Below, piece by piece: positions 1 to 64,000 of a stretch of 64,000 nt of DNA. The DNA is from Phycisphaerales bacterium AB-hyl4 (GTDB taxonomy: Bacteria; Planctomycetota; Phycisphaerae; Phycisphaerales; Phycisphaeraceae), in contig JBGUBD010000012.1 in NCBI GenBank assembly GCA_041821185.1, positions 56,170-120,169 on the forward strand. Reading direction: 5' to 3'. Every line of letters begins with the position of its first letter. The stretch's first letter is position 1. Made by a program: the position numbers and the translations under genes. The notes beneath the pieces were generated by a model. That model searched no databases and was not told the DNA's origin. It saw only the letters and a list, made by a program, of their open reading frames with translations.

Positions 1-1653
1 CACATCGCCGACGTCGAGGCCGGCGGCACGGTCATCGTCAACGAGTCGGAGTTCGACAAAGTCTCGCTGCGCAAGGCCGGCTACGAAGACGGCTACAACC
101 CCATCGAAGACGAAAAATACGTCCGCCAGTACAAGCTCTACAAAGTGCCCATCACCCGGCTGAACGCCGAGGCGCTCGAAGAGACCGGCATGGGCGCGAA
201 AGACGTCAACCGCTGCAAAAACATGTACGCGCTGGGGCTGATCTACTGGCTGTACGATCGGCCGCTGGACATCACCATCAACCACCTCGAAGACTACTTC
301 GGCAAGAAGAAAAACCTGCCGCAAGTCGCCGAGGCGAACGTCAAAGCCCTCAAGGCGGGCTACTTCTTCGGCGAAACCGCCGAGCTGTTCCCCGTCCGCT
401 ACCAGGTGCCCAAGGCCGCGATCACGCCGGGCACGTATCGCAAGATCACCGGCAACGAAGCGCTGGCGATGGGCCTGATCGCCGGCGGCCACCTCGCTGA
501 CAAGAACGTGGTCTACTGCTCGTATCCGATCACGCCCGCCAGCGATGTGCTGCACTACCTCGCGGCGATGCGGCACTTCGGCGTCAAGACGTTCCAGGCG
601 GAAGACGAAATCGCCGCGGTGGGCTCGGCCATCGGCGCGAGCTTCGCCGGGCAGCTGGGCATCACCGGCACGTCCGGCCCGGGCTTCGCGCTCAAGGGCG
701 AAGCGATCGGCCTGGCGGTCATGACCGAACTGCCGCTGGTCATTCTCAACGTACAGCGTGGCGGGCCTTCGACTGGTCTGCCCACGAAGACCGAGCAGGC
801 CGACCTGCTCATGGCGTTGTTCGGCCGAAACGGTGAATGTCCCGTCGTCGTGCTCGCGCCGCAATCGCCCAGTGACTGCTTCGACATCGGCGTGGAAGCC
901 GCCCGGCTGACGTTGCAGCATATGGTGCCCGTGGTCGTGCTCAGCGAAGGGTATCTGGCCAACGGTGCCGAGCCGTGGCGCGTGCCCGATGCGTCGAGCT
1001 TCGACAAGATCGAAGTGAAGCATCCGACCGCCATCGGCGAAGGCGACGAGGCGTATGCCCCGTATGCTCGCGATGAGAACCTCGTTCGGCCGTGGGCGCT
1101 GCCCGGCACGCCGGGGCTGGAGCATCGCATCGGCGGCCTTGAAAAGGCGCACCACACCGGCACGGTCGCGTACGAAGGCGAGAACCACCAGTTGATGACG
1201 CAACTGCGTCAGGCGAAGCTGGACAAGATCGCGGACCGCGTGCCGCCGATCGAGCCTTATGGCGATGCGTCCGGCGACCTGCTCGTGCTCGGCTGGGGCG
1301 GCACGTATGGCGCGATCGTGACCGCGGTGCGTCGTGCTCGCGAAGATGGCAAGAAGGTTGCTGCAGCGCATCTGCGCCACCTCAACCCGATGCCCCGCAA
1401 CCTCGGCGAGGTGCTCAAGCGGTTCAAGAAAGTGCTCGTGCCGGAATTGAACAGCGGGCAGCTGCGCATGCTCGTGCGTGCGAAGCACCTGGTGGACGCT
1501 CGCGGGCTGAACAAGATGCAGGGCAAGCCGTTCCTCGTCGAAGAAGTGCAGCAGGCCATCAACCTGATGCTCACCGACGAATGGGGCGACGCCGAGTCGC
1601 TTTTGCCCATGGACGGCAAGGTTGATCCGAAAGCACAGGGATTGAAGTTGTAG
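1..1653 (+). CDS. korA: 2-oxoacid:ferredoxin oxidoreductase, fused gamma-alpha subunit (5' partial)
   Basis: Pairs with the next gene to oxidise a 2-oxoacid (2-oxoglutarate or pyruvate class) to acyl-CoA with reduction of ferredoxin. The frame is open from base 1, so the start lies outside the window. The first ~140 visible codons are the end of the gamma domain. The alpha (pyrimidine-binding) domain follows, with YPITPAS near codon 175 and a SGPG motif shortly after, both typical of the family. A C-terminal transketolase-like domain ends at the TAG at 1651-1653. An ATG at 145 is internal and should not be used as the start. Substrate specificity cannot be read from sequence alone. Confidence 0.93.
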   Translation, partial: HIADVEAGGTVIVNESEFDKVSLRKAGYEDGYNPIEDEKYVRQYKLYKVPITRLNAEALEETGMGAKDVNRCKNMYALGLIYWLYDRPLDITINHLEDYFGKKKNLPQVAEANVKALKAGYFFGETAELFPVRYQVPKAAITPGTYRKITGNEALAMGLIAGGHLADKNVVYCSYPITPASDVLHYLAAMRHFGVKTFQAEDEIAAVGSAIGASFAGQLGITGTSGPGFALKGEAIGLAVMTELPLVILNVQRGGPSTGLPTKTEQADLLMALFGRNGECPVVVLAPQSPSDCFDIGVEAARLTLQHMVPVVVLSEGYLANGAEPWRVPDASSFDKIEVKHPTAIGEGDEAYAPYARDENLVRPWALPGTPGLEHRIGGLEKAHHTGTVAYEGENHQLMTQLRQAKLDKIADRVPPIEPYGDASGDLLVLGWGGTYGAIVTAVRRAREDGKKVAAAHLRHLNPMPRNLGEVLKRFKKVLVPELNSGQLRMLVRAKHLVDARGLNKMQGKPFLVEEVQQAINLMLTDEWGDAESLLPMDGKVDPKAQGLKL

Positions 1654-1666
1654 TCGTAGGAGATGA

Positions 1667-1816
1667 ACGCCAAGTCGCCAAGGCGCCAAGACGCCAAGGA
1701 ACAATGGCATTGATTGTCAATAAGCTCTGACGAAAGCAACAGGCAGACAGGTTGCATTGAGCTTCTGACTGGATTGGGAATTTTCTTGGCGACTTGGCGT
1801 CTTGGCGTCTTGGCGT
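1667..1816. repeat. inverted tandem-octamer repeat between korA and korB
   Basis: Two 32-base arms (1667-1698 and 1785-1816) are built from four copies of an octamer of the form CGCCAAGN, in opposite orientations. The arms pair with about three mismatches across an 86-base spacer. The right arm ends 25 bases before the korB start, so the element sits in the leader of korB and could act as a transcript hairpin or be a mobile palindrome. Confidence 0.8.
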
Positions 1817-1841
1817 AATGACTCGAAACCGAGCCGACATC

Positions 1842-2882
1842 ATGGCAGACAAAACCCTCACCGTGCTCAAGCCCAAGGACTACGCCTCCGACCAGGACGT
1901 GCGCTGGTGCCCCGGCTGCGGCGATTACGCCATCCTCAACCAGGTCCGCAAGGTCGCTGCGAAGATGGGCCTCAAGCGTGAGAAGACCGTCTTCGTCTCC
2001 GGCATCGGCTGCGCCGCCAGGTTCCCGTACTACATGAACACCTACGGGTTCCACTCCATCCACGGCCGAGCGCCCGCGATCGCCACCGGCGTCAAACTCG
2101 CCAACCCCGAACTCGACGTCTGGGTCGTCGGCGGCGACGGTGACATGCTCTCCATCGGCGGCAATCACCTCATCCACATGCTCCGCCGAAACGTCAACCT
2201 CAAGCTCATGCTATTCAACAACCGCATCTACGGCTTGACCAAGGGCCAATACTCCCCCACCTCCGAAGTGGGCAAGAAGACCAAGTCCAGCCCGATGGGG
2301 TCGCTCGATTGCCCGATCAACCCGATCTCCATCGCGCTCGCTGCCGAGGCCGGCTTCGTCGCGCGTGGTATCGATGTCGACAAAGACCTGCCCAACGTGC
2401 TCGAACGCGCCGCGAAGCACAAGGGCGCATCGTTCGTTGAGATCTACCAGGACTGCAACGTCTTCAACCACAAAGCCTACGCCCACGCGACGGACAAGGA
2501 TACGAAGGAAGACAACCTGCTCCGCCTTGAGCATGGCAAGCCGATGATCTTCGGCAAGGATCGCGACAAGGGCATCCGCCTCAACGGGCATCGTCTGGAA
2601 GTTGTCGAACTGAAGAACGGGATCACGGAAGATGATCTGCTGTTCCATGACGAGACGGACGAGGGGTTGGCGTTCATGCTTAGCCGAATGCGGTTCCCCG
2701 AGTTCCCCGAGCCGGTGGGCGTGTTCCACGTCTACGAAGACCGCTGCTATGAAGAGTTGCTCAGCCAGCAGGTGGAGCAGGCCATCGAGAAGCGGGGTCG
2801 CGGTCGGCTGGAAGACCTGCTCAACGCCGGCGATACGTACACCATCAGCGAAACCGACGCGCAGCACGGCCTGCACGAGTGA
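1842..2882 (+). CDS. korB: 2-oxoacid:ferredoxin oxidoreductase beta subunit
   Basis: Thiamine-diphosphate-binding catalytic subunit that partners KorA. The CPGCGDY motif (residues 23-29) and a nearby conserved Cys fit the beta-subunit pattern. GDGD followed about 25 residues later by NN (FNNRIYGLTKG) is the ThDP/Mg site. The 346-residue length is normal for the family. I chose ATG 1842 because the upstream in-frame ATG at 1794 lies inside the octamer inverted repeat and would add non-homologous residues. The order korA-korB with one promoter region upstream of the window suggests cotranscription. Confidence 0.92.
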   Translation: MADKTLTVLKPKDYASDQDVRWCPGCGDYAILNQVRKVAAKMGLKREKTVFVSGIGCAARFPYYMNTYGFHSIHGRAPAIATGVKLANPELDVWVVGGDGDMLSIGGNHLIHMLRRNVNLKLMLFNNRIYGLTKGQYSPTSEVGKKTKSSPMGSLDCPINPISIALAAEAGFVARGIDVDKDLPNVLERAAKHKGASFVEIYQDCNVFNHKAYAHATDKDTKEDNLLRLEHGKPMIFGKDRDKGIRLNGHRLEVVELKNGITEDDLLFHDETDEGLAFMLSRMRFPEFPEPVGVFHVYEDRCYEELLSQQVEQAIEKRGRGRLEDLLNAGDTYTISETDAQHGLHE

Positions 2883-2980
2883 TCGCACCGCCAATCACAG
2901 CCGCCACTTAAACGGACGCCACACGGCATCGCGTTGGGTGGTGTCTGCTTCACGTTCCCAACAGCACATCAAAGCGTCTA

Positions 2981-3074
2981 ATACGGTTTCGAGTTATTCC
3001 CAGCGCGTTTTCCCACCCCCTCTCCCTCCCAGGGAGAGGGAACCGGACGCGCTGGGATTAACTTGAAGCCGTAT
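2981..3074. repeat. 94-bp near-perfect palindrome
   Basis: Outer arms 2981-3008 and 3047-3074 pair over 28 bases with three mismatches. Nested inside is a perfect 10-bp stem (3018-3027 with 3031-3040) around CCC. It lies 98 bases after korB, so it may end that operon, but there is no T-tract. Its size and symmetry look more like a dispersed palindromic element. The rest of 2883-3370 holds this, the short palindrome at 3107 and no gene I can support. Confidence 0.8.
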
Positions 3075-3106
3075 AACGGACCGGACATGAACCTCAGTGT
3101 GCGCTC

Positions 3107-3135
3107 GAAGCCCACGGATTGAATCCGTGGGCGTC
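3107..3135. repeat. short dispersed palindrome (GCCCACGG family)
   Basis: Arms GCCCACGGAT and ATCCGTGGGC around a 3-base centre. One of about ten copies in this window, all in the backbone regions. Confidence 0.75.
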
Positions 3136-3370
3136 ACCCTCGTACACCCACCAAGCCCGGGCTCGGCTCCCCCCTCGCACCCGTGTGTTTCGTGCAAATC
3201 CAATATTGATGGCGGCGGCGCATACATCCATCGTCCCTGAAGCCGCCGTACATGAAACTGAAGAGTGATCGCAACCTCGGCCGTCAGGCTCGGAAGAAAA
3301 TCTTTCGCAAAGCAGTCGCGTGGGCTGCCCGAGCGGGCCGATACAGCATCGATCACGAAAGGGTATCACT

Positions 3371-4423
3371 ATGTTTACAAAAACCTCTTCTATGACCATC
3401 GCCGCGGCACTGATGTTCGGCACGGGAGGTATCGCGCTGGCGGAAAACGACCAGGCTCACGACCGCGATGCCGACGACCGCCTCGCTCCGCAACAGGAGC
3501 AGACAACGGGCGATCGAAACGCCGATGAAATGCAAGATCCGCAGCAGGCGCGGGACCGCGATCGCGATCGCGATGGCGACCGGATGATGGACCGTGACGA
3601 TGAGTCAGGCGTGCTGTTGCGCGGCACGGAAGTTACCGACTACGAAATTCACAATCAGGCAGGCGAACGGATCGGCGACATCTCCGACCTCGCAGTCGAC
3701 ACGCAACAAGGCAAGATCGCTTACGTGATCGTCCGCCTCGACGAAGCGGTGTCGGAAGATGAGGGCGCAGCTGACGGAGCCCTGGCGACCATCGGCATCG
3801 GCCGCGAACACTACGCCCTGCCGTGGCAGAGCTTTGAAGCCGTCGCAGGCGAAGAAGCACTGACGTTGACGATCGACCGCGAACGGCTCGCCCAGATGGA
3901 AGCGTTCGACGACGATTGGGATCGGCTTAACGATCCGGGCCACGCCAGGCAGCAACGCGAATCGCTTGGACTCGACCGCGATCGGGAAGAAGACGACGCG
4001 ACATCGGTTCGGGTTGAAGCGTTGAGTGACCTGCGCGGCCGGGACGTTCAAGGTCGCGACGATGACACGATTGCGCAGATCGACGATCTGATGATCGACT
4101 CCCGCGAAGGACACCTGGCGTACGCGGTGCTGAACTATGGCGGGTTCCTCGGCATCGGCCGTGACTATGTCGCAGTGCCCTACCAGGCCCTTCAGCAGGC
4201 GGTCGGTACCGATGATGAAATGTTTACCGACGACGACGCGTTCGTTCTTGACGCTGACGAGGACACGCTGGACCGGATCTCGTTCGACCGCGGCGACTGG
4301 CCCAACATGACCGACGAACAGTGGGCCCAGTCGGTGCACGAAGCGTTCGATCACGAGCCCTACTGGCAAGTGTTCGGCTACGCCCCCCCGCGTGAGTCGC
4401 AAAAAGATCGCGTTGACGACTAA
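3371..4423 (+). CDS. secreted PRC-barrel protein, two PRC-barrel domains
   Basis: Starts at ATG 3371 after AAGGG. The first ~24 residues form a signal peptide ending in IALA|END, so the product is exported. Residues ~28-78 are a charged Asp/Arg-rich linker containing a run of RD dipeptides encoded by repeated cgcgat. PRC-barrel-like segments lie at about 80-170 and 213-300; both read G-x-x-IGxI-x-DL-style and then end in AVPYQAL-like strands. PRC barrels are seen in photosynthetic reaction centre H and in RimM, and in stand-alone stress or envelope proteins; this looks like the last class. It is monocistronic and followed by two hairpins. The role is unknown. Confidence 0.8.
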   Translation: MFTKTSSMTIAAALMFGTGGIALAENDQAHDRDADDRLAPQQEQTTGDRNADEMQDPQQARDRDRDRDGDRMMDRDDESGVLLRGTEVTDYEIHNQAGERIGDISDLAVDTQQGKIAYVIVRLDEAVSEDEGAADGALATIGIGREHYALPWQSFEAVAGEEALTLTIDRERLAQMEAFDDDWDRLNDPGHARQQRESLGLDRDREEDDATSVRVEALSDLRGRDVQGRDDDTIAQIDDLMIDSREGHLAYAVLNYGGFLGIGRDYVAVPYQALQQAVGTDDEMFTDDDAFVLDADEDTLDRISFDRGDWPNMTDEQWAQSVHEAFDHEPYWQVFGYAPPRESQKDRVDD

Positions 4424-4430
4424 CACAACA

Positions 4431-4468
4431 GGCCGAGCCGACCGCAACCCTGCGGTCGGCCCTCGGCC
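4431..4468 (+). terminator. hairpin after PRC-barrel gene
   Basis: Perfect 10-bp stem 4437-4446 / 4451-4460 (GCCGACCGCA with its complement), extended by GGCCGAG/CTCGGCC outside. It begins 7 bases after the PRC stop. There is no T-tract. Confidence 0.6.
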
Positions 4469-4509
4469 AAGGCACAATCGAGCCATTAAACATTAACGAT
4501 ATGGCGGCC

Positions 4510-4540
4510 CGGCCTGCGAGTAATTTCGCAGGCCGGCTTT
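4510..4540 (+). terminator. Rho-independent-like terminator
   Basis: Stem CGGCCTGCGA (4510-4519) pairs perfectly with 4526-4535 and is followed by GCTTTA. It is the second terminator-like hairpin between the plus-strand PRC gene and the converging kinase gene. Confidence 0.6.
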
Positions 4541-4621
4541 ATGCGCAGGCAGACCTCGACTCGCTGAAGTGCAAGCGTCGCGTGAACGAAAAGCATGTCA
4601 ATCCGCCGCCCTACCGGGGGC

Positions 4622-5539
4622 TTATGCCAGTTGCCGAATCTGCCTGGCCAGGCCATCGCAGCTTGATGCGTACTGGTCGCCGAACAAGCGAAGATGCAGG
4701 AGCATCGTGTTCAGCCAATAGATTCGACAGCGGCGGTCGAACCCCGGCCGGAGCGGGTGAGTCTGCGTGTAGGTTCGGAAGAAGACGTCGCCGGCCGTGT
4801 GAAACAGCCGCAGGTAAGCCAGTTCGTATTCCGGGTCGGCGTACAGGCCCGCCGGATCGACGAATGCAGTCAGTGTCGGGCGATCGGGGTGAGCGTCATT
4901 GACAAGGATATTGGTTGCCCAGAGGTCGCCGTGCACGAGTGTGGGGCGTGCCTGTTCGGGCAGCCACGCTTCGAGTTCGCCGAGCAGTTTGTGGATGACG
5001 TCGCGGGTCTTCGAGCTGAGGTGTTCACCGACGGCATGAAACTCACGTTCCAACGTCGGGCCGAAGACATCCAGCCAGCGTGACCGTTTCGCGTCATCCA
5101 TAACGACGGGGCCGAACCTTTCAGCGGTATGCGTGTGCAGCGATGCGATGTGCGTAGCGAGCTGCCCCTGCAGCGACGCGATCCCACGTTGACCGAGTTG
5201 AGCCTCGCCAAGATTCCGCCCTGCCATCCGCTGCATCAAGAGGCCGCTGACGCCCTCCTCTTCGTCCGCGAAACAGGTATGCACTTCCGGCACGGGGAAG
5301 GTCGAGTGTTCGCGATACCACCGCAGTGCCGCGAACTCGCGTTCGAACGCATCGTGATGATCAAGCACATTAAGCTTACCCACCAGCCAGCCCGGCTCGC
5401 CGTCGAGTTGCCACGCCCAGACGTGATTGATCATGCCGCCGTTTAACTGGCGCACCGCCAGCACACGGCGTGAAGGCTCATACCATCGGCGAACGAGGCG
5501 GGTCGCATGGTCAATATCGACAAGTAGTTTTGAAACCAT
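4622..5539 (-). CDS. fructosamine kinase / aminoglycoside-phosphotransferase-like protein
   Basis: Predicted ATP-dependent small-molecule kinase of the fructosamine-kinase/APH fold, which in bacteria phosphorylates glycated amines (fructosamine or ribulosamine). The catalytic loop HGDLWATNIL and the downstream metal-binding FVDPAGLYADPEYELAYL-type segment are both present. The 305-residue length is close to the family norm. I chose the ATG at 5539 (MVSKLL). The frame stays open for 31 more codons to 5632, but those residues look non-coding. The ribosome site is weak, so the start is uncertain. Confidence 0.78.
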   Translation of the reverse strand: MVSKLLVDIDHATRLVRRWYEPSRRVLAVRQLNGGMINHVWAWQLDGEPGWLVGKLNVLDHHDAFEREFAALRWYREHSTFPVPEVHTCFADEEEGVSGLLMQRMAGRNLGEAQLGQRGIASLQGQLATHIASLHTHTAERFGPVVMDDAKRSRWLDVFGPTLEREFHAVGEHLSSKTRDVIHKLLGELEAWLPEQARPTLVHGDLWATNILVNDAHPDRPTLTAFVDPAGLYADPEYELAYLRLFHTAGDVFFRTYTQTHPLRPGFDRRCRIYWLNTMLLHLRLFGDQYASSCDGLARQIRQLA

Positions 5540-5703
5540 GATGGCATCGGCCGACCCCTCGGCCACTCCCACCGCCCCGGCATGGGCGCCTCGATATCTG
5601 GCCAACAAAACCCCGCCCGCGATGAGCCGCACTCACGCGTAGCACCTCGATCCAGGTACGATCAGAACCCCCCTGAAAGATCTCCCGGCAAGCGGGAAAC
5701 AAA

Positions 5704-5774
5704 AGCGGGTGACGGGAATCGAACCCGCATCATTGGCTTGGGAAGCCAACGCTCTACCATTGAGCTACACCCGC
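5704..5774 (-). tRNA. tRNA-Gly (anticodon CCC)
   Basis: Read on the minus strand: acceptor GCGGGTG pairs with CACCCGC, D-arm GCTC/GAGC, anticodon stem TTGGC/GCCAA enclosing loop TTCCCAA (anticodon CCC), T-arm GCGGG-TTCGATT-CCCGT and discriminator T. CCA is not encoded. It lies between the kinase and the start of the accessory region and could be an integration site. Confidence 0.95.
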
Positions 5775-5929
5775 ATCCGGAGGAAGCCACAAGCCTCTTA
5801 CTACAAGGCGCTTACAGAAGAACCGGCCTCGGCTAGTTGTTATTTTTGGACGTCTTTCTGGACACTCGCTAGCAACCCTGGTATCCCGCCGTTGAACGTC
5901 GAATCACATCATATCAGGAGTTTCAGCAG

Positions 5930-6202
5930 ATGGCGAAAGCAGGCCGACGCGGCAGACCGTCTCGGCCGTATCGGACGTCGTGGGGCGAGAACGTCGAGGG
6001 GCTCTACAAGTGCCCGGACGGCCGCTGGCGCATCACTGTGACCGGCCAGACGTTCACTGAACACGACGAGCGGCGAGAGCACCACGATCTGTGGGCTCAC
6101 AACCTGATGCGGGATCAGCTGCTCGCCAACCTGAAACTGGATGAGGACATGAAGAAACGAGTGGAGGAGCGGCGGAGGCGGGCGAATGAGCCCGTTGATT
6201 GA
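5930..6202 (+). CDS. probable N-terminal fragment of a tyrosine recombinase/integrase
   Basis: 90 residues with a basic N-terminus (RRGRPSRPYRTSWGE), then GLYKCPDGRWRI and FTEHDERR. From memory this resembles the N-terminal arm of planctomycete site-specific recombinases, but that identification is tentative. The catalytic R-H-R-Y domain is absent, so if the assignment is right it is a truncated integrase. It lies 156 bases from tRNA-Gly, which is where an island integrase would be expected. Alternatively it could be a small DNA-binding/excisionase-type protein. It has a good leader (AGGAG upstream of ATG 5930). Confidence 0.45.
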   Translation: MAKAGRRGRPSRPYRTSWGENVEGLYKCPDGRWRITVTGQTFTEHDERREHHDLWAHNLMRDQLLANLKLDEDMKKRVEERRRRANEPVD

Positions 6203-8089
6203 AGGGGACCCACGCATTGGGCAGTGCTTTGGGCCGCGTCAAACAATGACAAGCGGCTCACCCCCCTGGATCTCGCAAAGTGACGACCTTCTATCGGTAC
6301 AGACGTATTCGCAGTGGGTAATCCAAGCGGTTTGTCATGTACCATCAGCCGTGGGATCGTCAGTGCTATTCGGCCTGCTAGTTCGTTTCCCACGCCGGCT
6401 GCAAGCTATTGAAGTATTCGAGCCAATTGCTGAGCCCGCCATCGGCAAACTGGCCCAGGCCGGCCAACAGGAAATAAAGACAAATCGAGCCTCGGGCGAG
6501 CAGCAGGATCGCATCGGCACACCAGGGACTCGGCGACTCCCTGGCCACTGCCCGGTGCCATCATTCGTATCGCCGCCTGCTGATCGATGACGTCTGCCCT
6601 TCGTGCAGGACATGCAATAGTAATCCCCGTTGCGGTTCCGTACCCTAACGATACCGTGGCGAAGGTGTGCGCCCGAGCCGTGGCAGGTGCCGTTGCAGGC
6701 GGGAAGTGATCGTTCTATTGGCTGGCCGATTGGGCAAGCGCCACACTCACGCGACGCGAACCAAGCTCCCTCCCGAAAGGACATTGAGCCCAACGCCGTC
6801 AAATGCTCGGCCCTTTCCCGCAATCACTCCATGTCATGCCTGAGTTGAAAAATCATCTGCTTCGTACAACGCTTGTCCGGGTCAGGACGGTGACCTGCCC
6901 CCACGCGTGATACCTCCATACCTCCTTCTACGGCAACGATTCTGCTGCCTCGGTGCGGGAGCCAGCTGCACATCCTCCTGGTCGTCAGCCGATGCCGGTA
7001 CAGCGCGGGGGTTTGCAATGCCCATTGCCGGCCTTCCAACGTCGTGACACCGTGATCCCGGTGAGCCCGGTCGCACTTTCAAGCGAGTTCGCTCAGCGCG
7101 AAGACAAGCAGGCTCAATGGAAAGGAGAATCGAACATTATCCACGTCCTTGTTCATATCTCCGCAGCGGGATCTATCCTATCCCCCTGCCGGTTCTGCGC
7201 CGGTCCAATGGACTCTCCTGAAACCTCCAGCACGGCGAAATACTGAAGCCGACCACCGAAGCACAAGTTGTCCATGGTCCGGGCGGGAACAGATCGCCAT
7301 CGATCAGCGTGGACACCTGAACTGCCGGTGCCCCCTTCGCCATCACCGCCGCTACCAAGTGGATACAGCCTAAATTTTGAACAATTTCGCGCAATAATAC
7401 AGGGGTGCGGCCGTAGCATTTGACGCTCCTGATGTTACGGTTGTACCAAAATCAAAATAGTGAACATCACTCCTCACCAGAAAAGTGTCACGGCGCGATC
7501 GGGCGCTCCCCCCGTCGTTGTTTCCGGGTCGCTGCCAGCGACCTCGGCAGATGTCGTCGGCTTCACATCGCCATCCGACGTTCGTGCATGGACGTCCATT
7601 CGTGCCCTCCGGTTTAACGCCGTCGCACAATGACACGTTCATCAATGAAGCTTGCCCACTCAAAGTATCGATGCGAGCCCTGGCTTCACCGGACGCGAAA
7701 CCGGCCGCTTGCTCACCTTCTCTGCCGCACGCCGCAGCGTTCTTTTTCCACCTACGCCGCCTCGGCGGCGGACGCACCGCGCCAGAATCGTGCAACGCAG
7801 CCACACCACCGTCCGACATTGAAGGTCCAACCGGACATGCCACATGACAGACGCTGCTTTTGAAACGGGAAGCGGTTTTTCATGAGGAGACTCGACCGGT
7901 GGCGGCCATGATCTCAAAATACATGCAGGCAACCGCCTTGGACGCCGGTCACCCGCATGACAGCGCTGAACCAACGCCTTCTTCATTTGCTCGACACCTG
8001 ACATCCGACACCCGTGAACACCTTCCGGCAGATGGTCTGCCGGAGGCTTTCGCATGCGCGTGCCTACGCACGCCAAGGAGCTTTGATTC
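6203..8089. other. about 1.9 kb without a recognisable gene
   Basis: Several open frames exist on both strands (for example minus 6335-6823 and plus 7485-7847). Their translations are rich in Arg/Ser/Cys, overlap each other, and show no domain or coding-like pattern that I recognise. The base composition is less GC-rich than flanking genes, especially around 7380-7480. Probably decayed or foreign DNA upstream of the ubiquitin-like operon; its promoter is expected near the right end, but I cannot place it. Confidence 0.5.
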
Positions 8090-8350
8090 ATGAACGAACC
8101 CTCCCCCACCAGCAATGGCACTCTCCGCATCCTGTTTCTCAACTCGCACGGCGGCGGCTTCGCCGACCACCTCAATGTGCCCGCCGGCACCACCATCGCG
8201 CAGCTCATCGAGCGGCAGCTGCCGCACGTGAAGGCCGACGATCTGCTGATCCGCGTCAATCGCCAGCCGGTGCAGCGCGACTACGTCCTGCAGGCCGACG
8301 ACCGCGTGTCGGCGACGCCGACGAAAATCGCCGGGGCGGTAGTTGTCTGA
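8090..8350 (+). CDS. ubiquitin-like (beta-grasp) protein, candidate conjugation modifier
   Basis: 86 residues preceded by AAGGAG 10 bases before ATG. The pattern (LRILFLNSHGG, a V-P-A-G-T-T turn, a helix TIAQLIERQLP, then DLLIRVNRQPVQ and a closing strand DRVSATPTKI) fits a beta-grasp/MoaD-ThiS-like fold. It sits at the head of an operon with E2-, JAMM- and E1-type genes, so it is likely the modifier of that pathway. The C-terminus reads KIAGAVVV rather than the classic GG. It would therefore need trimming or a variant chemistry. The fold assignment is from sequence pattern; the role is inferred from context. Confidence 0.75.
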   Translation: MNEPSPTSNGTLRILFLNSHGGGFADHLNVPAGTTIAQLIERQLPHVKADDLLIRVNRQPVQRDYVLQADDRVSATPTKIAGAVVV

Positions 8351-8422
8351 TCCCGTGGCCATGCAGCAGCAGCCGCGCTGCGCCTGCTGACGCCAATCCA
8401 ATCCTGTTCGCCCCGCATTCCG

Positions 8423-8474
8423 CCGGGGCGGTCGTGTTCGTCCTACACGACCGTCCCCGGCTCACGGGGACGGT
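8423..8474 (+). promoter_or_regulatory. two mutually exclusive hairpins (attenuator-like)
   Basis: Hairpin 1 pairs 8423-8437 with 8445-8460 (one bulged base). Hairpin 2 pairs 8450-8458 with 8466-8474 and is followed by CTCCTTTT. The 3' arm of hairpin 1 contains the 5' arm of hairpin 2, so only one can form. They lie between the ubiquitin-like gene and the sigma-like gene and could set the ratio of modifier to downstream enzymes. Confidence 0.5.
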
Positions 8475-8501
8475 CTCCTTTTACTCGAAGGAGCGTCCAC
8501 C

Positions 8502-9119
8502 GTGACTGCCTCAACCACCACGCCCGTTTCGCCATCCGAAGACCACGCCCTGTTCCTGTCGGTGATGCCGGTGATCTGCGCGTTGGCGCGCCGGCGCTTC
8601 GCCAATCTGCCCCTTGCCCTTCGCGATGACGCCGTGGCCGAGGCGGTCGCCACCGGTTTTCTCAGCTATTTGTCGCTGAGGCGGCGCGGCCGCATCGAGC
8701 AGGTCGCCACAGCCGGCTTCGTCCGCAACGCCGTGCGCGCTGTCGCCGGGGGTCGGCGCGTCGGCAGCAGCCAGGCCGGTATGGACGTGATGTCGCGCCT
8801 GGGACGTCGACGCCACGGCCGTTGCGTGGCCAGCCTCGACGGTATCGGCGACGACGAGGATGCGAGTCGAGCCAACTGGCTGCACGAAGCAGTGGCCGAT
8901 CGCCGCACGGCCGTCCCCGAGCAGGTCGCGGTGCGCATTGATGGTGGCCGCTGGCTGACCTCGCTTTCCAATCGCGACCGGCAGCTGGTCCAGGCGCTGG
9001 CCGCCGGGGAGAAGGCCTGCCACGTTGCCCGCCGCTTTGCGATCAGCCCCGGCCGCTTGAGCCAGCTTCGCCAGGCGTGGTCCCGACAGTGGCAGCAGTG
9101 CGTGGGCATCGCCGCATAA
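8502..9119 (+). CDS. sigma-factor-like helix-turn-helix protein
   Basis: 205 residues; GTG start with AAGGAG 7 bases upstream. The N-terminal part (ALARRRFANLPLALRDDAVAEAV and following) looks like a degenerate sigma region 2 helix bundle. The C-terminal ~40 residues (LSNRDRQLVQALAAGE, then HVARRFAISPGRLSQLRQAW) look like a sigma region 4 HTH. It may be a diverged sigma factor or a DNA-binding regulator encoded within the conjugation operon. I cannot tell whether it still binds RNA polymerase. Confidence 0.55.
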   Translation: MTASTTTPVSPSEDHALFLSVMPVICALARRRFANLPLALRDDAVAEAVATGFLSYLSLRRRGRIEQVATAGFVRNAVRAVAGGRRVGSSQAGMDVMSRLGRRRHGRCVASLDGIGDDEDASRANWLHEAVADRRTAVPEQVAVRIDGGRWLTSLSNRDRQLVQALAAGEKACHVARRFAISPGRLSQLRQAWSRQWQQCVGIAA

Positions 9120-9190
9120 ACGGCCAGTCTCGCCCGACCGCCCTGCTTCCAGTCGACCGTCCTTAATTACATGCATGAAGGAGCACACCG

Positions 9191-10300
9191 ATGGAGGTTC
9201 ACCTGCGACAGCGGTGGCGGGCGGCGCAGCGGATCATCGAACAGCTCACCGTCCTGCATCATCGGCGTCAGCACGAGCTGGACGAGCGGCTTGCTTATGC
9301 AGGCCAGCGCCTCGATGGCCTGCGGTCGCTCAGCCGCAAGCTGGCCCGTGCCCGCCAGCACGGGCTGCATGGGGCGCGACGCCGCGTCCAGCAGCAACTG
9401 CCCGTCACCGTGAACGAGCTGATGCACCTGCTCGGTGATGTGTCGTCGGTATTGAGCCGCAGCGCCGCCCCACCACCGATCCCGACAGTGCGACAACTGC
9501 TCGATGCGCTCGAGCAGCTCGATGACGAGTTCGGCGAGCTGACCCTCGACGACAAGTGCCGGTACATCTCGGTGACCACGGAGCCGATCGCCCTCGAAGG
9601 GGTGGAACTGGGCCGGTTCGAGATCCGGCTGTACCTCGATGATCTGTCGAGCCTGAGCGGCCCGCGTCCCTATGAAGTGCTCGCGCTGGATCCCAACCCG
9701 CCGGCGGGCGAAGACCACGTCACGCACCCCCACGTCTCGGATAACCACCTGTGCGAAGGCGAAGGCGCGTCGGCGATCCGCTTCGCCTTGGAACGCGGCG
9801 CATTAGGCGAGTTTTTCCTGCTCGTGCACGCAGCGCTGAACACCTACAACGCCGAATCGCCCTACGTGTCGCTGGATGCCTGGCATGGCGTGGCCTGTGC
9901 CGACTGCGGCGACCGCATCGACAGCGACGACGCGTACGCCTGTCACCGCTGCGGCGACGAGCTGTGCGGCAGTTGTGCCGGGCGCTGCGAATGCTGCGAT
10001 GAAGCGTTCTGCCCGAACTGCGGCGGCACGTGTGCCCAGTGCCACGAGCCCGCCTGCGAAAAGTGCCTGACCACCTGCCCCGGCTGCTGGCGAAGCATCT
10101 GCGCCGACTGCCTGGAACACGATGACCTGTGCCCGGCCTGCCGGGCCGAACAAGACGACGAGGAGTTACCCGATGAAGAACAAGACCCACTGCCGGCTGA
10201 AGGCGCACCGACGCCTGCCGGCTCCACCGCAGTCTTCCCCGCCGCGGCGGACGGCCCGCCGTCCCCGGCGCCACCGTCACCGGCGATCATCCCGACGTAA
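9191..10300 (+). CDS. E2-like (UBC fold) domain fused to RING-like cysteine-rich domain
   Basis: 369 residues, AAGGAG upstream. Residues 1-90 are helical and charged (coiled-coil-like). Residues ~115-232 match the E2 pattern: strands, then HPHV (179-182), and a candidate catalytic Cys188 in NHLCEGEG, about where E2 enzymes place theirs. Residues 236-318 contain about 21 cysteines in CxxC pairs (CADC, CHRC, CPNC, CAQC, CPGC, CPAC), consistent with tandem RING-like/treble-clef zinc sites. An E2 with its own E3-like module on one chain would pass a thioester-linked modifier to a target. The tail (320-369) is acidic then Pro/Ala-rich. Domain calls are from motif spacing; no search was run. Confidence 0.75.
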   Translation: MEVHLRQRWRAAQRIIEQLTVLHHRRQHELDERLAYAGQRLDGLRSLSRKLARARQHGLHGARRRVQQQLPVTVNELMHLLGDVSSVLSRSAAPPPIPTVRQLLDALEQLDDEFGELTLDDKCRYISVTTEPIALEGVELGRFEIRLYLDDLSSLSGPRPYEVLALDPNPPAGEDHVTHPHVSDNHLCEGEGASAIRFALERGALGEFFLLVHAALNTYNAESPYVSLDAWHGVACADCGDRIDSDDAYACHRCGDELCGSCAGRCECCDEAFCPNCGGTCAQCHEPACEKCLTTCPGCWRSICADCLEHDDLCPACRAEQDDEELPDEEQDPLPAEGAPTPAGSTAVFPAAADGPPSPAPPSPAIIPT

Positions 10301-10961
10301 GCCGGCGCTGCGTTTCACACCTTACGCCTGGAGCAAGTGGCGCTGCCTGCGCGACCTCGGCGAGACCGAGATCGCCTGTTTCGGCATCAGCAGCGAGCAT
10401 GACCCGCTGCTGATCGTTGACCTGGCAATGGTGAAGCAGACCGCCACGACCGTGACCGTCGCCTTCGACGATGAAGCCGTGGCCGACTACTTCGAGCAGC
10501 AACTCGACGCCGGCCTGTCGGTGGAGCGGTTCTTCCGCGTGTGGCTGCACACGCATCCCGGTCATAGCGCCGAGCCCAGCACCACCGACGAGGAGACGTT
10601 TACCCGCGTCTTCGGCGATTGCCACTGGGCGGTGATGGGCATCCTGGCTCGCGGGGGTCAGCGCTACGCCCGCCTGCGGTTCGGCGTGGGGCCCGGCGGT
10701 GAAGGCCGGATCCCCGTGAAGATCGACTTTGATGTCGACTTTCCCGCGGCGGATCGCCAGGCATGGCAGGCCGAGTACGCGCGGTGCGTGCAGCGTGTCC
10801 CGGATACGCTGGAGCCGGTGGGGTTCGATCCGCTATGGCTGGATGACCCGGACTGGCTCGAACGCTTCGTCATTCAGGACGAAGCGCTGGCGCTGATCGA
10901 GGCGCGGGCACTCGATCAACCGCGCACCGTTTCCGAGGGAGACCCGGCCGATGACATCTGA
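10173..10961 (+). CDS. JAMM/JAB-family metalloprotease, candidate deconjugase or modifier-processing enzyme
   Basis: Complete JAMM signature: an upstream Glu (GETEIACFG, E66), then H126-T-H128, seven residues, S136, two residues, D139. This is the zinc site of JAB/MPN+ deubiquitinases. In bacterial ubiquitin-like operons such enzymes trim the modifier tail or remove it from targets. ATG 10173 is preceded by GAGGAG at a good distance, which places the start inside the previous gene (128-base overlap). Residues ~10-43 are Arg/Pro-rich because they share DNA with the E2 gene's Pro/Ala tail. The catalytic domain would be kept if translation began a little later. Confidence 0.85.
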   Translation: MKNKTHCRLKAHRRLPAPPQSSPPRRTARRPRRHRHRRSSRRKPALRFTPYAWSKWRCLRDLGETEIACFGISSEHDPLLIVDLAMVKQTATTVTVAFDDEAVADYFEQQLDAGLSVERFFRVWLHTHPGHSAEPSTTDEETFTRVFGDCHWAVMGILARGGQRYARLRFGVGPGGEGRIPVKIDFDVDFPAADRQAWQAEYARCVQRVPDTLEPVGFDPLWLDDPDWLERFVIQDEALALIEARALDQPRTVSEGDPADDI

Positions 10962-11379
10962 TCCGCCGCCGGACCCGGGTCGGCACGATGCGGACGATTC
11001 GCCCGAGGTCAGTCGCGCCCAGATGATCGAAGACGGCCTGCTCATTGACCTCACCGACTGGGCCCGCCCCGTCGGCATCCCGATCCCCGTCGCCTGCACC
11101 GATCTTGTGTGGCTGACCTGGATCGCCCCACCGCCGGGCACCCGCGAAGTGGGCCAGAGCGAGCGGGGCCGGGGCCATGCGATCCTGCGCCGGCTCGCTC
11201 ATGTGATCCGCCGTCATGCCGACACGCCGCTGACGCGCATGCCCTTCAAGGTGCTGCTGCTCGCTTCGCCGCAGGTCGAGCGTCTGGCCGAGCTGGTGGC
11301 GCACGGCCATCTCGGCGATCCGCCGCAACGCGACCCGGTCATCACCCTTCAGTTGCCAGACGAACCGCAGCGCTGGTGA
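10951..11379 (+). CDS. DUF6573-family protein
   Basis: 142 residues; overlaps the end of the JAMM gene by 11 bases, so translational coupling is likely. After a variable N-terminus comes QMIEDGLLIDLTDWARPVGI, VACTDLVWLTW, a middle helix (ILRRLAHVIRRHA) and a C-terminal MPFKVLLLA...DPVITLQLP. I recognise this as the DUF6573 pattern found in mobile elements. No function is known. Its place between JAMM and E1 genes suggests a link with the same system, but that is inference. Confidence 0.65.
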   Translation: MTSDPPPDPGRHDADDSPEVSRAQMIEDGLLIDLTDWARPVGIPIPVACTDLVWLTWIAPPPGTREVGQSERGRGHAILRRLAHVIRRHADTPLTRMPFKVLLLASPQVERLAELVAHGHLGDPPQRDPVITLQLPDEPQRW

Positions 11380-11435
11380 CGCAAACGCGCCGGGCTTCGC
11401 CCGTTCAATCACCCCAACCCAAGGAGAACTTTCCC

Positions 11436-12131
11436 ATGGCAACCATTACCCCCAAGACCACTGCGCCCGCAACGGACCAACCTGACGACCGTGACCTGCG
11501 TCAACGCGAGCTGGTGCCGCCCGAAGCGCTGGCCGCCTGCCGCTGCACCATCATTGGCGTCGGAGCGATCGGCCGACAGGTCGCCCTTCAGCTGGCGGCG
11601 CTGGGCGTGGCTCACCTGCAGCTGGTCGATCCGGATCACGTCGAGCCGGTGAACCTCGCGGCGCAGGGCTACCGCGAAGTCGACGTCATGCAGCAGAAGG
11701 TGAACGCCACGGCCGCACTGTGCCGGCAGCTGCACAGCCGCCTGAGCATCGAGGCCGTGTCCGGGCGGTTCCGCCGCTCGCTGCCGGTGGAGCCGGTGGT
11801 GTTCGCGTGCGTCGATGCGATCGCCACCCGCCGGCAGGTGTACGAAGCGGTGCGGGGGAATGCGCGGCTGCTGGTCGACGGCCGCATGCACGGCGAGGTG
11901 ATCCGCGTGCTGGCCGCCGAACTGCCGGACCATCACGACCGCTACCGCGGCACGCTGTTCAATCCCGATCAGACGTACGCCGGCAGCTGTACGAGTCGGT
12001 CGACGATCTACGCCGCCAATCTCGCCGCAGCGCTGATGGTGGCGCAGCTGGCGCGTCACCTGCGCTGCCAGCCGGTCGAGCCGGACCAGACCCTGAACCT
12101 CTTTGCTGGCGAACTGACGACGACGCGCTGA
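11436..12131 (+). CDS. ThiF/E1-like adenylyltransferase
   Basis: 231 residues; AAGGAG then ATG 11436. The Rossmann nucleotide-binding loop GVGAIG is at 41-46, followed by the acidic turn LVDPDHVEPVNL (65-74) that is diagnostic of E1/ThiF/MoeB enzymes. There is a second conserved zone FACVDAIATR (123-132). C185 in YAGSCTSRSTIYAANL is the best candidate for the catalytic or zinc-free Cys. The protein is shorter than MoeB and lacks the C-terminal rhodanese and the large E1 inserts. It would adenylate the C-terminus of the ubiquitin-like protein at 8090 and hand it to the E2 at 9191. Confidence 0.85.
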   Translation: MATITPKTTAPATDQPDDRDLRQRELVPPEALAACRCTIIGVGAIGRQVALQLAALGVAHLQLVDPDHVEPVNLAAQGYREVDVMQQKVNATAALCRQLHSRLSIEAVSGRFRRSLPVEPVVFACVDAIATRRQVYEAVRGNARLLVDGRMHGEVIRVLAAELPDHHDRYRGTLFNPDQTYAGSCTSRSTIYAANLAAALMVAQLARHLRCQPVEPDQTLNLFAGELTTTR

Positions 12132-12255
12132 ATCGAAGCCAACGCACTGGCTGTCGCTCGACTCACGCCCCGCTTTCCCAATCGTGGCGTGGCGCGGGCG
12201 GTGGCCTGCGTCATGCCGGTTTCCTGTTCACCCTCCGATTCAAGGAGTGTTTGTC

Positions 12256-12456
12256 ATGACCGTCATCCCCGCTTCCCGCCTGCAACCGTCTGATCTGCGC
12301 CGGCTCGGCTGTGACCTCGTCGACCAGGTGCGCGACGAGCATCAAGTGTGCCACCACCCGGTCGACCGTTCACTGGCCGTGCATGGCGAGCAGCTGTCCG
12401 ACGAAGACCTCGCCGCCCTCGACGCCGCCACGAACAGCGAGCATGTCGCGTCGTAG
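12256..12456 (+). CDS. small hypothetical protein of the conjugation operon
   Basis: 66 residues with AAGGAG upstream of ATG 12256. It contains LQPSDLRRLGCDLVDQVRDE and LSDEDLAALDA. I do not recognise a family. The two HC-type residues (CHH) could bind metal but this is weak. It follows E1 and precedes a hairpin. Confidence 0.5.
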   Translation: MTVIPASRLQPSDLRRLGCDLVDQVRDEHQVCHHPVDRSLAVHGEQLSDEDLAALDAATNSEHVAS

Positions 12457-12491
12457 GCCCGGCTGATCAAGCATCGATTGCATGAATCGTC

Positions 12492-12535
12492 GCGGGCTCT
12501 GCCCCACCGCCACGGGAGGCGGTGGGGCAACCCGC
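12492..12535 (+). terminator. strong hairpin in the leader of the DUF1257 gene
   Basis: Perfect 11-bp stem 12501-12511 / 12518-12528 (GCCCCACCGCC and its complement) with outer GCGGG/CCCGC pairing, followed by TTTCG. It may be a partial terminator, or a processing site separating the E1 half of the operon from the Ycf46/Ycf35-like half. Confidence 0.5.
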
Positions 12536-12590
12536 TTTCGATGCGGTGTGTACCGGAAGAAATTTTGCGCCTGATGGAGACCCATCGACT

Positions 12591-12962
12591 ATGTCCCACA
12601 TCGTGACCATCAAGACACAGGTGCGTGATCCTGCGGCCCTGGCCGCGGCGTGCCGGAGGCTGAACCTCGCCGAGCCGGTCCGCGGAAACGCGAAGCTCTT
12701 CGCCAGCGAGGCCGAGGGATTGATCTTGCATCTTCCTGACTGGCGTTACCCCGTCGTCGCCCAGCCACAGACGGGGGAACTGAAGTACGACAACTACAAC
12801 GGCGCATGGGGGGAGCAAGCCCAGCTCGATCGCCTGCTTCAGGCCTACGCCGTGGAAAAGGCGCGGCTCGAAGCGCGGAAAGCCGGCCACAGCGTGCTGG
12901 AGCAGCCGCTGCCCGATGGCTCGATCCGCCTGCAGATCCAAATGGGAGGAGGTTCTGGATGA
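12591..12962 (+). CDS. DUF1257 (Ycf35-like) protein
   Basis: 123 residues starting MSHIVTIKTQVRDPAAL, the classic opening of DUF1257/Ycf35, with the conserved core LHLPDWRYPVV, YDNYNGAWG, LDRLLQAYAVEKAR and a final LPDGSIRLQI. Ycf35 homologues occur in plastids, cyanobacteria and mobile elements without an established function. DUF1257, DUF2997 and a Ycf46-like AAA ATPase recur as neighbours, as they do here. The stop overlaps the next start by ATGA. Confidence 0.85.
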   Translation: MSHIVTIKTQVRDPAALAAACRRLNLAEPVRGNAKLFASEAEGLILHLPDWRYPVVAQPQTGELKYDNYNGAWGEQAQLDRLLQAYAVEKARLEARKAGHSVLEQPLPDGSIRLQIQMGGGSG

Positions 12963-13168
12963 CCTCAGCTTCGCGCATCATCGAGATCACCGTGAGTTCC
13001 ACCGGTCAGACGAAGCTGGAAACCCGCGGCTTTGCCGGCCCTTCGTGCCGGGACGCCAGCCGCAACATCGAGCGGGCGCTGGGCCTGGTCGAATCGGATC
13101 AGCCCACCGCAGAGATGCACCAGAGCCAGCATCACTCGCAACAGATCGACCAGCAAAGCAGCACATAA
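12959..13168 (+). CDS. DUF2997-family small protein
   Basis: 69 residues. Starts at the ATGA overlap with DUF1257 and has GGGAGGAGG just upstream. The core IIEITVSSTGQTKLETRGF, then GPSC and an E-x-ALG helix, is the DUF2997 pattern. The C-terminal 20 residues are His/Gln-rich. Likely a partner of DUF1257; its molecular role is unknown. Confidence 0.75.
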   Translation: MTSASRIIEITVSSTGQTKLETRGFAGPSCRDASRNIERALGLVESDQPTAEMHQSQHHSQQIDQQSST

Positions 13169-13229
13169 GCTTCCGCCGCTTGTCTCGTTCGGCTTCTATC
13201 CATCCGCATCTATATAAAGGAATACCATC

Positions 13230-14759
13230 ATGACGCTCATCGAAAAGCTGCGCGAGTACATCGCCGCGGCCTTCACCGGGCTCTGGATCCAGACCCACGA
13301 ACACGAGGACGCCCTGGCCGAGATCGCCCGACTCTGCAAAGACAACCAATGGACATTGGCCCACTGGGACATCGACCGCGGCCTGCAGGTGCCCGGCGGC
13401 ACGGCAGATTCGGAAGATCCCGGCAACACGATCTCTGGCAGCGCCGCCGGCGATCCGTTGGCCGCCATTCGAGCGCTGGGCACCTTGTCTTCCCCGGCGC
13501 AGCCGGAAACCTCCACACTGCTGGTGATGAGCAACCTGCATCGCCTGCTGGGCAGTGCCGAGGTCGTGCAGGCGCTGGCGCACCAGCTGGTGCAGGGCAA
13601 GCAGCAGCGCACGTTCATCGTGGTGCTCGCGCCGGTGGTCAACATCCCGCTGGAGCTGGAGAAGCTGTTTGTTGTGATCGAACACGACCTGCCGGGGCGC
13701 GAGCAGCTCAAACAGATTGCCGAGGGCGTGGCCACCGAGGCAGGCGAACTGCCCGAAGGCGATGACCTCGATCGCGTGCTCGACGCCGCCGCCGGGCTCA
13801 CGCGCCTGGAAGCCGAAGGCGCGTTCGCCCTCTCGCTCGTGCGAGAAGGCAAGGTCGAGCCCGAGGCGATCTGGGAACTCAAGACGCAGACCCTGAAAAA
13901 GAGCGGCCTGCTCAACCTGCACCGGGGACACGAGCGTTTCGCCGATCTCGGTGGGCTGACGGCGCTCAAGCAGTTCTGTCTCAAGGCGCTGAACCGTGCC
14001 TCGGACGCGACGGTGCGGGCGCGGGGGCTGCTGCTGCTGGGCATCCCGGGCAGTGGGAAAAGTGCGTTTGCCAAAGCCCTCGGCCGCGAAACCGGCCGCC
14101 CCACGCTCACGCTGGACATCGGCGCACTGATGGGCTCGCTGGTCGGGCAAACGGAAGGGAATTTACGGCGGGCGCTGGCGACGCTGGACGCCATGTCCCC
14201 GTGCATCGCCTTTGCGGACGAGATCGAAAAAGCGCTCGCCGGCACCGCCAGCAGCGGGCAGACCGACTCGGGCGTCTCCGCCCGCCTGTTCGGCTCGCTG
14301 CTGACCTGGCTGAATGACCATACCAGTGACGTGTTCTTCATCGCCACGTGCAATGACATCTCCAAGCTGCCGCCGGAGTTTTCGCGCAGCGAACGCTTCG
14401 ATGGCATCTTCTTCCTCGACCTGCCCGGCCGCGAACAGAAGGATGCGATCTGGCACCTCTACCAGACGATGTTCGAGTTGTCGGAGCACGAACGGCCTGA
14501 GGATACGAACTGGACCGGAGCGGAGATCAAGGCCTGTTGCCGGCTCGCCCGATTGCTCGACATGCCGCTGCATGAAGCCGCCGAGCATGTCGTGCCCGTG
14601 GCGGTGACGGCGCACGAGAACGTCCAGCAGTTGCGCAGCTGGGCGGCCGGGCGCTGCCTCGATGCCGAGCAGTCGGGGATCTACCAGGTGCAGCGCACGC
14701 AACGTTCGGCTTCGACGAAACGATCCAGCCGGCGCGTCGCCCGACCCAGCGACAACTGA
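13230..14759 (+). CDS. Ycf46-like AAA ATPase
   Basis: 509 residues. The N-terminal ~230 residues match the Ycf46 N-domain (L-IQTHE-x-E, HWDIDRGL, LLVMSNLHRLL, then VLAPVVNIPLELEKLFVVIEHDLP). The AAA module has Walker A GIPGSGKS (271-278) and Walker B AFADEIEKAL (D330/E331). It also has a sensor-like ATCND and an arginine-finger region SERFDGIFFLDLPGR. Such ATPases remodel or unfold protein partners. In this operon it could act on modified proteins or on the DUF1257/DUF2997 pair. The last ~25 residues are Ser/Arg-rich. Confidence 0.85.
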   Translation: MTLIEKLREYIAAAFTGLWIQTHEHEDALAEIARLCKDNQWTLAHWDIDRGLQVPGGTADSEDPGNTISGSAAGDPLAAIRALGTLSSPAQPETSTLLVMSNLHRLLGSAEVVQALAHQLVQGKQQRTFIVVLAPVVNIPLELEKLFVVIEHDLPGREQLKQIAEGVATEAGELPEGDDLDRVLDAAAGLTRLEAEGAFALSLVREGKVEPEAIWELKTQTLKKSGLLNLHRGHERFADLGGLTALKQFCLKALNRASDATVRARGLLLLGIPGSGKSAFAKALGRETGRPTLTLDIGALMGSLVGQTEGNLRRALATLDAMSPCIAFADEIEKALAGTASSGQTDSGVSARLFGSLLTWLNDHTSDVFFIATCNDISKLPPEFSRSERFDGIFFLDLPGREQKDAIWHLYQTMFELSEHERPEDTNWTGAEIKACCRLARLLDMPLHEAAEHVVPVAVTAHENVQQLRSWAAGRCLDAEQSGIYQVQRTQRSASTKRSSRRVARPSDN

Positions 14760-14833
14760 CGGATTCACGCTTCGCGTGGGCAGGCATTCGTCCTGTCTTT
14801 CCCATTCACCACGAACATCAAGGAGAATCGACC

Positions 14834-15865
14834 ATGACCACACTGGCCGTCGGCAACGGTACGCGCGCCGCGGCGCGTTCACCAGCGAATAGCGCCCCTG
14901 CCGCTACGGACAATCAACCCGGCGCGCACTCCGGACCATCCCACGAGCTCCGCCATGCCTTCACCGCCGTGCGTCTGAGCCTGCGCTGGCTGGGCGTGCG
15001 CAAAACGCTCAGCGGCGATCAGAAACAGCAGGCCGCCGATCCGTTCGGCGCGGAGGGCCAGTACCTCAGCGCCGCAAAAAAACTGCTGGACACCAAGCAC
15101 CCGGCCTACAAGGCGGTCACCGCCGTGCGCGGCCGGGCCGTGAGCTACTGGAAAGGCACGAGCGTGCCGTATCCCGAGCCGGGGCTGCGGCTGATCCGGC
15201 GCAGTGACATCGAACGGTTCAACCAGCAGATGAGGCAGCTGCGCGAAGAGCTCAACGAATCGGTGACGGCGCTCGACCGCGCCTATGGCGAACTGCGTGA
15301 GCATGCCAAAGATCGCCTCGGTCGGTTGTATGACCCAGGCGACTATCCGGCCTCGCTCGCCGGCCTGTTCGCCATTGAATGGGACTTCCCCAGCGTCGAG
15401 CCGCCAAGCTATCTCCAGCAGCTGAACCCCGAGCTGTTCGAGCAGGAGCGCCAGCGCGTCGCGGCCCGTTTCGACGAAGCGGTGCAGCTGGCTGAGCAGG
15501 CGTTCACCGAAGAATTCGGCAAACTGGTCAACCATCTCACCGAGCGGTTGGAAGGCGACGCCGACGGAAAACCGAAGATCTTTCGCGACTCGGCAGTGGG
15601 CAACCTGCACACGTTCTTCGACCGCTTCCGCCAGCTCAATGTCCACTCGAACGAGCAGCTCGATCAACTCGTCGAGCAGGCCCAGCAGGTGGTGCGCGGC
15701 GTGGCCCCGAATCGGCTGCGCACCAGCGAGCCGCTGCGCCAGCGCGTGGCGAAGCAGTTGCAGCAGGTGCAGGGTTCGCTGGAGGATTTGCTGGTGGATC
15801 GGCCGCGCCGGCGCATCCTGCGGCCCGGCGGGTCGGCGGCGTCCTCGGCGAAGGAGGAGCCATGA
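14834..15865 (+). CDS. coiled-coil protein, DUF3150-like
   Basis: 343 residues; AAGGAG upstream. After a disordered N-terminus, residues ~45-120 (LRWLGVRKTLSGDQ, LSAAKKLLDTKHPAYKAV, then GRAVSYWKGTSVPYPEPGLRLI) are followed by long helices rich in Glu/Gln/Arg. The layout recalls DUF3150 proteins of phages and plasmids, which occur beside AAA ATPases; the assignment is tentative. It directly follows the Ycf46-like gene and overlaps the next start by ATGA. Confidence 0.5.
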   Translation: MTTLAVGNGTRAAARSPANSAPAATDNQPGAHSGPSHELRHAFTAVRLSLRWLGVRKTLSGDQKQQAADPFGAEGQYLSAAKKLLDTKHPAYKAVTAVRGRAVSYWKGTSVPYPEPGLRLIRRSDIERFNQQMRQLREELNESVTALDRAYGELREHAKDRLGRLYDPGDYPASLAGLFAIEWDFPSVEPPSYLQQLNPELFEQERQRVAARFDEAVQLAEQAFTEEFGKLVNHLTERLEGDADGKPKIFRDSAVGNLHTFFDRFRQLNVHSNEQLDQLVEQAQQVVRGVAPNRLRTSEPLRQRVAKQLQQVQGSLEDLLVDRPRRRILRPGGSAASSAKEEP

Positions 15866-16140
15866 AACAACTCACCCTGATCATTGGCCCCGGCGGCGCG
15901 GTAACCACGCTCTACGACGAGCGACTCGACCTGCACCGGCTCGGTTCGATGCAGGTCCGCCGCGCCGGGCACGTGGAACCCGTCGACGTCGCCCGACCGG
16001 GCGCGCCGACGGGGTGGCGCGTCAGCCTCGCGCCGGTGAAGGGGCCGACGTTCGGCCCCTTTGCCAGCCGCAGCGCGGCGCTGGCGGCCGAACGCGGCTG
16101 GCTGGAGCGCCACCTGCCCGAGCTGGCTGCCGACACGTAG
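15862..16140 (+). CDS. small conserved-looking hypothetical protein
   Basis: 92 residues; AAGGAGG precedes an ATGA-overlap start. The sequence has beta-rich repeats (LIIGPGGAVTTLYDERLDL, RRAGHVEPV) and a C-terminal helix (SAALAAERGWLERHLPEL). I do not recognise the family; small proteins of this kind occur on planctomycete mobile regions. It is probably cotranscribed with its neighbours. Confidence 0.6.
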   Translation: MKQLTLIIGPGGAVTTLYDERLDLHRLGSMQVRRAGHVEPVDVARPGAPTGWRVSLAPVKGPTFGPFASRSAALAAERGWLERHLPELAADT

Positions 16141-16209
16141 CCCGCCGCAGTTCGGCGTCACGTTCCCCTATCGAATCGTTCAACCCTTCCGTTCAAGGAG
16201 ATCTCACCC

Positions 16210-16503
16210 ATGCAACAATTCTTCCGATCGCTGATGTCCCTGCTCGTGGGACTGGCCCTGTGCCTGTTCGGCCTGTTCCAGGGCGTGCAGCTGCTGCCGA
16301 CCGCCCCCGTGTGGCAGACGGTGCTGCTTGCCGCCCCGCACCTGGCCGGCGTGTTGCTGTTTGGCCTGTGCCTGATCGCGGTGGTCGTCGGCCTGGTGAT
16401 GCTCGTCCGCAGTGCCCGCACGCTCTGGATGAGTGGCGTGCGAGGCCATCGCCATCACGAACCGGCGCTGCCCTACGGGCACGAGCCCGATCACTGGCAG
16501 TAA
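16210..16503 (+). CDS. small inner-membrane protein, two transmembrane helices
   Basis: 97 residues; AAGGAG before ATG 16210. Hydrophobic spans at ~10-35 (LVGLALCLFGLFQGVQLL) and ~40-65 (VLLAAPHLAGVLLFGLCLIA). A His-rich tail follows (RGHRHHEPALPYGHEPDH). First of three membrane-associated genes at the operon end. Confidence 0.6.
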   Translation: MQQFFRSLMSLLVGLALCLFGLFQGVQLLPTAPVWQTVLLAAPHLAGVLLFGLCLIAVVVGLVMLVRSARTLWMSGVRGHRHHEPALPYGHEPDHWQ

Positions 16504-16559
16504 ATCAGGGTCTGACTTCGACTCTGCTTCAACTACTACTGACCCAACAAGGAAGGCTT

Positions 16560-17018
16560 ATGCAGATGATTGTCACCGCCATCATCCTGGTGCTCGTGAT
16601 CCTGCTGGTGCTCACGCTCGTTCGCTGCGATGTGGACCGGGCCGTGGAGCAGGAACGCGACGCCACCGCCGCCATGCCCATCGAAGTGCAACTCCCGGAA
16701 CACCCGCCGGAACAAACCCCGGAAGACTCCCCGGAAGACCCCCCGGAGCAACCCCCTCATGATCCGACTGACCTTGATCGCCCTGCTGGCAGTGATCGTG
16801 CTGGCGATGGCGATCCTGCTTTACTGGCAATGGCTCGAACGGCAACGCCCCGTGACCGCTGCGTGGATCACCCTCGAACAGCTTCAGCAGGCCGCCGAAC
16901 TGGTGACGCTCAAGGTGCCCTACCAGCAGCTCGTCGAAACCCGCGTGGCCGGTTACAGCGGCTCCGTGCGCTGCGTCGTGCTCGCCGTCGGCGAAGCCTG
17001 GGTCGGGACCGACCTTGA
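16560..17018 (+). CDS. single-pass membrane protein with Pro/Glu-rich segment; 3' part overlaps next gene
   Basis: Start ATG 16560 (or 16566). One N-terminal transmembrane helix (IVTAIILVLVILLVLTLV), then an acidic Pro-rich stretch (repeats like PEHPPEQ, PEDSPED, PEDPPEQ). Past about residue 68 the frame runs 260 bases into the DUF4230-like gene, and the residues become Arg-rich and non-coding in look. A stop (TGA 16760-16762) sits in the frame one base away, where an ATGA overlap would be expected. A one-base indel in the preceding C-runs, or a sequencing error, would explain this. Confidence 0.45.
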   Translation: MQMIVTAIILVLVILLVLTLVRCDVDRAVEQERDATAAMPIEVQLPEHPPEQTPEDSPEDPPEQPPHDPTDLDRPAGSDRAGDGDPALLAMARTATPRDRCVDHPRTASAGRRTGDAQGALPAARRNPRGRLQRLRALRRARRRRSLGRDRP

Positions 17019-17340
17019 GCAGGCGCGTTGGGAAACCGATCCGATCACCGGCACCGTCACGCTCACGCTCGCCCAGCCGCGGGTGCTCAGCAGCCACCTC
17101 GACCATGACCGCTCCCGCGTGGTGCTCACCGCCCGCCGCGGTGTGTGGCTGATCCTGCCCGGCGAAGCGGGCGAGCCGCAGGTGATCGAGCAGGCGCTGC
17201 GCGACGCCCAGCAGCAGCTTGCCGCGTCGGCGGCGTCAGAGGAACACATAGAAGCAGCGCGGCAGCAGGCGGAGACGGTACTGAGTGAGCAACTGGGCAT
17301 GCCGCAGACAAGCAATGTTGTGATTCAGTGGCGGCCGTAA
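16759..17340 (+). CDS. DUF4230-family membrane-anchored protein
   Basis: 193 residues starting MIRLTLIALLAVIVLAMAIL, one N-terminal transmembrane helix. The soluble part has LEQLQQAAELVTLKVPYQQLVE, a turn GEAWVGTDLEQ, TGTVTLTLAQPRVLS and a helical C-terminus ending QTSNVVIQW. This is the DUF4230 pattern (strand-rich, late helix with QAxxxL), function unknown. It closes the operon and is followed by a hairpin. Confidence 0.65.
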   Translation: MIRLTLIALLAVIVLAMAILLYWQWLERQRPVTAAWITLEQLQQAAELVTLKVPYQQLVETRVAGYSGSVRCVVLAVGEAWVGTDLEQARWETDPITGTVTLTLAQPRVLSSHLDHDRSRVVLTARRGVWLILPGEAGEPQVIEQALRDAQQQLAASAASEEHIEAARQQAETVLSEQLGMPQTSNVVIQWRP

Positions 17341-17393
17341 GGCCGCCGCGACTTCCGGCTGTCCGGTGCACCTTCAGTGGTGCGCCGGCGGCC
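17341..17393 (+). terminator. terminator-like hairpin at operon end
   Basis: Stem 17363-17372 / 17379-17388 (one G-T pair), with an alternative outer pairing 17341-17348 / 17386-17393. It starts at the base after the DUF4230 stop. A T8 run follows only 40 bases later. Confidence 0.5.
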
Positions 17394-18131
17394 GGAACAC
17401 AGCACCTGACCTGCGACTGGAACCCACCTCTTTTTTTTATCCCTCGCAGATGACCGAACTCGAAGTAGAGATCGCCCTCCACCGGCGAGTGCGCCGCGCC
17501 GGGTTCGTTTCCTTCGGACTGAGGGGAAATCCGCTCCCTGAAACAGACTTAATCACAGCCGATCACCCAATTTACATCCCCGGGGGAGAATGGGCGGCTC
17601 GGGTTCGTTTTCTGCGACATCCCAACAACAGTTTTCAGTCCAAAATATGTTTGGGTCGTAGATACCTGCCAGAAGATCAGCCCGACATGCCCGGGTTCGA
17701 TTCAAAAAATACGCGTGGTCGCCGAATTGCTTCCGCCATCCCGAACGCTAACACGAGCATCCGGCGACCACGCGTCCAGCTATCCACTTTTCAAAGAGCA
17801 TCAATACGCAGCACCGCCATCACTTCAAACCATGCCAGACGTTGGGTGTCTGCTCCGACTCATTGCCGCACCTATCCCTACTGGATAGACGGGCGGCTCG
17901 CGAATGACCAGCGACAAACAGCAACCCTAGTCAGGTTCCCGGTTCCCGGCAGGAAAACATCACCGCCGAGGCGACCTGCATGCCCGCTGGTGCGCCGGCT
18001 CAAGCTGCGAACCTCCGTGGTGCGAAACGCACAAATACGACCCGACATGCCGATTGCCCGCTGGAGCCTTCCTTAAGGAGGACCGTGCATCCGTTGTTTG
18101 TCCGACATTTCACCGCCTGTCTCCACATCGG
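17394..18131. other. intergenic stretch with no supported gene
   Basis: A 236-codon frame (17366-18076, with an internal ATG at 17450) crosses this stretch. Its translation shows no family I recognise, and the residues after ~130 look random (Arg/Ser/Thr-rich). I therefore do not call it. The stretch separates the conjugation operon from the converging minus-strand pair and contains one strong inverted repeat. Confidence 0.4.
17711..17775. repeat. 14-bp perfect inverted repeat
   Basis: ACGCGTGGTCGCCG at 17711-17724 and its exact complement at 17762-17775, 37 bases apart. No adjacent gene explains it; it could be a protein-binding site or a recombination relic. Confidence 0.6.
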
Positions 18132-19706
18132 TCATTGATGCAGCCCAAGGCATTCGCAGCATCGGAAATCGGCGGTCCCCGGGGCAACATAAAGACTCCT
18201 CGTCACGGTGCAGCAGCCGGGGCACACGGCTTCCAGCGCCGGCTTGCGGCGGGGCCGCACAAGGTGGATGATCTGTTCAAACGTGCGCTTGCCGCGCACG
18301 TCATCCAGCCGACCGTAGTTCAGGTGAAGGGCCGGGCCGCCCATCGCGCCACGTGCAAGCCGAACCTGGACCACCGCGTACGGCTCGTTCCCCTTTTCGC
18401 TGGACCAAACCATCTGTGTCTGTGCATCGTTCGACAGAGGCATGGCCTTCTCCGCAACCGCCGCGACGTCCAGATGAAGACAATGGGCTCGCTCAAGCCT
18501 GGCGGCACCGGCCATGCGCTCCCAGCGTGAAAGCCCGATCGCCATAGCCGTCGGCGCGTGAGACGATGAAAGTGAAACGGCCTCGTCCGGCGTCGACTGA
18601 TCCACCTCCGGCGCGCACGTCCACATGCCGCGCGTGGGAGGCTGCGGACGACGCTTCGCCAGAATGCGGTCCACCCGCTGGCCGGCCTCTTTCAGAAGTT
18701 TCTCGGTGGCGACCCGGAACTCCAGCCGTGCCCGTGCCTCGGTTTCGGTCTCCACAGGCGGCTCCGCTTCCGGCAGAACGTAGTCTGCTGGAAGCAGGCC
18801 AATCTTCTTCTGGTGCGCGACGACGCTGTCGCTGAACGACTCGGCATCGGGCGCGTCGTCCTCGGCCGGGGCCGTCATGTGGCCCGTGCGCGGCCCCGAG
18901 GGGCCTTCTCGAATCGCCAGCGCCGTCGCCATGGTTTCGAGAGCGAGGTCGGCTTCAAATCGGTCGGTCAGTGAAATCGGCCCCCATTCCAGAAAGTAGA
19001 CCGGTCGCAGCAAAAGCATTCGTCCGGCGGCGGTGGCCCCCTGCGGCGCCCATGGCGACAAGGCGTAGCCGGTGCGCCCATGGCCAACGGCGCGTGCATA
19101 CGCCTCCGGCGCTGCATCGCACAACATCTCCGCGATCTGAGCAAGCATGTGAAGTTCACCCACCCGATCACCGAACCCGAGTTGGATTGCCCTCAGCAGA
19201 AGCCCGCTGATGGCCTCAACCTGGTCGGGGAAAGCCATGTCTCCGGCCCCGGCGCGAAGGGATTCAGCAAGGTGCACGGCGTCACTTTCGAGATCAGCAA
19301 GCGCCGAAATCGGCACGTCAGACGAGGGTGGGGTTGCCGAGGCGGGATCCGCCGGAGCCTCGGCCTCATGCGATGTTGCCGCTGCTGACGTCTCGGCGCT
19401 GGTTCCACCAGTCGGCCCCGCCTGACGGACAGGCGGCGTGACCTGCGGCACGGACGAAGCCGTCGTCGGCGCGGCACCTCCGCAGGCGCGTGACGTCGCG
19501 GGAGCCGCCGTCCTCTGGGCAGGCCGTGCCGCGCGCGGGGCCGGTGAGGACGGGGGGACCGAGTCAGCGGGTTGCCCGCCCTCGTCCGGGGCCGGGCCCG
19601 CCCGGCCCGGCCGCTGTCGCCGAAGGAGCGAGATTTGTTTTTTCCGACTCGCCGGTGGCTTGGGAGATTCGTCCTGTTTCGTTTTCGCCGTCGTCAGTTC
19701 AACCAT
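18132..19706 (-). CDS. large hypothetical protein with disordered N-terminus and C-terminal zinc-binding motif
   Basis: 524 residues from ATG 19706, chosen because it overlaps the upstream gene's stop by 8 bases (ATGGTTGA). Residues 1-~125 are Pro/Ala/Thr-rich and disordered. A helical centre (LADLESDAVHLAESLRAG, then AISGLLLRAIQLGFGD) follows. The last 25 residues hold CPGC and CCEC pairs (CPGCCTVTRSLYV...FRCCECLG), a probable zinc ribbon. I do not recognise a family. Coupled to the gene before it (19699-20733). Confidence 0.6.
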   Translation of the reverse strand: MVELTTAKTKQDESPKPPASRKKQISLLRRQRPGRAGPAPDEGGQPADSVPPSSPAPRAARPAQRTAAPATSRACGGAAPTTASSVPQVTPPVRQAGPTGGTSAETSAAATSHEAEAPADPASATPPSSDVPISALADLESDAVHLAESLRAGAGDMAFPDQVEAISGLLLRAIQLGFGDRVGELHMLAQIAEMLCDAAPEAYARAVGHGRTGYALSPWAPQGATAAGRMLLLRPVYFLEWGPISLTDRFEADLALETMATALAIREGPSGPRTGHMTAPAEDDAPDAESFSDSVVAHQKKIGLLPADYVLPEAEPPVETETEARARLEFRVATEKLLKEAGQRVDRILAKRRPQPPTRGMWTCAPEVDQSTPDEAVSLSSSHAPTAMAIGLSRWERMAGAARLERAHCLHLDVAAVAEKAMPLSNDAQTQMVWSSEKGNEPYAVVQVRLARGAMGGPALHLNYGRLDDVRGKRTFEQIIHLVRPRRKPALEAVCPGCCTVTRSLYVAPGTADFRCCECLGLHQ

Positions 19707-20733
19707 GGTCATGCTCCCCATGAACGATCGCGGGCGGCGCGGGATGCAGTTCCCGCGACGGGTCCCGCTGTTCGCGGCGCTCTTCAAGCAGGCGATGCAG
19801 CCGCTGAACAGTCTGCAGAAGCAGCTGGATAAGCTTTTGATGGTGCATCATCAGGTGAATTCCCGCCTCGCTCCGGAGTTCAAGTCCCGGCAGCGTTTTT
19901 TCAAACCGCTGAGCGGCGTCGACCATATTCACCTGGTACTGCGCCCCCATATCTGCAAGCATGCCGCAGAGTCCGCTTCGCCAGGCCGCGTCCGGAATCT
20001 CCTGCTGGCCGCGAAGAATGGCAGCCACCTGCTTGACGTCTTTCGCGCGTGCTCCCGAGATCGGCTCCCATCCGTCTTCCGGATCTTCATCAATCAGCGA
20101 GGCCGGGTCCACCTCTTCCGCCACCAGCGCTTCAAGTTCCGGGTCGATTTCCCGGCCCGCTTGCCGCGCGTCCTTGACTTGCAGCCGCGCCTGCTCCAGT
20201 TCGTCCTCCGCCGCCTTCACGTGCTTCGCCGGCATGGCGAGGATGTCTGCTACGAGGGCTTCGAGGCCATCGATCGGCGGCCCGAGCCGCTCGACATCCT
20301 GCTCCAGCTGGTTTCGCAGCAGACCCGCGACATCGGCCTTTTGTCGATTGTGTTGGACGTCTGCCAACAGATCGGCGTCCGGGACCTGCGGGAGCGTATC
20401 GCCCCACGCGTCAGGCGGCATGTCCTGGGCCCGCTGGAGCGCGAGCGTCTGCTGCGCGATCTGGCGTACAATCGATCGATCGAAAGCATCATCATCGGGC
20501 CGGGCCAGATCCGCGACGATGCCGTCGTAGCGTTGCCGCTCGCTCGAAATCAGCGAGAGGACAAAACGAGAGGCGGATGCAAAGCCGCCATGACGCAGCG
20601 CATTTTGAGCCGAGCGGGCTTTGCCCGCTGGCGTGACAGGGCCCATGCTCTTGCGGCCGTTCGCCTTAGATGCTCGGCGCTGAGCTTCGCTGCGTTTTCT
20701 TTTTGATTTTTTCGGTTTTGATGTTGCACTCAT
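19699..20733 (-). CDS. hypothetical protein with N-terminal KANGRKSMGPVTPAGKA motif
   Basis: 344 residues. The N-terminal basic segment RRASKANGRKSMGPVTPAG, then ARSAQNALRHG, is a motif I know from a widespread uncharacterised protein group of acidobacteria, planctomycetes and relatives (NRxNSxxSTGPxTxxGKxxSxxNAxxHG). The remainder is helical and acidic, with likely coiled coils (EDELEQARLQVKDARQAG). The motif suggests nucleic-acid contact, but this is not established. Transcribed divergently from the RHH gene, from a region with two operator-like repeats. Confidence 0.65.
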   Translation of the reverse strand: MSATSKPKKSKRKRSEAQRRASKANGRKSMGPVTPAGKARSAQNALRHGGFASASRFVLSLISSERQRYDGIVADLARPDDDAFDRSIVRQIAQQTLALQRAQDMPPDAWGDTLPQVPDADLLADVQHNRQKADVAGLLRNQLEQDVERLGPPIDGLEALVADILAMPAKHVKAAEDELEQARLQVKDARQAGREIDPELEALVAEEVDPASLIDEDPEDGWEPISGARAKDVKQVAAILRGQQEIPDAAWRSGLCGMLADMGAQYQVNMVDAAQRFEKTLPGLELRSEAGIHLMMHHQKLIQLLLQTVQRLHRLLEERREQRDPSRELHPAPPAIVHGEHDHG

Positions 20734-20794
20734 CCACTATTGCCTTTCCCAAGTTGATGAACACGCGTTAGGCTCGATACATCCGGGACACATA

Positions 20795-20837
20795 CCGGTG
20801 TATTACACTGGCAGTATATGCCGGTGTAATACACTGG
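20795..20837. promoter_or_regulatory. two-copy palindromic operator in divergent promoter region
   Basis: CCGGTGTATTACACTGG (20795-20811) and CCGGTGTAATACACTGG (20821-20837), start-to-start spacing 26 bp. Each has a GTGTA-N-TACAC core. Located between the minus-strand gene ending its start at 20733 and the RHH gene at 20869. Likely bound by that RHH protein. Confidence 0.7.
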
Positions 20838-20868
20838 CAACTTAAAATTTTTCAAAGGTTCTCTCCCC

Positions 20869-21369
20869 ATGGGCGAAAAGAAACGCAACCCCAAGAAAAT
20901 CATGAGCATACGCATCGACGCCGACGATAAAGAATCCATTGAAGGCGCCGCCCGCGCCTTGGGCATGACCACGAGTGGCTTCGTGGCCTCGGCGGCGATC
21001 GACGCTGCGGAACGCGTGGACCAGACGACGCCAATGCCTCCGCACGAGGATGGTGATGACGTGCCTGGGTTTTTCCGCGCAGCTTGCGCCGTCGCAGCAC
21101 GCGGGGGCCACCAGGGATACGCGCGGGCCGGCTTCGAGCTGGCATCAAAAGTGCGATGGCTGATCCCGGACCCCGTGACCGATGAGGACTGGGACCTCGC
21201 CCTCTTCGATCTGCGCAGCCTCTTAGCCGAGAAAGATATCTGGGGGGTGATCGGGTGGTTCCGTCGCTATTTCGCGGGATGTCTTCAGCTCGTGCCCCAA
21301 CGCCGCCGCACGCAGTTCGCCTACGGCGCCATTGCGGCTTTTGAGCGTGGGCAGGTTTTTTCTGCGTAG
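20869..21369 (+). CDS. ribbon-helix-helix DNA-binding protein with extra C-terminal domain
   Basis: 166 residues. Residues 10-52 (KKIMSIRIDADDKESIEGAA, then GMTTSGFVASAAIDAA) fit an RHH (Arc/MetJ/DUF1778-type) DNA-binding domain. The C-terminal ~90 residues have a Trp-rich helical stretch (DEDWDLALFDLRSLL...WGVIGWFRRYF) without a family I know. RHH proteins usually bind short palindromes in tandem, which matches the operator pair 30 bases upstream. Autoregulation and control of the divergent pair are inferred. Confidence 0.65.
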   Translation: MGEKKRNPKKIMSIRIDADDKESIEGAARALGMTTSGFVASAAIDAAERVDQTTPMPPHEDGDDVPGFFRAACAVAARGGHQGYARAGFELASKVRWLIPDPVTDEDWDLALFDLRSLLAEKDIWGVIGWFRRYFAGCLQLVPQRRRTQFAYGAIAAFERGQVFSA

Positions 21370-21500
21370 CGCATCCTCCGATGAGCCGAATCTCCGATGC
21401 ATCGCGCTGATCATGGCCTGCCAGGCTGATGTAAACGTACGCAGCCGCCGCTGCGCAACTGCCCGAAGGTGGCTGCGGCTGTGGCTGCCGCTGCAATCAG

Positions 21501-21860
21501 ATGAAATACATGGGGCGACGTGTGACGAAACTGGCGCAGCGTGCCGCCGGCGTGGGCTTCCACGACACCAGTACCTACCTGGACCATGCCCTCGGGCTGA
21601 AGGTCGCACCCAGACCGTGGCGCGGCGCGACGCACGTGCCCCCATTCCTGCACGATCGATACGACTTTCATGAGATCCAGTTGTACGACACGCCTTGCCT
21701 GCTGATGGTAGATCGACACAATCACGAGGAGGCGCCTGCCACGGTGCGGAAGCACATCGATCAGATCCATCCGCGATGGGGCGGGCCAGTCGTTCTTGTC
21801 CGGCGCGCTGTCACCGCTTACAACCGCAAGCGACTGATCGAGCAGCGGGTGCCATTCATC
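21501..21860 (+). pseudogene. truncated regulator-like protein (PATVRKH...YNRKRLIEQ family)
   Basis: From ATG 21501 the frame encodes VTKLAQRAAGVG, FLHDRYDFHEIQLYDTPCLLM, TPATVRKHIDQI and ITAYNRKRLIEQ-like (here VTAYNRKRLIEQ) VPFI. From memory this is a family of HTH-associated regulators whose next residues are normally VPGNQMYLP. Here VPFI runs straight into toxin sequence, so the 3' half is missing. The frame has no stop at the junction, producing a chimeric reading frame to 22277. Confidence 0.55.
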
Positions 21861-22078
21861 GAAGGGGCCGACGGCAACGTCGAACACCTCGCCGAGCACG
21901 GCGTCAGTCCCGACGAAGCCGAAGACGTGCTGGCCGACCCGATCCACACTGAGACCAGCCGCAGCAGCGGTCACTCGATCGCCTTCGGCACACGCGCCAC
22001 CGCCGCAAGCTCGCCGTGGTATACACGATGCTCGACCGCGTCACCGCTTACCCCATCACCGCCTACGACGTGGAGTAG
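21849..22078 (+). pseudogene. BrnT-like toxin, truncated and frameshifted
   Basis: The first part (frame of 21849) reads GNVEHLAEHGVSPDEAEDVL, then SRSSGHSIAFG. After a shift at about 21985-21992 the second frame reads HTRHRRKLAVVYTMLDRV and TAYPITAYDVE, ending TAG 22076-22078. Together they give a BrnT-type/DUF4258 RNase toxin with its first strand lost. The stop is immediately followed by the ATG of an Xre protein, the usual toxin-then-antitoxin order. Non-functional as written unless the shift is an assembly error. Confidence 0.65.
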
Positions 22079-22432
22079 ATGGCCATGCCCAACATTCAAC
22101 GCTCCAGCAAGAAACTCACGCCCGAGCAAATCCGCAAGCTCAAAGTCCAGGCCAAGCAGATCGACCGCGACGACGCCGAAAACATCAAGACCCAGGGCCG
22201 GGCGGTCTTCGCCCACCACGAGCAACTGCGAGGCATCCTGCACACGCTGGTCGCCGAGCGCAAACGGCAGGGCCTGAGTCTGACCGATCTCGCCGGCCGC
22301 ACTGGCATCGCCAAATCCAATCTCAGCCGGCTTGAGAACAGCGAGAACACCACTCCCGGCCTCGATACGCTCGAACGCTACGCCCGAGCCGTCGGCAAGA
22401 CCCTTCGCGTGGAGTTGATGGATGCCGCCTGA
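22079..22432 (+). CDS. Xre-family HTH protein, probable antitoxin
   Basis: 117 residues; ATG 22079 directly abuts the toxin stop (a second ATG at 22085 is also possible). An HTH lies at about 55-100 (LVAERKRQGLSLTDLAGRTG, then AKSNLSRLENSENTTPGLDTL). The N-terminal helix (LTPEQIRKLKVQAKQIDRDD) is typical of antitoxins paired with BrnT-like toxins. The antitoxin looks intact while its toxin is broken, a common end state. Confidence 0.75.
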   Translation: MAMPNIQRSSKKLTPEQIRKLKVQAKQIDRDDAENIKTQGRAVFAHHEQLRGILHTLVAERKRQGLSLTDLAGRTGIAKSNLSRLENSENTTPGLDTLERYARAVGKTLRVELMDAA

Positions 22433-22734
22433 CCCAGGCCGCAGGCCATGCCAAACGCCCGCCAGTCCGAGACAAGGTCATCCCCATCGCTACATTCTTA
22501 TCCCCCCGAGCGCTGCACTCCTAATTGAAGCCGGGTCCGTCAAGGCCAGTGTTCGGCGGATGGGTTCAGGCTCCTATCCGAGTTGCGCGGCCTTGGCCGC
22601 GGCCCATTCAACTTCAATACGACGACGCCCATTCTTTTAGCACGCATTTCTCATCGTTGATTTGAAAAAGGTCGGCCCTTGTTGCTCAATTGTTGGCGTG
22701 AACAGCAGTTGAGCACAGGCAAGGAGGCCGATCG
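22433..22734. other. gap containing IS1380-type end structure
   Basis: 302 bases without a gene. The right end (about 22669-22731) folds: TGCTCAATTG pairs with CAGTTGAGCA and GGCCCTTG with CAAGGAGGCC. This hairpin immediately precedes the IS1380-like start at 22735 and is probably part of the element's left end. Confidence 0.45.
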
Positions 22735-22970
22735 ATGGTGACACCGTGTACCCAACGCAGCTTCCCATTTCATCGCGTCGGACGGCGGCAGGTGACGGCT
22801 CGATTCGATGACGGACGCATCAGCAGCGATGGCGGCGGCATGCTGTTGAGCGAGGTAGCCCTTCGCTTCGGCATCCTCAAACAGTCGTCCACTGTTTCCG
22901 TGATCATCGCGAGCCGACGCGATGCGAACACGCGCTCGAACATCTGCTGGCCCAGCGGGTCGCTTCGGCA
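22735..22970 (+). pseudogene. IS1380-family transposase, N-terminal remnant (frameshifted)
   Basis: ATG 22735: CTQRSFPFHRVGRRQVTARF, then ISSDGGGMLLSEV, is the conserved start of IS1380 transposases. A shift near 22885 moves the match to another frame (CFRDHREPTRCEHALEHLLA, then QRV), and similarity ends near 22970. The remaining ~350 residues of the transposase, including the DDE core, are absent. Joined directly to a RelE-type remnant. Confidence 0.75.
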
Positions 22971-23042
22971 AGACCCCGCAGTGCTTCGGGGGGTTTCGAT
23001 CTGCACTGTTGCTGCGCGGCGGGCTTTCGCCCGACATTTGCC

Positions 23043-23258
23043 TTTTCTGTACACCTCGCGCCGATGGCCGACTCGCAGGACGACCACCACAAGCCGATCG
23101 TCGTAGACTTCGTAGATCAGCTGATAGTCTCCGATACGCAACCGCCACAGGTTCTCTTCCCCCTGCATTTTGACCACGCCCTCGGGACGTGGGTATTCAG
23201 CCAGATGATCCAGCAAACGAACGATCCGCCGTTGCGTGGTGCGATCCAGCTTGCGGGT
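23043..23258 (-). pseudogene. RelE/ParE-type toxin, truncated at both ends
   Basis: Minus-strand reading: RKLDRTTQRRIVRLLDHLA, YPRPEGVVKMQGEENLWRLR, GDYQLIYEVYDDRLVVVVLR, then VGHRREVY. This is the RelE/ParE fold with its N-terminal strand missing; an in-frame TGA lies just upstream at the junction with the IS remnant. Beyond VYR the frame runs on into IS1380 DNA. No partner antitoxin is nearby. Confidence 0.7.
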
Positions 23259-23264
23259 AGTGGG

Positions 23265-23570
23265 TCAGTCTGAACTTTTCGATTTTTTGTAGGGGCCGCG
23301 CTTGTTCGATTCGGTCCCGATCTTCGCCCGTTCTTCCTGCTCCAGCAATTCGACCATTTCTTCCAGCGTCCATGCGTGATCGGCCACGCCAGCGGCCATC
23401 GCGGGGGTCTGCTTCTTCAAGCTGCCGTGAACCCGGCAGAAGTTGTAGTGGAAGAAGTACATGGCCACGGCCAGCGAGTGATTCTCAAGTTTCTTGCTGA
23501 ACGCGTTGGTCAGCCGGGTGAAGCGCCGCATGCTCAACCGACGACGATCCGGGTCTTCGGGCCGCAGGTA
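23265..23570 (-). pseudogene. IS1-like transposase, C-terminal remnant
   Basis: Minus-strand reading: MRRFTRLTNAFSKKLENHSL, FFHYNFCRVHGSLKKQTPAM, AAGVADHAWTLEEMVELLE, KRGPYKKSK, stop at 23265-23267. This matches the C-terminal end of IS1-type/DDE transposases common in planctomycetes and cyanobacteria. The N-terminal half is missing or too decayed upstream of 23570. It ends 7 bases from the RelE remnant, so its insertion likely removed that gene's 5' end. Confidence 0.6.
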
Positions 23571-23990
23571 TCGCGTAGACCGACGCCCGCGGGCGCGTTG
23601 CGGACATCCACGCCCTGCGGACGACATTCGGCATGCATCTCGCCGTCGCCGGCGTCCATCCGCAGATACACGCTCATCAGTCGGCTGGCTACCATTTGCT
23701 GGTCATTTGCCCGCATGGTCCGGCTTTTGCGCAAATCGGCCTGGGCAACGTAACCAACTGCTCGGCATGACATCGACTTCTTACCGGCCCGTCGCTTGGT
23801 GGCGAGGCCATTGATTTAAGGCCTCGCGTTTTAGGGCCGGAAAACCATGGGGCTCGCAGTTGCACCCTGGTCCCACTGGTATCAGCTACGGCCGAGAACA
23901 CGCGTCAGAATTCAAGTCTACGAAGTTGGTGCAAGCCGATTGGTTCAAATAGATACACAGCGGCACGTAACGTGCCTGCATCATTGGTCT

Positions 23991-24040
23991 AAAAAAGCAC
24001 AGCTCAAGTCCCCGATTCGCATCGTGCGCTTGAGCTGTGC
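23991..24040 (-). terminator. Rho-independent terminator, minus strand
   Basis: Perfect 12-bp stem GCACAGCTCAAG (23997-24008) with 24029-24040, followed on the minus strand by TTTTTT. It would end a minus-strand transcript coming from above 24040, yet no minus-strand gene is visible there. Confidence 0.65.
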
Positions 24041-24182
24041 TCCCCCGCCCCCGGAGTCCCCCGGGGCTCCCACATGCCCGGAAGGGCTCTGTATCTTGGA
24101 TCCATCGAGCCGCCCCGTCGATCCGGGGAGTTAATCGGCTCGTCAGTTGCTATACGCCATGGCTGGAGACATCCTGCGCCGT

Positions 24183-24372
24183 GGGGCAAAATTCTTTCAC
24201 ACTCGAATACGCGCGTGCCAGGCATGGCGTGATGTCCGCGGCCCCGCCAAGGTTCGGCAAGGAATTTTCAGTTGCAGCGGTAGACGGATTGGGTATCATT
24301 CACACGTGCTGGATACCATTTTGCCCCCGGAAGGGCTCGGCTTGGGATTTATCCCTTGCCGGGCCTTTTTTA
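24183..24372 (+). ncRNA. candidate structured RNA with intrinsic terminator
   Basis: GGGGCAAAAT (24183-24192) pairs perfectly with 24318-24327, closing a ~125-base multi-helix region. It includes a GGTATC/GATACC hairpin (24292-24297 with 24312-24317). It is followed at once by a terminator hairpin (24326-24363) and T6 (24366-24371). No open frame fits. It does not match tmRNA, SRP or RNase P features that I know; 6S RNA or a leader RNA for the sigma gene at 24560 remain possible. The 5' end is not defined and could lie up to ~40 bases upstream. Confidence 0.4.
24326..24371 (+). terminator. intrinsic terminator
   Basis: CCCGGAAGGG pairs with CCCTTGCCGGG (one bulge) and runs into GCC then six T. 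Ends about 190 bases before the ECF sigma gene, so any upstream transcript would stop here. Confidence 0.65.
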
Positions 24373-24559
24373 AGCAGTCTCTTACTGCGTTCCCGTCAGA
24401 CCAGGGGACCGTGACGAACGAATGGGAGCTCGACACGCTTGACGCGGTGACTGCCACGACGTGTAGCGGATCCGGTTTGCCAAATACGTCCTGACGCCGG
24501 GCCCGAGCACGGCTGCCGAGACAGGGCCAACCGATGAGGCTCAAGAGCAGGGAACAGGC

Positions 24560-25339
24560 ATGGGCGTCAACGGGCACGGCAACGGCGACTTCCCAACCAC
24601 GCACTGGTCGTTTGTTCGGCGGGCAGGCGAGGCGGGACCCGATAATGATGCGCTCATCGAGTTTCTGAAACGCTACCTGCCCGCCATGCACGCCTACCTC
24701 GTGCGGGCGCACCGGCTTTCGATCGACGCGGCGGATGATCTGCTCCAGGAGTTCGTTCTGGAAAAGGTGATCCGGCAAGAACTGGTTGCCCATGCCGACC
24801 AACGACGCGGGCGGTTCCGGACGTTTCTCCTCACCGTTTTGAACAACTTCCTGGCCACGCAATGGCGTAAACAGACCACGCATCGCCGCTCCCCCGGCCA
24901 GCAGATTCTGTCGCTTCAGGACGCCATGGACCGCCCCCGTGACAACTCGGAAGCGGCCGACATCTTTGACCTTGAGTGGGCTCGGCAGGTCCTGGCCGAG
25001 ACGACCAAACGCTTCGAATCCCAGTGCCAGCACGAGAATCGAACAGACCTGTGGCGACTGTTTGAAGCGCGTGTCCTGTTGCCACTGACCGACGACACGC
25101 CGCCGCCCCCGTACGAACAGCTGGTGGAGCAACTGAATTTACGGAGCCCTGCGCAAGCCTCGAACATCCTGATTACAGCCAAGCGTTGCTTTGCAAGGCA
25201 ACTTCGCCTGGTGATTGGTGAATACACGCAGGATGGGCAGGAAATCCAGGAAGAAATTCGACATCTGCGTCAAATCCTTGCAGCCTCACGACATCGATGG
25301 GCATGGACCGCTGCGCAACCAGTGGAGCAGCCATCGTGA
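24560..25339 (+). CDS. ECF sigma factor of the kinase-linked (ECF-STK) type
   Basis: 259 residues. Region 2: DALIEFLKRYLPAMHAYLVR, DAADDLLQEFVLEKV, RGRFRTFLLTVLNNFLATQW. Region 4: PYEQLVEQLNLRSPAQASNIL, then AKRCFARQLR. The long linker and the TTHWSFV opening are typical of planctomycete ECF factors encoded beside Ser/Thr kinases. Predicted to direct RNA polymerase to promoters under control of the kinase 570 bases downstream. GTGA overlap with the next gene. The preceding 23571-24559 region has no gene other than the RNA signals described. Confidence 0.85.
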   Translation: MGVNGHGNGDFPTTHWSFVRRAGEAGPDNDALIEFLKRYLPAMHAYLVRAHRLSIDAADDLLQEFVLEKVIRQELVAHADQRRGRFRTFLLTVLNNFLATQWRKQTTHRRSPGQQILSLQDAMDRPRDNSEAADIFDLEWARQVLAETTKRFESQCQHENRTDLWRLFEARVLLPLTDDTPPPPYEQLVEQLNLRSPAQASNILITAKRCFARQLRLVIGEYTQDGQEIQEEIRHLRQILAASRHRWAWTAAQPVEQPS

Positions 25340-25842
25340 CAAGTGATCGTCTGGACAAAATCAAGCCGGGTCGACTGGCCTGCCTATTGGACCTCGACGT
25401 CATAACGGAGGGCGGTTGGCTGGAAGCCGACCTCGCGGGCATCCTTCAACACCAACTGCACGCAAAGCTCGTGGTCGATGATCTTAAAAATACGGGGCAT
25501 GTGGAACAGTCGATGGCGACCATGGAGCAAAACGCGCCGCAGAGTTTCGCCGCGTTACTTGATCACCCCACGCCACCCGTGGCGATGCTTCAGCTTTTCA
25601 AGCGTTTCGCGAAAACCAGTCTCAACGGTAACGCAGGCCCGCTGCCTGCCAAAGTCGCAGCGGTCCTCTATTACTTGAGTATTGCGTTGGCGCTGCTTCG
25701 ACATAACCAGCGGATTTCCGACTTGGCGGATGCGCAACTTGATGAAGGACTGAAATGGGTGATCGCTCAGCCGTGGGTGACGAAGGAAATCAAATCTGTG
25801 GCGATGAAAGGGTCAGATTTGGTTGGCGGACGCGATGGCTGA
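25336..25842 (+). CDS. small hypothetical protein linking ECF sigma and kinase
   Basis: 168 residues from GTG 25336, chosen because it overlaps the sigma stop as GTGA; an ATG at 25297 would overlap more. The core reads GGWLEADLAGILQHQLHAKL, MEQNAPQSFAALLDHPTPPV, LQLFKRFAK and a helical KVAAVLYYLSIALALLRH. I do not recognise it beyond noting that similar small genes occur between ECF and kinase genes in planctomycetes. It could be a regulatory partner. Confidence 0.6.
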   Translation: MTSDRLDKIKPGRLACLLDLDVITEGGWLEADLAGILQHQLHAKLVVDDLKNTGHVEQSMATMEQNAPQSFAALLDHPTPPVAMLQLFKRFAKTSLNGNAGPLPAKVAAVLYYLSIALALLRHNQRISDLADAQLDEGLKWVIAQPWVTKEIKSVAMKGSDLVGGRDG

Positions 25843-25911
25843 GCAGATCTGCTTTGTACTCTCGAACCAGCCGATAGAAGACGCCAACTGAGCATTGTTG
25901 CAATTCCCCCC

Positions 25912-28911
25912 ATGGCCAACGCCCACAACCACCCCCTGGATCTTCCGATCAGCGCCGACGATGTGGTGACGGATGCAACTTCGCCCGGCTCCCCTGCCAC
26001 TGCCCCGCATTTGGATGGATTTCAGGTCCGGAAACTGATCGGCCAAGGGGGCATGGGAACGGTCTGGTCGGCCGTGCAGTTGTCGACAGGTCGCCAGGTA
26101 GCGCTCAAACTGATGCGGGGCGGGGCGTTTGGCTCGATCCAGGCACGAGCACGATTTGATCGCGAGATCGAGTTGCTTGCCCGGCTCGACCATCCGAACA
26201 TCGCAAAACTTTATCAAAGCGGCACACACGACGGTTTGTATTTCTATGCCATGGAACTGGTCGACGGCGTCCCGCTGAACCAGTACATGAGTGACGGCAA
26301 TCTGCCGCTGCGAGAGCAACTGCAACTGATGGAGAAGGTTTGCCGGGCGGTTGACCATGCACATCGACGCGGGGTGATCCACCGTGACCTGAAGCCGGGC
26401 AACATTCTGGTCACCAGCGCCGGCGAGCCCAAAGTGGTGGACTTCGGCCTGGCCAAGCACACGTCGAATGAAACCGCCGGTCTTGCCTCCGCAGTAACTC
26501 GAGAAGGCGCCGTAGCAGGCACGCTGGTCTACATGTCGCCGGAACAGGCTGCCGGCGAACTATCGAGCATCGACACCCGCACCGACGTGTACAGCCTGGG
26601 CGTCATGCTCTATGAACGAGTGACCGGCCAACTGCCCCACCCGCCGGGAACATCCCCTTACGAACTCCAGCATCGCATCATCAATGTCAGACCGCCTTCG
26701 CCGCGCCGATGCACGCCGCACGTCGATCGTGATTTGGAAGCGATCATCCTGAAGGCGATGCGCCGCGATCCGGGGGAACGCTACACCACTGCCGCCGAAC
26801 TGGCAGACGACCTTCAACGCTACCAGGTCGGCGATCCGCTGCGGGCGCGCCCCCTGACGCTTGCCTACGTGGTACGAAAGCGAATTGCGCAGCACAAGGT
26901 ACGGGTTGTGACGGCGATGTTGCTGCTGATGCTGCTGTTGAGCGCAGCGAGTTTCGCCTATGTACGTGTGGCGGTGGAACGGGATCGCGCCGAGGCTTCC
27001 GCCCTGCGGACCGAGCGAACGCTGTACCAGCACCGGCTGTTGATGGCGAAATCGGAAATCGACAACGGCCAGGTCGGTCGGGCGATCGAACTACTGGATG
27101 CCTGTCCCGAGCCGTTGCGACATTGGGAATGGCGTCACCTGCGGCGGCAGGCTGACAGCAGCGATCACACCATTGAGGTGAGTGGCACGCGCCTGGCAGC
27201 GATGGCCGTCGACTCCATCCAGGGCATCATTCGCACCGTCACGGCCGAGGGCCGGCTGGAAGCCTGGAACACGGCGACAGGTACACCCGCCTCGCCGATT
27301 GAACGTTGGATCGACGACGCCGAATTGGCCGTCTTCAATCAGGCCGGGCACACGCTGTTGATCTACCGACGGGGGCAACTGGAATTGGTCGACGCACGTG
27401 ACGGTGCTCAGCTTCAAACCTTGCCGTGGGAGGGTCCACTGCCGCAACAGATCGCGGGCAGCCGCGATGGTTCGCTGTGGGCCGTCGCTGACCATCAGAA
27501 CCGTCTGTCACTGATTGACATCGTGAACGGACGGGTGGCTTGGACAACCCAGCTGCCCGTTTATTGCTCCGCTCTCGCCTTCAACAGCCGCGATGATCTT
27601 GTCGTCGCCGCGGGCAATCGTGTGGCCTGGCTCATGTCGCCATCTGAGCCACCCGCTGAAATGATGTGGTTGATGGGTGATGAAGACGAGACACGGATTG
27701 ACAGGATTACCTTCAATCCCGATGGCGACAAGCTTGCCACGTTCAATCGCGGGCGTGTGGTTCGTGTCTGGCAACGTGGCAAGCGTACTCCTCTGTCCGA
27801 GTTCTCAATAAACGCGACAAGCCCGGTCACCGCCATGGTGTTTGACGTTTCCAGCGATCACCTGATCGTGGCCGCCCCCAATGGCAGCTTGCGTAGCTGG
27901 GACTGGCGTACGGGCCGGTTGACCAATATTCGGCGCGGGCACGAGCGTGTCACGCGATGGCTGGTCGTCTGTCCCGAGCAGCGAACCCTGGTCGCAGGCG
28001 ATGCGTGGAAAACGGTCAAGCTGTGGGATCTGCCAGGCGGTACCGGTCATCCGCAGGTGGTGCCCTTGAGCGCCATCGATTCGCTTTCCCTCCTTCAACT
28101 CGAACACGTCGGAGGTAACACCCTGGTCGCCGCCTTGGACACCGAAGGCACGGCAGTCTGGCGGTTGACCCAGGGAGGGCTCGAACTCGTCGCCTCCGGC
28201 TTCCCCCGAGCTGCGGCTGCGGCGTTCGGCGCGAGCGGAACGCAAATCGCGTTAGCCGATGCGAGCACGGTACATGTGTGGCCGCTGGACCTCCCTTCGC
28301 AAGAACGAACGCCCATCCGAACAATGGCTTTTGCCAATGTGGGTAAGCTGGCCTTTTGCCCGGAAGATCAATACATCGTCGCCGCAGCCCCTGATGAAAT
28401 CAGAGCCTGGCCGATCAGGTCGACTGGACGGCCGGTTCGATTAGACGCCAGCCCCCCCGCAAAGTTCGACGAATCCGGCCGGCTGTTCACCAGGGTGGGA
28501 GACGGCAATACGAAAATCGTGGTATGGGACTTGGCGAGCCCTGCGCGTGCCAAGGAGTTCGCCATGCCCCAACCCGCGCATTTGCTGGCGGTATCGCCGG
28601 ACGGGTCGAGAATCGCGGCGTCCTTCAGCGACGGAACGATTCGACTCTGGCGATCAGACACGCCTGAGCAGATCATGCATTGGTCGGCCTATGGCGGCTT
28701 GCCGATCGGCAACCTGTGTTTTACACCGGATGGACAGCGCCTGGTGACGGCAGGTCCTTCGATCAAAGTCTGGGATGTCGACACGGCCGACGAACTGCTT
28801 AAACTGGAAGCGGGTGTTCCACCCAACCTGAATTACATCACGTTCGATCACGCTGACCAAGCCATAGTGGCTGGGTCGCTGAACCACATCATCCGGTGGT
28901 CCAATCGCTGA
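25912..28911 (+). CDS. membrane Ser/Thr protein kinase with WD40/beta-propeller sensor
   Basis: 999 residues. Kinase domain ~35-310: Gly loop GQGGMGTV, the lysine in VALKLMRGG, catalytic HRDLKPGN, a DFGL activation start, then SPEQA. One transmembrane helix at ~325-350 (TAMLLLMLLLSAASFAYV). The outside part (~420-999) is a WD40-like propeller with repeated WD/VW blades (RLEAWNTATG, VVRVWQRGKR, VKLWDLPGGT, TIRLWRSDTP, IKVWDVDTAD). Predicted to sense an extracytoplasmic signal and phosphorylate the sigma factor or its partner. Same strand as the sigma gene, 69 bases after the small gene. Confidence 0.88.
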   Translation: MANAHNHPLDLPISADDVVTDATSPGSPATAPHLDGFQVRKLIGQGGMGTVWSAVQLSTGRQVALKLMRGGAFGSIQARARFDREIELLARLDHPNIAKLYQSGTHDGLYFYAMELVDGVPLNQYMSDGNLPLREQLQLMEKVCRAVDHAHRRGVIHRDLKPGNILVTSAGEPKVVDFGLAKHTSNETAGLASAVTREGAVAGTLVYMSPEQAAGELSSIDTRTDVYSLGVMLYERVTGQLPHPPGTSPYELQHRIINVRPPSPRRCTPHVDRDLEAIILKAMRRDPGERYTTAAELADDLQRYQVGDPLRARPLTLAYVVRKRIAQHKVRVVTAMLLLMLLLSAASFAYVRVAVERDRAEASALRTERTLYQHRLLMAKSEIDNGQVGRAIELLDACPEPLRHWEWRHLRRQADSSDHTIEVSGTRLAAMAVDSIQGIIRTVTAEGRLEAWNTATGTPASPIERWIDDAELAVFNQAGHTLLIYRRGQLELVDARDGAQLQTLPWEGPLPQQIAGSRDGSLWAVADHQNRLSLIDIVNGRVAWTTQLPVYCSALAFNSRDDLVVAAGNRVAWLMSPSEPPAEMMWLMGDEDETRIDRITFNPDGDKLATFNRGRVVRVWQRGKRTPLSEFSINATSPVTAMVFDVSSDHLIVAAPNGSLRSWDWRTGRLTNIRRGHERVTRWLVVCPEQRTLVAGDAWKTVKLWDLPGGTGHPQVVPLSAIDSLSLLQLEHVGGNTLVAALDTEGTAVWRLTQGGLELVASGFPRAAAAAFGASGTQIALADASTVHVWPLDLPSQERTPIRTMAFANVGKLAFCPEDQYIVAAAPDEIRAWPIRSTGRPVRLDASPPAKFDESGRLFTRVGDGNTKIVVWDLASPARAKEFAMPQPAHLLAVSPDGSRIAASFSDGTIRLWRSDTPEQIMHWSAYGGLPIGNLCFTPDGQRLVTAGPSIKVWDVDTADELLKLEAGVPPNLNYITFDHADQAIVAGSLNHIIRWSNR

Positions 28912-28941
28912 AAAAACGGGCGATGGTCACGACGCCTCAAA

Positions 28942-29292
28942 TCACGAGTCATCGACAACATTCGCCTTCCCGTTGCCACAGTCCAGTACGTTGTTGGCCC
29001 ACCGGCAAAAGGCGCCCGTAGGATCGTCGGCAGTCACTTCTCGCCGAAACTCCCACAAGCCGGTGCATGTAGGTCCCATGACATAGATAAGGAGGTCCCA
29101 CGACGTGGCAGTGGACGACGAGATCTGCCGCAGGCGGCAATAAGCGAAATCACCTTCGTTGGGTACCTCCCTGTACTCCGGCGGATCTGAATCGAGCACG
29201 TACCCCAGCCGGTGATGCAGATTGCTGCAGCTGACCCCTCCAATGTCGACCAGCGTCGCAAGCAAATAAGGCGGATAATTGCCGTTGGACAT
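28942..29292 (-). CDS. hypothetical protein, Cys-containing
   Basis: 116 residues converging on the kinase gene. It reads like a real protein (PPYLLATLVDIGGVSCSNLH, then DFAYCRLRQISSSTATSWDL, YVMGPTCTGLWEF) and has lower GC than the neighbours. I do not recognise a family. Four cysteines and the absence of a signal peptide do not settle its location. Could be a horizontally acquired small gene. Confidence 0.4.
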   Translation of the reverse strand: MSNGNYPPYLLATLVDIGGVSCSNLHHRLGYVLDSDPPEYREVPNEGDFAYCRLRQISSSTATSWDLLIYVMGPTCTGLWEFRREVTADDPTGAFCRWANNVLDCGNGKANVVDDS

Positions 29293-29443
29293 CAGTCCCC
29301 CTTCGGCTTATGCCGTTTCATGGGTTCACAAGCGTGATCCAGGACAATTACTTGGCTCTGGCGAATCGCCCCGGAACCGTTCATAATGCAGTCCTGAAAG
29401 TATAATCTATTGTCGCACTGATCAATAGTAAGGTACGCAAAGC

Positions 29444-30112
29444 ATGCTGACGAGCAAATCCTTGGTTTCCTGTCTGGTGGCCACGTTGATGGCAGCCACC
29501 CCGCTGTTTGGCGGCCAGTTGGTCAGTGTCGACGGGCCGGAGGGGTTTGGTGATCCGCCCGCCAATACCGGTTTCAACCTGTATACACCAACGATTACGG
29601 CAACAGGCGATACCCCCGTCGATGCTGTTTTTACGGTCACGCAAACGTGCAGCACGACGGGTTACTTGTTGATCGTCGACCTGAAGACGCCGCTGGCCGA
29701 CCTGGATCTCATCGGCCTGACAATCGAGATCGGCTTCGGTTCCGGCGAAACATTTACGCGAGCTGATTGGCCAGCGCTGACGATCGGCGGACAAACGCCG
29801 ATGCTGAGCGGTAATCCTGCTTCCAACTACCAAGACAACTACGCAATCTGGAACACGGCGATTGGCGACGTCTTCAACGAGTATTCACCCATTTCGCTCG
29901 TTCATGCGCTCACCGTCCCTGATCCCGATGCTGCATTCATCCCTCACGCATACCAGATTTATGAAAACGAGAATTTAGTCGGTTACGAATTCACATTACG
30001 CTACACGCCTATCTTCGTTCCGGAACCGACATCGTCGTCGGTGCTATTGCTTGGGCTCGCCGGCCTGGCATCCGGTCGGCCCAGCCGCATGACGACGGTG
30101 AGGGGCAACTGA
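29444..30112 (+). CDS. exported PEP-CTERM protein
   Basis: 222 residues. Signal peptide at the N-terminus (SLVSCLVATLMAATPLFG). A strand-rich middle has several aromatic/Gly turns. The C-terminal sorting signal VPEPTSSSVLLLGLAGLA, followed by Arg residues, is a PEP-CTERM domain, normally cut by exosortase and linked to the cell surface. Ends 2 bases from the converging prepilin gene. Substrate or binding role unknown. Confidence 0.8.
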   Translation: MLTSKSLVSCLVATLMAATPLFGGQLVSVDGPEGFGDPPANTGFNLYTPTITATGDTPVDAVFTVTQTCSTTGYLLIVDLKTPLADLDLIGLTIEIGFGSGETFTRADWPALTIGGQTPMLSGNPASNYQDNYAIWNTAIGDVFNEYSPISLVHALTVPDPDAAFIPHAYQIYENENLVGYEFTLRYTPIFVPEPTSSSVLLLGLAGLASGRPSRMTTVRGN

Positions 30113-30114
30113 CG

Positions 30115-30861
30115 TCAGCGATTTTCGAACCAGCCAAAGCTGTCCCCGCCGATTGTTTCCAAGTGAATCTCCATCACATCAACGGCACGCACAGCCCCAT
30201 CCGCAAACGAAATGTTGGCTGAACGCTGCCCATTGTGATGTGCTCCGACACCCCAGTTTTCCAAGCCGGAACGGTTCGACGGCGCGAAATGTTGTGCCTG
30301 ATTGTCCGTGGCGGTCCGATAAACCTCGGTATCCATAAACCATGGGTACCGGCTCGGACGATGGATGTGTTCCCAATTCTTGCCCTGGTTGAGGTGGGCA
30401 GGCTGTGCCGCAAGCACTTGGCCCCCTGCGGCCCCGCCGTTACCGACGCCCGATTCCCACCGTGAGTTCACGACATAACCCCAAGGCCGTGTCGCATAGT
30501 ACAAGCCGGGGTATCGTCGCTGGACTGTCGGACACGAATTGAAAGATTCGTTGCTGGTGCCGTAGATCTCCGGTCCTTCTGTGAGGGCTTTGGTCAAACG
30601 CCCCACCCAATTCGGATAACCGTCTGCTCCGTGGTAGTTCAGGTGACGTGTCCATGGGATCACCCCACGATCATCCATCATGGCCGACAGCCATCCAAAC
30701 TGCATCGACCGCAAATGACCTTGGCACTGCATCGCCATCCCGCTCTCCCGAGCCTTCGCCAGAACAGGCAACAGCATACCCACCAGGATCGCCACGATAG
30801 ATACAGCGACCAGTAGTTCAATCAACGAAAATGCAGTTTGACGACACGTTGCATGGTGCAT
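30115..30861 (-). CDS. prepilin-type N-cleavage protein (planctomycete pseudopilin, DUF1559-like)
   Basis: 248 residues from ATG 30861 (a GTG at 30882 is also open). Type IV prepilin signature: FSLIELLVAVSIVAILVGML, then LPVLAKARE, with a Phe just after the cut site. The body has the planctomycete pattern CQGHLRSMQFGWLS, WGYVVNSR, and the C-terminal HHNGQRSANISFADGAVRAVD. These proteins are processed by prepilin peptidase and are surface or periplasmic. Very numerous paralogues are typical of planctomycetes. Confidence 0.85.
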   Translation of the reverse strand: MHHATCRQTAFSLIELLVAVSIVAILVGMLLPVLAKARESGMAMQCQGHLRSMQFGWLSAMMDDRGVIPWTRHLNYHGADGYPNWVGRLTKALTEGPEIYGTSNESFNSCPTVQRRYPGLYYATRPWGYVVNSRWESGVGNGGAAGGQVLAAQPAHLNQGKNWEHIHRPSRYPWFMDTEVYRTATDNQAQHFAPSNRSGLENWGVGAHHNGQRSANISFADGAVRAVDVMEIHLETIGGDSFGWFENR

Positions 30862-30950
30862 GTTTGAGCGACATTTTAACACGTAATCGGTTCACCGAAC
30901 CCCTTTTCCTCACGGGTTTGCAGGGGACTGGCCTGCCGGGGAAAACTTGA

Positions 30951-31169
30951 TCCAGCCTGAATGAGAAACAAGGCAGACATCTGGGTGTTCCGTCAAGAGT
31001 GAAGGCGGGGTTTGCCCGTGAGGGGTGGGATGTGCACACCGAGACGCATACCCATCTTGGCTGCACGAAAACGGAACTCGTGCTGCACGCGACCCTGGAT
31101 GCGTACGAAGGCGGTAAGCGGGTGTTCAGTCGGACGTGGAACGAGACGATTCCGCGCGCGTTGATCTGA
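30951..31169 (+). pseudogene. C-terminal fragment of a CocE/NonD (X-Pro dipeptidyl-peptidase-like) hydrolase
   Basis: The frame is open from 30951 after an in-frame TGA. VPSRVKAGFAREGWDVHTET, then ELVLHATLDAYEGGKRVFSR, TWNETIPRALI, TGA 31167-31169. This matches the jelly-roll end of CocE/NonD serine hydrolases. The catalytic alpha/beta-hydrolase part is missing. Deletion relic. Confidence 0.6.
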
Positions 31170-31174
31170 CGCCG

Positions 31175-31279
31175 GAGGTCATCCCCGGTCCCCGAACCGG
31201 CACGCTGGCGCTGCTCGGCCTCGCGGGCATGACCGTGCTGGCCCGACGCGGTCGGCGAAGTGCCAGCACTGGCTCTTGA
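31175..31279 (+). pseudogene. PEP-CTERM sorting-signal fragment, frameshifted
   Basis: GTLALLGLAGMTVLARRGRR is a PEP-CTERM tail; the VPEP that should precede it is present but in the next frame, so one base has been lost after it. No gene body precedes it, only the CocE fragment that ends 5 bases earlier. Confidence 0.6.
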
Positions 31280-31344
31280 TCGCATACGCCGGGCCCCGAC
31301 CCAGTGCGGCTTCCTGCCCGATTCGCGCAGTTGATGCTTGCCCT

Positions 31345-31387
31345 CCGCACAACAAGCCCCGGCTCAAAGGCGGGGCTTGTTGTGCGG
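31345..31387. terminator. 16-bp perfect hairpin
   Basis: CCGCACAACAAGCCCC (31345-31360) pairs exactly with 31372-31387 around an 11-base loop. Strong enough to stop transcription in either direction; it separates the relics from the antitoxin gene. Confidence 0.6.
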
Positions 31388-31456
31388 TTGCGACGCCGCC
31401 GCAACCTTGCATTTGCAACAAATTGCCCATATCATTGCTTGGCATTAGGATTTCCC

Positions 31457-31831
31457 ATGCGTGTTCCCGTTCCCACGAACCAAGCCGCCTCGGCACACGT
31501 GTTGACCAAGGCCTTCATGCGTGCAATCCGGGCCCTAAGGCTCTCGAACGCCATGGCGGCCCGAATCATCGGGGTAAGCCCGTCCAAGATCTCGCGTCTC
31601 GGAAGCACGGCGGAGATCCGTCCTGACACCAAGGAAGGTGAGCTCGCCCTGCTGTTCTTGCGGATGTTCCGCAGCTTGGAGACCCTGTTTGGCGGCAACC
31701 GGGAACAGGCCCAGTCATGGTTTCGCGCCCAGAATGGGCACGTGGGGGGTGTGCCCGCCGAACTGGTCCGGACGCCCGAAGGGTTGGTGAATGTCATCCG
31801 ATATCTGGACGCAATGCGGGGGCAGGCATAA
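31457..31831 (+). CDS. ParS/MbcA/Xre-type antitoxin
   Basis: 124 residues from ATG 31457. HTH core ~20-60 (VLTKAFMRAIRALRLSNAMA, then IIGVSPSKISRLGS) and the C-terminal toxin-binding domain (ELALLFLRMFRSLETLFGGN, then ELVRTPEGLVNVIRYLDAMR). This is the DUF2384/MbcA/ParS antitoxin family that neutralises RES toxins by contacting their NAD pocket. The small palindrome TTGCATTTGCAA (31407-31418) 40 bases upstream may be an operator. The toxin gene follows with overlap. Confidence 0.85.
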   Translation: MRVPVPTNQAASAHVLTKAFMRAIRALRLSNAMAARIIGVSPSKISRLGSTAEIRPDTKEGELALLFLRMFRSLETLFGGNREQAQSWFRAQNGHVGGVPAELVRTPEGLVNVIRYLDAMRGQA

Positions 31832-32384
31832 CGTTCGCCCGCTTCGGACCACGGCCTGCCGCGTGGTCGAGTCGCAGCACCATTACGCGACGCGGGCGCT
31901 GGTTGATTCGGACGCCGAGCAGGCGCTTCTCGAACGCATGATCGAACAGGTCAAGCCGCGCAAGCCTGCCGAGCCCGCGTTCGAGCAGCTCCACTACCTG
32001 CTTCACACGCCCTTCCGCTACCCCCCTCTGGATTATGGCAGCCGTTTCAACACGGCATTCGAACGCAGCCTCTGGTACGGGGCCGAGCAATTGCGGACCT
32101 GCCTGGCCGAGAAGGCCTACTACATGCTGCTGTTCCGCGAGGGCACGGAGGCGAAGTTCGACCTGGTCGCCCGGGAGATGACCTCGTTTTCCGTCGACGT
32201 TCAGACAGAAGCCGGGATCGACCTGACCCTCCCTGTGCGCAACCCATCAAACGGGATTTCTCTCGAAAAGTTCGCACATTCTTTTAACAGCAAAAGCGGC
32301 CTGATTTCGTCAGTTCGCGCGCAGCGTAAGTACGGATTATTTCAACCTTTGACTCTGTTAAACACTTTTTTGAGGCGGCCATAG
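31791..32384 (+). pseudogene. RES-domain toxin, C-terminus lost
   Basis: RES family toxins degrade NAD+. Conserved segments are present: TTACRVVESQHHYATRALVD, then RYPPLDYGSRF, LWYGAEQLRTCLAEKAYY, MLLFREGTEA, and the strand DLTLPV near 32240. After that the residues no longer match; the final ~50 conserved residues of RES, including the second SxxxR-type segment, are missing. A foreign sequence starts at about 32241, just before the transposase. Start ATG 31791 overlaps the antitoxin by 41 bases and is uncertain. Confidence 0.75.
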
Positions 32385-32649
32385 TCGCGTGTTAAAAGCG
32401 CGACCTGGTTCGAGCCCTGTAGAGGGGTCGAGCGCAACGAAATGCAGGTCCTGCGTCGGTGGGTTGCGCTTAGCGGCCTGTGACGAACATGACGAACTTG
32501 AGAACTTTTTTGGCCGCTCAAAGTCACGGAGGACTGGCTTTGGCCACGGGTGGTGCCGATGCCTCTCCTGTCGCCGTCATGCCCGCTCCCGGCGGTGTTC
32601 GAAAACTATGTCACCCGCCATAGGGACGCAAGAGAGGCGATTATACCCG
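32241..32649. other. leader and left end of the integrase-core element
   Basis: Contains two similar segments (CACTTTTTTGAGGCGGCC at about 32368 and, inverted, GGCCGCTCAAA at about 32510). The last ~75 bases align with the sequence before the decayed copy at 62622. No gene visible. The left boundary of the element is probably near 32241, where the RES toxin breaks off. Confidence 0.45.
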
Positions 32650-33699
32650 ATGCCCAAACTGTTCCATCCGCTCTTGAAGATGATCGCTCACGCCACGCAT
32701 CGCGACCTGGCGGCGCAGGTGCAGTACCTCAAGGTTGAGAACGAGATCCTGCGGAGCAAGCGGCCCAAGCGGATCACGGTCACGCCGGCGGAGCGGTCGC
32801 GGCTGGTCAAGTTCGGAAAGAAGGTGGGCAGCGCCATCCGGGAGTTGATCACCATCGTCACGCCGCGAACGTTTGCCCGGTGGGTCAGTGGTGGCAACAG
32901 CAAGCCGGCGGCGACGAGGCGCAAGCCCGGCCGGCCGCAGACGCCGGAGGAGATCCGCCAGATCATCCTGCGCATCGCCGAGGAAAGTGGCTTCGGCTAC
33001 ACCCGCATCCTTGGCGAACTCAAGAAGCTGGGCATCCACAGCGTGGGGCGCACCACCGTACGCAAGATTCTGATCGAGGCAGGACACGATCCCGGCCCCA
33101 CCCGTGGCGAAGGCACATGGGATGAGTTTCTCAAAATTCACGCCAAGACCTTGTGGGCCACCGACTTCCTGAGCAAGAAGGTCTGGACGATCGGCGGGCT
33201 GGTCGACTACTACATGGTGTTCTTCATCAACATCGAGACGCGGCGCGTGATCATGAGCACCGCCATCGCGCACCCGGCCAACGACTGGGTGACGCAGCAG
33301 GCGCGCAACTTCGTCATGGAGGCCGAGGACCAGGGGCTGGACGTGGGGCACCTGATCCATGATTGCGACACCAAGTACACTGAGCGGTTCGACCGGGTGT
33401 TCGAGTCAGATGGTGTGGAAGTGCGCCGCGTCGGGCCGGCTCAACCGAACATGAACGCGTTCGCGGAACGGTTCGTGCAGTCCATCCAGCAGGAAGCGCT
33501 GGATCACTTCGTCGTGTTAGGGGAAAAACACCTGAACCACATTGTGAGCGAGTACGTTACTCATTATCACGAAGAACGGCCACACCAAGCCTTGGGCAAC
33601 GCACCGCCGGTGGAGCTGAAGCTGGCACAGTATGGAGAGGTGGTGTGTCGGGAGCGGCTGGGCGGGCTGCTGCGCCACTACCACCGTCAAGCCGCCTGA
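32650..33699 (+). CDS. integrase-core (rve) transposase, IS481/IS3-like
   Basis: 349 residues from ATG 32650 (MPKLFHPLLKMI), chosen because the decayed copy at 62622 begins with the same residues. Helical N-terminus, HTH-like segment with RKPGRPQTPEEIRQIILRIA, then the DDE core: LWATDFLSKKVWT, HDCDTKYTERFDRVF, and the glutamate zone NAFAERFVQSIQQEALDHFV. C-terminus HEERPHQALGN is typical of IS481/IS3 transposases. Appears intact. The ends of the element are not resolved. Confidence 0.85.
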   Translation: MPKLFHPLLKMIAHATHRDLAAQVQYLKVENEILRSKRPKRITVTPAERSRLVKFGKKVGSAIRELITIVTPRTFARWVSGGNSKPAATRRKPGRPQTPEEIRQIILRIAEESGFGYTRILGELKKLGIHSVGRTTVRKILIEAGHDPGPTRGEGTWDEFLKIHAKTLWATDFLSKKVWTIGGLVDYYMVFFINIETRRVIMSTAIAHPANDWVTQQARNFVMEAEDQGLDVGHLIHDCDTKYTERFDRVFESDGVEVRRVGPAQPNMNAFAERFVQSIQQEALDHFVVLGEKHLNHIVSEYVTHYHEERPHQALGNAPPVELKLAQYGEVVCRERLGGLLRHYHRQAA

Positions 33700-34160
33700 A
33701 CCGAAGTCGGATTGAACGGAAGGTCCATCGCCGCTTCGTCGGCGACGGCTAGCGCTGCGCTATGCGCGCGCATCCGCAACGATCAGCGTCCGCGATGCAG
33801 CCCCCATCTATGCGAATCCAACGCCAGCTATGACATTTTGTTTCAGCGAATGGATCCGTAGCTGGCTGCCAGCCCGCCACTTGCCTGTGTCAAAGTTTCT
33901 GAACATGGAGGTTGAGCCTCCGGCGTGCGGGTCAGCCGTTCGCCGACCCCGCGATCCCGGCACTGCCCGCGCCCGCGAAAGCAGATGCAGCCCCCACAAT
34001 CAGCTTCCGTCGCCTTCCGTCGCCGCCATAAATCGCGTTTTGCAGCAGCCTGCTAAGCCATGCTGAGTTGCACAGAGCACGGCTTGAATGGCAGTGCCCC
34101 CCAAAGTGTGCCGCTGCCGCCAGTTTGTCGCGGCCCGTTCGGGGGCCTACCATAGTTTCT
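33700..34160. other. gap with no gene seen
   Basis: 461 bases. Holds a 13-bp direct repeat GATGCAGCCCCCA at 33794-33806 and 33984-33996. Minus-strand frames here are short and have no recognisable domains. Probably the right border zone of the accessory region. Confidence 0.4.
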
Positions 34161-34481
34161 ATGCAGTGGAAGATGCACCTGGAACAGGACCCTCGGCTGA
34201 ACCTGTGGTACCGTCGCGTCAGCGGTCGGCCGGGCTGGGTCTGGACGGCGGCGCTGGGCGCAGCGGTGCTCGTCGTGCTCCTGCCACTGGTGCTGCTGAC
34301 GCTGGCGGCGGTGATCGTCGCGACGGCGGTGTTTGCCACGCTCTCGCTGGTCGTGGCGGGCATGCGGTTCGTCAATCGGCTGCTGGGCGGCGGCGGTCGG
34401 CCGGGCGATGACGCCCACCAAGGGCCCGCCGCCGACCTCAACGCCAGCCGACGCAACGTTCGGGTCATCGAACGGCCGTAG
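34161..34481 (+). CDS. small membrane protein
   Basis: 106 residues from ATG 34161. One long hydrophobic stretch ~27-66 (AALGAAVLVVLLPLVLLTLA, then AVIVATAVFATLSLVVAGM) fits one or two transmembrane helices; N- and C-termini are basic. No family recognised. Lies 174 bases upstream of resB on the same strand. Confidence 0.55.
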   Translation: MQWKMHLEQDPRLNLWYRRVSGRPGWVWTAALGAAVLVVLLPLVLLTLAAVIVATAVFATLSLVVAGMRFVNRLLGGGGRPGDDAHQGPAADLNASRRNVRVIERP

Positions 34482-34654
34482 CAGCGAATCGCGAAGGTAG
34501 CCGCGAATCGCAAATATCGTCAGGGGGCCCTGGCGACGCATCCGACCGGACCAGCCCTGTTCCCCGCTTGACCACCACGCGCGGTTGTTGATAGGCTGGC
34601 CAGACCGCGCGCCAGACTGACCCCCGACACCCCTTTGCTGCGCAGTTAAATACC

Positions 34655-37066
34655 GTGAGCGCCAAATACGAACGCATTAAACAGGCCGACCTGTCACTGC
34701 CGGCCCCGCTGCGGTGGCTGACCCGAGCCTTCAGCTCGATCACCCTCTCGGTGATCCTCCTGTCGCTGGTCTGCCTCTACGGCATCGCCGCGACCATCCC
34801 CGTCCTCTACCTCGCATTGACGGGGGCCTACACCGTGATCGGCCTGATCACCGTGGGCCTCGCCGCCGTCGCCGGCTTCGTCCTGCTGCGACGCGTCACC
34901 GCCCTGCCGTGGTACGTCCGCGTCGCGGGATGTTTGGCCATGCTCGCCTTCGGCGGCGTCGTCGGCGTCCGCCTGGGCTATCTCGCTTACGAGCAGCTCA
35001 ACAGCGTCCCCTGGCTGCTGGAACACCGCGCGACCGTCATCTACCGCCTGCCCTGGCTGGAGATGACCGAGCTGGAGTTTTATGCGTGGTGGCCCATGCA
35101 GATCATCCTCATCCTCTTCGTGCTCAACATGGTCTGGGCCACCATCCGCCGCATCGAGTTCAAGTTCGCCAACCTCGGCGTGCTCACCGTCCACAGCGGC
35201 ATCGTCGTCATGGCGATCGGCTCGATCCTCTACGGCCACTTCAAGGTCGAAGGCGACACCATCCTCTGGCGACGCGACCTCGGCGGCACGTTCGAAAACG
35301 TCTTCTACGACGCACACGAGCCCGCCCTCTACATCGACGTCGACGACCGCCAGCTCATGGTCCCCATCCCCGAGCTGCCGCGATACAACGACTACCCCGT
35401 CGGCTCGCTCGACATCCACCTGCACCGCTTCCCGCAGGTCCGCGAGATGCTCGGCGAAAACGTCCGCCTCACCATCCCCGGCTTCAAGCCCTACGCCGAC
35501 CTCGAACCCGTCTGGCGGCCCCTCCGCACGCCCGACGACCACGCCGCGGCCCTCGCCACCAGCCCGGCGCTGCGGATCGCGCTAGGCGATGACGACGGCC
35601 CTGCCGACGAGATGCACCTCACCCTCGCGAGCAACATGCCTGCCGAGCGGTTGATGGAACGACAAGGCTACACCGTCGAGTACCTGCTCCGCCCCAGCCG
35701 GGAACGCATCGAAGACCTGAGCACCTCCATCGCGGGCGAGCATGGCCTGATCATCGAGATCCCCGAGCACGGCTACCGCGAAGCCCACGCCATCGAACCC
35801 GGACAGACCATCAACCTCGACGAGCTCGGCTACCGCTTCACCATCCGCGACGTCGGCGAATACGGCATGCCCTTCGTCACCGCCGGCTACGAAGACGCCA
35901 CCGACACGCAGGCCACCATCGAAGTCACCACACCCGACGGCGAACAGTTCACACGCATGTCGCTGTACCGCTACCCCGAGCGCACGCAGGATTTCGTCCC
36001 TTCCGACGATCCCGCTGCCGGGCCCATGGGCGAACGACGCGACCCCGACCCGTCGATTCGGCTGGTCTATCTCGACAGCTCACGTTGGCAGTATCACCTC
36101 GTGGCCGACCGCGCCGACGCGGACGTGGTGGGGCTCGCCCTCCGCATGCCCGGCGGCGAAAGCACGTTCACCGCTTTGCCCGAGCAGCGCATTCGCGTGC
36201 CCGGCCGAAGCGAAGGGCTCGGCTGGCTGTACATCGAGCAGATCATCCCCCTGGCCGGCCGGATGACCGAGCCGCGTCCCACCCCGCGCGACCGTCGCGA
36301 CGCCAGCGAGGAAGGCACGTACATCAACTCGCTGCTGCCGGTGCGCGTTGAGGTCGACCAGCCTGACGAGCAAGGCGGCACGTGGAGCCGACTCGTCTGG
36401 ATGCGCCACATGCGCTACCCCAAGTATCCCGACCAGGTGCACCGCCCGGTCTTCGTCGATTTGCCGGAGGTGGGCCAGGTCCGCCTCGCCTTCAGCCGAC
36501 GACGTTTCGAGCTGCCGTTCGCAATTGCGCTCGATCATTTCGAGATGCAGCCTTACCCCGGTTCGCAGATTCCGCAGGACTTCACTGCCGAGCTGCTGAT
36601 CAGCGATGTCGACGAGCATGGCCTGATGCACAATCAGCCCGACCGCCACATCGTCCACATGAATCACCCGCTGAACTACCGCGCCACGTCCAGCGCGCCG
36701 CTGGCGCTGCAGCGCATCAAGATCAGCCAGACCGGCTGGGACCCGCCCGACTCGCAAAATCCCGCCGCCGCCGAGGAACGCGACGAGCAAGGCCGCTTCC
36801 TCAATCAGCAACGCTTCACCATCCTCGGCATCGGCAACAACGTCGGCATCCGCATCATCGCACTCGGCGCGACCATGGTCGGCGTCGGCATCCCCTGGGC
36901 CTTCTACATCAAGCCCTGGCTCACCCGCCGCGAGATGCGCCGCCTCCAACGCGAGTTCGCCGAGCAGGCTCAACAACGCCCGCAACACCCCGACGTCGAC
37001 ACGGACGACAACGCCATCACCCCCACCGAACCGCATCCGCGTACGCCCGAGCACTCGGCGGTATGA
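34655..37066 (+). CDS. resB: ResB-like cytochrome c biogenesis protein (system II)
   Basis: 803 residues from GTG 34655. N-terminal transmembrane cluster (SSITLSVILLSLVCLYGIAA, then three more helices to ~165) with LTVHSGIVVMAIGSILYG at ~170-190, the ResB hallmark. A large periplasmic part follows (~190-740) with LEDSDRYP-free but Asp/Arg-rich strands. The final helix is at ~745-770 (GIRIIALGATMVGVGIPWA). With CcsA it delivers haem to apocytochrome c. Longer periplasmic domain than the usual 450-600-residue ResB. ATGA overlap with ccsA. Confidence 0.88.
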   Translation: MSAKYERIKQADLSLPAPLRWLTRAFSSITLSVILLSLVCLYGIAATIPVLYLALTGAYTVIGLITVGLAAVAGFVLLRRVTALPWYVRVAGCLAMLAFGGVVGVRLGYLAYEQLNSVPWLLEHRATVIYRLPWLEMTELEFYAWWPMQIILILFVLNMVWATIRRIEFKFANLGVLTVHSGIVVMAIGSILYGHFKVEGDTILWRRDLGGTFENVFYDAHEPALYIDVDDRQLMVPIPELPRYNDYPVGSLDIHLHRFPQVREMLGENVRLTIPGFKPYADLEPVWRPLRTPDDHAAALATSPALRIALGDDDGPADEMHLTLASNMPAERLMERQGYTVEYLLRPSRERIEDLSTSIAGEHGLIIEIPEHGYREAHAIEPGQTINLDELGYRFTIRDVGEYGMPFVTAGYEDATDTQATIEVTTPDGEQFTRMSLYRYPERTQDFVPSDDPAAGPMGERRDPDPSIRLVYLDSSRWQYHLVADRADADVVGLALRMPGGESTFTALPEQRIRVPGRSEGLGWLYIEQIIPLAGRMTEPRPTPRDRRDASEEGTYINSLLPVRVEVDQPDEQGGTWSRLVWMRHMRYPKYPDQVHRPVFVDLPEVGQVRLAFSRRRFELPFAIALDHFEMQPYPGSQIPQDFTAELLISDVDEHGLMHNQPDRHIVHMNHPLNYRATSSAPLALQRIKISQTGWDPPDSQNPAAAEERDEQGRFLNQQRFTILGIGNNVGIRIIALGATMVGVGIPWAFYIKPWLTRREMRRLQREFAEQAQQRPQHPDVDTDDNAITPTEPHPRTPEHSAV

Positions 37067-39234
37067 CAACGCTTCGCTTCGCTCACCCCACCCCCCGCAC
37101 CACCATGACACCAACCTCCCCCCCCAAGCCCCAAGCCGCAAGCCCCACTCTGGTCGACCGCTCGCGACTGCCCGGCTACCTCCCCGCGATCATCGTCCTC
37201 CTGCTCGCGCTCACCACGCCCGCGCTGGCCTACAACGATGACGACCCTCACGCGGGCCACGATCACCCCGACACCGAAGCGTCCCACCCGCACCCCCACG
37301 CCACGCACGGCGAACCTTCCACACCAGCCCCCGCCCCCGGAAGCACGCCCGCCCCCGGTGCAACGCAACCGCTCGCGCCCGGCGCCGGTGAAATCTCGCC
37401 TTACACCGGCACGGAATCCACCGCCGAGGATGCCCCCGCTGGCCCCACCGCGCACCAGCTTCACGATCTGCACCACCACAGCAACGCGCCGCTGGATCGC
37501 GACGCCCACGCCGCGTTCGCCGATCGCGTCGACACCCGCGACTTCGCTCGCCTCGCGGTCTTCGACGGCGGCCGACCCAAAATCCTCGACACCCTCGCCC
37601 GCGAAGAGCTCAACCGAATCTACGGCCGACCGCAGTGGCGCGACGCCATCACCGGCAAGCGCTACGACCCCGTCTTCACCTACTTCGACATGCTCTTCAG
37701 CAAACGCTACTACTTCGACAAACCCATTATCCGCGTCGAAGTGCTCCCGCTTCGCCAACAGCTCATCCAGCGCGTCGACCTCGAACGCATGTTCGCCCAC
37801 GTCGAAGCCGATGACCCCGCACTCCACCAACGCCTCACCGATCCCGACCGCTGGCTGCGCTGGGGCCAGATCGCTCCGCTCATGGTCGTCGAGCCGGCGG
37901 TGCAGAACCTGCTCAGCGGGCAAGGCTCAAACCTTCGCCTGTTCGAAGCGCAGCGCGCCGTCGTCAACTCCGCCATCACGTTCGACCAGGTCGGCGCACG
38001 CCTGAACATGGTCTCGCCCGCCGAAGGACAGGAGCATTGGCATCACCTGCTCGCGTTGGAAGACATTACCGCCGCAGAGGGCCTGACCGTGAGCAACCCC
38101 GAAGCAGCGGCGGCGGTGCGCGAGCAGTTTGTCGCGCTGGCCCACGCTTGGCAGCAGGGTGACGCCGACGGCGTCAACGCAGCGCTCGAAGTGCTCGTCG
38201 AGCAGTTGCCGCAGATCAACGCGGCCACCTACCCCGCAAGCTTCCAGTTGCAGGTCGAGTCGGTCTACAACGCGACCAGCCGATTCACCATCGGCTTCTG
38301 GGTCTACCTGCTGGCGACCGTCGCGCTGCTGGTCGCCTTCGCGACCCGTCGGCGGTGGATCGCCAACACCGGCCTCGTGCTGCTGGTCGTCGGCTTCCTC
38401 GTGCACTCCGGCGGCATCGCAGCACGCACCATCCTCACCGAGCGCTGGCCGATCCATAATCAGTACGAGTCGTTCATCGCCGTCGCATGGTTCGCCGTGC
38501 TGCTGGGGCTCGTCCTCATGCTCGTCCGTCGACAGTGGCTGTTCGGCGCTGCCGCGGCGGCGCTCGGCTCGGCCACGCTGCTGACGGCGCACATGATCCA
38601 GATCCCCTCGCACGAGGCCGGCCCCGTCGCCGCCATCCTCGCCACCAGCCGTATCCTCTACATCCACGTCAACATCGTCCTCGCCAGCTACGCGATGATC
38701 GGCCTGGGCTTTGTCATCAGCCTCTTCTACATCGGCGTGCACTACTTCGGCAAAGGCGGCGGGCAAGGTTCGAACGGCTCCACCGGCCAGCCCGTCAACC
38801 TGCAAGCCAACCCCGTCAAGCCCGACGTCGCCCTGCAATCCGGTGCGCCCAACCTGCTGCAATTCGCCGCCGCCGGCGTCGGCGCGTTCGATCGCAGCGA
38901 CGCCACACCCGCCCGCGGCCGACTCGCCCTGCTCAACGATCTCGACAAGGCGCAGCTCATCGTTCTGCAACTCGCCTTCTGGACGCTGGGCGTCGGCATC
39001 CTGCTCGGCGCATACTGGGCTGACCACGCCTGGGGCCGATGGTGGGCATGGGACCCGAAAGAGACCTGGGCGCTGATCACTTGGATCGTCTACCTCGTGG
39101 CCATCCACGTCCGCCTCGGCGTGAAAAACCGCGGCCTCGTCACCGCCTGGCTGAGCGTGCTCGGCTTCTTCGCGATGGTCTGGTGCTACTTCGGCGTCAA
39201 CCTGCTTCTCGCGGGCCTGCACAGCTACGCGTAA
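37063..39234 (+). CDS. ccsA: CcsA-type haem-export/cytochrome c assembly protein with extended N-terminal periplasmic region
   Basis: Start ATG 37063 overlaps the resB stop as ATGA; ATG 37105 is an alternative. Residues ~45-60 form a signal/transmembrane helix. A His-rich stretch follows (DDDPHAGHDHPD, SHPHPHATHG) and then a ~300-residue soluble region. From ~410 the CcsA membrane domain begins, with the haem-handling signature WGRWWAWDPKETWALITW and late periplasmic/helix histidines (YIHVNIVLASY, AIHVRLGVKN). It should work with ResB to export haem and ligate it to CXXCH motifs. Confidence 0.88.
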   Translation: MTTLRFAHPTPRTTMTPTSPPKPQAASPTLVDRSRLPGYLPAIIVLLLALTTPALAYNDDDPHAGHDHPDTEASHPHPHATHGEPSTPAPAPGSTPAPGATQPLAPGAGEISPYTGTESTAEDAPAGPTAHQLHDLHHHSNAPLDRDAHAAFADRVDTRDFARLAVFDGGRPKILDTLAREELNRIYGRPQWRDAITGKRYDPVFTYFDMLFSKRYYFDKPIIRVEVLPLRQQLIQRVDLERMFAHVEADDPALHQRLTDPDRWLRWGQIAPLMVVEPAVQNLLSGQGSNLRLFEAQRAVVNSAITFDQVGARLNMVSPAEGQEHWHHLLALEDITAAEGLTVSNPEAAAAVREQFVALAHAWQQGDADGVNAALEVLVEQLPQINAATYPASFQLQVESVYNATSRFTIGFWVYLLATVALLVAFATRRRWIANTGLVLLVVGFLVHSGGIAARTILTERWPIHNQYESFIAVAWFAVLLGLVLMLVRRQWLFGAAAAALGSATLLTAHMIQIPSHEAGPVAAILATSRILYIHVNIVLASYAMIGLGFVISLFYIGVHYFGKGGGQGSNGSTGQPVNLQANPVKPDVALQSGAPNLLQFAAAGVGAFDRSDATPARGRLALLNDLDKAQLIVLQLAFWTLGVGILLGAYWADHAWGRWWAWDPKETWALITWIVYLVAIHVRLGVKNRGLVTAWLSVLGFFAMVWCYFGVNLLLAGLHSYA

Positions 39235-39291
39235 CCGCGCCCGCTATCATGCCACACCCGACCACCGTCGACCCTGCCACGGAGTGACCCG

Positions 39292-40299
39292 ATGACCACG
39301 CACGAACGCACCGCCGAACTTGCCGCCGCCATTGAAGCCGTCAGCCGCGCGGCCCAGGTCACGCAGGCCGTGCAGCGCGAGCTGGTCACCGCCGACACGC
39401 TCACCAAGAAAGACCGCAGCCCCGTCACTGTCGCCGACTTCGCCTCGCAAGCCGTGGTCTGCGAAACCCTGCAACGCCACTTCGCCAATGACCCGGTCGT
39501 CGGCGAAGAAGACGCCGCCGAGCTGCGCGACGAAGCCAACGAGCCGCTGCGTGCCTCCGTCGTCGAACACGTGCAACGCGCCCTGGCGGACATCGCGCCC
39601 GCCACCGAAGCGCAGGTACTCAGTTGGATCGACCGCGGCCACGCCGAGGGCGGCGCAAAAGGCCGCTTCTGGACGCTCGACCCCATCGACGGCACGAAGG
39701 GCTTCCTCCGCGGCGAGCAGTACGCGATCGCACTGGCGCTGATCGAAGATGGCGAGATCGTCTTCGGCGCGCTCGGCTGCCCCAACCTCCCCTCGCCCGC
39801 CGACGAAGGCGAAGGCCTGCTCATCGTCGCCAGCCGGGGCGATGGCACGTGGATGACGCCGTTGATTTTCGAAGGTGAATCTGAGTTGCAGCCCGTGCAC
39901 GTCAGCGACATCGCCGCCGCCGCCGACGCGAACTTCTGCGAGTCAGTCGAGTCCGGCCACAGCGATCAGGATCAGTCGGTGCAGATCGCGAAGAAGCTCG
40001 GCATCACCGCCGAGCCCGTCCGCATGGACAGCCAGGCGAAATACGCCACCGTCGCGGGCGGCAGCGCCGCGATCTACCTGCGTCTGCCGACACGGCCGGG
40101 TTATCGTGAGAAGATCTGGGACCACGCCGCGGGCGTGATCGCCGTCGAAGAGGCCGGCGGCAAGGTCACCGACGTCGCCGGCAAGCCGCTGGAGTTCGGC
40201 CACGGCCGACAGCTCGAAGCCAACCGCGGCGTCATCGCCACCAACGGCCGCATCCACGACGCCGTCGTCGCCGCCGTCCGCGACGTGCTCGAAAGCTGA
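39292..40299 (+). CDS. 3'(2'),5'-bisphosphate nucleotidase (HAL2/CysQ-like)
   Basis: 335 residues, ATG 39292. Mg-dependent phosphatase of the inositol monophosphatase superfamily: VGEED (~64), WTLDPIDGTKGFLRGEQYA (~126), and the late WDHAAG (~275). The TKGFLR segment and overall length favour the HAL2/3'-phosphoadenosine-5'-phosphate nucleotidase branch, which removes PAP from sulfate assimilation. Convergent with the YjfB-like gene. Confidence 0.85.
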   Translation: MTTHERTAELAAAIEAVSRAAQVTQAVQRELVTADTLTKKDRSPVTVADFASQAVVCETLQRHFANDPVVGEEDAAELRDEANEPLRASVVEHVQRALADIAPATEAQVLSWIDRGHAEGGAKGRFWTLDPIDGTKGFLRGEQYAIALALIEDGEIVFGALGCPNLPSPADEGEGLLIVASRGDGTWMTPLIFEGESELQPVHVSDIAAAADANFCESVESGHSDQDQSVQIAKKLGITAEPVRMDSQAKYATVAGGSAAIYLRLPTRPGYREKIWDHAAGVIAVEEAGGKVTDVAGKPLEFGHGRQLEANRGVIATNGRIHDAVVAAVRDVLES

Positions 40300-40320
40300 A
40301 TCAAGACCAACACCCAGCCG

Positions 40321-40551
40321 TCAGCCGGTCACGTCGATCCGCCCGCCCGTGTCCGCCGACTGCCCGAGACCATTGCCGCCCGAGCCGTGGTTCTTCTCCT
40401 GAAGTTCCACCGCTTTATCGAGCATCTCCATCTCGGCTGCGCCGCGCTCGCGAGCGATATCCATCGCCTTCGAAGCCACCTTCATGCCCACCTCACTCAT
40501 GAGTTGGGCGTGCGATCCAATAGGGCTGATTCCACTCATATCAAAGCGCAT
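40321..40551 (-). CDS. YjfB-family (putative motility) small protein
   Basis: 76 residues from ATG 40551. MRFDMSGISPIGSHAQLMSE, then VASKAMDIARERGAAEMEML, matches the short YjfB/DUF pattern (DxSxIS followed by two helices). The C-terminus is Gly-rich. The family name suggests motility but no function is known. Confidence 0.55.
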   Translation of the reverse strand: MRFDMSGISPIGSHAQLMSEVGMKVASKAMDIARERGAAEMEMLDKAVELQEKNHGSGGNGLGQSADTGGRIDVTG

Positions 40552-40657
40552 CGACCACCCCACCCCCACAACTTGAACCAACCCGTTGTTTTTCACCCCC
40601 GCAACCATTCAAACGTCCGATATCGACGCCTCACCCCGTCGAGTTCCCACACCCCCC

Positions 40658-40686
40658 GAAGCCCACACCGTCACGGTGTGGGCTTC
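40658..40686. repeat. short dispersed palindrome at the scpA stop
   Basis: Perfect 14-bp arms (GAAGCCCACACCGT and its complement) around one base. The minus-strand arm encodes the last residues (K-P-T-P) and the TGA of scpA, so the element provides the stop codon and could also end transcription. Confidence 0.8.
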
Positions 40687-41771
40687 CCACCCTCCTGCTC
40701 ATCATCATCCTCAAGAAACTCTTCCTCCTCACCATCCTCATCATCATCGAGCAACATCTCCTCCTCCGGCTCGTCCGCTTCCCCTGGCTCCCTCGGTTCC
40801 CCCGGTTCCTCCAACTCTTCCCCATATTCCGCCTCGTCCGCCTCATCCACCGCCTCGCCCGCGGCACGCTTGGCCCGCAGCCGTTCGCGACGCTCCGCCC
40901 GCAGCTTCGCCTGCTCGTCCGGCCAGTCGTACTGCATCTGCCCCGTCTCCGGGTCGCGCCAGTCCGTTGCCTCGTCATGCACCAACGTCAGCTTCGCCTG
41001 CTCGTCTTCCGTGCGAGGCTCCAGCCGAATCTCGCCGCCCGCGTCTTCCTGCAATACGCGAACCTTGTTCTCACGCACCAGCTCCAGCGTCGCGAGGAAC
41101 AGGCCGATCATCTCGCTGCGATTCGTCCGCCCGACGAAAATCGCCTGCAACGTCATGCCGCCTTCGCGTTGCAGTCGATCGTAGATGTCCGCGGCATGCA
41201 GCGAGATCGGCGTGTCGTCCACCGTCACCTGGTGATCGCCTTGATGCCCGATCGAGTCCAGCATCCGCGAGAACGCCTGGCAGAGGTCCATCACGTTCAC
41301 ATCGTCCAGATCCAGCTCGATCGGCTCGGCTTCGCCTTCCGCCTTCTCCGCCGTCTGCGCCTTCACCGGATGGATCGCGAACCGTTGGCTCCAGCTCTCC
41401 TGCTGTCGCTCCAACGCCCGCGACGCGTCCTTGTACCGCTTGTACGCAAGCAACTGCTGCACCAGCTCGAACCGCGGATCGCGCTCCGGCTGCGCATCCC
41501 CCTCGCCCGCTTGCTCACCCTCGTCCGCCTGCTCGCGCGGCATGAGCATCTGGCTTTTGATTTCCAGCAGCGTCGCCGCCATGACGAGAAACTCCCCCGC
41601 CTGGTCCATGTCCATGAGCTCGATCAGCTTCAAATGGTCGAGATACTGCTCGGCCAGCTTCGCGACAGGGATGTCGTGCAGATCGATCTCATGCCGTTTC
41701 ACCAGGTAAAGCAACAGGTCCAACGGCCCGGCATACGCCTCAAGCTGCACGCGATATTCACTCATCCCCAT
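40671..41771 (-). CDS. scpA: segregation and condensation protein A
   Basis: 366 residues. N-terminal kleisin domain: YRVQLEAYAGPLDLLLYLVK, RHEIDLHDIPVAKLAEQYL, then FLVMAATLLEIKSQMLMP. A C-terminal winged-helix zone around 210-265 (FVGRTNRSEMIGLFLATLEL). Forms the SMC-ScpAB condensin. The last ~80 residues are highly acidic (EDDEQ repeats), unusual for ScpA. Start at ATG 41771 or 41765; neither has a clear ribosome site. Confidence 0.88.
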   Translation of the reverse strand: MGMSEYRVQLEAYAGPLDLLLYLVKRHEIDLHDIPVAKLAEQYLDHLKLIELMDMDQAGEFLVMAATLLEIKSQMLMPREQADEGEQAGEGDAQPERDPRFELVQQLLAYKRYKDASRALERQQESWSQRFAIHPVKAQTAEKAEGEAEPIELDLDDVNVMDLCQAFSRMLDSIGHQGDHQVTVDDTPISLHAADIYDRLQREGGMTLQAIFVGRTNRSEMIGLFLATLELVRENKVRVLQEDAGGEIRLEPRTEDEQAKLTLVHDEATDWRDPETGQMQYDWPDEQAKLRAERRERLRAKRAAGEAVDEADEAEYGEELEEPGEPREPGEADEPEEEMLLDDDEDGEEEEFLEDDDEQEGGKPTP

Positions 41772-41823
41772 AGTGTCGAGCTTCCCCCCCCCACTTTCAA
41801 GTTCACGCCCCGCTTTCTCCTAT

Positions 41824-41850
41824 AAAGCCCACGGATGGCATCCGTGGGAT
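41824..41850. repeat. short dispersed palindrome
   Basis: CCCACGGATG pairs with CATCCGTGGG. GCCCACGG family, intergenic between scpA and kdsD. Confidence 0.7.
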
Positions 41851-41853
41851 TCG

Positions 41854-41890
41854 CTCAAACTTGAAACTCCCAACTCGAACCTCGACACTA
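41854..41890. repeat. heptad repeats upstream of kdsD
   Basis: Imperfect copies of AAACTTG/AAACTCC/AACTCGA end 5 bases before the kdsD ATG in place of a Shine-Dalgarno sequence. Confidence 0.6.
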
Positions 41891-41895
41891 CCTTG

Positions 41896-42924
41896 ATGAC
41901 CACCCCCGACCAGGCCGACTTCGCCCGCCGCGTCCTCAACGCCGAGGCCGACGCCATCCGCCACATCACCATCGACGACAGCTTCCAGCAAGCCGTCAAC
42001 CTCATCATCCAGCACGACGACGGCAGCCCCCGCACCGGCAGCCTCATCATCTCCGGCCTGGGCAAAAGCGGACTCATCGGCCAAAAGCTCTCCGCCACCT
42101 TCGCCTCCACCGGCACGCCCAGCCAGTTCCTCCACCCCTCCGAGGCCGTGCACGGCGACCTCGGCCGCATCCGACGCGGCGACACCGCCCTCCTGCTCTC
42201 CTACGGCGGAAACACCGAAGAAGTCGTCACACTCGCCGAACTGCTCCGACAAGACAGCCTGCCCACGCTCGCCCTCGTCGGCAAGCCCGACTGCGACCTC
42301 GCACGACTCGCCACCGTCACCCTCACCGTCGGCGACGTCACCGAAGCCTGCCCGCTCAACCTCGCCCCCACCGCCAGCACCACCGCCATGCTCGCGCTCG
42401 GCGACGCCCTCGCCCTCGCCGTCGCACGCCAACGCAACTTCGGCGTCGAACAGTTCCGCAAGCTCCACCCCGGCGGCGGCCTCGGCAGGCAACTCACCCC
42501 CGTCACCCAGGCCATGCGCTTCAAAGCCGCACCCCCCGCCGACGCCAACCTCCCGCTCATCCACCCCGACCGCACCGTCGAGCAGGCCTACGCCGAGGCC
42601 GAGCAGTTCGCCAAAGCCTCCGGCCTGCGACGCGCGGGCGCTCTGCTCATCGTCGACGACCAAGGCAAGCTCGCCGGCATCGTCACCGACGGCGACCTCC
42701 GCACCGCACTCATCCGCCAGGGCCCCGACGCCTGGCTTGGCCCCATCCGCCAGATCATGACCACCCACCCGACCACCCTCCCCATCGACGCCCTCGTCCG
42801 CGACGCCGTCCGCATCGTCCGCGAGCACCGCTTCGACGAGATCCCCATCGTCGACGAAAACCACCACCCCGTCGGCCTCATCGACGTCCAGGACCTCGCC
42901 GCCCTGAAAGTCATCGAAGGCTGA
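41896..42924 (+). CDS. kdsD: arabinose-5-phosphate isomerase (KdsD/KpsF)
   Basis: 342 residues from ATG 41896. Interconverts ribulose-5-P and arabinose-5-P for Kdo synthesis. SIS domain with SLIISGLGKSGLIGQKLSAT, FLHPSEAVHGDLGRI, then LSYGGNTEEVVTLAELL; two CBS domains after ~200 (VTDGDLRTALIRQG, IPIVDENHHPVGLID). KdsC follows 86 bases later, so the pair forms part of a Kdo pathway operon. Confidence 0.9.
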   Translation: MTTPDQADFARRVLNAEADAIRHITIDDSFQQAVNLIIQHDDGSPRTGSLIISGLGKSGLIGQKLSATFASTGTPSQFLHPSEAVHGDLGRIRRGDTALLLSYGGNTEEVVTLAELLRQDSLPTLALVGKPDCDLARLATVTLTVGDVTEACPLNLAPTASTTAMLALGDALALAVARQRNFGVEQFRKLHPGGGLGRQLTPVTQAMRFKAAPPADANLPLIHPDRTVEQAYAEAEQFAKASGLRRAGALLIVDDQGKLAGIVTDGDLRTALIRQGPDAWLGPIRQIMTTHPTTLPIDALVRDAVRIVREHRFDEIPIVDENHHPVGLIDVQDLAALKVIEG

Positions 42925-42939
42925 CTACGACCCCACCCC

Positions 42940-42968
42940 GAAGCCCACGGCGTCAATCCGTGGGCTTC
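42940..42968. repeat. short dispersed palindrome
   Basis: GAAGCCCACGG (42940-42950) pairs with 42958-42968. Sits in the kdsD-kdsC gap, 13 bases after the stop. Confidence 0.75.
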
Positions 42969-42976
42969 CCTCCCCA

Positions 42977-43007
42977 ACTAGAAACTAGAAACTCAAAACT
43001 CGAAACG
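42977..43007. repeat. heptad repeats upstream of kdsC
   Basis: Four imperfect copies of a GAAACT(A/C)-type heptad immediately before ATG 43011. Confidence 0.65.
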
Positions 43008-43010
43008 CTT

Positions 43011-43544
43011 ATGACCCTCCCCGACCCAACTGCCAACATCGACCACCTCAAGCTGCTCGTCCTCGACGTCGACGGCGTCCTCACCGACGGCTCGATCACC
43101 CTCACCGAGCAAGGCCACGAGATCAAACGCTTTCACGTCCGCGATGGCCTGGGCATCAAACTCCTCCGCGACAACGGCATCGACGTCGCCATTCTCAGCT
43201 CCCGCGCCAGCCGAGCCGTCACGCTCCGCATGCAGGAGATCGGCATCACCCACGTTCTGCAAGGCGTCGCCGACAAAGCCGCGGGCCTTGCGACCTTGCT
43301 CAACGACATCAACATCCCCGCCGCCGAAGCCGCCTACATGGGCGACGACCTTCAAGACCTCCCCGCCATGCGCAAGTGTGCCTACCGCATGACCGTCGCC
43401 GACGCGAGCAAGCCCGTCCGCGACGCCGCTGACTATGTCACCTTCACCCAAGGTGGCCACGGCGCGGTCCGCGAAGCCGCCGAGCACCTGCTCCGCTCGC
43501 AAAACAAATGGCGCACCGCCCTCGCCCCCTACACCAACGATTAA
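43011..43544 (+). CDS. kdsC: 3-deoxy-D-manno-octulosonate 8-phosphate phosphatase
   Basis: 177 residues from ATG 43011. HAD-family Mg phosphatase of the KdsC type: LLVLDVDGVLTDGSI (~17), IAILSSRAS-like VAILSSRAS, GVADKAAGL, and YMGDDLQDLPAM. Removes the 8-phosphate in Kdo synthesis. Tetrameric C0-type HAD without cap, consistent with length. Confidence 0.9.
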   Translation: MTLPDPTANIDHLKLLVLDVDGVLTDGSITLTEQGHEIKRFHVRDGLGIKLLRDNGIDVAILSSRASRAVTLRMQEIGITHVLQGVADKAAGLATLLNDINIPAAEAAYMGDDLQDLPAMRKCAYRMTVADASKPVRDAADYVTFTQGGHGAVREAAEHLLRSQNKWRTALAPYTND

Positions 43545-43593
43545 CTTTCGCACCACCCCACAAGCCCGAGCCCCCCGAAGCCCTCCCAACAAC

Positions 43594-43620
43594 AAACTCG
43601 AAACCAGAAACTCGAAACCC
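43594..43620. repeat. heptad repeats upstream of the SpoU gene
   Basis: AAACTCGAAACCAGAAACTC-like heptads end one base before ATG 43622. Confidence 0.65.
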
Positions 43621-43621
43621 C

Positions 43622-44461
43622 ATGCCTCGCAGCCTTCATATCACCAGTCTCACCAACCCGCGTATCAAGCAGGTCGTCCGCCTGCGTGAGCAGCGTCACC
43701 GCCGCAAGCTCGGGCTGTTCATCGCTGAGGGTTCGCGTGAGATCACGCGTGCCTGCGCCGCCGGCCTGCCCATTGTCGAGCTATATCACTGTCCCGAGTT
43801 GCTCGACCAGCCCGGCCGACACGACAGCGCTGCAATTAACCGCCTCGCCACCGGCCTTCCCGCCGACGCGCTGGTCGCCGAGTTGCCCGCCGCCGTGTTT
43901 CGCAAGATCGCCTACGTTCGCGAGCCCGAGGGCGTGCTCGCCGTCATTCCGCAGCCGACGTGGTCGTGGGACGACCTGCCCGCCGCCGCCACCTCGCCGC
44001 TTTGCCTGGTGACGGTGGGCATTGAAAAGCCGGGCAATCTAGGCGCGATGGTCCGCACTGCCGACGCCGCCGGCGCCGCTGCCGTCGTCACCGCCGGCGC
44101 GGTCGTCGACCCGTTCAACCCCAACGCGATCCGCACCAGCACCGGCGCGGTCTTCACCCTGCCGACCATCGCCGCCAGCGAAGCCGAGGCGATCGACCGC
44201 CTCACAACGCTGGGCTACCGCATCTTCGCGAGCACGTTGCAGCAGGCCGTGCCCCATACCGATGTGGACTTCACCGGTCCGACCGCGATCGTCATCGGCC
44301 CGGAAGACGTGGGGCTCGCCGACGCCTGGCTCGCTGCCGCCGACCGCACCGCAGGCCGCCGCGTGCACATCCCGATGCACAGCCGCACGGTCGACTCGCT
44401 CAACGCCGCCGCCGCCGCCGCCATCCTCCTCTTCGAAGCCACCCGCCAACGCCACCGCTAA
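43622..44461 (+). CDS. SpoU/TrmH-family RNA 2'-O-ribose methyltransferase
   Basis: 279 residues from ATG 43622. The N-terminal substrate domain reads TNPRIKQVVRLREQRHRRK, then GLFIAEGSREI. The SPOUT core has VGIEKPGNLGAMVRTADAAG, VIGPEDVGLADAWL and a late HIPMHSRTVDSLNAA. It transfers methyl from SAM to a ribose in rRNA or tRNA (RlmB/TrmH-like). The target cannot be told. KdsD, kdsC, this gene and leuS lie in one direction. Confidence 0.85.
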   Translation: MPRSLHITSLTNPRIKQVVRLREQRHRRKLGLFIAEGSREITRACAAGLPIVELYHCPELLDQPGRHDSAAINRLATGLPADALVAELPAAVFRKIAYVREPEGVLAVIPQPTWSWDDLPAAATSPLCLVTVGIEKPGNLGAMVRTADAAGAAAVVTAGAVVDPFNPNAIRTSTGAVFTLPTIAASEAEAIDRLTTLGYRIFASTLQQAVPHTDVDFTGPTAIVIGPEDVGLADAWLAAADRTAGRRVHIPMHSRTVDSLNAAAAAAILLFEATRQRHR

Positions 44462-44526
44462 GCCGCCCCCACCACAAATCCGCCAACGCGAAATGCCGCG
44501 TGCAAAACGCTATCCTTAATGCCGAC

Positions 44527-47490
44527 ATGAAATACCAGCCACACGAAATCGAACCGCGCTGGCAAGCGTGGTGGGACCAGAACAACACCTTCCGCACGCC
44601 AAACCCCGGCGAGCCCGCCAACGGCAAGCTCGACCCGGCCAGCCCAAAGTTCTACGTGCTCGACATGTTCCCCTACCCCTCCGGCGTAGGCCTGCACGTC
44701 GGACACCCGCTCGGCTATATCGCCACGGACATCGTCGCCCGCTACAAACGCATGCGCGGCTACAACGTCCTCCACCCCATGGGCTTCGACAGCTTCGGCC
44801 TCCCCGCCGAGCAGTTCGCCGTCGAGCACGGCGTACACCCACGCATCACCACCGAACGCAACATCGAAAACATGGTCAGCCAGCTCAAAAAGCTCGGCCT
44901 CGGCTATGACTGGTCACGACGCGTCGCCACCACCGAACCCGCCTACTACAAATGGACCCAATGGGTCTTCCTCCAGCTCTATCACAGCTGGTTCGACCCC
45001 ACGCAAAACCGCGCCCGACCCATCGCAGAACTCGAACAGGCGCTGCAAGCCGGCGATATCGAAATCGGGCCCGACGGCGAGCTCGTCTTCGAAGGCGCGA
45101 TGACCGGCCTCGAACCCATCGCAGGCGAACAGGTCTTCACCCGACGCTGGTACGACCTCACGCCCAAACAGCAACGCGCCCTCATCGACGAGTACCGCCT
45201 CGCCTTCCTCGACGAAGTGCCCGTCAACTGGTGCCCCGCCCTCGGCACCGTGCTCGCCAACGAGGAAGTCACCAACGACAACCGCTCCGAGCGCGGCAAC
45301 CACCCCGTCCACAAACGCCCGCTCAAGCAATGGATGCTCCGCATCACCGCGTTCGCCGAACGCCTCATCGACGACCTCGACCTCGTCGACTGGCCCGAGC
45401 CGATCAAGCTCATGCAACGCAACTGGATCGGCAAAAGCGAAGGCGCGGAAGTTCACTTCCCCATCGTCGGCCCAACCAACGACGCCGAAGTCGCCAGCGA
45501 CACCAACGACACCGGCGACGTCATCACCGTCTTCACCACCCGCCCCGACACGCTGTTCGGCGCAACCTACATGGTGCTCGCTCCCGAACACCCGCTCGTC
45601 GAAGCGATCACCACCGCCGACCAGTACCACGCCGTCAACGAATACCGCAAGCAGGCCGAAGCCAAGGCCGACATCGACCGCCAGGCCGACACCAAAGAAA
45701 AGACCGGCGTCTTCACCGGCGCTTACGCCATCAACCCCGTCACGGAAGAGCGCATCCCGATCTGGGTCGCCGACTATGTCATGATGGGCTACGGCACGGG
45801 CGCGATCATGGCCGTGCCCGCCCATGACGATCGCGACTTCGCCTTCGCCAAGCAGTTCGACCTGCCTATCCGCGCCGTCGTCATGCCCGACGACGACTGG
45901 CTCGAAGCCCACGCCATTGAAAGCCAGCAAAACCCAGGCAGCTCCGCGTCAGACGCATACCTCGCAGACGCGGGCGCTTTCGACAACGCATTCGTCGGGC
46001 ACGGCGAAGCCGTCAACTCCGTCAACGACGAAATCACCCTCAACGGCCTGCCCACCGCCGACGCGAAGCAAGCCATGATCCAATGGCTCAAACGCAAAGA
46101 CATCGGCCACGGCCAGGTGCAATACAAACTCCGCGACTGGCTGTTCAGCCGACAACGCTACTGGGGCGAACCATTCCCCATCGCCCATTGCCCGGAAGGC
46201 GGCACGAAAGCGATCGACGAAGCCGACCTCCCCGTCGAGTTGCCGGAGATGGAAGACTTCCGCCCAGCCGCATCGGACGACCCGGCCGCCCCGCCGCAGC
46301 CGCCGCTCGGCCGCGCGCCCGAATCATGGAAGTACGTCGAAATCGACGGCGAACGTTGCCAACGCGAGCTGAACACCATGCCCCAATGGGCCGGCTCATG
46401 CTGGTACTACCTCCGCTTCCTCGATCCGCAAAACAGCGAACAACTCGTCGGCCAGGCCGCTGAGCAATACTGGATGCAAAGCCCCAAACGCAGCGGCGGC
46501 ACACACGCCGGCGGCGTCGACCTCTACGTCGGCGGCGTCGAGCACGCCGTGCTCCACCTGCTCTACGCTCGCTTCTGGCACAAAGTCCTCTACGACCTCG
46601 GCCACGTCAGCACGCCCGAACCGTTCGGCCGACTGTTCAACCAGGGCTACATCCAAGCCTACTACTACGAAGACCAGCGCGGCATGCGCGTGCCCGTCGA
46701 TGAAGTCGTCGACCAGGACGGCAAGCCCGCTCGCGAAGTGCAGGACGAAAAAGGCAGGCAGTTCTTCCACCAGGGCAAGCCCGTCAAGCAGATGTACGGC
46801 AAGATGGGCAAAAGCCTCAAAAACGCCGTCGCCCCCGACGATGTCATCAACGAACATGGTGCCGACGCGCTTCGCCTTTACCTGATGTATCTCGGCCCGC
46901 TCGATCAGTCGAAGGTCTGGTCCAGCCGTGACATCGTCGGCGTCTCGCGCTTCCTCCAACGCCTCTGGCGAAATCTCGTCAACGAAGACACCGGCGACCT
47001 GCTCGCCACCGACAGCGAACCCGACGACGAGCTTCGCCACCTGCTGCACAAGTCGATCAAGCGCGTGACCGACGCGCTGGACTCGCTGTCGCTGAACGTG
47101 GGCATTGCGGCACTCATCGAACTCAACAACGCGCTGGTGGCGTTGGACCGCGTGCCTCGCGAGGTGGCCGAGCCGATGGTGCGGATGCTCTCGCCGCTCG
47201 CGCCGCACGTCGCGGAGGAGTTGTGGCATCGTCTGGGCAAAGCGGGCTCGGTGGCGGACGCCGACTGGCCGAGCTATGACGAGTCGCTGCTGACGCGTGC
47301 GACGGTCGAGCTGCCGGTGCAGATCAACGGCAAGATGCGTGGCAAGATCACCCTGCCCGCCGACGCGGACGAGGCGGCGGTGGAGACAGCCGCCAAGGCC
47401 GACCCGAAAATCGCCGCGGCCATCGAAGGCAAGACGCTGCGCAAGGTCATCGTCGTGCCCGGCCGAATGGTGAACCTTGTGGCGAATTAA
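44527..47490 (+). CDS. leuS: leucyl-tRNA synthetase
   Basis: 987 residues from ATG 44527 (MKYQPHEIEPRW); a further ATG at 44500 is unlikely. Class I signatures: PYPSGVGLHVGH (57-60 HVGH) and KMGKS at 759-763, where the canonical motif is KMSKS. The CP1 editing domain (~230-430) has VFTTRPDTLFGATYMVLAPE. The anticodon and C-terminal LeuRS-specific parts end with NGKMRGKITLPADADE. Charges tRNA-Leu and hydrolyses misacylated products. Confidence 0.93.
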   Translation: MKYQPHEIEPRWQAWWDQNNTFRTPNPGEPANGKLDPASPKFYVLDMFPYPSGVGLHVGHPLGYIATDIVARYKRMRGYNVLHPMGFDSFGLPAEQFAVEHGVHPRITTERNIENMVSQLKKLGLGYDWSRRVATTEPAYYKWTQWVFLQLYHSWFDPTQNRARPIAELEQALQAGDIEIGPDGELVFEGAMTGLEPIAGEQVFTRRWYDLTPKQQRALIDEYRLAFLDEVPVNWCPALGTVLANEEVTNDNRSERGNHPVHKRPLKQWMLRITAFAERLIDDLDLVDWPEPIKLMQRNWIGKSEGAEVHFPIVGPTNDAEVASDTNDTGDVITVFTTRPDTLFGATYMVLAPEHPLVEAITTADQYHAVNEYRKQAEAKADIDRQADTKEKTGVFTGAYAINPVTEERIPIWVADYVMMGYGTGAIMAVPAHDDRDFAFAKQFDLPIRAVVMPDDDWLEAHAIESQQNPGSSASDAYLADAGAFDNAFVGHGEAVNSVNDEITLNGLPTADAKQAMIQWLKRKDIGHGQVQYKLRDWLFSRQRYWGEPFPIAHCPEGGTKAIDEADLPVELPEMEDFRPAASDDPAAPPQPPLGRAPESWKYVEIDGERCQRELNTMPQWAGSCWYYLRFLDPQNSEQLVGQAAEQYWMQSPKRSGGTHAGGVDLYVGGVEHAVLHLLYARFWHKVLYDLGHVSTPEPFGRLFNQGYIQAYYYEDQRGMRVPVDEVVDQDGKPAREVQDEKGRQFFHQGKPVKQMYGKMGKSLKNAVAPDDVINEHGADALRLYLMYLGPLDQSKVWSSRDIVGVSRFLQRLWRNLVNEDTGDLLATDSEPDDELRHLLHKSIKRVTDALDSLSLNVGIAALIELNNALVALDRVPREVAEPMVRMLSPLAPHVAEELWHRLGKAGSVADADWPSYDESLLTRATVELPVQINGKMRGKITLPADADEAAVETAAKADPKIAAAIEGKTLRKVIVVPGRMVNLVAN

Positions 47491-47633
47491 CTTTCATTCA
47501 ACAACCGAATAATTGCAATCCCCTTGGCGACGCGCGTGCTGCAACCGCATAGTGTGTCAACGAAGGCCCGACAGCGCCCGCTGCCGGGCAGTACGTGACG
47601 CAGAGGCGCGGAAAAACTGCCAAGGGAGGCGCG

Positions 47634-48212
47634 ATGATGTTCCACACGTTCACCCGTTCGTTGCCTTGCGGATCGTTGGCGTTGCTGGGCCTGGCGATGA
47701 CCTTACTCGCGCCGATGCACGATGCGTCGGCGCAGGACCGCACTCGGCCGCATGTCGTCACGCGCGATGGCCCCGTCGCCGAGGCCGATACGCCCTCGAC
47801 GGTGCAGCGGTTGCCCATCGATACGAATCGCCCCGAGGGGCCGCAGTTGATACGTCGGCAGATCGTCGAGCCCGCCGCCGTGGTCAGCCGGGCGCTCAGC
47901 GAACAGCCTGTGCTCCCGCATCTGGCCGAGGTGCGCGTCGGCGGCGTCACCGTGCTCGTCGACCCGCAGGTCGATTACCGCCGACCGACAGGCGGCATCG
48001 ACAAGAACCACACCATCATCCGCGCGCAGCGCCTGCACCAGGCCGCGCAGCCCGCCAGCCCCGCTCGCGTGGTGCGTCATCACCATGCAGACCAGCCCGA
48101 CCCCAGTGCGACGACGCGCCCCACGCCGCGGGCGATCTTCCTCCGTCCCGCACCGCCACAACAGCAGCCACCGGCCGACGATCGCGATGACCTGCTCGTC
48201 CAAAGCGAATGA
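47634..48212 (+). CDS. exported hypothetical protein
   Basis: 192 residues; GGGAGG gives ATG 47634. Signal peptide SLALLGLAMTLLAPM to DASAQ. The mature part is Pro/His/Arg-rich, has short segments AEVRVGGVTVLVDPQ and ends Gln/Pro-rich. No domain recognised. The 5' flank 47491-47633 has no gene. Confidence 0.6.
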   Translation: MMFHTFTRSLPCGSLALLGLAMTLLAPMHDASAQDRTRPHVVTRDGPVAEADTPSTVQRLPIDTNRPEGPQLIRRQIVEPAAVVSRALSEQPVLPHLAEVRVGGVTVLVDPQVDYRRPTGGIDKNHTIIRAQRLHQAAQPASPARVVRHHHADQPDPSATTRPTPRAIFLRPAPPQQQPPADDRDDLLVQSE

Positions 48213-48244
48213 CCGCACCGCCGCGGCGCTGTTACCATGCAACC

Positions 48245-48595
48245 ATGGGTTTATTTGACGGCACGTCGCTTGAGCGTCCGGTCACCTGCCCCGTCTGCCA
48301 CAAGCCGACGGACGCGTGCACCTGTCCGCGTAATGCGGCTGGCGAAGTCACCTCGCCGCGCGATCAGCCGGCGCGCGTGCAGCGCGAAAAGCGGCGCGGC
48401 AAATGGGTCACCGTCGTCACCGGCCTCGACCCGCACGCTTCCGACCTGCCCGCGATGCTCAAACAGTTCAAGCAGAAATGCTCCGCCGGCGGCGGCCTGC
48501 ACCCCGACGGCTTCGAAATCCAAGGCGACCACCGCGACCTCATTGTCGCCGAGTTGAAAAAGTCAGGCTATCCCGCCAAACCTTCAGGCGGCTGA
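48245..48595 (+). CDS. SUI1/YciH-type translation initiation factor with N-terminal Cys cluster
   Basis: 116 residues from ATG 48245. Residues ~14-27 have CPVCHKPTDACTCP, a probable zinc-knuckle. The SUI1 fold follows: RGKWVTVVTGLDPHASDLPA, then MLKQFKQKCSAGGG, GDHRDLIVAELKKSGYP. SUI1/eIF1 proteins act in start-codon fidelity. An N-terminal Cys segment also occurs in other bacterial YciH proteins. Palindrome 48603 follows. Confidence 0.85.
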   Translation: MGLFDGTSLERPVTCPVCHKPTDACTCPRNAAGEVTSPRDQPARVQREKRRGKWVTVVTGLDPHASDLPAMLKQFKQKCSAGGGLHPDGFEIQGDHRDLIVAELKKSGYPAKPSGG

Positions 48596-48602
48596 CGCAC
48601 TT

Positions 48603-48631
48603 GAAGCCCACGGCGTCACGCCGTGGGCGTC
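48603..48631. repeat. short dispersed palindrome
   Basis: GCCCACGGCGT pairs with ACGCCGTGGGC, one base between. Located after the SUI1 gene and before the converging anti-sigma gene. Confidence 0.75.
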
Positions 48632-48700
48632 TACCTCATCCATCGAGCCCGAGTTTGACCGGGTCATCCGTCTTAAATTGAAATTCGCGAGCGCGTCACA

Positions 48701-49756
48701 TCACGGCACGAGGAAACTGTCGTCCGGCGAGCTGGGCAGCTCTCGGCCGGTGAAGGTCTTCACGCCGTCCGCCACCCAGAAGTTGGTCGAGTCGCCTCGG
48801 CCGGGGATGCGAAGCATCGGGCTCACCGTCCAACGCACGCCGCCGTCGGCGGTCAGCAGGCTCTGCCCGCGGCCGTCGTGGATGCGGCTCGCCGCGGTGC
48901 GCGGCGTCTTCTCGTCAAAGCTCATGCCGCTTGCGCCCATCACAAACAGCGGGTTTTTGTCCGCCAGCACCGCGGCGTGCCCGCTTCGGCTAAGTCGCAG
49001 CGGATCGCTGGTGTACTGATTCTGATAGCTGTACGACACCGCGTCGGGCGACGGCCAGTCGATCTGATTCTGCGTCAACTGCTGCACGAAGGCGGCGCTG
49101 TTTTCCGGGCAGGCCAGCGTCTCCGGCTCGACATAACGTTGGCGAATGAGAATGAACAGGTGAGCCGTGTTGGACGGGCTCGCCCCGTGTTCGTGGTCGG
49201 GCTGTTGGCCGACGTTCCACCAGGTCGAACCGGGCTGCACGTGGCCGCGCGGCATCATGCCGTTGTTGGCCGCTGCATATTGACCAAACGCCATGCCCGC
49301 CTGTTGCAGGTTGGACGCACACGCGATCCGCCTTGCCTCCGAGCGGTTGTGTTCGAGCACGGGGAACAGCAGCGACACCGCCACGACAAACGCCGCCGCC
49401 GCCATCGCCACCTGCCGCCAGCCCACGCCAAGCGTCGGCTCAGGCTCGGTGAGCATCTGCACCTGCGTCGCGAACCGTTCGCGCTGCCGCGCCGCCTGCA
49501 CCGCCGCGATCGCCCGCCGCACGCCTGCCTCCTGCTCGTCGCCCGACTCGTCCGGGCCCACGGCATCAAGCAGCCCCAGCAGCGATTCGACCTTCTCGCG
49601 CCGCTGGGCGTCCGTTTCCGACATCGTCGCTTTCACAGCCGAGCCGTCCACGATCGCGTCCAGCACCGGCGCGTCGGCCGGGCTGACGTAGCGAATCTGT
49701 ACCGGCTGCTCCAGCTGCTCACGACGACGTGCCTGTTGATCGCGTTTTTCACTCAT
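48701..49756 (-). CDS. probable anti-sigma factor with pseudopilin-like periplasmic domain
   Basis: 351 residues, 6 bases downstream of the ECF gene and in the same operon. Cytoplasmic N-terminus (~1-115) rich in Glu/Gln/Arg; one transmembrane helix ~113-135 (VAMAAAAFVVAVSLLFPVL). The outside part has the prepilin-like pattern RIACASNLQQAGMAFGQYAA, then NNGMMPRG and AVLADKNPLF with GVRWTV. This combination of sigma-linked membrane anchor and DUF1559-like domain is seen in planctomycetes. Sigma binding is inferred from position only. Confidence 0.6.
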   Translation of the reverse strand: MSEKRDQQARRREQLEQPVQIRYVSPADAPVLDAIVDGSAVKATMSETDAQRREKVESLLGLLDAVGPDESGDEQEAGVRRAIAAVQAARQRERFATQVQMLTEPEPTLGVGWRQVAMAAAAFVVAVSLLFPVLEHNRSEARRIACASNLQQAGMAFGQYAAANNGMMPRGHVQPGSTWWNVGQQPDHEHGASPSNTAHLFILIRQRYVEPETLACPENSAAFVQQLTQNQIDWPSPDAVSYSYQNQYTSDPLRLSRSGHAAVLADKNPLFVMGASGMSFDEKTPRTAASRIHDGRGQSLLTADGGVRWTVSPMLRIPGRGDSTNFWVADGVKTFTGRELPSSPDDSFLVP

Positions 49757-49762
49757 GCCAAC

Positions 49763-50434
49763 TCACCCTTGATCCTGCCCCGGCTTAACATCCCCACCGC
49801 CACCATTGCCCAATTCCTGCTGCCTGGCGTCGAAGCGACTCTTCCAAAGCTCGGCGAACGTGCCGACCGCCGCGTGCAACCGGCTTTTCACCGTGCCCAG
49901 CGGTATGCTGAGCATCGCGGCGATCTCCTTGTAGGCGAAGTGGTTAAAGTACGCCAACAAAAGAACTTCGCGCAAATGGTCCGGCAAGGCGTCCACCACC
50001 TCCTGAACCAGCTCCCGAGTCTCCTGCTTCTCCAGATCCTCCATCGGTAACGGCAGGTCGGCTTCGAGCAAATCCACAAACGTTCGGCCGTTGTCCTGGT
50101 TCGCATTCACCAGAGCCGACAACGGCGCCGCCCGCTGCCGAGAGTTTCTACGCAGGTAGTCCCTTGCTTTGTTCGCTGCAATCGTAAAAAGCCACGGCTT
50201 GAAGTTTCGGGTCGTGTCGAATGTATCGATCGACAGGTGCACCTGGAGGAAGGTTTCCTGGAACAAATCCTCCGCCGCGGCCCGGTTATTGACGAATCGC
50301 AACAGGAAATGGAAAAGCTCCGGCCGAAACCGCCGCACCAACATCTCAAACGCCTTCTCGTCGCCGTCACGGTAACGAAGCACCACCTGCTCGTGGCTGA
50401 GCTCGTCCAGCGACTTGTCCGCGTCGTCTTGCAT
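49763..50434 (-). CDS. ECF-type RNA polymerase sigma factor (RpoE-like)
   Basis: 223 residues. Region 2: AFEMLVRRFRPELFHFLLRF, NRAAAEDLFQETFLQVHL, FKPWLFTIAANKARDYLR. Region 4: LPDHLREVLLLAYFNHFAYK, then EIAAMLSIPLGTVKSRLHAAV. Canonical ECF without large extras. Followed at once by the membrane protein that may control it. Confidence 0.9.
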   Translation of the reverse strand: MQDDADKSLDELSHEQVVLRYRDGDEKAFEMLVRRFRPELFHFLLRFVNNRAAAEDLFQETFLQVHLSIDTFDTTRNFKPWLFTIAANKARDYLRRNSRQRAAPLSALVNANQDNGRTFVDLLEADLPLPMEDLEKQETRELVQEVVDALPDHLREVLLLAYFNHFAYKEIAAMLSIPLGTVKSRLHAAVGTFAELWKSRFDARQQELGNGGGGDVKPGQDQG

Positions 50435-50451
50435 GCGGTGGAATTCTAGGG

Positions 50452-50580
50452 GATCGGAGGGGTTTCTGGTTTCTTGTTTCTGGTTTCTCGTTCTGATTCG
50501 CCCGCCAGCCGCCCGCCAACTGAAGAGCGGGGCGAGTACATCAACCAGAAACGAGAAACCACGAACCAGAAACCCCGATC
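50452..50580. repeat. inverted repeat of GGTTTCT-type heptads
   Basis: Left arm 50452-50496 and right arm 50541-50580 carry tandem TGGTTTCT units in opposite orientation, so the ends pair (GATCGG...CCGATC). Lies between the ECF gene and the DUF1015 gene. Same style as the 1667-1816 element but with a different heptamer. Confidence 0.7.
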
Positions 50581-50590
50581 GCGTCAGCGA

Positions 50591-51910
50591 TCAATCCAAC
50601 GGATTGATCACAAGCCCTGTTGCAAGTTTCGGGTAGAAATAGGTGCTTTTTTGCGGCATCAGCTCGCCCGCTTCGCTCACCTGTCGAACGCTGTCCAGCG
50701 GCGTGGCACGCATCACGATGCCCACCTGGTAGTCCGGGCCGTCCACCATCTGCTTGAGCACCGACAGTTCATGCGGGAACTTCCACGTCACCGACGCATC
50801 GCCGGGCGTGAAATTCGCCTCGCAAAGCTGCTCCACCACCAGATGTTGCAAAATCGCCACGTCCAGCGTCCGCCACGCCTCGGCCCGGTCCGCGAACCGC
50901 TCCGCCAGCGGGTCATCCGACCGCGTCGCCGCCACGACCATCGGCGTCTCGGCCGCGGGGTCGTAAATCCCGAACGCATGCTTCGCCGGGTGGTCCACCA
51001 CCGCCTTTTCCAGCGCCGCCACATCATCGCCCGCCACCGGCTCGAAGCTCAGTTGCTCGCCTGCGAGTTCCTGGAACTTCGCCAGCGACCAGCCCTGCAT
51101 CCCGCCAAGCACGCGATGCGTCGGCAGCACGATCATGCCCGGGTCCTGCATCGAGATCAGCACGAACAGGCACTCGCCCGCTCGGCCGGGGTCTTTGCCC
51201 GCCTCGATCAGCTCGTTTTTTAAATTCAACGCCGTGTTGTAGCGATGATGTCCGTCGGCGATAAACACGTCGCGAGCCAGCAGCGCCGCGCGGAACGCGC
51301 CGACCGTCGGCCCATCGTCGACCACCCACACCTCATGCATCACGCCGTCGTTGGTCTTGCCGTGATAGCTCGCCTCGCCCGACTCGACGGTCTGCGTGAG
51401 CAGCGCGCCGACTTCCTGCTCCGGGTCGGAGTACAGGCCGAAGATCGGCGAGAGCTGGGCCTGCGTCGCCTTCATCAGCTTCAGGCGGTCCTGCTTGGCT
51501 TCGGAGAACGTCTGTTCGTGGGGGAAGACGCCGCCCTTGCCGTTTTCGCCGGGGCCGAACGGCTGCGTGGGAATGTTGGCGATCAGGCCCCGCCGTTTGA
51601 ACTGCTGGCCGGCGACGGTGTAGGTCTGCTGATACACAAAAATCGCAGGTGTCTCGCGTCGCTTGAGCACGCCCGCCTTCAGCCAGTCGCGGAACCGCTC
51701 GCCCGCCGCGACGTAGACCGGGTCGGGCCCGAGCGTCTTCGCGGGCGTGTGCGGCAAATCGACCGCGACGACATTGTGCTCGTTCCGCTTGAGCAACGCC
51801 GCCTTGCTGTCCGCGTCCAGCACGTCGTAAGGCGGGGCAATGCGGTCGGAAACGTCTTCGTTACCACGGTCAGCGAAAGTTACGGCAGGAATCGGGTGAA
51901 TCTCAGGCAT
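50591..51910 (-). CDS. DUF1015-family protein
   Basis: 439 residues from ATG 51910 (MPEIHPIPAVTF); the longer frame to 52051 adds unlike sequence. Conserved DUF1015 marks: APPYDVLDADSKAALL, a long HEQTFSEAKQDRLKLM-type stretch, DVFIADGHHRYNTALNLKNE, and FANYPKST-like MPQKSTYFYPKLATGLVI. The family is widespread and has been linked loosely to serine-kinase-like activity, with no settled function. Confidence 0.85.
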   Translation of the reverse strand: MPEIHPIPAVTFADRGNEDVSDRIAPPYDVLDADSKAALLKRNEHNVVAVDLPHTPAKTLGPDPVYVAAGERFRDWLKAGVLKRRETPAIFVYQQTYTVAGQQFKRRGLIANIPTQPFGPGENGKGGVFPHEQTFSEAKQDRLKLMKATQAQLSPIFGLYSDPEQEVGALLTQTVESGEASYHGKTNDGVMHEVWVVDDGPTVGAFRAALLARDVFIADGHHRYNTALNLKNELIEAGKDPGRAGECLFVLISMQDPGMIVLPTHRVLGGMQGWSLAKFQELAGEQLSFEPVAGDDVAALEKAVVDHPAKHAFGIYDPAAETPMVVAATRSDDPLAERFADRAEAWRTLDVAILQHLVVEQLCEANFTPGDASVTWKFPHELSVLKQMVDGPDYQVGIVMRATPLDSVRQVSEAGELMPQKSTYFYPKLATGLVINPLD

Positions 51911-51980
51911 AATTCTGTCAGGTCTCGGGTCTAAGGTCTCAGGTGCGCCAAAGCCCCCAAGGATAAACGAATTCGCCCTC

Positions 51981-52010
51981 TCTGTGGGCGCTCCCCCCAA
52001 AGCCCACGGA
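51981..52010. repeat. degenerate copy of the dispersed palindrome
   Basis: TCTGTGGGC (51981-51989) pairs with GCCCACGGA (52002-52010) with one mismatch, and the right side lacks the usual CCGTGGG arm. Probably a decayed member. Confidence 0.35.
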
Positions 52011-52078
52011 TGTAGCGCAGCGAATGCGTGAGACACCCCTGCACGCAACACCCTCTAACCCCCGCATAATTCGCCGAT

Positions 52079-52107
52079 TTGACCCTGCCCGCCCTTTACG
52101 CGATAAT
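52079..52107 (+). promoter_or_regulatory. sigma-70-type promoter
   Basis: TTGACC (52079-52084), 17-base spacer, GATAAT (52102-52107). Fits the housekeeping consensus closely and starts transcription ~30 bases before ATG 52143. Confidence 0.65.
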
Positions 52108-52142
52108 GCCCGGCTCGCTGCAATGCACACGAGGAATATGCC

Positions 52143-52460
52143 ATGATCGACAATGTCACACCCGGCCAGACCATCCGCGTAAAGGTCGTCAAGCACCCGA
52201 CCAATGCGTCGGCTCGCAAGACGCTCACCCGCATCCTCAGCAAGGATGCCGACGTTAAGCGCGAAGACGATCGCCTGCGAAAGGTCCGCAAGACCAGCGC
52301 CAAGCACAAGCAGCGCGGCGGCCGGGACTGGACCAGCTACACCGTCAAACAGCGGCCGGTCACCGGCGACATCGGCGACGAAGGCACGATCTTCGCCAGC
52401 GTCGACGTCATCCGCGACCTCGGCAGCGTCAAGCGCTTCGTCGAAGTCAGCCAGGCCTGA
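52143..52460 (+). CDS. small basic conserved-looking hypothetical protein
   Basis: 105 residues from ATG 52143. Basic N-terminal half (VKVVKHPTNASARKTLTRIL, then REDDRLRKVRKTSAKHKQRG) and a strand-rich C-terminal half (DEGTIFASVDVIRDLGSVKR). Could bind nucleic acid by charge. I do not recognise a family. It has its own promoter. Confidence 0.65.
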   Translation: MIDNVTPGQTIRVKVVKHPTNASARKTLTRILSKDADVKREDDRLRKVRKTSAKHKQRGGRDWTSYTVKQRPVTGDIGDEGTIFASVDVIRDLGSVKRFVEVSQA

Positions 52461-52618
52461 CCTCGCCCCACCCACCGACCAACACCATCGCCCCGTCGTT
52501 GCAAGCAACGACGGGGCGCTTTCATTTGTGCCGCCCTACAATAAATCTTGCCCTCAGCGAACGCCGCAGCCAGACCACACCGCCACCGACCACGTTCAGC
52601 ACTGCCGGACCGCCCATC

Positions 52619-53356
52619 GTGACAGACCCCGCTCAAGCAACCCGTGACGCATCCGCAGGCCCGGCCCATCGCGTCCGCTGCTTCAAGGCCGACGGCCGAC
52701 GCGCCGTCTGGCTGGTGCAACGCCCCGGCCAACCCGCCACCACCGTCAAGTGCTGGCCCCTCACCCCTGCGCTGTTGGTCAAGCTCGCCCTCGGCCGATC
52801 GCAGGCCCAACGACAGGCCCGCGGCGTCTCCTGGCTTCAAGCTGCCGGCATCGCCACCACCGCCGTCGCGCGGGCCTGGCACTTCACCCGCCACGGCAGC
52901 CGCTTCATGGTCGAACTCGAACTCGACCACGCGCCCGGCCACACCGTCCACGAACTCGTCGTGGAAGGCAAGCTCGCCGACCCCGCCCTCGCCCGCCACG
53001 TCGGCCAATCCGTCGGCCGCGCCGCCGCCGCCATCGCTCACGCCAACCTCTTCCACGACGACTTCAAGCCCAGCAACCTCGTCATCGACCTCGACCACCA
53101 CCTCGATGCCCAGCTGATCGTCATCGACACCGCCAGCCTCGAACGTGCCCGCCGACGTCGGCCAACCGCCATCCTCGCCGAGATGCTGCACAAACTCGGC
53201 ATCCCCTTGCGCGAAGCGGGCGTCACCACCCCGCCCCCCCTCTGGCGGGCCGTGATGCGCACCGCCCTGCTCGGCCTCACCCGAGCCGACCGCCGCGCCG
53301 TCATCCAGCGCGTCCGCCAGCTATACATTGACCGGCAACGTCGACAAAACCATTAA
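52619..53356 (+). CDS. LPS/Kdo-kinase-like protein (WaaP/KdkA fold)
   Basis: 245 residues from GTG 52619. Kinase-like core: CFKADGRRAVWLVQRPGQPA, helix QAQRQARGVSWLQAAGIATT, catalytic LFHDDFKPSNLVID and the later VIDTASLERA. This fits the lipopolysaccharide-kinase branch of small kinases (WaaP, KdkA). Phosphorylation of Kdo or heptose in the outer-membrane glycolipid is the likely role and fits kdsD/kdsC in the same window. Confidence 0.6.
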   Translation: MTDPAQATRDASAGPAHRVRCFKADGRRAVWLVQRPGQPATTVKCWPLTPALLVKLALGRSQAQRQARGVSWLQAAGIATTAVARAWHFTRHGSRFMVELELDHAPGHTVHELVVEGKLADPALARHVGQSVGRAAAAIAHANLFHDDFKPSNLVIDLDHHLDAQLIVIDTASLERARRRRPTAILAEMLHKLGIPLREAGVTTPPPLWRAVMRTALLGLTRADRRAVIQRVRQLYIDRQRRQNH

Positions 53357-53400
53357 AAAGCTAGGCCCACCCACCACCGCCAGCTAAGATGGCTCTCATA

Positions 53401-53424
53401 AAGCCCACGGATAAAATCCGTGGG
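53401..53424. repeat. short dispersed palindrome
   Basis: CCCACGGAT pairs with ATCCGTGGG around AAA. In the gap before the DUF1800 gene. Confidence 0.7.
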
Positions 53425-53536
53425 TTCCCAAAGGCCCCAGACATTTCCACCCCAACTGCCTGCAATGATCGGGCTCGTCCCACCGTTGAGCCGATATTCA
53501 GGTCATGGGCGTGCGGTGGTGACAGAGGCGGGCGTC

Positions 53537-55027
53537 ATGGCAGTAAACACTTCGTTCAGCCGACTCGCGGACGACGACTTCGGGCCTGCACAGGCCCGCC
53601 ACCTGTTACGTCGCGCCGCCTTCGGCCCCGAACCGGGCCAATCCGCAAAGCTCGTCGAAATCGGCCTCGACGCCGCGGTCGACCAACTCGTCGACTATCA
53701 AACCATCAATTGGCGCCTGCCCAACGCCCAGGTCGACCCCGACCTCATGCGCCCCTACACCCCCGAAGAGCAGCGCCGACGCCAGCAAGCCCGACGCGCA
53801 GGCGACCAGGACACACTCGACCGCCTCATCGAAGAACGCCTGCGTCGGCTCGGCCAGGACCGCGCCATGTTCCACGAGCTTCAGCAGTGGTGGCTCGACG
53901 TCATGCTCCGCACCCCCCGCCCGCTGGAAGAAAACCTCACGTTGCTCTGGCATGATCACTTCGCCACCCGCCACCGCAACGTCCGCAGCACATTCCAGAT
54001 GTACCAGCAGAACATGCTCTTCCGCCAGCATGCCAACCGCAGCTTCGCCGACCTTGCCTTCGGCATCGTCCGCGACCCGGCCATGCTCCGCTTCCTCGAC
54101 AACAACCTCAACCGCCGATCCAACCCCAACGAAAACCTCGCCCGCGAGCTGATGGAACTGTTCACCCTCGGCGAAGGTAACTACACCGAACAGGACATCA
54201 AAGAAGCCGCCCGCGCCCTCACCGGCTACCACGTCGACCACAACGACTTCCACTTCAACCAGCGTGCCCACGATGGCGGACAGAAAACCATCCTCGGCCG
54301 ACGCACGAGCTTCGACGGCGACACGCTCGTCCGACACCTGCTTCAGCAAAACGCCAGCGCCCTCTTTGTCGCCTACAAGCTCTACCGCCACTTCGTCGCC
54401 GACGTCATCCCCGACCGCGCCACGCCAACGCAGGTCGCCGCCATCCGCCGACTCGCCACGCTCGTCCGCCGCAACGAATACCGCCTCGCCCCCGTCCTTA
54501 AAACGCTCTTCAAAAGCCAGCACTTCTACGACGCCGCCATCGTCGGCAAAAAAATCAAAAGCCCGACGCAACTCGCCGCCGGCTCCGTGCGGATGATGAA
54601 CACCCCCCACCGCGATGCCGGCGCACTCCGCGCGACCATGGAACAGCTCGGCCAGGCCTACTTCGATCCGCCTTCCGTCGCCGGCTGGGACGTCGGCCGA
54701 GCGTGGGTCAACACCTCGACGCTGTTCACGCGACAGAACCTGTGTCTGTATCTGTTGACCGGCCACCCGGCCGTGCCGCGCGCGTCGCGCAACAGTCGGC
54801 CGTACGACCCGATGCCGCTGATCGCTCACCTGCCCGAAGCCGATCGCACACCCGAAAAAGTCATCAACGATCTGGTCGACCAACTCGTCGGCGACCACAT
54901 CCCCGCCGACCGCCGAACCTCGCTCGTACGCGACCTCGAACGACGCGCCGGTGCGACCGTCCGTGCCGACGCCCTCGTGCCCGCGCTCGTGCTGATCACG
55001 ACCATGCCGGAGTACCAGTTGTGTTAG
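53537..55027 (+). CDS. DUF1800-family protein
   Basis: 496 residues from ATG 53537. The family core is clear: HLLRRAAFGPEPGQ near the N-terminus, QWWLDVMLRTPRPLEENLTL, FWHDHFATRH-like LWHDHFATRH, LLFRQHA-like MLFRQHANRSFADL, then NENLARELMELFTLGEGNYT and FDPPSVAGWDVGRAWVN. Always paired with DUF1501 in planctomycetes and related groups, probably both exported. No signal peptide is obvious here. Function unknown. Confidence 0.88.
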   Translation: MAVNTSFSRLADDDFGPAQARHLLRRAAFGPEPGQSAKLVEIGLDAAVDQLVDYQTINWRLPNAQVDPDLMRPYTPEEQRRRQQARRAGDQDTLDRLIEERLRRLGQDRAMFHELQQWWLDVMLRTPRPLEENLTLLWHDHFATRHRNVRSTFQMYQQNMLFRQHANRSFADLAFGIVRDPAMLRFLDNNLNRRSNPNENLARELMELFTLGEGNYTEQDIKEAARALTGYHVDHNDFHFNQRAHDGGQKTILGRRTSFDGDTLVRHLLQQNASALFVAYKLYRHFVADVIPDRATPTQVAAIRRLATLVRRNEYRLAPVLKTLFKSQHFYDAAIVGKKIKSPTQLAAGSVRMMNTPHRDAGALRATMEQLGQAYFDPPSVAGWDVGRAWVNTSTLFTRQNLCLYLLTGHPAVPRASRNSRPYDPMPLIAHLPEADRTPEKVINDLVDQLVGDHIPADRRTSLVRDLERRAGATVRADALVPALVLITTMPEYQLC

Positions 55028-55101
55028 CAGTGCTCACGTTCAGCCCACGCAGACCGCGCGAGGCCGACGACACCGCAAACGCAACGACGAAGAGATAAAC
55101 C

Positions 55102-56430
55102 ATGAGCGACAAACACGCCTTCACCCGTCGCCAGTTTCTCCACACAGGCCTGGCCATGCTCTCCACCGTCGGCAGCGTGCCCGGCTTCCTGCCCAACGCC
55201 GCCGCCGCGATGACCGACGTCGACAGCCTCGTCAAAAACAAGCCCGGCGTGCCCGATGACCGCGTGCTCGTTGTCGTCCAGCTCTCCGGCGGAAACGACG
55301 GCCTGAACACCGTCATTCCCTTTGGCATGCGCGAATACTACAACGCAAGACCCAACATCGCCGTGCCCGAACGCGATCTGCTCGTCGTCGATCCAAACAC
55401 CGGCATCGGCCTGCACCCCGGCCTTCGCGACCTCTACGAAATGCTCGGCGAACGACGCGCCACCATCCTCCAGGGCGTCGGCTATCCGAACCCCAACCGC
55501 TCGCACTTCGCCTCCATGGACGTCTGGCATTCCGGCATCACCGACACCAGCGGCTCCGGCCAACGCGGTCGCGGATGGATCGGCCGAGCCCTCGACCACG
55601 CACGCCAAAACGACATCACCACCGACGCGCACGGCATGGAGTGCATCACCCTCGGCACGACCGCGCCGCTGGCAACGCTCGGCCGCGACGTCCGCCCCGT
55701 CACCTTCCAACGCCCCAACCTCTTCCGATGGCACGGCGGCAACCAAGACGAAACCCTCACCAGCACCTACAACCAACTGCTCGAACAAACATCACAAAGC
55801 CCACGGAGCGCATCCGTGGGAACGCCCAACGGCACACCCAAAGAAGACGACCCCGCCGCGTTTATCTTCCGCACCGCCCTCGACGCGCAGGTCGCTTCCA
55901 CCAAAGTCCGACAAGCCGTGCAACAGGAATCGAAAACCCGCTTCCCCGGCGGCCCGCTCTCAAGCCAACTCGAAACCGTCGCCGCGATGATCCGCGCCGA
56001 GCTGCCCACGCGCGTCTACTACGTCGCCCTCGGCGGCTTCGACACGCACGCCAACCAGTTCGGCCCGCACAACAACCTGCTTCAACAGTTCGCCGGCTCT
56101 GTCCGCGCCTTCTACCGCGAACTCGACGCGACCGGCCACGGCCACCGTGTGGTGACGATGGCCTTCTCCGAGTTCGGCAGGCGCGTCCGACAAAACGCCT
56201 CGCAAGGCACGGACCACGGCGCCGCCGGCCCCATGTTCCTCTTCGGCGACCACGCCCGCCCCGGCCTGCTCGGCGATCACCCGAGCATGAGCAACCTCGA
56301 AAACGGCGATATCACCTATAACATCGACTTCCGAAGCGTCTACCGCGATGTGCTCGAAAACTGGATGAAACTCAACGGCGACGCCGCCTTCGCCCGCACC
56401 GTCCAGCCCGCCGGCATCGTCCACGTATGA
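55102..56430 (+). CDS. DUF1501-family protein (Tat-type signal)
   Basis: 442 residues from ATG 55102, 74 bases after DUF1800. N-terminus TRRQFLHTGLAMLSTVG has the RRxFL Tat motif and then a hydrophobic stretch. Sulfatase-like fold: VVVQLSGGNDGLNTVIPF, RSHFASMDVWHSGI, YVALGGFDTHANQFGPHNNL, FSEFGRRVRQNASQGTDHGA. Residues ~233-241 are encoded by an inserted palindrome that keeps the frame. The pair DUF1800/DUF1501 is thought to be secreted together. Confidence 0.9.
   Translation: MSDKHAFTRRQFLHTGLAMLSTVGSVPGFLPNAAAAMTDVDSLVKNKPGVPDDRVLVVVQLSGGNDGLNTVIPFGMREYYNARPNIAVPERDLLVVDPNTGIGLHPGLRDLYEMLGERRATILQGVGYPNPNRSHFASMDVWHSGITDTSGSGQRGRGWIGRALDHARQNDITTDAHGMECITLGTTAPLATLGRDVRPVTFQRPNLFRWHGGNQDETLTSTYNQLLEQTSQSPRSASVGTPNGTPKEDDPAAFIFRTALDAQVASTKVRQAVQQESKTRFPGGPLSSQLETVAAMIRAELPTRVYYVALGGFDTHANQFGPHNNLLQQFAGSVRAFYRELDATGHGHRVVTMAFSEFGRRVRQNASQGTDHGAAGPMFLFGDHARPGLLGDHPSMSNLENGDITYNIDFRSVYRDVLENWMKLNGDAAFARTVQPAGIVHV
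55796..55822. repeat. dispersed palindrome inside the DUF1501 gene
   Basis: CCCACGGA (55800-55807) pairs with TCCGTGGG (55813-55820). Inserted in frame and read as SPRSASVG, in a loop between conserved blocks. Confidence 0.75.
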
Positions 56431-56487
56431 CGTGACCGCAGCCCCCCACCAAGCCCAACAACACCCACGAAACCCAACAACACCCAG

Positions 56488-56516
56488 GACGCCCACGGCG
56501 TCACGCCGTGGGCGTC
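56488..56516. repeat. dispersed palindrome at the FapA/DUF342 stop
   Basis: Perfect 14-bp arms GACGCCCACGGCGT and complement around one base. On the minus strand it supplies the last codons (T-P-T-A) and the TGA at 56501-56503. Confidence 0.8.
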
Positions 56517-57973
56517 TTGCCCCCCGCCAGCACGCGCATCTTCGCCACTTCCAACAACATCCGCTGCTCCCCGCTGGTCAGTTCCTTCAGAATCAGATCG
56601 TTCGGCTGATCGCGTTTATGGCCGATGACCAATGGTCCCTCGATCGTCTCCTTGAACGTGAACGACTGATTGCGATACAGCAACACCACGCCCGGATGAA
56701 TTGCGCGGTGCACGATCAACTCCGTGTGTCGCCGCTTCTCCAGCAGCGCCTTAAGCGCCGTCTGCTTCGACTCCAGCGCGTCGCGTTGTTGCTTGAGGTT
56801 CGCTTTCGTCACCTTGAGGTTGTTGAGCAATTCTTCCGCAGCCGGCCCGCCGCGATGGGTCATCACGTTGAACACCTCGGCTTCTTCGTCGCTCAACTGC
56901 TTGTCGATTTTGAAAATCATCGCCGCCGCCTGCGCGATGCCCGCCTCGATCGCCGGTGCGCTGCCGATCGCCAGCCGCGTTTCATGCCCCGCCTGCGAGC
57001 CGAGGTCGCGCAGCACGACCCGCCCCGTCACCGCCATCTCCCCGCCCATGAGCACGCCCCGCTCCGCCCGCAACTCGCCGCCGACGCTGAGCTGGCAGTT
57101 GACAATCTCACGCTCGACCTCCAAGTGCCGTCGTACCGTGCCCGTCACGCCGCTGAGATACCGCGCCGTCATGTCCCGGCCGACTTCAACGCTGCCCTTC
57201 TCACGCCCCGCCATCCCGCCGTCTGCGTTGAAATTCTGCCCCGCCACAATCCGCGCCGCTTCCACCAGCCCCATCACCTGCACGCTGCCGGTGGTGCGTA
57301 CCTCGAACAGATCGCGCACTCCTTCGCGGACGATGACATCGCCCTCGAAGCGGATATGGCCCGTGCTGAAGTCGACGTATTCCTCAACCTGCAGACACGG
57401 GTCGACGCGGAGCGTACCGTCTTCGTGATGCAGCACGCCTGTCATCACTGCGGTGCACTCGCCGTCGTCAGCCAGTTGCACACTGGCAGTGTCTACCCGC
57501 AGTTCCGCCTCGCGCACCGGCCGCGGCATAGCCGGCTCACCCGTCACAGTCATGCCCGCCTCGCCTTCGACCGGCGGGTGCAGCCGACCGATCCGCTGCT
57601 CCTTCATCACCATGATGAACGGGGAGTGGCTGTAAAAGTCCGCCGGGTCGTCATTCGCTCCCGCCTTCGGCTGGCGGGCCGGATCGCACTTGCGGTCCCA
57701 TTCGAACCAGCCGTGCTCGCCCTCGGTGGGCGGGTCGCCTTCAAGGGTGACCTCGACCATCTCGCGAGGCTCCGCCTGATAGCGTGCCACCGCATCACGG
57801 ATCGCCCCCGTCCACGCCGACCGCTTTGCCAGCCCCGCCGCCTCCAGTTCCGCCAGCACCGCCTGCCCCGTTACCTCGCTCGGCTTGAGGTTCGGCGGCA
57901 CGGACAGCGTCGCCGACATGCGGTCGTCAGACACTTGTATCGCAAACTGTCCGCTTTTCGTACGGCCGGTCAT
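56501..57973 (-). CDS. FapA/DUF342-family polymer-forming-like protein
   Basis: 490 residues from ATG 57973, with GGAGG well placed; the frame runs to a TTG at 58039, which is less likely. N-terminal domain ~1-110 then the DUF342 repeat region, a right-handed beta-helix with GRLHPPVEGEAGMTVTGEPA, DFSTGHIRFEGDVIVREGV, TGSVQVMGLVEAARIVAGQ, GSVEVGRDMTARYLSGVTG, then a helical C-terminus with coiled coils. Proteins of this type bind nucleotides or flagellar/cell-surface partners; role unknown. Confidence 0.75.
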   Translation of the reverse strand: MTGRTKSGQFAIQVSDDRMSATLSVPPNLKPSEVTGQAVLAELEAAGLAKRSAWTGAIRDAVARYQAEPREMVEVTLEGDPPTEGEHGWFEWDRKCDPARQPKAGANDDPADFYSHSPFIMVMKEQRIGRLHPPVEGEAGMTVTGEPAMPRPVREAELRVDTASVQLADDGECTAVMTGVLHHEDGTLRVDPCLQVEEYVDFSTGHIRFEGDVIVREGVRDLFEVRTTGSVQVMGLVEAARIVAGQNFNADGGMAGREKGSVEVGRDMTARYLSGVTGTVRRHLEVEREIVNCQLSVGGELRAERGVLMGGEMAVTGRVVLRDLGSQAGHETRLAIGSAPAIEAGIAQAAAMIFKIDKQLSDEEAEVFNVMTHRGGPAAEELLNNLKVTKANLKQQRDALESKQTALKALLEKRRHTELIVHRAIHPGVVLLYRNQSFTFKETIEGPLVIGHKRDQPNDLILKELTSGEQRMLLEVAKMRVLAGGKTPTA

Positions 57974-58037
57974 ACAACCTCCAGCCCCCGCCAAACCCAA
58001 CATCCCCCTCAAACCGAAGCACCTGTGACATAGGCGC

Positions 58038-58086
58038 AAGATGACCCCCTGTATCGGTTATATCGACCGATTCAGGGGGTCATCTT
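58038..58086. terminator. 21-bp inverted repeat upstream of FapA
   Basis: AAGATGACCCCCTGTATCGGT (58038-58058) pairs with 58066-58086 with one mismatch, loop 7. Lies between DUF4383 and FapA, both minus strand, so it may end the DUF4383 transcript or form part of the FapA leader. Confidence 0.55.
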
Positions 58087-58115
58087 GTTACACCCATACA
58101 AGAATTGCCCGCAAT

Positions 58116-58145
58116 AAAGCCCAGGGACGGCCGTCCCTGGGCTTT
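58116..58145 (-). terminator. 30-bp perfect palindrome
   Basis: AAAGCCCAGGGACGG followed directly by its complement (58116-58130 / 58131-58145); the minus strand then reads ATTG after CTTT. Similar to the GCCCACGG family in design but different in sequence. It lies 69 bases after the DUF4383 stop. Confidence 0.6.
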
Positions 58146-58214
58146 GCACAATCGCTCCACCCCTTACAAACCTCCCAACCGGCAACACCTCCCCATCCCA
58201 CTTATCACATCACC

Positions 58215-58685
58215 TCACGCCCGCGGCCGCGTTGTCGCCGCCGTCGCCTCGTGGCGGGATCGCTCCTGAGCATGCGAAACCACGGCACCGATAATGAACA
58301 CCGCCGTCAGCACCAGATGCAGCCAGTGGTCAGCCATGTTCATATTCAGCGCTTCGTTGATCCACTGCACGCCGAAGAATCCCAGCAGCATCACCAGGCC
58401 GTACACCACCGCGAAGACCCACAGCGTCGTCCGCGCCGCGACTTCGCTGGCAAAGCCCAGCCCCAGCAGCACCACGCCTGAGAGCAGGTGGACCCAGTTG
58501 TGCAATGTGTTGACTGAGAAAATACCTAGCACGTGGTCGTCACCGAAGAACCCCAGCAGGGCAATGAGAATGAACACGACACCGAGGACGCGCGCCGTCC
58601 ACCGTGCCGCCGTGGCCGGGTTCAGGTCATGTCGATGGGCATCGTGTCGCCGTTCCGTTGGACGATCGTTGGCAGCTCGTTGCAT
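58215..58685 (-). CDS. DUF4383-family membrane protein
   Basis: 156 residues from ATG 58685, chosen because AAGGAGG lies 8 bases upstream; longer starts lack this. Four hydrophobic spans: VLGVVFILIALLGFF, LHNWVHLLSGVVLLGLGFA, TLWVFAVVYGLVMLLGFFG, HWLHLVLTAVFIIGAV. DUF4383, inner membrane, unknown role. Confidence 0.75.
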   Translation of the reverse strand: MQRAANDRPTERRHDAHRHDLNPATAARWTARVLGVVFILIALLGFFGDDHVLGIFSVNTLHNWVHLLSGVVLLGLGFASEVAARTTLWVFAVVYGLVMLLGFFGVQWINEALNMNMADHWLHLVLTAVFIIGAVVSHAQERSRHEATAATTRPRA

Positions 58686-58924
58686 GGCCTTGCCTCCTTG
58701 CATGGCGTGAGTCGAAGTCACATCAATCAGGCCGGCTCCGAGCGAAGGCGGTTTACCTGCACGGACGTTAATAGCGCGGCCGACGTGCAATCCTAGGATT
58801 CGCAATCCCCGCCATGGCTGCCGCTCACCCCAATGTCCGCAACGAATCCTTAAAACCAGAGTCTTCCGGATGTTTTCACCCGGGGACCGCCTCACGGCCA
58901 CCCCACCCGGACTAGAATGGAACC

Positions 58925-59143
58925 ATGACCACCACCGGCAAGATCCTGCTAACGATCGGCTGCGTGTTGATCGTCGTCGGCGGAGCGGTCTGGCTCGCGG
59001 GACGTCTGGGCTTCCGCGGCCTGCCCGGCGACATCGTCTACGAGGCCGACGGCGTGCGGGTCTACTTCCCGCTGGTCACCTGCCTCGTACTCTCCGCCGT
59101 GGCTACACTGGTAGTCTGGCTCTGGCATGCGTGGACGCGATAA
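58925..59143 (+). CDS. DUF2905-family small membrane protein
   Basis: 72 residues. MTTTGKILLTIGCVLIVVGG, then GRLGFRGLPGDIVYEADGVR and VYFPLVTCLVLSAVATLVVW: two transmembrane helices around the GLPGD turn, the DUF2905 signature. Function unknown. Confidence 0.85.
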   Translation: MTTTGKILLTIGCVLIVVGGAVWLAGRLGFRGLPGDIVYEADGVRVYFPLVTCLVLSAVATLVVWLWHAWTR

Positions 59144-59180
59144 CGCCCACAACACCCAACAACGCTTCGAGGAGCGATTC

Positions 59181-60095
59181 GTGCGTATAGCAATCATCGG
59201 CGACATCCACCACTTCCGACTCAAAGTCGACTTCAAACGACTGCTCGGCAAACGACTGCTCGGCCAATCGAACCTCTGGTTCAACCGCCGATTCCGGTTC
59301 AACCACAGCCTGCTCGATCTGGTCATCGAACGCACCGCCGAGCTTCAGCCCGACCTCGTCCTCCTCACCGGCGACGTCACCACCACCAGCCTCGAAGACG
59401 AGTTCTCCGACATCGTCCGCTACTTCGAACCGCTCGCCCAAACCGCCCCCGTGCTCATGGTCCCCGGCAACCACGACCGCTACACCTTCCGCTCGGCAAA
59501 GAGCCGACGCGTCGAAACCATCATGAGCTCGCTGCTCCCCCGCGCCTTCCCGCATCACCAAAAGCTCTCCGACCGCTGGCACCTGCTCGGCCTCGACTCC
59601 GCCCGCCCGCAAGTGGTCTTCTCACGCGGTGAGCTTGGCCAGGAACAGTTCCAACGCACCGCCAAGATCCTCGAAAGCATGAAAGAAGACGAAGGCGTCC
59701 TCGTCCTCTGCCACTACCCCGCCTCCACCCCGCCCGGCACGCCGCGAACCTGGGCCCACGACATGGCCGAGGGCGAAAAACTCGACAAGCTGCTCGAAAA
59801 ATGCCCCGCGCGCGTCGTCTTCGTCCACGGCCACATCCACAAGCCCTGGCACTGGATCCGACGCAACGGCCAAGGCCCGCACCTGACCTGCGTCAACGCC
59901 GGCGCTCCGTGCATGACCAGTGCCAACTACCCCATGGGCCAAGGCTTCTGGGAACTCCAACTGCCCGACGACCCCCACCACGAGCTGCACCTCACCCACC
60001 ATGTCCCCACCCCCGACGGGCATTACGGCACGTTCGGCGCCAAGGGCCGTGCACGCCACGCCGACGCGACATGGCAAGTCCGCCGCGTCGTATAA
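59181..60095 (+). CDS. calcineurin-like metallophosphoesterase
   Basis: 304 residues from GTG 59181 with GAGGAG at -12; a longer frame from 59127 overlaps DUF2905. Metal-binding motifs in order: GDIHH, GDVTT, GNHD, CHYPAS and GHIHKPWHW. It acts on a phosphoester, substrate unknown; the spacing fits class III cytosolic enzymes. Bases 60096-60268 have no gene. Confidence 0.85.
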   Translation: MRIAIIGDIHHFRLKVDFKRLLGKRLLGQSNLWFNRRFRFNHSLLDLVIERTAELQPDLVLLTGDVTTTSLEDEFSDIVRYFEPLAQTAPVLMVPGNHDRYTFRSAKSRRVETIMSSLLPRAFPHHQKLSDRWHLLGLDSARPQVVFSRGELGQEQFQRTAKILESMKEDEGVLVLCHYPASTPPGTPRTWAHDMAEGEKLDKLLEKCPARVVFVHGHIHKPWHWIRRNGQGPHLTCVNAGAPCMTSANYPMGQGFWELQLPDDPHHELHLTHHVPTPDGHYGTFGAKGRARHADATWQVRRVV

Positions 60096-60268
60096 TCCAC
60101 ACTCACGCAAGAAGCTGAACCCCTGCGCGTATATGGTCGATGTAAGAAAAACTGATTTAACCAAACACCAACGTCTTTTGTGATACAAACCGCTGATGAG
60201 TCGCCGCGCGGCTCGCAGCGGAATCTTCCGGCCTGTTCAACCATCGCTCCCCAACTGAGGACTCGCCC

Positions 60269-62173
60269 ATGTGTGGCATCGTCGCTTACGTCGGCAACCG
60301 ACAAGTCACCCCACTGCTCATCGAAGGCCTCAAGCGCCTCGAATACCGCGGCTACGACTCCGCAGGCGTCGCCGTCGTCTCCGCCGATCACGGCACGCAG
60401 GTCTGCCACAGCGTCGGCCGCGTCAGCGTCCTCGACGACAAGCTCAACGCCGAGCCCGATCGCTTCCGCGCCACCCTCGGAATCGCTCACACCCGATGGG
60501 CCACCCACGGCGAGCCCAGCGAGGCCAACGCTCACCCACACCTCGGCAAAACACGCGACGGCCACACCATCGCCCTCGTCCATAACGGCATCATCGAAAA
60601 CTACGCCTCCCTGCGCAAATACCTCGAAGGCAAGGGCCACACCTTCACCAGCCAGACCGACACCGAAGTGCTCGCCAAGCTCATCGCCGAGCTCTACCAG
60701 CCCGACAATAAAAAAGGCGGCGGCCTCGAAAAAGCCGTCCAGTCCGCCCTCCGTGAAGTCACCGGCGCATACGCCATCGCCGTCGTCTGCGACGCCGAGC
60801 CGCACACCCTCCTCTGCGCCCGCAAGGGCAGCCCGCTGATCATCGGCATCGCCGAGGACGCTTACGTCGTCGCCTCCGACGCCGCCGCCATCATCAGCCA
60901 CACCACCCAGGTCATCACCCTCGACGACTACCAGGTCGCCCGCCTCTGCGCCGGCCCCGACGACAAGCTCACCACCACCGGCGGACCGTGGGCCGTCGAC
61001 TTCCGAACCACCACCATCGACAACGTCCCCGTCACCCAGCAGGTCTCCGAACTTGAGATGGACCTGCAACAGATCGAGCTCGGCGGCTACGAACACTTCA
61101 TGCTCAAAGAGATCATGGAGCAGCCCGAGTCCCTGCGTAACTGCTTCCGCGGCCGACTCGATCACCGCGAAGGCCGTGTCGTCCTCGGCGGACTCAGCAA
61201 ATACACCCGCGACCTCGTCCGCGCCAAACGCTTCATCGTCACCGCGCAAGGCACGGCCTACCACGCCGGACTCATCGGCGAATACCTCCTCGAAGACCTT
61301 GCCAAAGTCCCCGCCCGCGCCGCCTACGCCAGCGAATTCCGCTACCGCAACCCCATCATCGAAGACGCCTCGGTCATCCTCGCCATCAGTCAGTCCGGCG
61401 AAACCGCCGACACCCTCGCCGCACTCCGCGAAGCACGCGAACGCGGTGCGCTCGCCCTCGGCGTCGTCAACCAGGTCGGCTCAACCATCAGCCGCGAAAC
61501 CGACGCCGGCGTCTACCTCCACGTCGGACCGGAAATCGGCGTCGCCTCCACCAAGGCCTTCGTCGGCCAGGTCGCCGTGCTCACGCTGATTGCCCTCTAC
61601 GTCGGCCGACGTAAATTCCTCGCCGCCGACGTGCTCGCCCACTACATCGACCAGCTCGAAAAACTGCCCGACCACATCCAGACCGTCCTCAAACAGTCCG
61701 ACCACATCCGCGACTGCGTGGAGAAAGTCGTCGACCGCGACAACTGGCTGTTCCTCGGCCGCGGCTACAACTACCCGGTCGCACTCGAAGGCGCGCTCAA
61801 GCTCAAAGAGATCAGCTACATCCACGCCGAGGGCATGCCCGCCGCCGAAATGAAGCATGGCCCGATCGCGCTCATCGACGAAGGCATGCCCGTCGTCTTC
61901 ATCGCGCCGCGCGGCAGCCAGTACGACAAGGTCATCTCCAATATCGAAGAGGTCAAAGCCCGCGGCGGACGCATCATCGCCGTCGCCACCGAAGGCGACG
62001 AAGAAATCAACCGCTACGCCGACTTCGTCTTCCGCGTCCCCGACGTACCCGAACCCCTCCAGCCGTTGGTCACCGTCGTCCCCCTCCAACTGCTCGCCTA
62101 CCACGGCGCTGTCCTCCGAGGCCAGGACGTCGACAAACCCCGCAACCTCGCCAAAAGCGTCACCGTCGAATAA
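60269..62173 (+). CDS. glmS: glutamine-fructose-6-phosphate aminotransferase (isomerizing)
   Basis: 634 residues from ATG 60269; Met is removed to expose the catalytic Cys2 (MCGIVAYVGN). The N-terminal amidohydrolase has RWATHGEPSEANAHPH and HNGIIENYASLR. The two SIS sugar-binding domains follow (AQGTAYHAGLIGEYLLEDLA, SQSGETADTLAALREAR, EGMPAAEMKHGPIALI). C-terminus KPRNLAKSVTVE is canonical. Makes glucosamine-6-P for peptidoglycan and LPS. About 25 residues longer than E. coli GlmS. Confidence 0.95.
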   Translation: MCGIVAYVGNRQVTPLLIEGLKRLEYRGYDSAGVAVVSADHGTQVCHSVGRVSVLDDKLNAEPDRFRATLGIAHTRWATHGEPSEANAHPHLGKTRDGHTIALVHNGIIENYASLRKYLEGKGHTFTSQTDTEVLAKLIAELYQPDNKKGGGLEKAVQSALREVTGAYAIAVVCDAEPHTLLCARKGSPLIIGIAEDAYVVASDAAAIISHTTQVITLDDYQVARLCAGPDDKLTTTGGPWAVDFRTTTIDNVPVTQQVSELEMDLQQIELGGYEHFMLKEIMEQPESLRNCFRGRLDHREGRVVLGGLSKYTRDLVRAKRFIVTAQGTAYHAGLIGEYLLEDLAKVPARAAYASEFRYRNPIIEDASVILAISQSGETADTLAALREARERGALALGVVNQVGSTISRETDAGVYLHVGPEIGVASTKAFVGQVAVLTLIALYVGRRKFLAADVLAHYIDQLEKLPDHIQTVLKQSDHIRDCVEKVVDRDNWLFLGRGYNYPVALEGALKLKEISYIHAEGMPAAEMKHGPIALIDEGMPVVFIAPRGSQYDKVISNIEEVKARGGRIIAVATEGDEEINRYADFVFRVPDVPEPLQPLVTVVPLQLLAYHGAVLRGQDVDKPRNLAKSVTVE

Positions 62174-62621
62174 CCCACCGACGCCTCCGCACATCACATC
62201 CACCCCCAATAAAGCCCACGGGTTATTAGGATTATCCCGCAGGGCTTGAATCTATTGAGGCGTAAACTCATTAAAAAATGGTTTACTCCTCTTTCTGTGT
62301 GGTGTGGCCTCTCGGGATACCTTCACAATCAGACAGATGAATCAGGCCCGCAGACATATCAGCCATGCCTTGATTCACCCTGTCTGAGAGCATTGCAACG
62401 GGTTCCGGCGGAGCCAGCTTGCTATCCGACCGTGGATCAATCCTGCCCCTACCACCGTGGCCACGCGATCCAGCAGTGTGTTTATCGGATTGTTCGCACC
62501 CCTGATGCTCGTCCGGGTGCTGACTTGGCACGCGTTGAAGCGCGGCGAGGGCTGTTCCCGGCGATGGTCGTTTCATTCTGACAGCCGCCGGCAGGGACAC
62601 GGCAAAGGGGGATTGTACCCG
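62174..62621. other. glmS downstream region with IS relic flank
   Basis: Holds the hairpin at 62211-62248, then about 370 bases without a supported gene. The last ~75 bases resemble the leader of the intact transposase at 32650. A short minus-strand ORF (62283-62672) is a shadow. Confidence 0.45.
62211..62248 (+). terminator. terminator-like hairpin after glmS
   Basis: AAGCCC (62212-62217) pairs with GGGCTT (62242-62247), and CGGG with CCCG inside. A degenerate member of the dispersed palindrome family serving as a likely glmS terminator. Confidence 0.45.
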
Positions 62622-62905
62622 ATGCCCAAGCTGTTCCATCCGCGCTTGACGGTGATCGCCTACGCCACCCACCGCGCGACCTGGCCGTCCAGGTGCAGTG
62701 CCTCAAGATCGAAAACGAGATCCTGAGGAGCAAGCTGCCCAAGCGGATCACGGTGACCCCGGCGGAGAAGGCCCGGCTGGTCAAGTTCGGCAAGAAGGAC
62801 GGCGGCGCCATGCGGGATTTGATCACCATCGTCACGCTGCGGACGTTGGCCCGGTGGGTGAGCGGTGGTACCAGCAAGTCAGCGGCGACGAAGCGCACGC
62901 CCGCC
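62622..62905 (+). pseudogene. decayed copy of the 32650 transposase (N-terminal)
   Basis: Starts MPKLFHPRLTVIAYATHR like the intact copy. A two-base insertion near 62671 shifts frame; from about 62693 the other frame resumes LKIENEILRSKLPKRITVTP, then AEKARLVKFGKKDGGAMRDL and TLARWVSGG. Similarity ends near 62905, just before the aldolase gene. DDE core absent. Confidence 0.8.
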
Positions 62906-62944
62906 CCTGCCCCGCCACTGAACGGGCAGGTTTCATACACGTTC

Positions 62945-63871
62945 TCAGGCGAGTTGCCCGACGGCCTGCTGAAGCAGGTTGAACAGACGGTCGACTTCCA
63001 TGCGGGTCGGCTCGTCGAGTTGGTAGCCCACCGGGCCCCGGACAATCGCGTTGCGGAAGACGCCTTGTTTTATGAGCAGGTGCTTTTCGATCGCGAGGAA
63101 GGCGTCGAGGCAGTTCTGCATGCCGATCAGCGCCATCAAAGGCGGAGAGATGCGGTTCACGGATTCCACGTCGTTGACTTCGAGTGCATCCCACAGCGCA
63201 CGAATCGCCCAGGGGATGTCCGCACCGGGCATGGTGCCGACGATGCCGCGGCGGTGGCTGTCGACCAGCGCGAGGCCGCCCGTGCCTTCGAAAATTCGGG
63301 CCTGGCCGTCAGTGGCTTCGCGAAGCGCGGTGAGCCGAGGGCCGATCGGCGCGGCTTCGGGCTTGAAGTAAATCCGCGAGCCGAGGTCGCACAGCAAGCG
63401 GGCCTGTATGGTGATCGACATGGGCTTGCCCACGTAACCGCTGGCATCCTGCACGATCACCGGCAGCGATGTGGCGAGGGTGATCCGCTCGTAGTAGCGA
63501 CGGATTTCGCATTCATCGGCGGCGATGGCGATTGGCGGCACGGCCATGACGGCATCCACCCCCGTCTGCTCGGCGGCACGCGTCAGTTCGCAAGCCAGGT
63601 AGCTGCTTTCCGCGCCGACGCTGGTGATAATGCCGCGACGCCCGCCGGCGTGCCGAACGAGAAAGTCGCCCACATCGCGACGCTCGCGCTCAGTCAGGCG
63701 AAGCACTTCTGAAACCATCGCCACGACCAGGCCGTCCGCGCCGTGGGCGTAGAGCCAGTCGGCTTCACGGGCAAGCGTGTCGTAGTCAATCGACTCGTCA
63801 TCGTGATAGGGCATCTGAACCACCGGCAGGACACCGGCGATTGCACGGACGTTCGAGGTCTGGTGTGTCAT
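62945..63871 (-). CDS. dihydrodipicolinate synthase/aldolase family protein (DapA-like)
   Basis: 308 residues. TIM-barrel class I aldolase pattern: VVQMPYHDDESIDYDTLARE, a helix then HGADGLVVAMVSEVLRLTER, GAESSYLACELTRAAEQTGV, and KPEAAPIGPRL whose Lys is a candidate Schiff-base residue. Differs from true DapA in several blocks, so a sugar-acid or related keto-acid substrate is likely. Start ATG 63871 overlaps the upstream stop as ATGA. Confidence 0.8.
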   Translation of the reverse strand: MTHQTSNVRAIAGVLPVVQMPYHDDESIDYDTLAREADWLYAHGADGLVVAMVSEVLRLTERERRDVGDFLVRHAGGRRGIITSVGAESSYLACELTRAAEQTGVDAVMAVPPIAIAADECEIRRYYERITLATSLPVIVQDASGYVGKPMSITIQARLLCDLGSRIYFKPEAAPIGPRLTALREATDGQARIFEGTGGLALVDSHRRGIVGTMPGADIPWAIRALWDALEVNDVESVNRISPPLMALIGMQNCLDAFLAIEKHLLIKQGVFRNAIVRGPVGYQLDEPTRMEVDRLFNLLQQAVGQLA

Positions 63872-64000
63872 CGTAAATCCACTGGGTCGTCCAGCAAGTT
63901 TGAAGCAAAGTAGTCATCCAACGCCGCGATCGAGCTGTCGAGCAGCTTGCGAGCATAGCATTCGGCTTGCTCGCCCTGCCGCGCTCCGATCAACTCGGCA
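63868..64000 (-). CDS. C-terminal end of an unknown protein (partial)
   Basis: Minus-strand frame from 63999 down: AELIGARQGEQAECYARKLL, then DSSIAALDDYFASNLLDDPV, DLR, TGA (63870-63868). ATGA overlap with the aldolase, so one operon. Its 5' part is outside the window, so no family can be given. Confidence 0.6.
   Translation of the reverse strand, partial: AELIGARQGEQAECYARKLLDSSIAALDDYFASNLLDDPVDLR

What the first reader, a model, noticed from the sequence alone, without database searches (positions are those of the whole stretch)
8090..17340. A compact bacterial ubiquitin-like conjugation operon
One transcriptional unit encodes a beta-grasp modifier (8090), an E2-like domain with candidate Cys188 (9191), a complete JAMM metalloprotease (10173) and a ThiF/E1 (11436). 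It runs on to DUF6573, DUF1257, DUF2997, a Ycf46-like AAA ATPase and membrane genes. E1-E2-JAMM-Ubl gene sets in bacteria are known from comparative genomics, but this combination, with a sigma-like HTH and Ycf35/Ycf46 partners in the same operon, is not one I know to be characterised. Roles are inferred from motifs and order.
Basis: partly seen in the sequence, partly recalled or inferred. Interest (0 to 1): 0.95.

Follow-up and report, generated by a model that had tools for sequence, protein, structure and literature searches.

The report
Phage-shared ubiquitin-like protein-tagging gene cassette
A planctomycete bacterium carries a small ubiquitin-like protein-tagging kit (tag, two loading enzymes and a tag remover) whose relatives lie in other planctomycetes, often near DNA-mobility genes, and in large tailed phages, so bacterial viruses appear to encode their own version of ubiquitin chemistry.

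Summary
Window 8090-12131 encodes a beta-grasp modifier (Ubl), a UBC-like E2 (HPH...Cys188) fused to a 20-cysteine tail, a JAMM protease, DUF6573 and a ThiF-type E1. DUF1257, DUF2997, a Cdc48-like AAA ATPase and two partner genes follow. The Ubl is predicted beta-grasp; motif and profile support a UBC E2, the fold search only weakly. Gene order is conserved: Ubl-E2-JAB-E1 is complete in 31 of 31 planctomycete loci with enough flank, the AAA module beside it in 15 of 32. The AAA/DUF1257/DUF2997 genes also occur without the Ubl set in cultured phages. Most likely this is a reversible Ubl-conjugation machine shared by phages and mobile DNA: JAB trims behind a conserved Gly, and fast-changing N-terminal E2 helices choose partners. 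Targets and benefit are unknown. It is neither PRTRC nor Bil by the tests run. One transcript and a role for the HTH gene are unsupported.

The parts
8090..8350 (+). Ubl: beta-grasp modifier, 86 aa, ending KIAGAVVV
   Evidence: AF2 pLDDT 81; Foldseek/VIA hits SUMO, ubiquitin, MoaD, TtuB; G82 and A83 invariant in 21 of 21 rows
8449..8475 (+). terminator-like hairpin between Ubl and HTH gene (consensus match only)
8502..9119 (+). HTH (weak FixJ/sigma-like) protein; lineage-specific, not part of the conserved cassette
   Evidence: NF006900 E 4e-4; relatives only in window and G000 contig C6
9191..10300 (+). E2: N-terminal helical hairpin (aa 1-91), UBC-like domain (about 95-220) with HPH...Cys188, tail with 20 conserved Cys
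   Evidence: AF2 pLDDT 86; weak Foldseek UBC rows; motif survey; profile match to eukaryotic E2s; 20 tail Cys invariant in 22 rows
10173..10961 (+). JAB/JAMM metalloprotease, overlaps the end of the E2 gene
   Evidence: HxHx7Sx2D with upstream Glu; Prok-JAB matched at E 0.1 or better by 15 of 15 members; nearest solved relatives Rpn11, E 0.0014
10951..11379 (+). DUF6573 protein, between JAB and E1 in 3 loci
   Evidence: Pfam 28.1 bits, cut-off 27; L009 and L010
11436..12131 (+). E1 (ThiF family) with GxGAxGR and invariant Cys185
   Evidence: Pfam ThiF 7e-25; invariant columns in 19 rows
12185..12218 (+). terminator-like hairpin after E1 (consensus match only)
12256..12456 (+). small protein of unknown function, found in 3 loci
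12591..12962 (+). DUF1257 (Ycf35-like)
   Evidence: 17.2 bits, below cut-off; family in 14 loci; viral relative 51.3 bits
12959..13168 (+). DUF2997
   Evidence: 57.9 bits; 15 loci
13230..14759 (+). AAA ATPase with Cdc48-like AAA domain (Ycf46 likeness of the N-terminal part is recalled)
   Evidence: phrog_8638 E 7e-80 over residues 3-494; PDB Cdc48/p97
14834..15865 (+). DUF3150-related helical protein (by link to the viral member)
   Evidence: HMM match to L074 member E 4e-11, which hits DUF3150 at 69 bits; 16 loci
15862..16140 (+). small conserved protein of module A
   Evidence: 18 loci; viral L074 E 2e-7
16210..17340 (+). three small membrane-type genes, the last with DUF4230; not conserved with the cassette
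   Evidence: DUF4230 57.5 bits; 2-3 loci

Best explanation
This is a complete, reversible ubiquitin-like conjugation cassette of a family for which no library model reached cut-off on the Ubl, E2 or JAB, shared between planctomycete chromosomes (partly on recombinase-bearing DNA) and tailed phages. Proposed steps: the JAB protease trims the Ubl precursor behind the invariant Gly of its K-I-x-G-A end; the ThiF-type E1 adenylates that end; the Ubl passes to E2 Cys188; the cysteine-rich zinc-type tail fused to the E2 acts as a built-in E3-like or docking part; the fast-changing N-terminal helices of the E2 choose partners; JAB also removes the tag. The neighbouring AAA/DUF3150/DUF1257/DUF2997 module probably acts on tagged or partner proteins, as an unfoldase. 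Shown here: genes, motifs, the predicted Ubl fold, conserved order, purifying selection and distribution. Inferred: every biochemical step, metal binding and role of the tail, the AAA link. Unknown: the target and the benefit; most likely it serves the element or phage that carries it.
For: Core complete in 31 of 31 chromosomal loci with enough flank. HPH..C signature in 42 of 44 chromosomal and 47 of 57 viral E2 ORFs. JAMM in 37 of 38 chromosomal JABs; the miss has ambiguous bases. Ubl ends K-[IVM]-x-G-A in 40 of 40 chromosomal rows, two of them the same place, tails of 1 to about 50 aa. UBC profile (56 rows) against four eukaryotic E2s: score 33.5, probability 71.5%, HPH/Cys aligned with HPN/Cys; at most 13.6 in 30 column shuffles, 10.9 reversed. 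Beta-grasp fold. JAB nearest to Rpn11, E1 to PaaA/ThiF/UBA7, AAA to Cdc48. Virus records: 52 loci, four core genes in 39; terminase in 19 of 49 records, 6 of 6 ORFs tested confirmed. N-helical E2 part median 25% identity against 46% (UBC) and 38% (tail) in 210 pairs of 21 loci.
Against: No biochemistry. Foldseek UBC hits are weak (best E 0.065, prob 0.85) and the VIA rows cover the N-terminal helices. The full-length E2 profile against eukaryotic E2s scores 27.5, probability 10%. The UBC profile finds no E2 among PDB sequences; Pfam UQ_con is reached by 2 of 56 members at best E 0.01. The E1 is a minimal ThiF type, which also serves sulfur-carrier chemistry. The AAA module is beside the core in only 15 of 32 loci. 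10 of 57 viral E2 ORFs lack the motif, and several viral E2s have no CxxC tail at all (for example L117, L119, L125, L126, L130), so the tail is not universal. No recombinase was found in the window's stretch.
Confidence: 0.75

Rival explanations
1. An anti-phage defence system of the Bil/Bub kind, carried on islands and by phages against competing phages.
For: Ubl/E1/E2/JAB gene sets are known defence systems (Bil, PMC11354881 passages; that Bil is antiviral and Bub exists is recalled). Several copies per genome. E1 has PADLOC E1-E2 matches up to 50 bits (E 6e-14) and BilD 23 bits, JAB up to 16 bits, AAA an IetA match of 61 bits.
Against: No PADLOC family matches Ubl, E2, DUF6573, DUF1257 or DUF2997 at E 0.1. 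Much E1 diversity is in virus records, 19 of 49 with terminase, and in L072 and L074 the cassette sits among phage replication or tail genes. The AAA matches a phage family end to end. Phages can carry defence systems, so this is not decisive.
Confidence: 0.2
2. A phage/element takeover or counter-defence device: the Ubl tags host or rival proteins so that the AAA module can pull them apart or inactivate them.
For: Presence in virus contigs with the AAA gene (17 of 52 loci); planctomycete gene order in virus record L093 with a terminase on the contig; AAA, DUF1257 and DUF2997 genes without the Ubl set in the fetched stretches of cultured phages RHph_I4 and SM1.
Against: No target known; 35 of 52 viral loci show no AAA gene within the fetched stretch, which is often cut by a contig end; no infection data.
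Confidence: 0.3
3. A sulfur-carrier pathway (thiocarboxylate donor) rather than protein conjugation.
Against: A UBC-like E2 with a conserved Cys and a JAMM protease travel with it; no sulfurtransferase was recognised among the conserved neighbour clusters that I inspected.
Confidence: 0.07
4. A diverged member of the PRTRC/class 6d systems.
For: Same four-part gene set; one of 56 E2 members hits Prok-E2_D at E 0.03.
Against: E1 reaches 29 of the 144.75 bits required by PRTRC_ThiF; no PRTRC model among the NCBIfam families listed for Ubl and E2 members; class 6d E2s lack the classical His, these keep an HP motif.
Confidence: 0.1

Closest known systems
Iyer et al. 2006 class 6d operons (Ubl, JAB, E1, E2, helical protein; equal to PRTRC by my recall)
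   Same: same four component types; Ubl with a conserved C-terminal Gly (PMC1779556, one section part and passages read)
   Different: E2 here keeps HPH...Cys and in chromosomal copies has a Cys-rich tail; DUF1257/DUF2997/AAA module; PRTRC cut-offs not reached
Bil (BilABCD) conjugation system
   Same: Ubl + E2 + JAMM + E1; JAMM exposes the Gly of the Ubl (review PMC11354881, passages)
   Different: one Ubl domain instead of two; E1 of 231 aa, too short for two halves; different E2 motif; BilD match only 23 bits
CBASS Cap2/Cap3
   Same: E1, E2 and JAB chemistry; conjugation through a C-terminal Gly or Ala (PMC10097602, passages)
   Different: E1 and E2 separate here, a true Ubl, no nucleotidyltransferase in the cassette
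Phage AAA/DUF1257/DUF2997 genes (Rhizobium phage RHph_I4, Pseudomonas phage SM1)
   Same: AAA homologous over its length (RHph_I4) followed within one or two genes by DUF1257 and DUF2997
   Different: no Ubl, E2, JAB or E1 match in the fetched stretches
Eukaryotic and archaeal Ub-Rpn11-Cdc48 systems
   Same: nearest solved relatives of Ubl, JAB and AAA are of these kinds
   Different: bacterial and viral, minimal E1, E2 fused to a Cys-rich tail; no proteasome gene was seen in the cassette

Membership tests
beta-grasp / Ubl | beta-grasp fold | tested here: met
beta-grasp / Ubl | conserved C-terminal Gly | tested here: met
   G82-A83 invariant in 21 rows; whether it is activated is not testable here
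UBC/E2 | HP(x) motif followed by catalytic-type Cys | tested here: met
   86 distinct domains with HPH..C; 12 ORFs without (several are fragments), 6 dropped as duplicate or short, of 104
UBC/E2 | UBC fold | tested here: inconclusive
   UBC chains at Foldseek ranks 3, 4, 5, 8, 11, 12 but E 0.065 or worse; VIA list filled by another domain; UBC-domain profile match to E2s above all controls
JAMM/JAB | Glu plus HxHx7Sx2D | tested here: met
   53 of 54 viral JABs fit HxHx7Sx2D (41 by strict pattern, 12 of the 13 others read from the letters)
E1/ThiF | ThiF Pfam cut-off, GxGxxG, catalytic-type Cys | tested here: met
   88 bits of 28.1; C185 and the glycines invariant in 19 rows; a stricter pattern held in 27 of 36 chromosomal rows
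PRTRC (class 6d) | E1 reaches PRTRC_ThiF cut-off | tested here: not met
   29 of 144.75 bits
PRTRC (class 6d) | other PRTRC models matched by Ubl or E2 | tested here: not met
   no PRTRC model in the family lists for 21 Ubl and 22 E2 members
Bil | two-domain Ubl and two-half E1 | tested here: not met
   Ubl 86 aa, E1 231 aa; criteria from PMC11354881 passages
Ycf46 AAA family | full-length family match | tested here: inconclusive
   no Ycf46 model appeared in any library answer; full-length match to phrog_8638; the likeness is recalled
protein conjugation in cells | covalent conjugates, removed by JAMM | not testable with these tools
   needs bench work

The most novel reading that the evidence does not exclude
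Tailed phages encode a full ubiquitin-like pathway of their own, with maturation, E1, E2 (often with a built-in Cys-rich E3-like tail), deconjugation and a Cdc48-like unfoldase, and use it during infection to tag and remodel host, rival or virion proteins; planctomycete chromosomes carry captured versions, several per genome with different E2 recognition domains.
Probability: 0.3. Interest if true: 0.92.

Novelty: new variant of a known kind. Interest (0 to 1): 0.74.

Why it matters
The bacterial ubiquitin-like systems I could read about serve defence. Here the same chemistry recurs in large virus contigs and planctomycete DNA, with a Cdc48-like ATPase and a JAMM protease whose nearest solved relatives are Rpn11. 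If active, it would be a virus-borne ubiquitin-like system and a tractable minimal model of a Ubl-conjugation-unfoldase axis. It also gives a testable setting for DUF1257, DUF2997, DUF3150 and DUF6573.

Tried and rejected
Tried without result: plasmid collection with E1 and JAB, and phage collection with the window E1: no match at 1e-5; the more distant viral E1 of L074 did match 83 phage records at 1e-3. PHROGs with window Ubl, E2, JAB: nothing at E 0.1. PDB sequence search with the UBC profile: 2 chains, neither an E2. VIA on the E2 model: the 50 rows shown cover the N-terminal helices, no UBC chain listed; this is no evidence against the fold. BFVD search of the E2 model: 8 hits at E <= 0.001, low TM. 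Tail-sheath family in 49 virus records: 1 match, 0 over the cut-off. Flanking direct repeats as att sites: only short chance matches.

Considered and rejected: that bacterial copies are prophages. The terminase profile matched somewhere in 17 of 17 of those genomes, many hits weak, but no listed place lies beside a cassette; the nearest on the same contig is a weak hit (E 6e-5) about 20 kb from the cassette in G052. In genomes with many contigs distance could not be judged. That crAss001 gp76-79 and Xanthomonas phage PhiXhv-12 belong to this family: only the E1 aligns well, the rest is weak, so they stay leads. Four of 18 genome hits (G085, G108, G178, G422; E 9e-11 to 7e-7) were not counted; that search scored at most 5 candidates a genome. 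Two E2 hits of G268 were not taken further.

Print: in the rows shown by the PMC searches (several lists were capped) I saw no title or abstract start that describes this cassette or a phage-encoded Ubl system of this kind. Most subscription papers are outside this library; the 2024 Bub/Bil papers and the 2011 RING/treble-clef survey that I recall were not read. Priority is not established.
Full report
Observation. The window lies in contig C12 of a 4.57 Mb genome. All listed genes are present on the + strand: Ubl 8090-8350, HTH 8502-9119, E2 9191-10300, JAB 10173-10961, DUF6573 10951-11379, E1 11436-12131, a small gene, DUF1257 12591-12962, DUF2997 12959-13168, AAA 13230-14759, a DUF3150-related gene 14834-15865, a small gene 15862-16140 and three membrane-type genes to 17340. 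E1, AAA, DUF2997 and DUF6573 pass their Pfam cut-offs; Prok-JAB (22.1 of 25 bits) and DUF1257 (17.2 of 22.2) do not.

Conservation in planctomycetes. A whole-genome search with the E2 profile hit 18 of 392 sampled genomes of the phylum at E <= 1e-6; 14 are strong (E below 1e-60), four weak and not counted. G288 holds five copies. One scan of named genomes gave 21 loci, 21 of 21 with planctomycete titles. After dropping four duplicate places and two remnants, 41 loci with an E2 remain. Of the 31 with more than 0.9 kb upstream and 3 kb downstream, 31 have Ubl, E2, JAB and E1. Three or more genes of the module DUF1257-DUF2997-AAA-14834-15862 are beside it in 15 of 32 loci with at least 7 kb upstream, plus L044 with 5.8 kb; in those relatives the module precedes the Ubl, in the window it follows the E1. 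DUF6573 between JAB and E1 is seen only in the window, L009 and L010. In seven pairs of loci (45 gene-pair rows, 5 with saturated dS) dN/dS is 0.035 to 0.29. L041 and L044, from genomes of two genera, have cassette proteins 91-99% identical, which suggests recent transfer but was not compared with the rest of the genomes.

Mobility. A large serine recombinase or tyrosine integrase cluster member lies in the fetched stretch of 16 of 41 loci (counted; stretches vary in length), none in the window; 5 of 5 representatives tested were confirmed by Pfam. A DUF2958-type gene precedes the Ubl in 5 loci (one of one tested confirmed). The window's own genome has two remnants: on C6, the HTH, small and membrane genes remain at 85-94% DNA identity while three gaps remove nearly all of the Ubl, most of E2 through E1, and the DUF1257-to-15862 block; on C4 only the first part of the E2 remains.

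Viruses. Scans of IMG/VR with the E2 gave 2 loci, with a 3-row E1 alignment 1, with a 19-row E1 alignment 52. With L104 replaced by L073 of the same contig, of 52 loci E1 is found in 52, JAB 51, E2 49, Ubl 40, all four in 39; AAA in 17, the 14834 family in 14, DUF2997 5, 15862 5, DUF1257 1. Near-copies (L087/L088, L091/L092) are counted apart. DUF1257 of L074, the same contig as L097, was missed by that profile but is found by Pfam at 51 bits. L093 has DUF1257-DUF2997-AAA-14834-15862-Ubl-E2-JAB-E1, the planctomycete order. A terminase large subunit profile matches 19 of 49 records tested; 6 of 6 ORFs scanned with PHROGs are terminases, one of them on L093's contig. In L072 the E1 is followed by exonuclease, NinB-like, DnaB-like and primase genes; in L074 a tail-fibre RNA ligase lies about 1 kb upstream of the Ubl. 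Many records are fragments, so absences mean little; 30 of 49 records gave no terminase match.

Module A in cultured phages. The L074 ATPase matches 101 phage records at E <= 1e-20, 36 of them over at least 80% of its length. Rhizobium phage RHph_I4 has AAA, one other gene, DUF1257 and DUF2997; Pseudomonas phage SM1 has AAA, two other genes, then DUF1257- and DUF2997-type genes by profile. Neither stretch matched the Ubl, E2, JAB or E1 profiles. So the two modules are separable.

Relation. A quick E1 tree of 55 viral and 36 chromosomal rows needs 5 label changes (2 forced by starred branches; shuffles mean 28), with 31 open forks. Planctomycete rows fall among viral rows, with L093, L099, L073 and L120 near them. 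There is no outgroup, so direction is open, and the two groups were sampled with different queries.

Mechanism. The Ubl ends in K-I-x-G-A plus a tail of variable length in 40 of 40 chromosomal rows; in phages it often ends one or two residues after the Gly. That fits trimming by JAB, as BilC does for BilA (PMC11354881, passages), or use of Gly/Ala ends as in CBASS cGAS (PMC10097602, passages). Within the E2, the N-terminal helices change fastest (median identity 25% against 46% UBC and 38% tail over 210 pairs of 21 loci; in L047/L050, 24% against 66% and 62%), as expected for a recognition part, though weak constraint would look alike. Conjugation, the E3-like role of the tail and the AAA link are inference.

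Known systems. The parts list equals class 6d of Iyer et al. 2006 (PMC1779556, one section part and passages), but PRTRC models are not reached and the E2 differs. It is not Bil by the features tested (single Ubl, short E1). In the rows shown by my PMC searches I saw no description of it; that library lacks most subscription papers. I rate it a new variant of a known kind; a phage-run Ubl pathway would go further.

Noticed in passing
L079 235-4645 (crAss001 gp76-79) and L077 1778-5654 (Xanthomonas phage PhiXhv-12): A ThiF/E1 sits beside a JAMM-like metalloprotease (crAss001) or a large protein with an HPH...C.G stretch and Cys-rich end plus a small protein ending in GG (PhiXhv-12): possible more distant Ubl cassettes in cultured phages.
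   Followed up: partly
L073 7030-7896; L113, L122; L087, L088; L102, L109, L112: Extra parts: L073 has a second E2-like ORF without the HPH..Cys motif; L113 and L122 have two motif-bearing E2 ORFs; L087 and L088 a separate Cys-rich ORF; L102, L109 and L112 a second JAB-E1 set.
   Followed up: partly
L036, L041, L044, L046, L047, L048, L050, L059 (Ubl C-termini): In these loci the Ubl carries a tail of about 24-35 residues with a shared WEPDN-like stretch after the Gly-Ala.
   Followed up: no
L008 7599-11926 (G000 contig C6): A decayed copy whose three gaps remove the conserved cassette genes and leave the local HTH, small and membrane genes.
   Followed up: partly
L032 and L033 (same genome): AAA proteins are 98% identical but the DUF1257 proteins compared only 57%; L033 has extra DUF1257 ORFs.
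   Followed up: no
L045 (G314 contig C26): E2 match contains a TGA and part of the tail is in a separate ORF: possible pseudogene.
   Followed up: no
window 5704-5774 and 5930-6202: tRNA-Gly(ccc) with a small ORF beside it; stretches similar to both are at G000 contig C6 61500-61851. No integrase was shown at this end.
   Followed up: partly
window 32389-33699 and 62693 onward: Transposase-like ORF (recognised by eye) and a second partial copy of its N-terminal part.
   Followed up: no
G422 contigs C60, C65, C153: Three weak E2-profile matches (E 7e-8 to 4e-7) spanning the UBC and tail regions in long ORFs: possibly a divergent relative.
   Followed up: no
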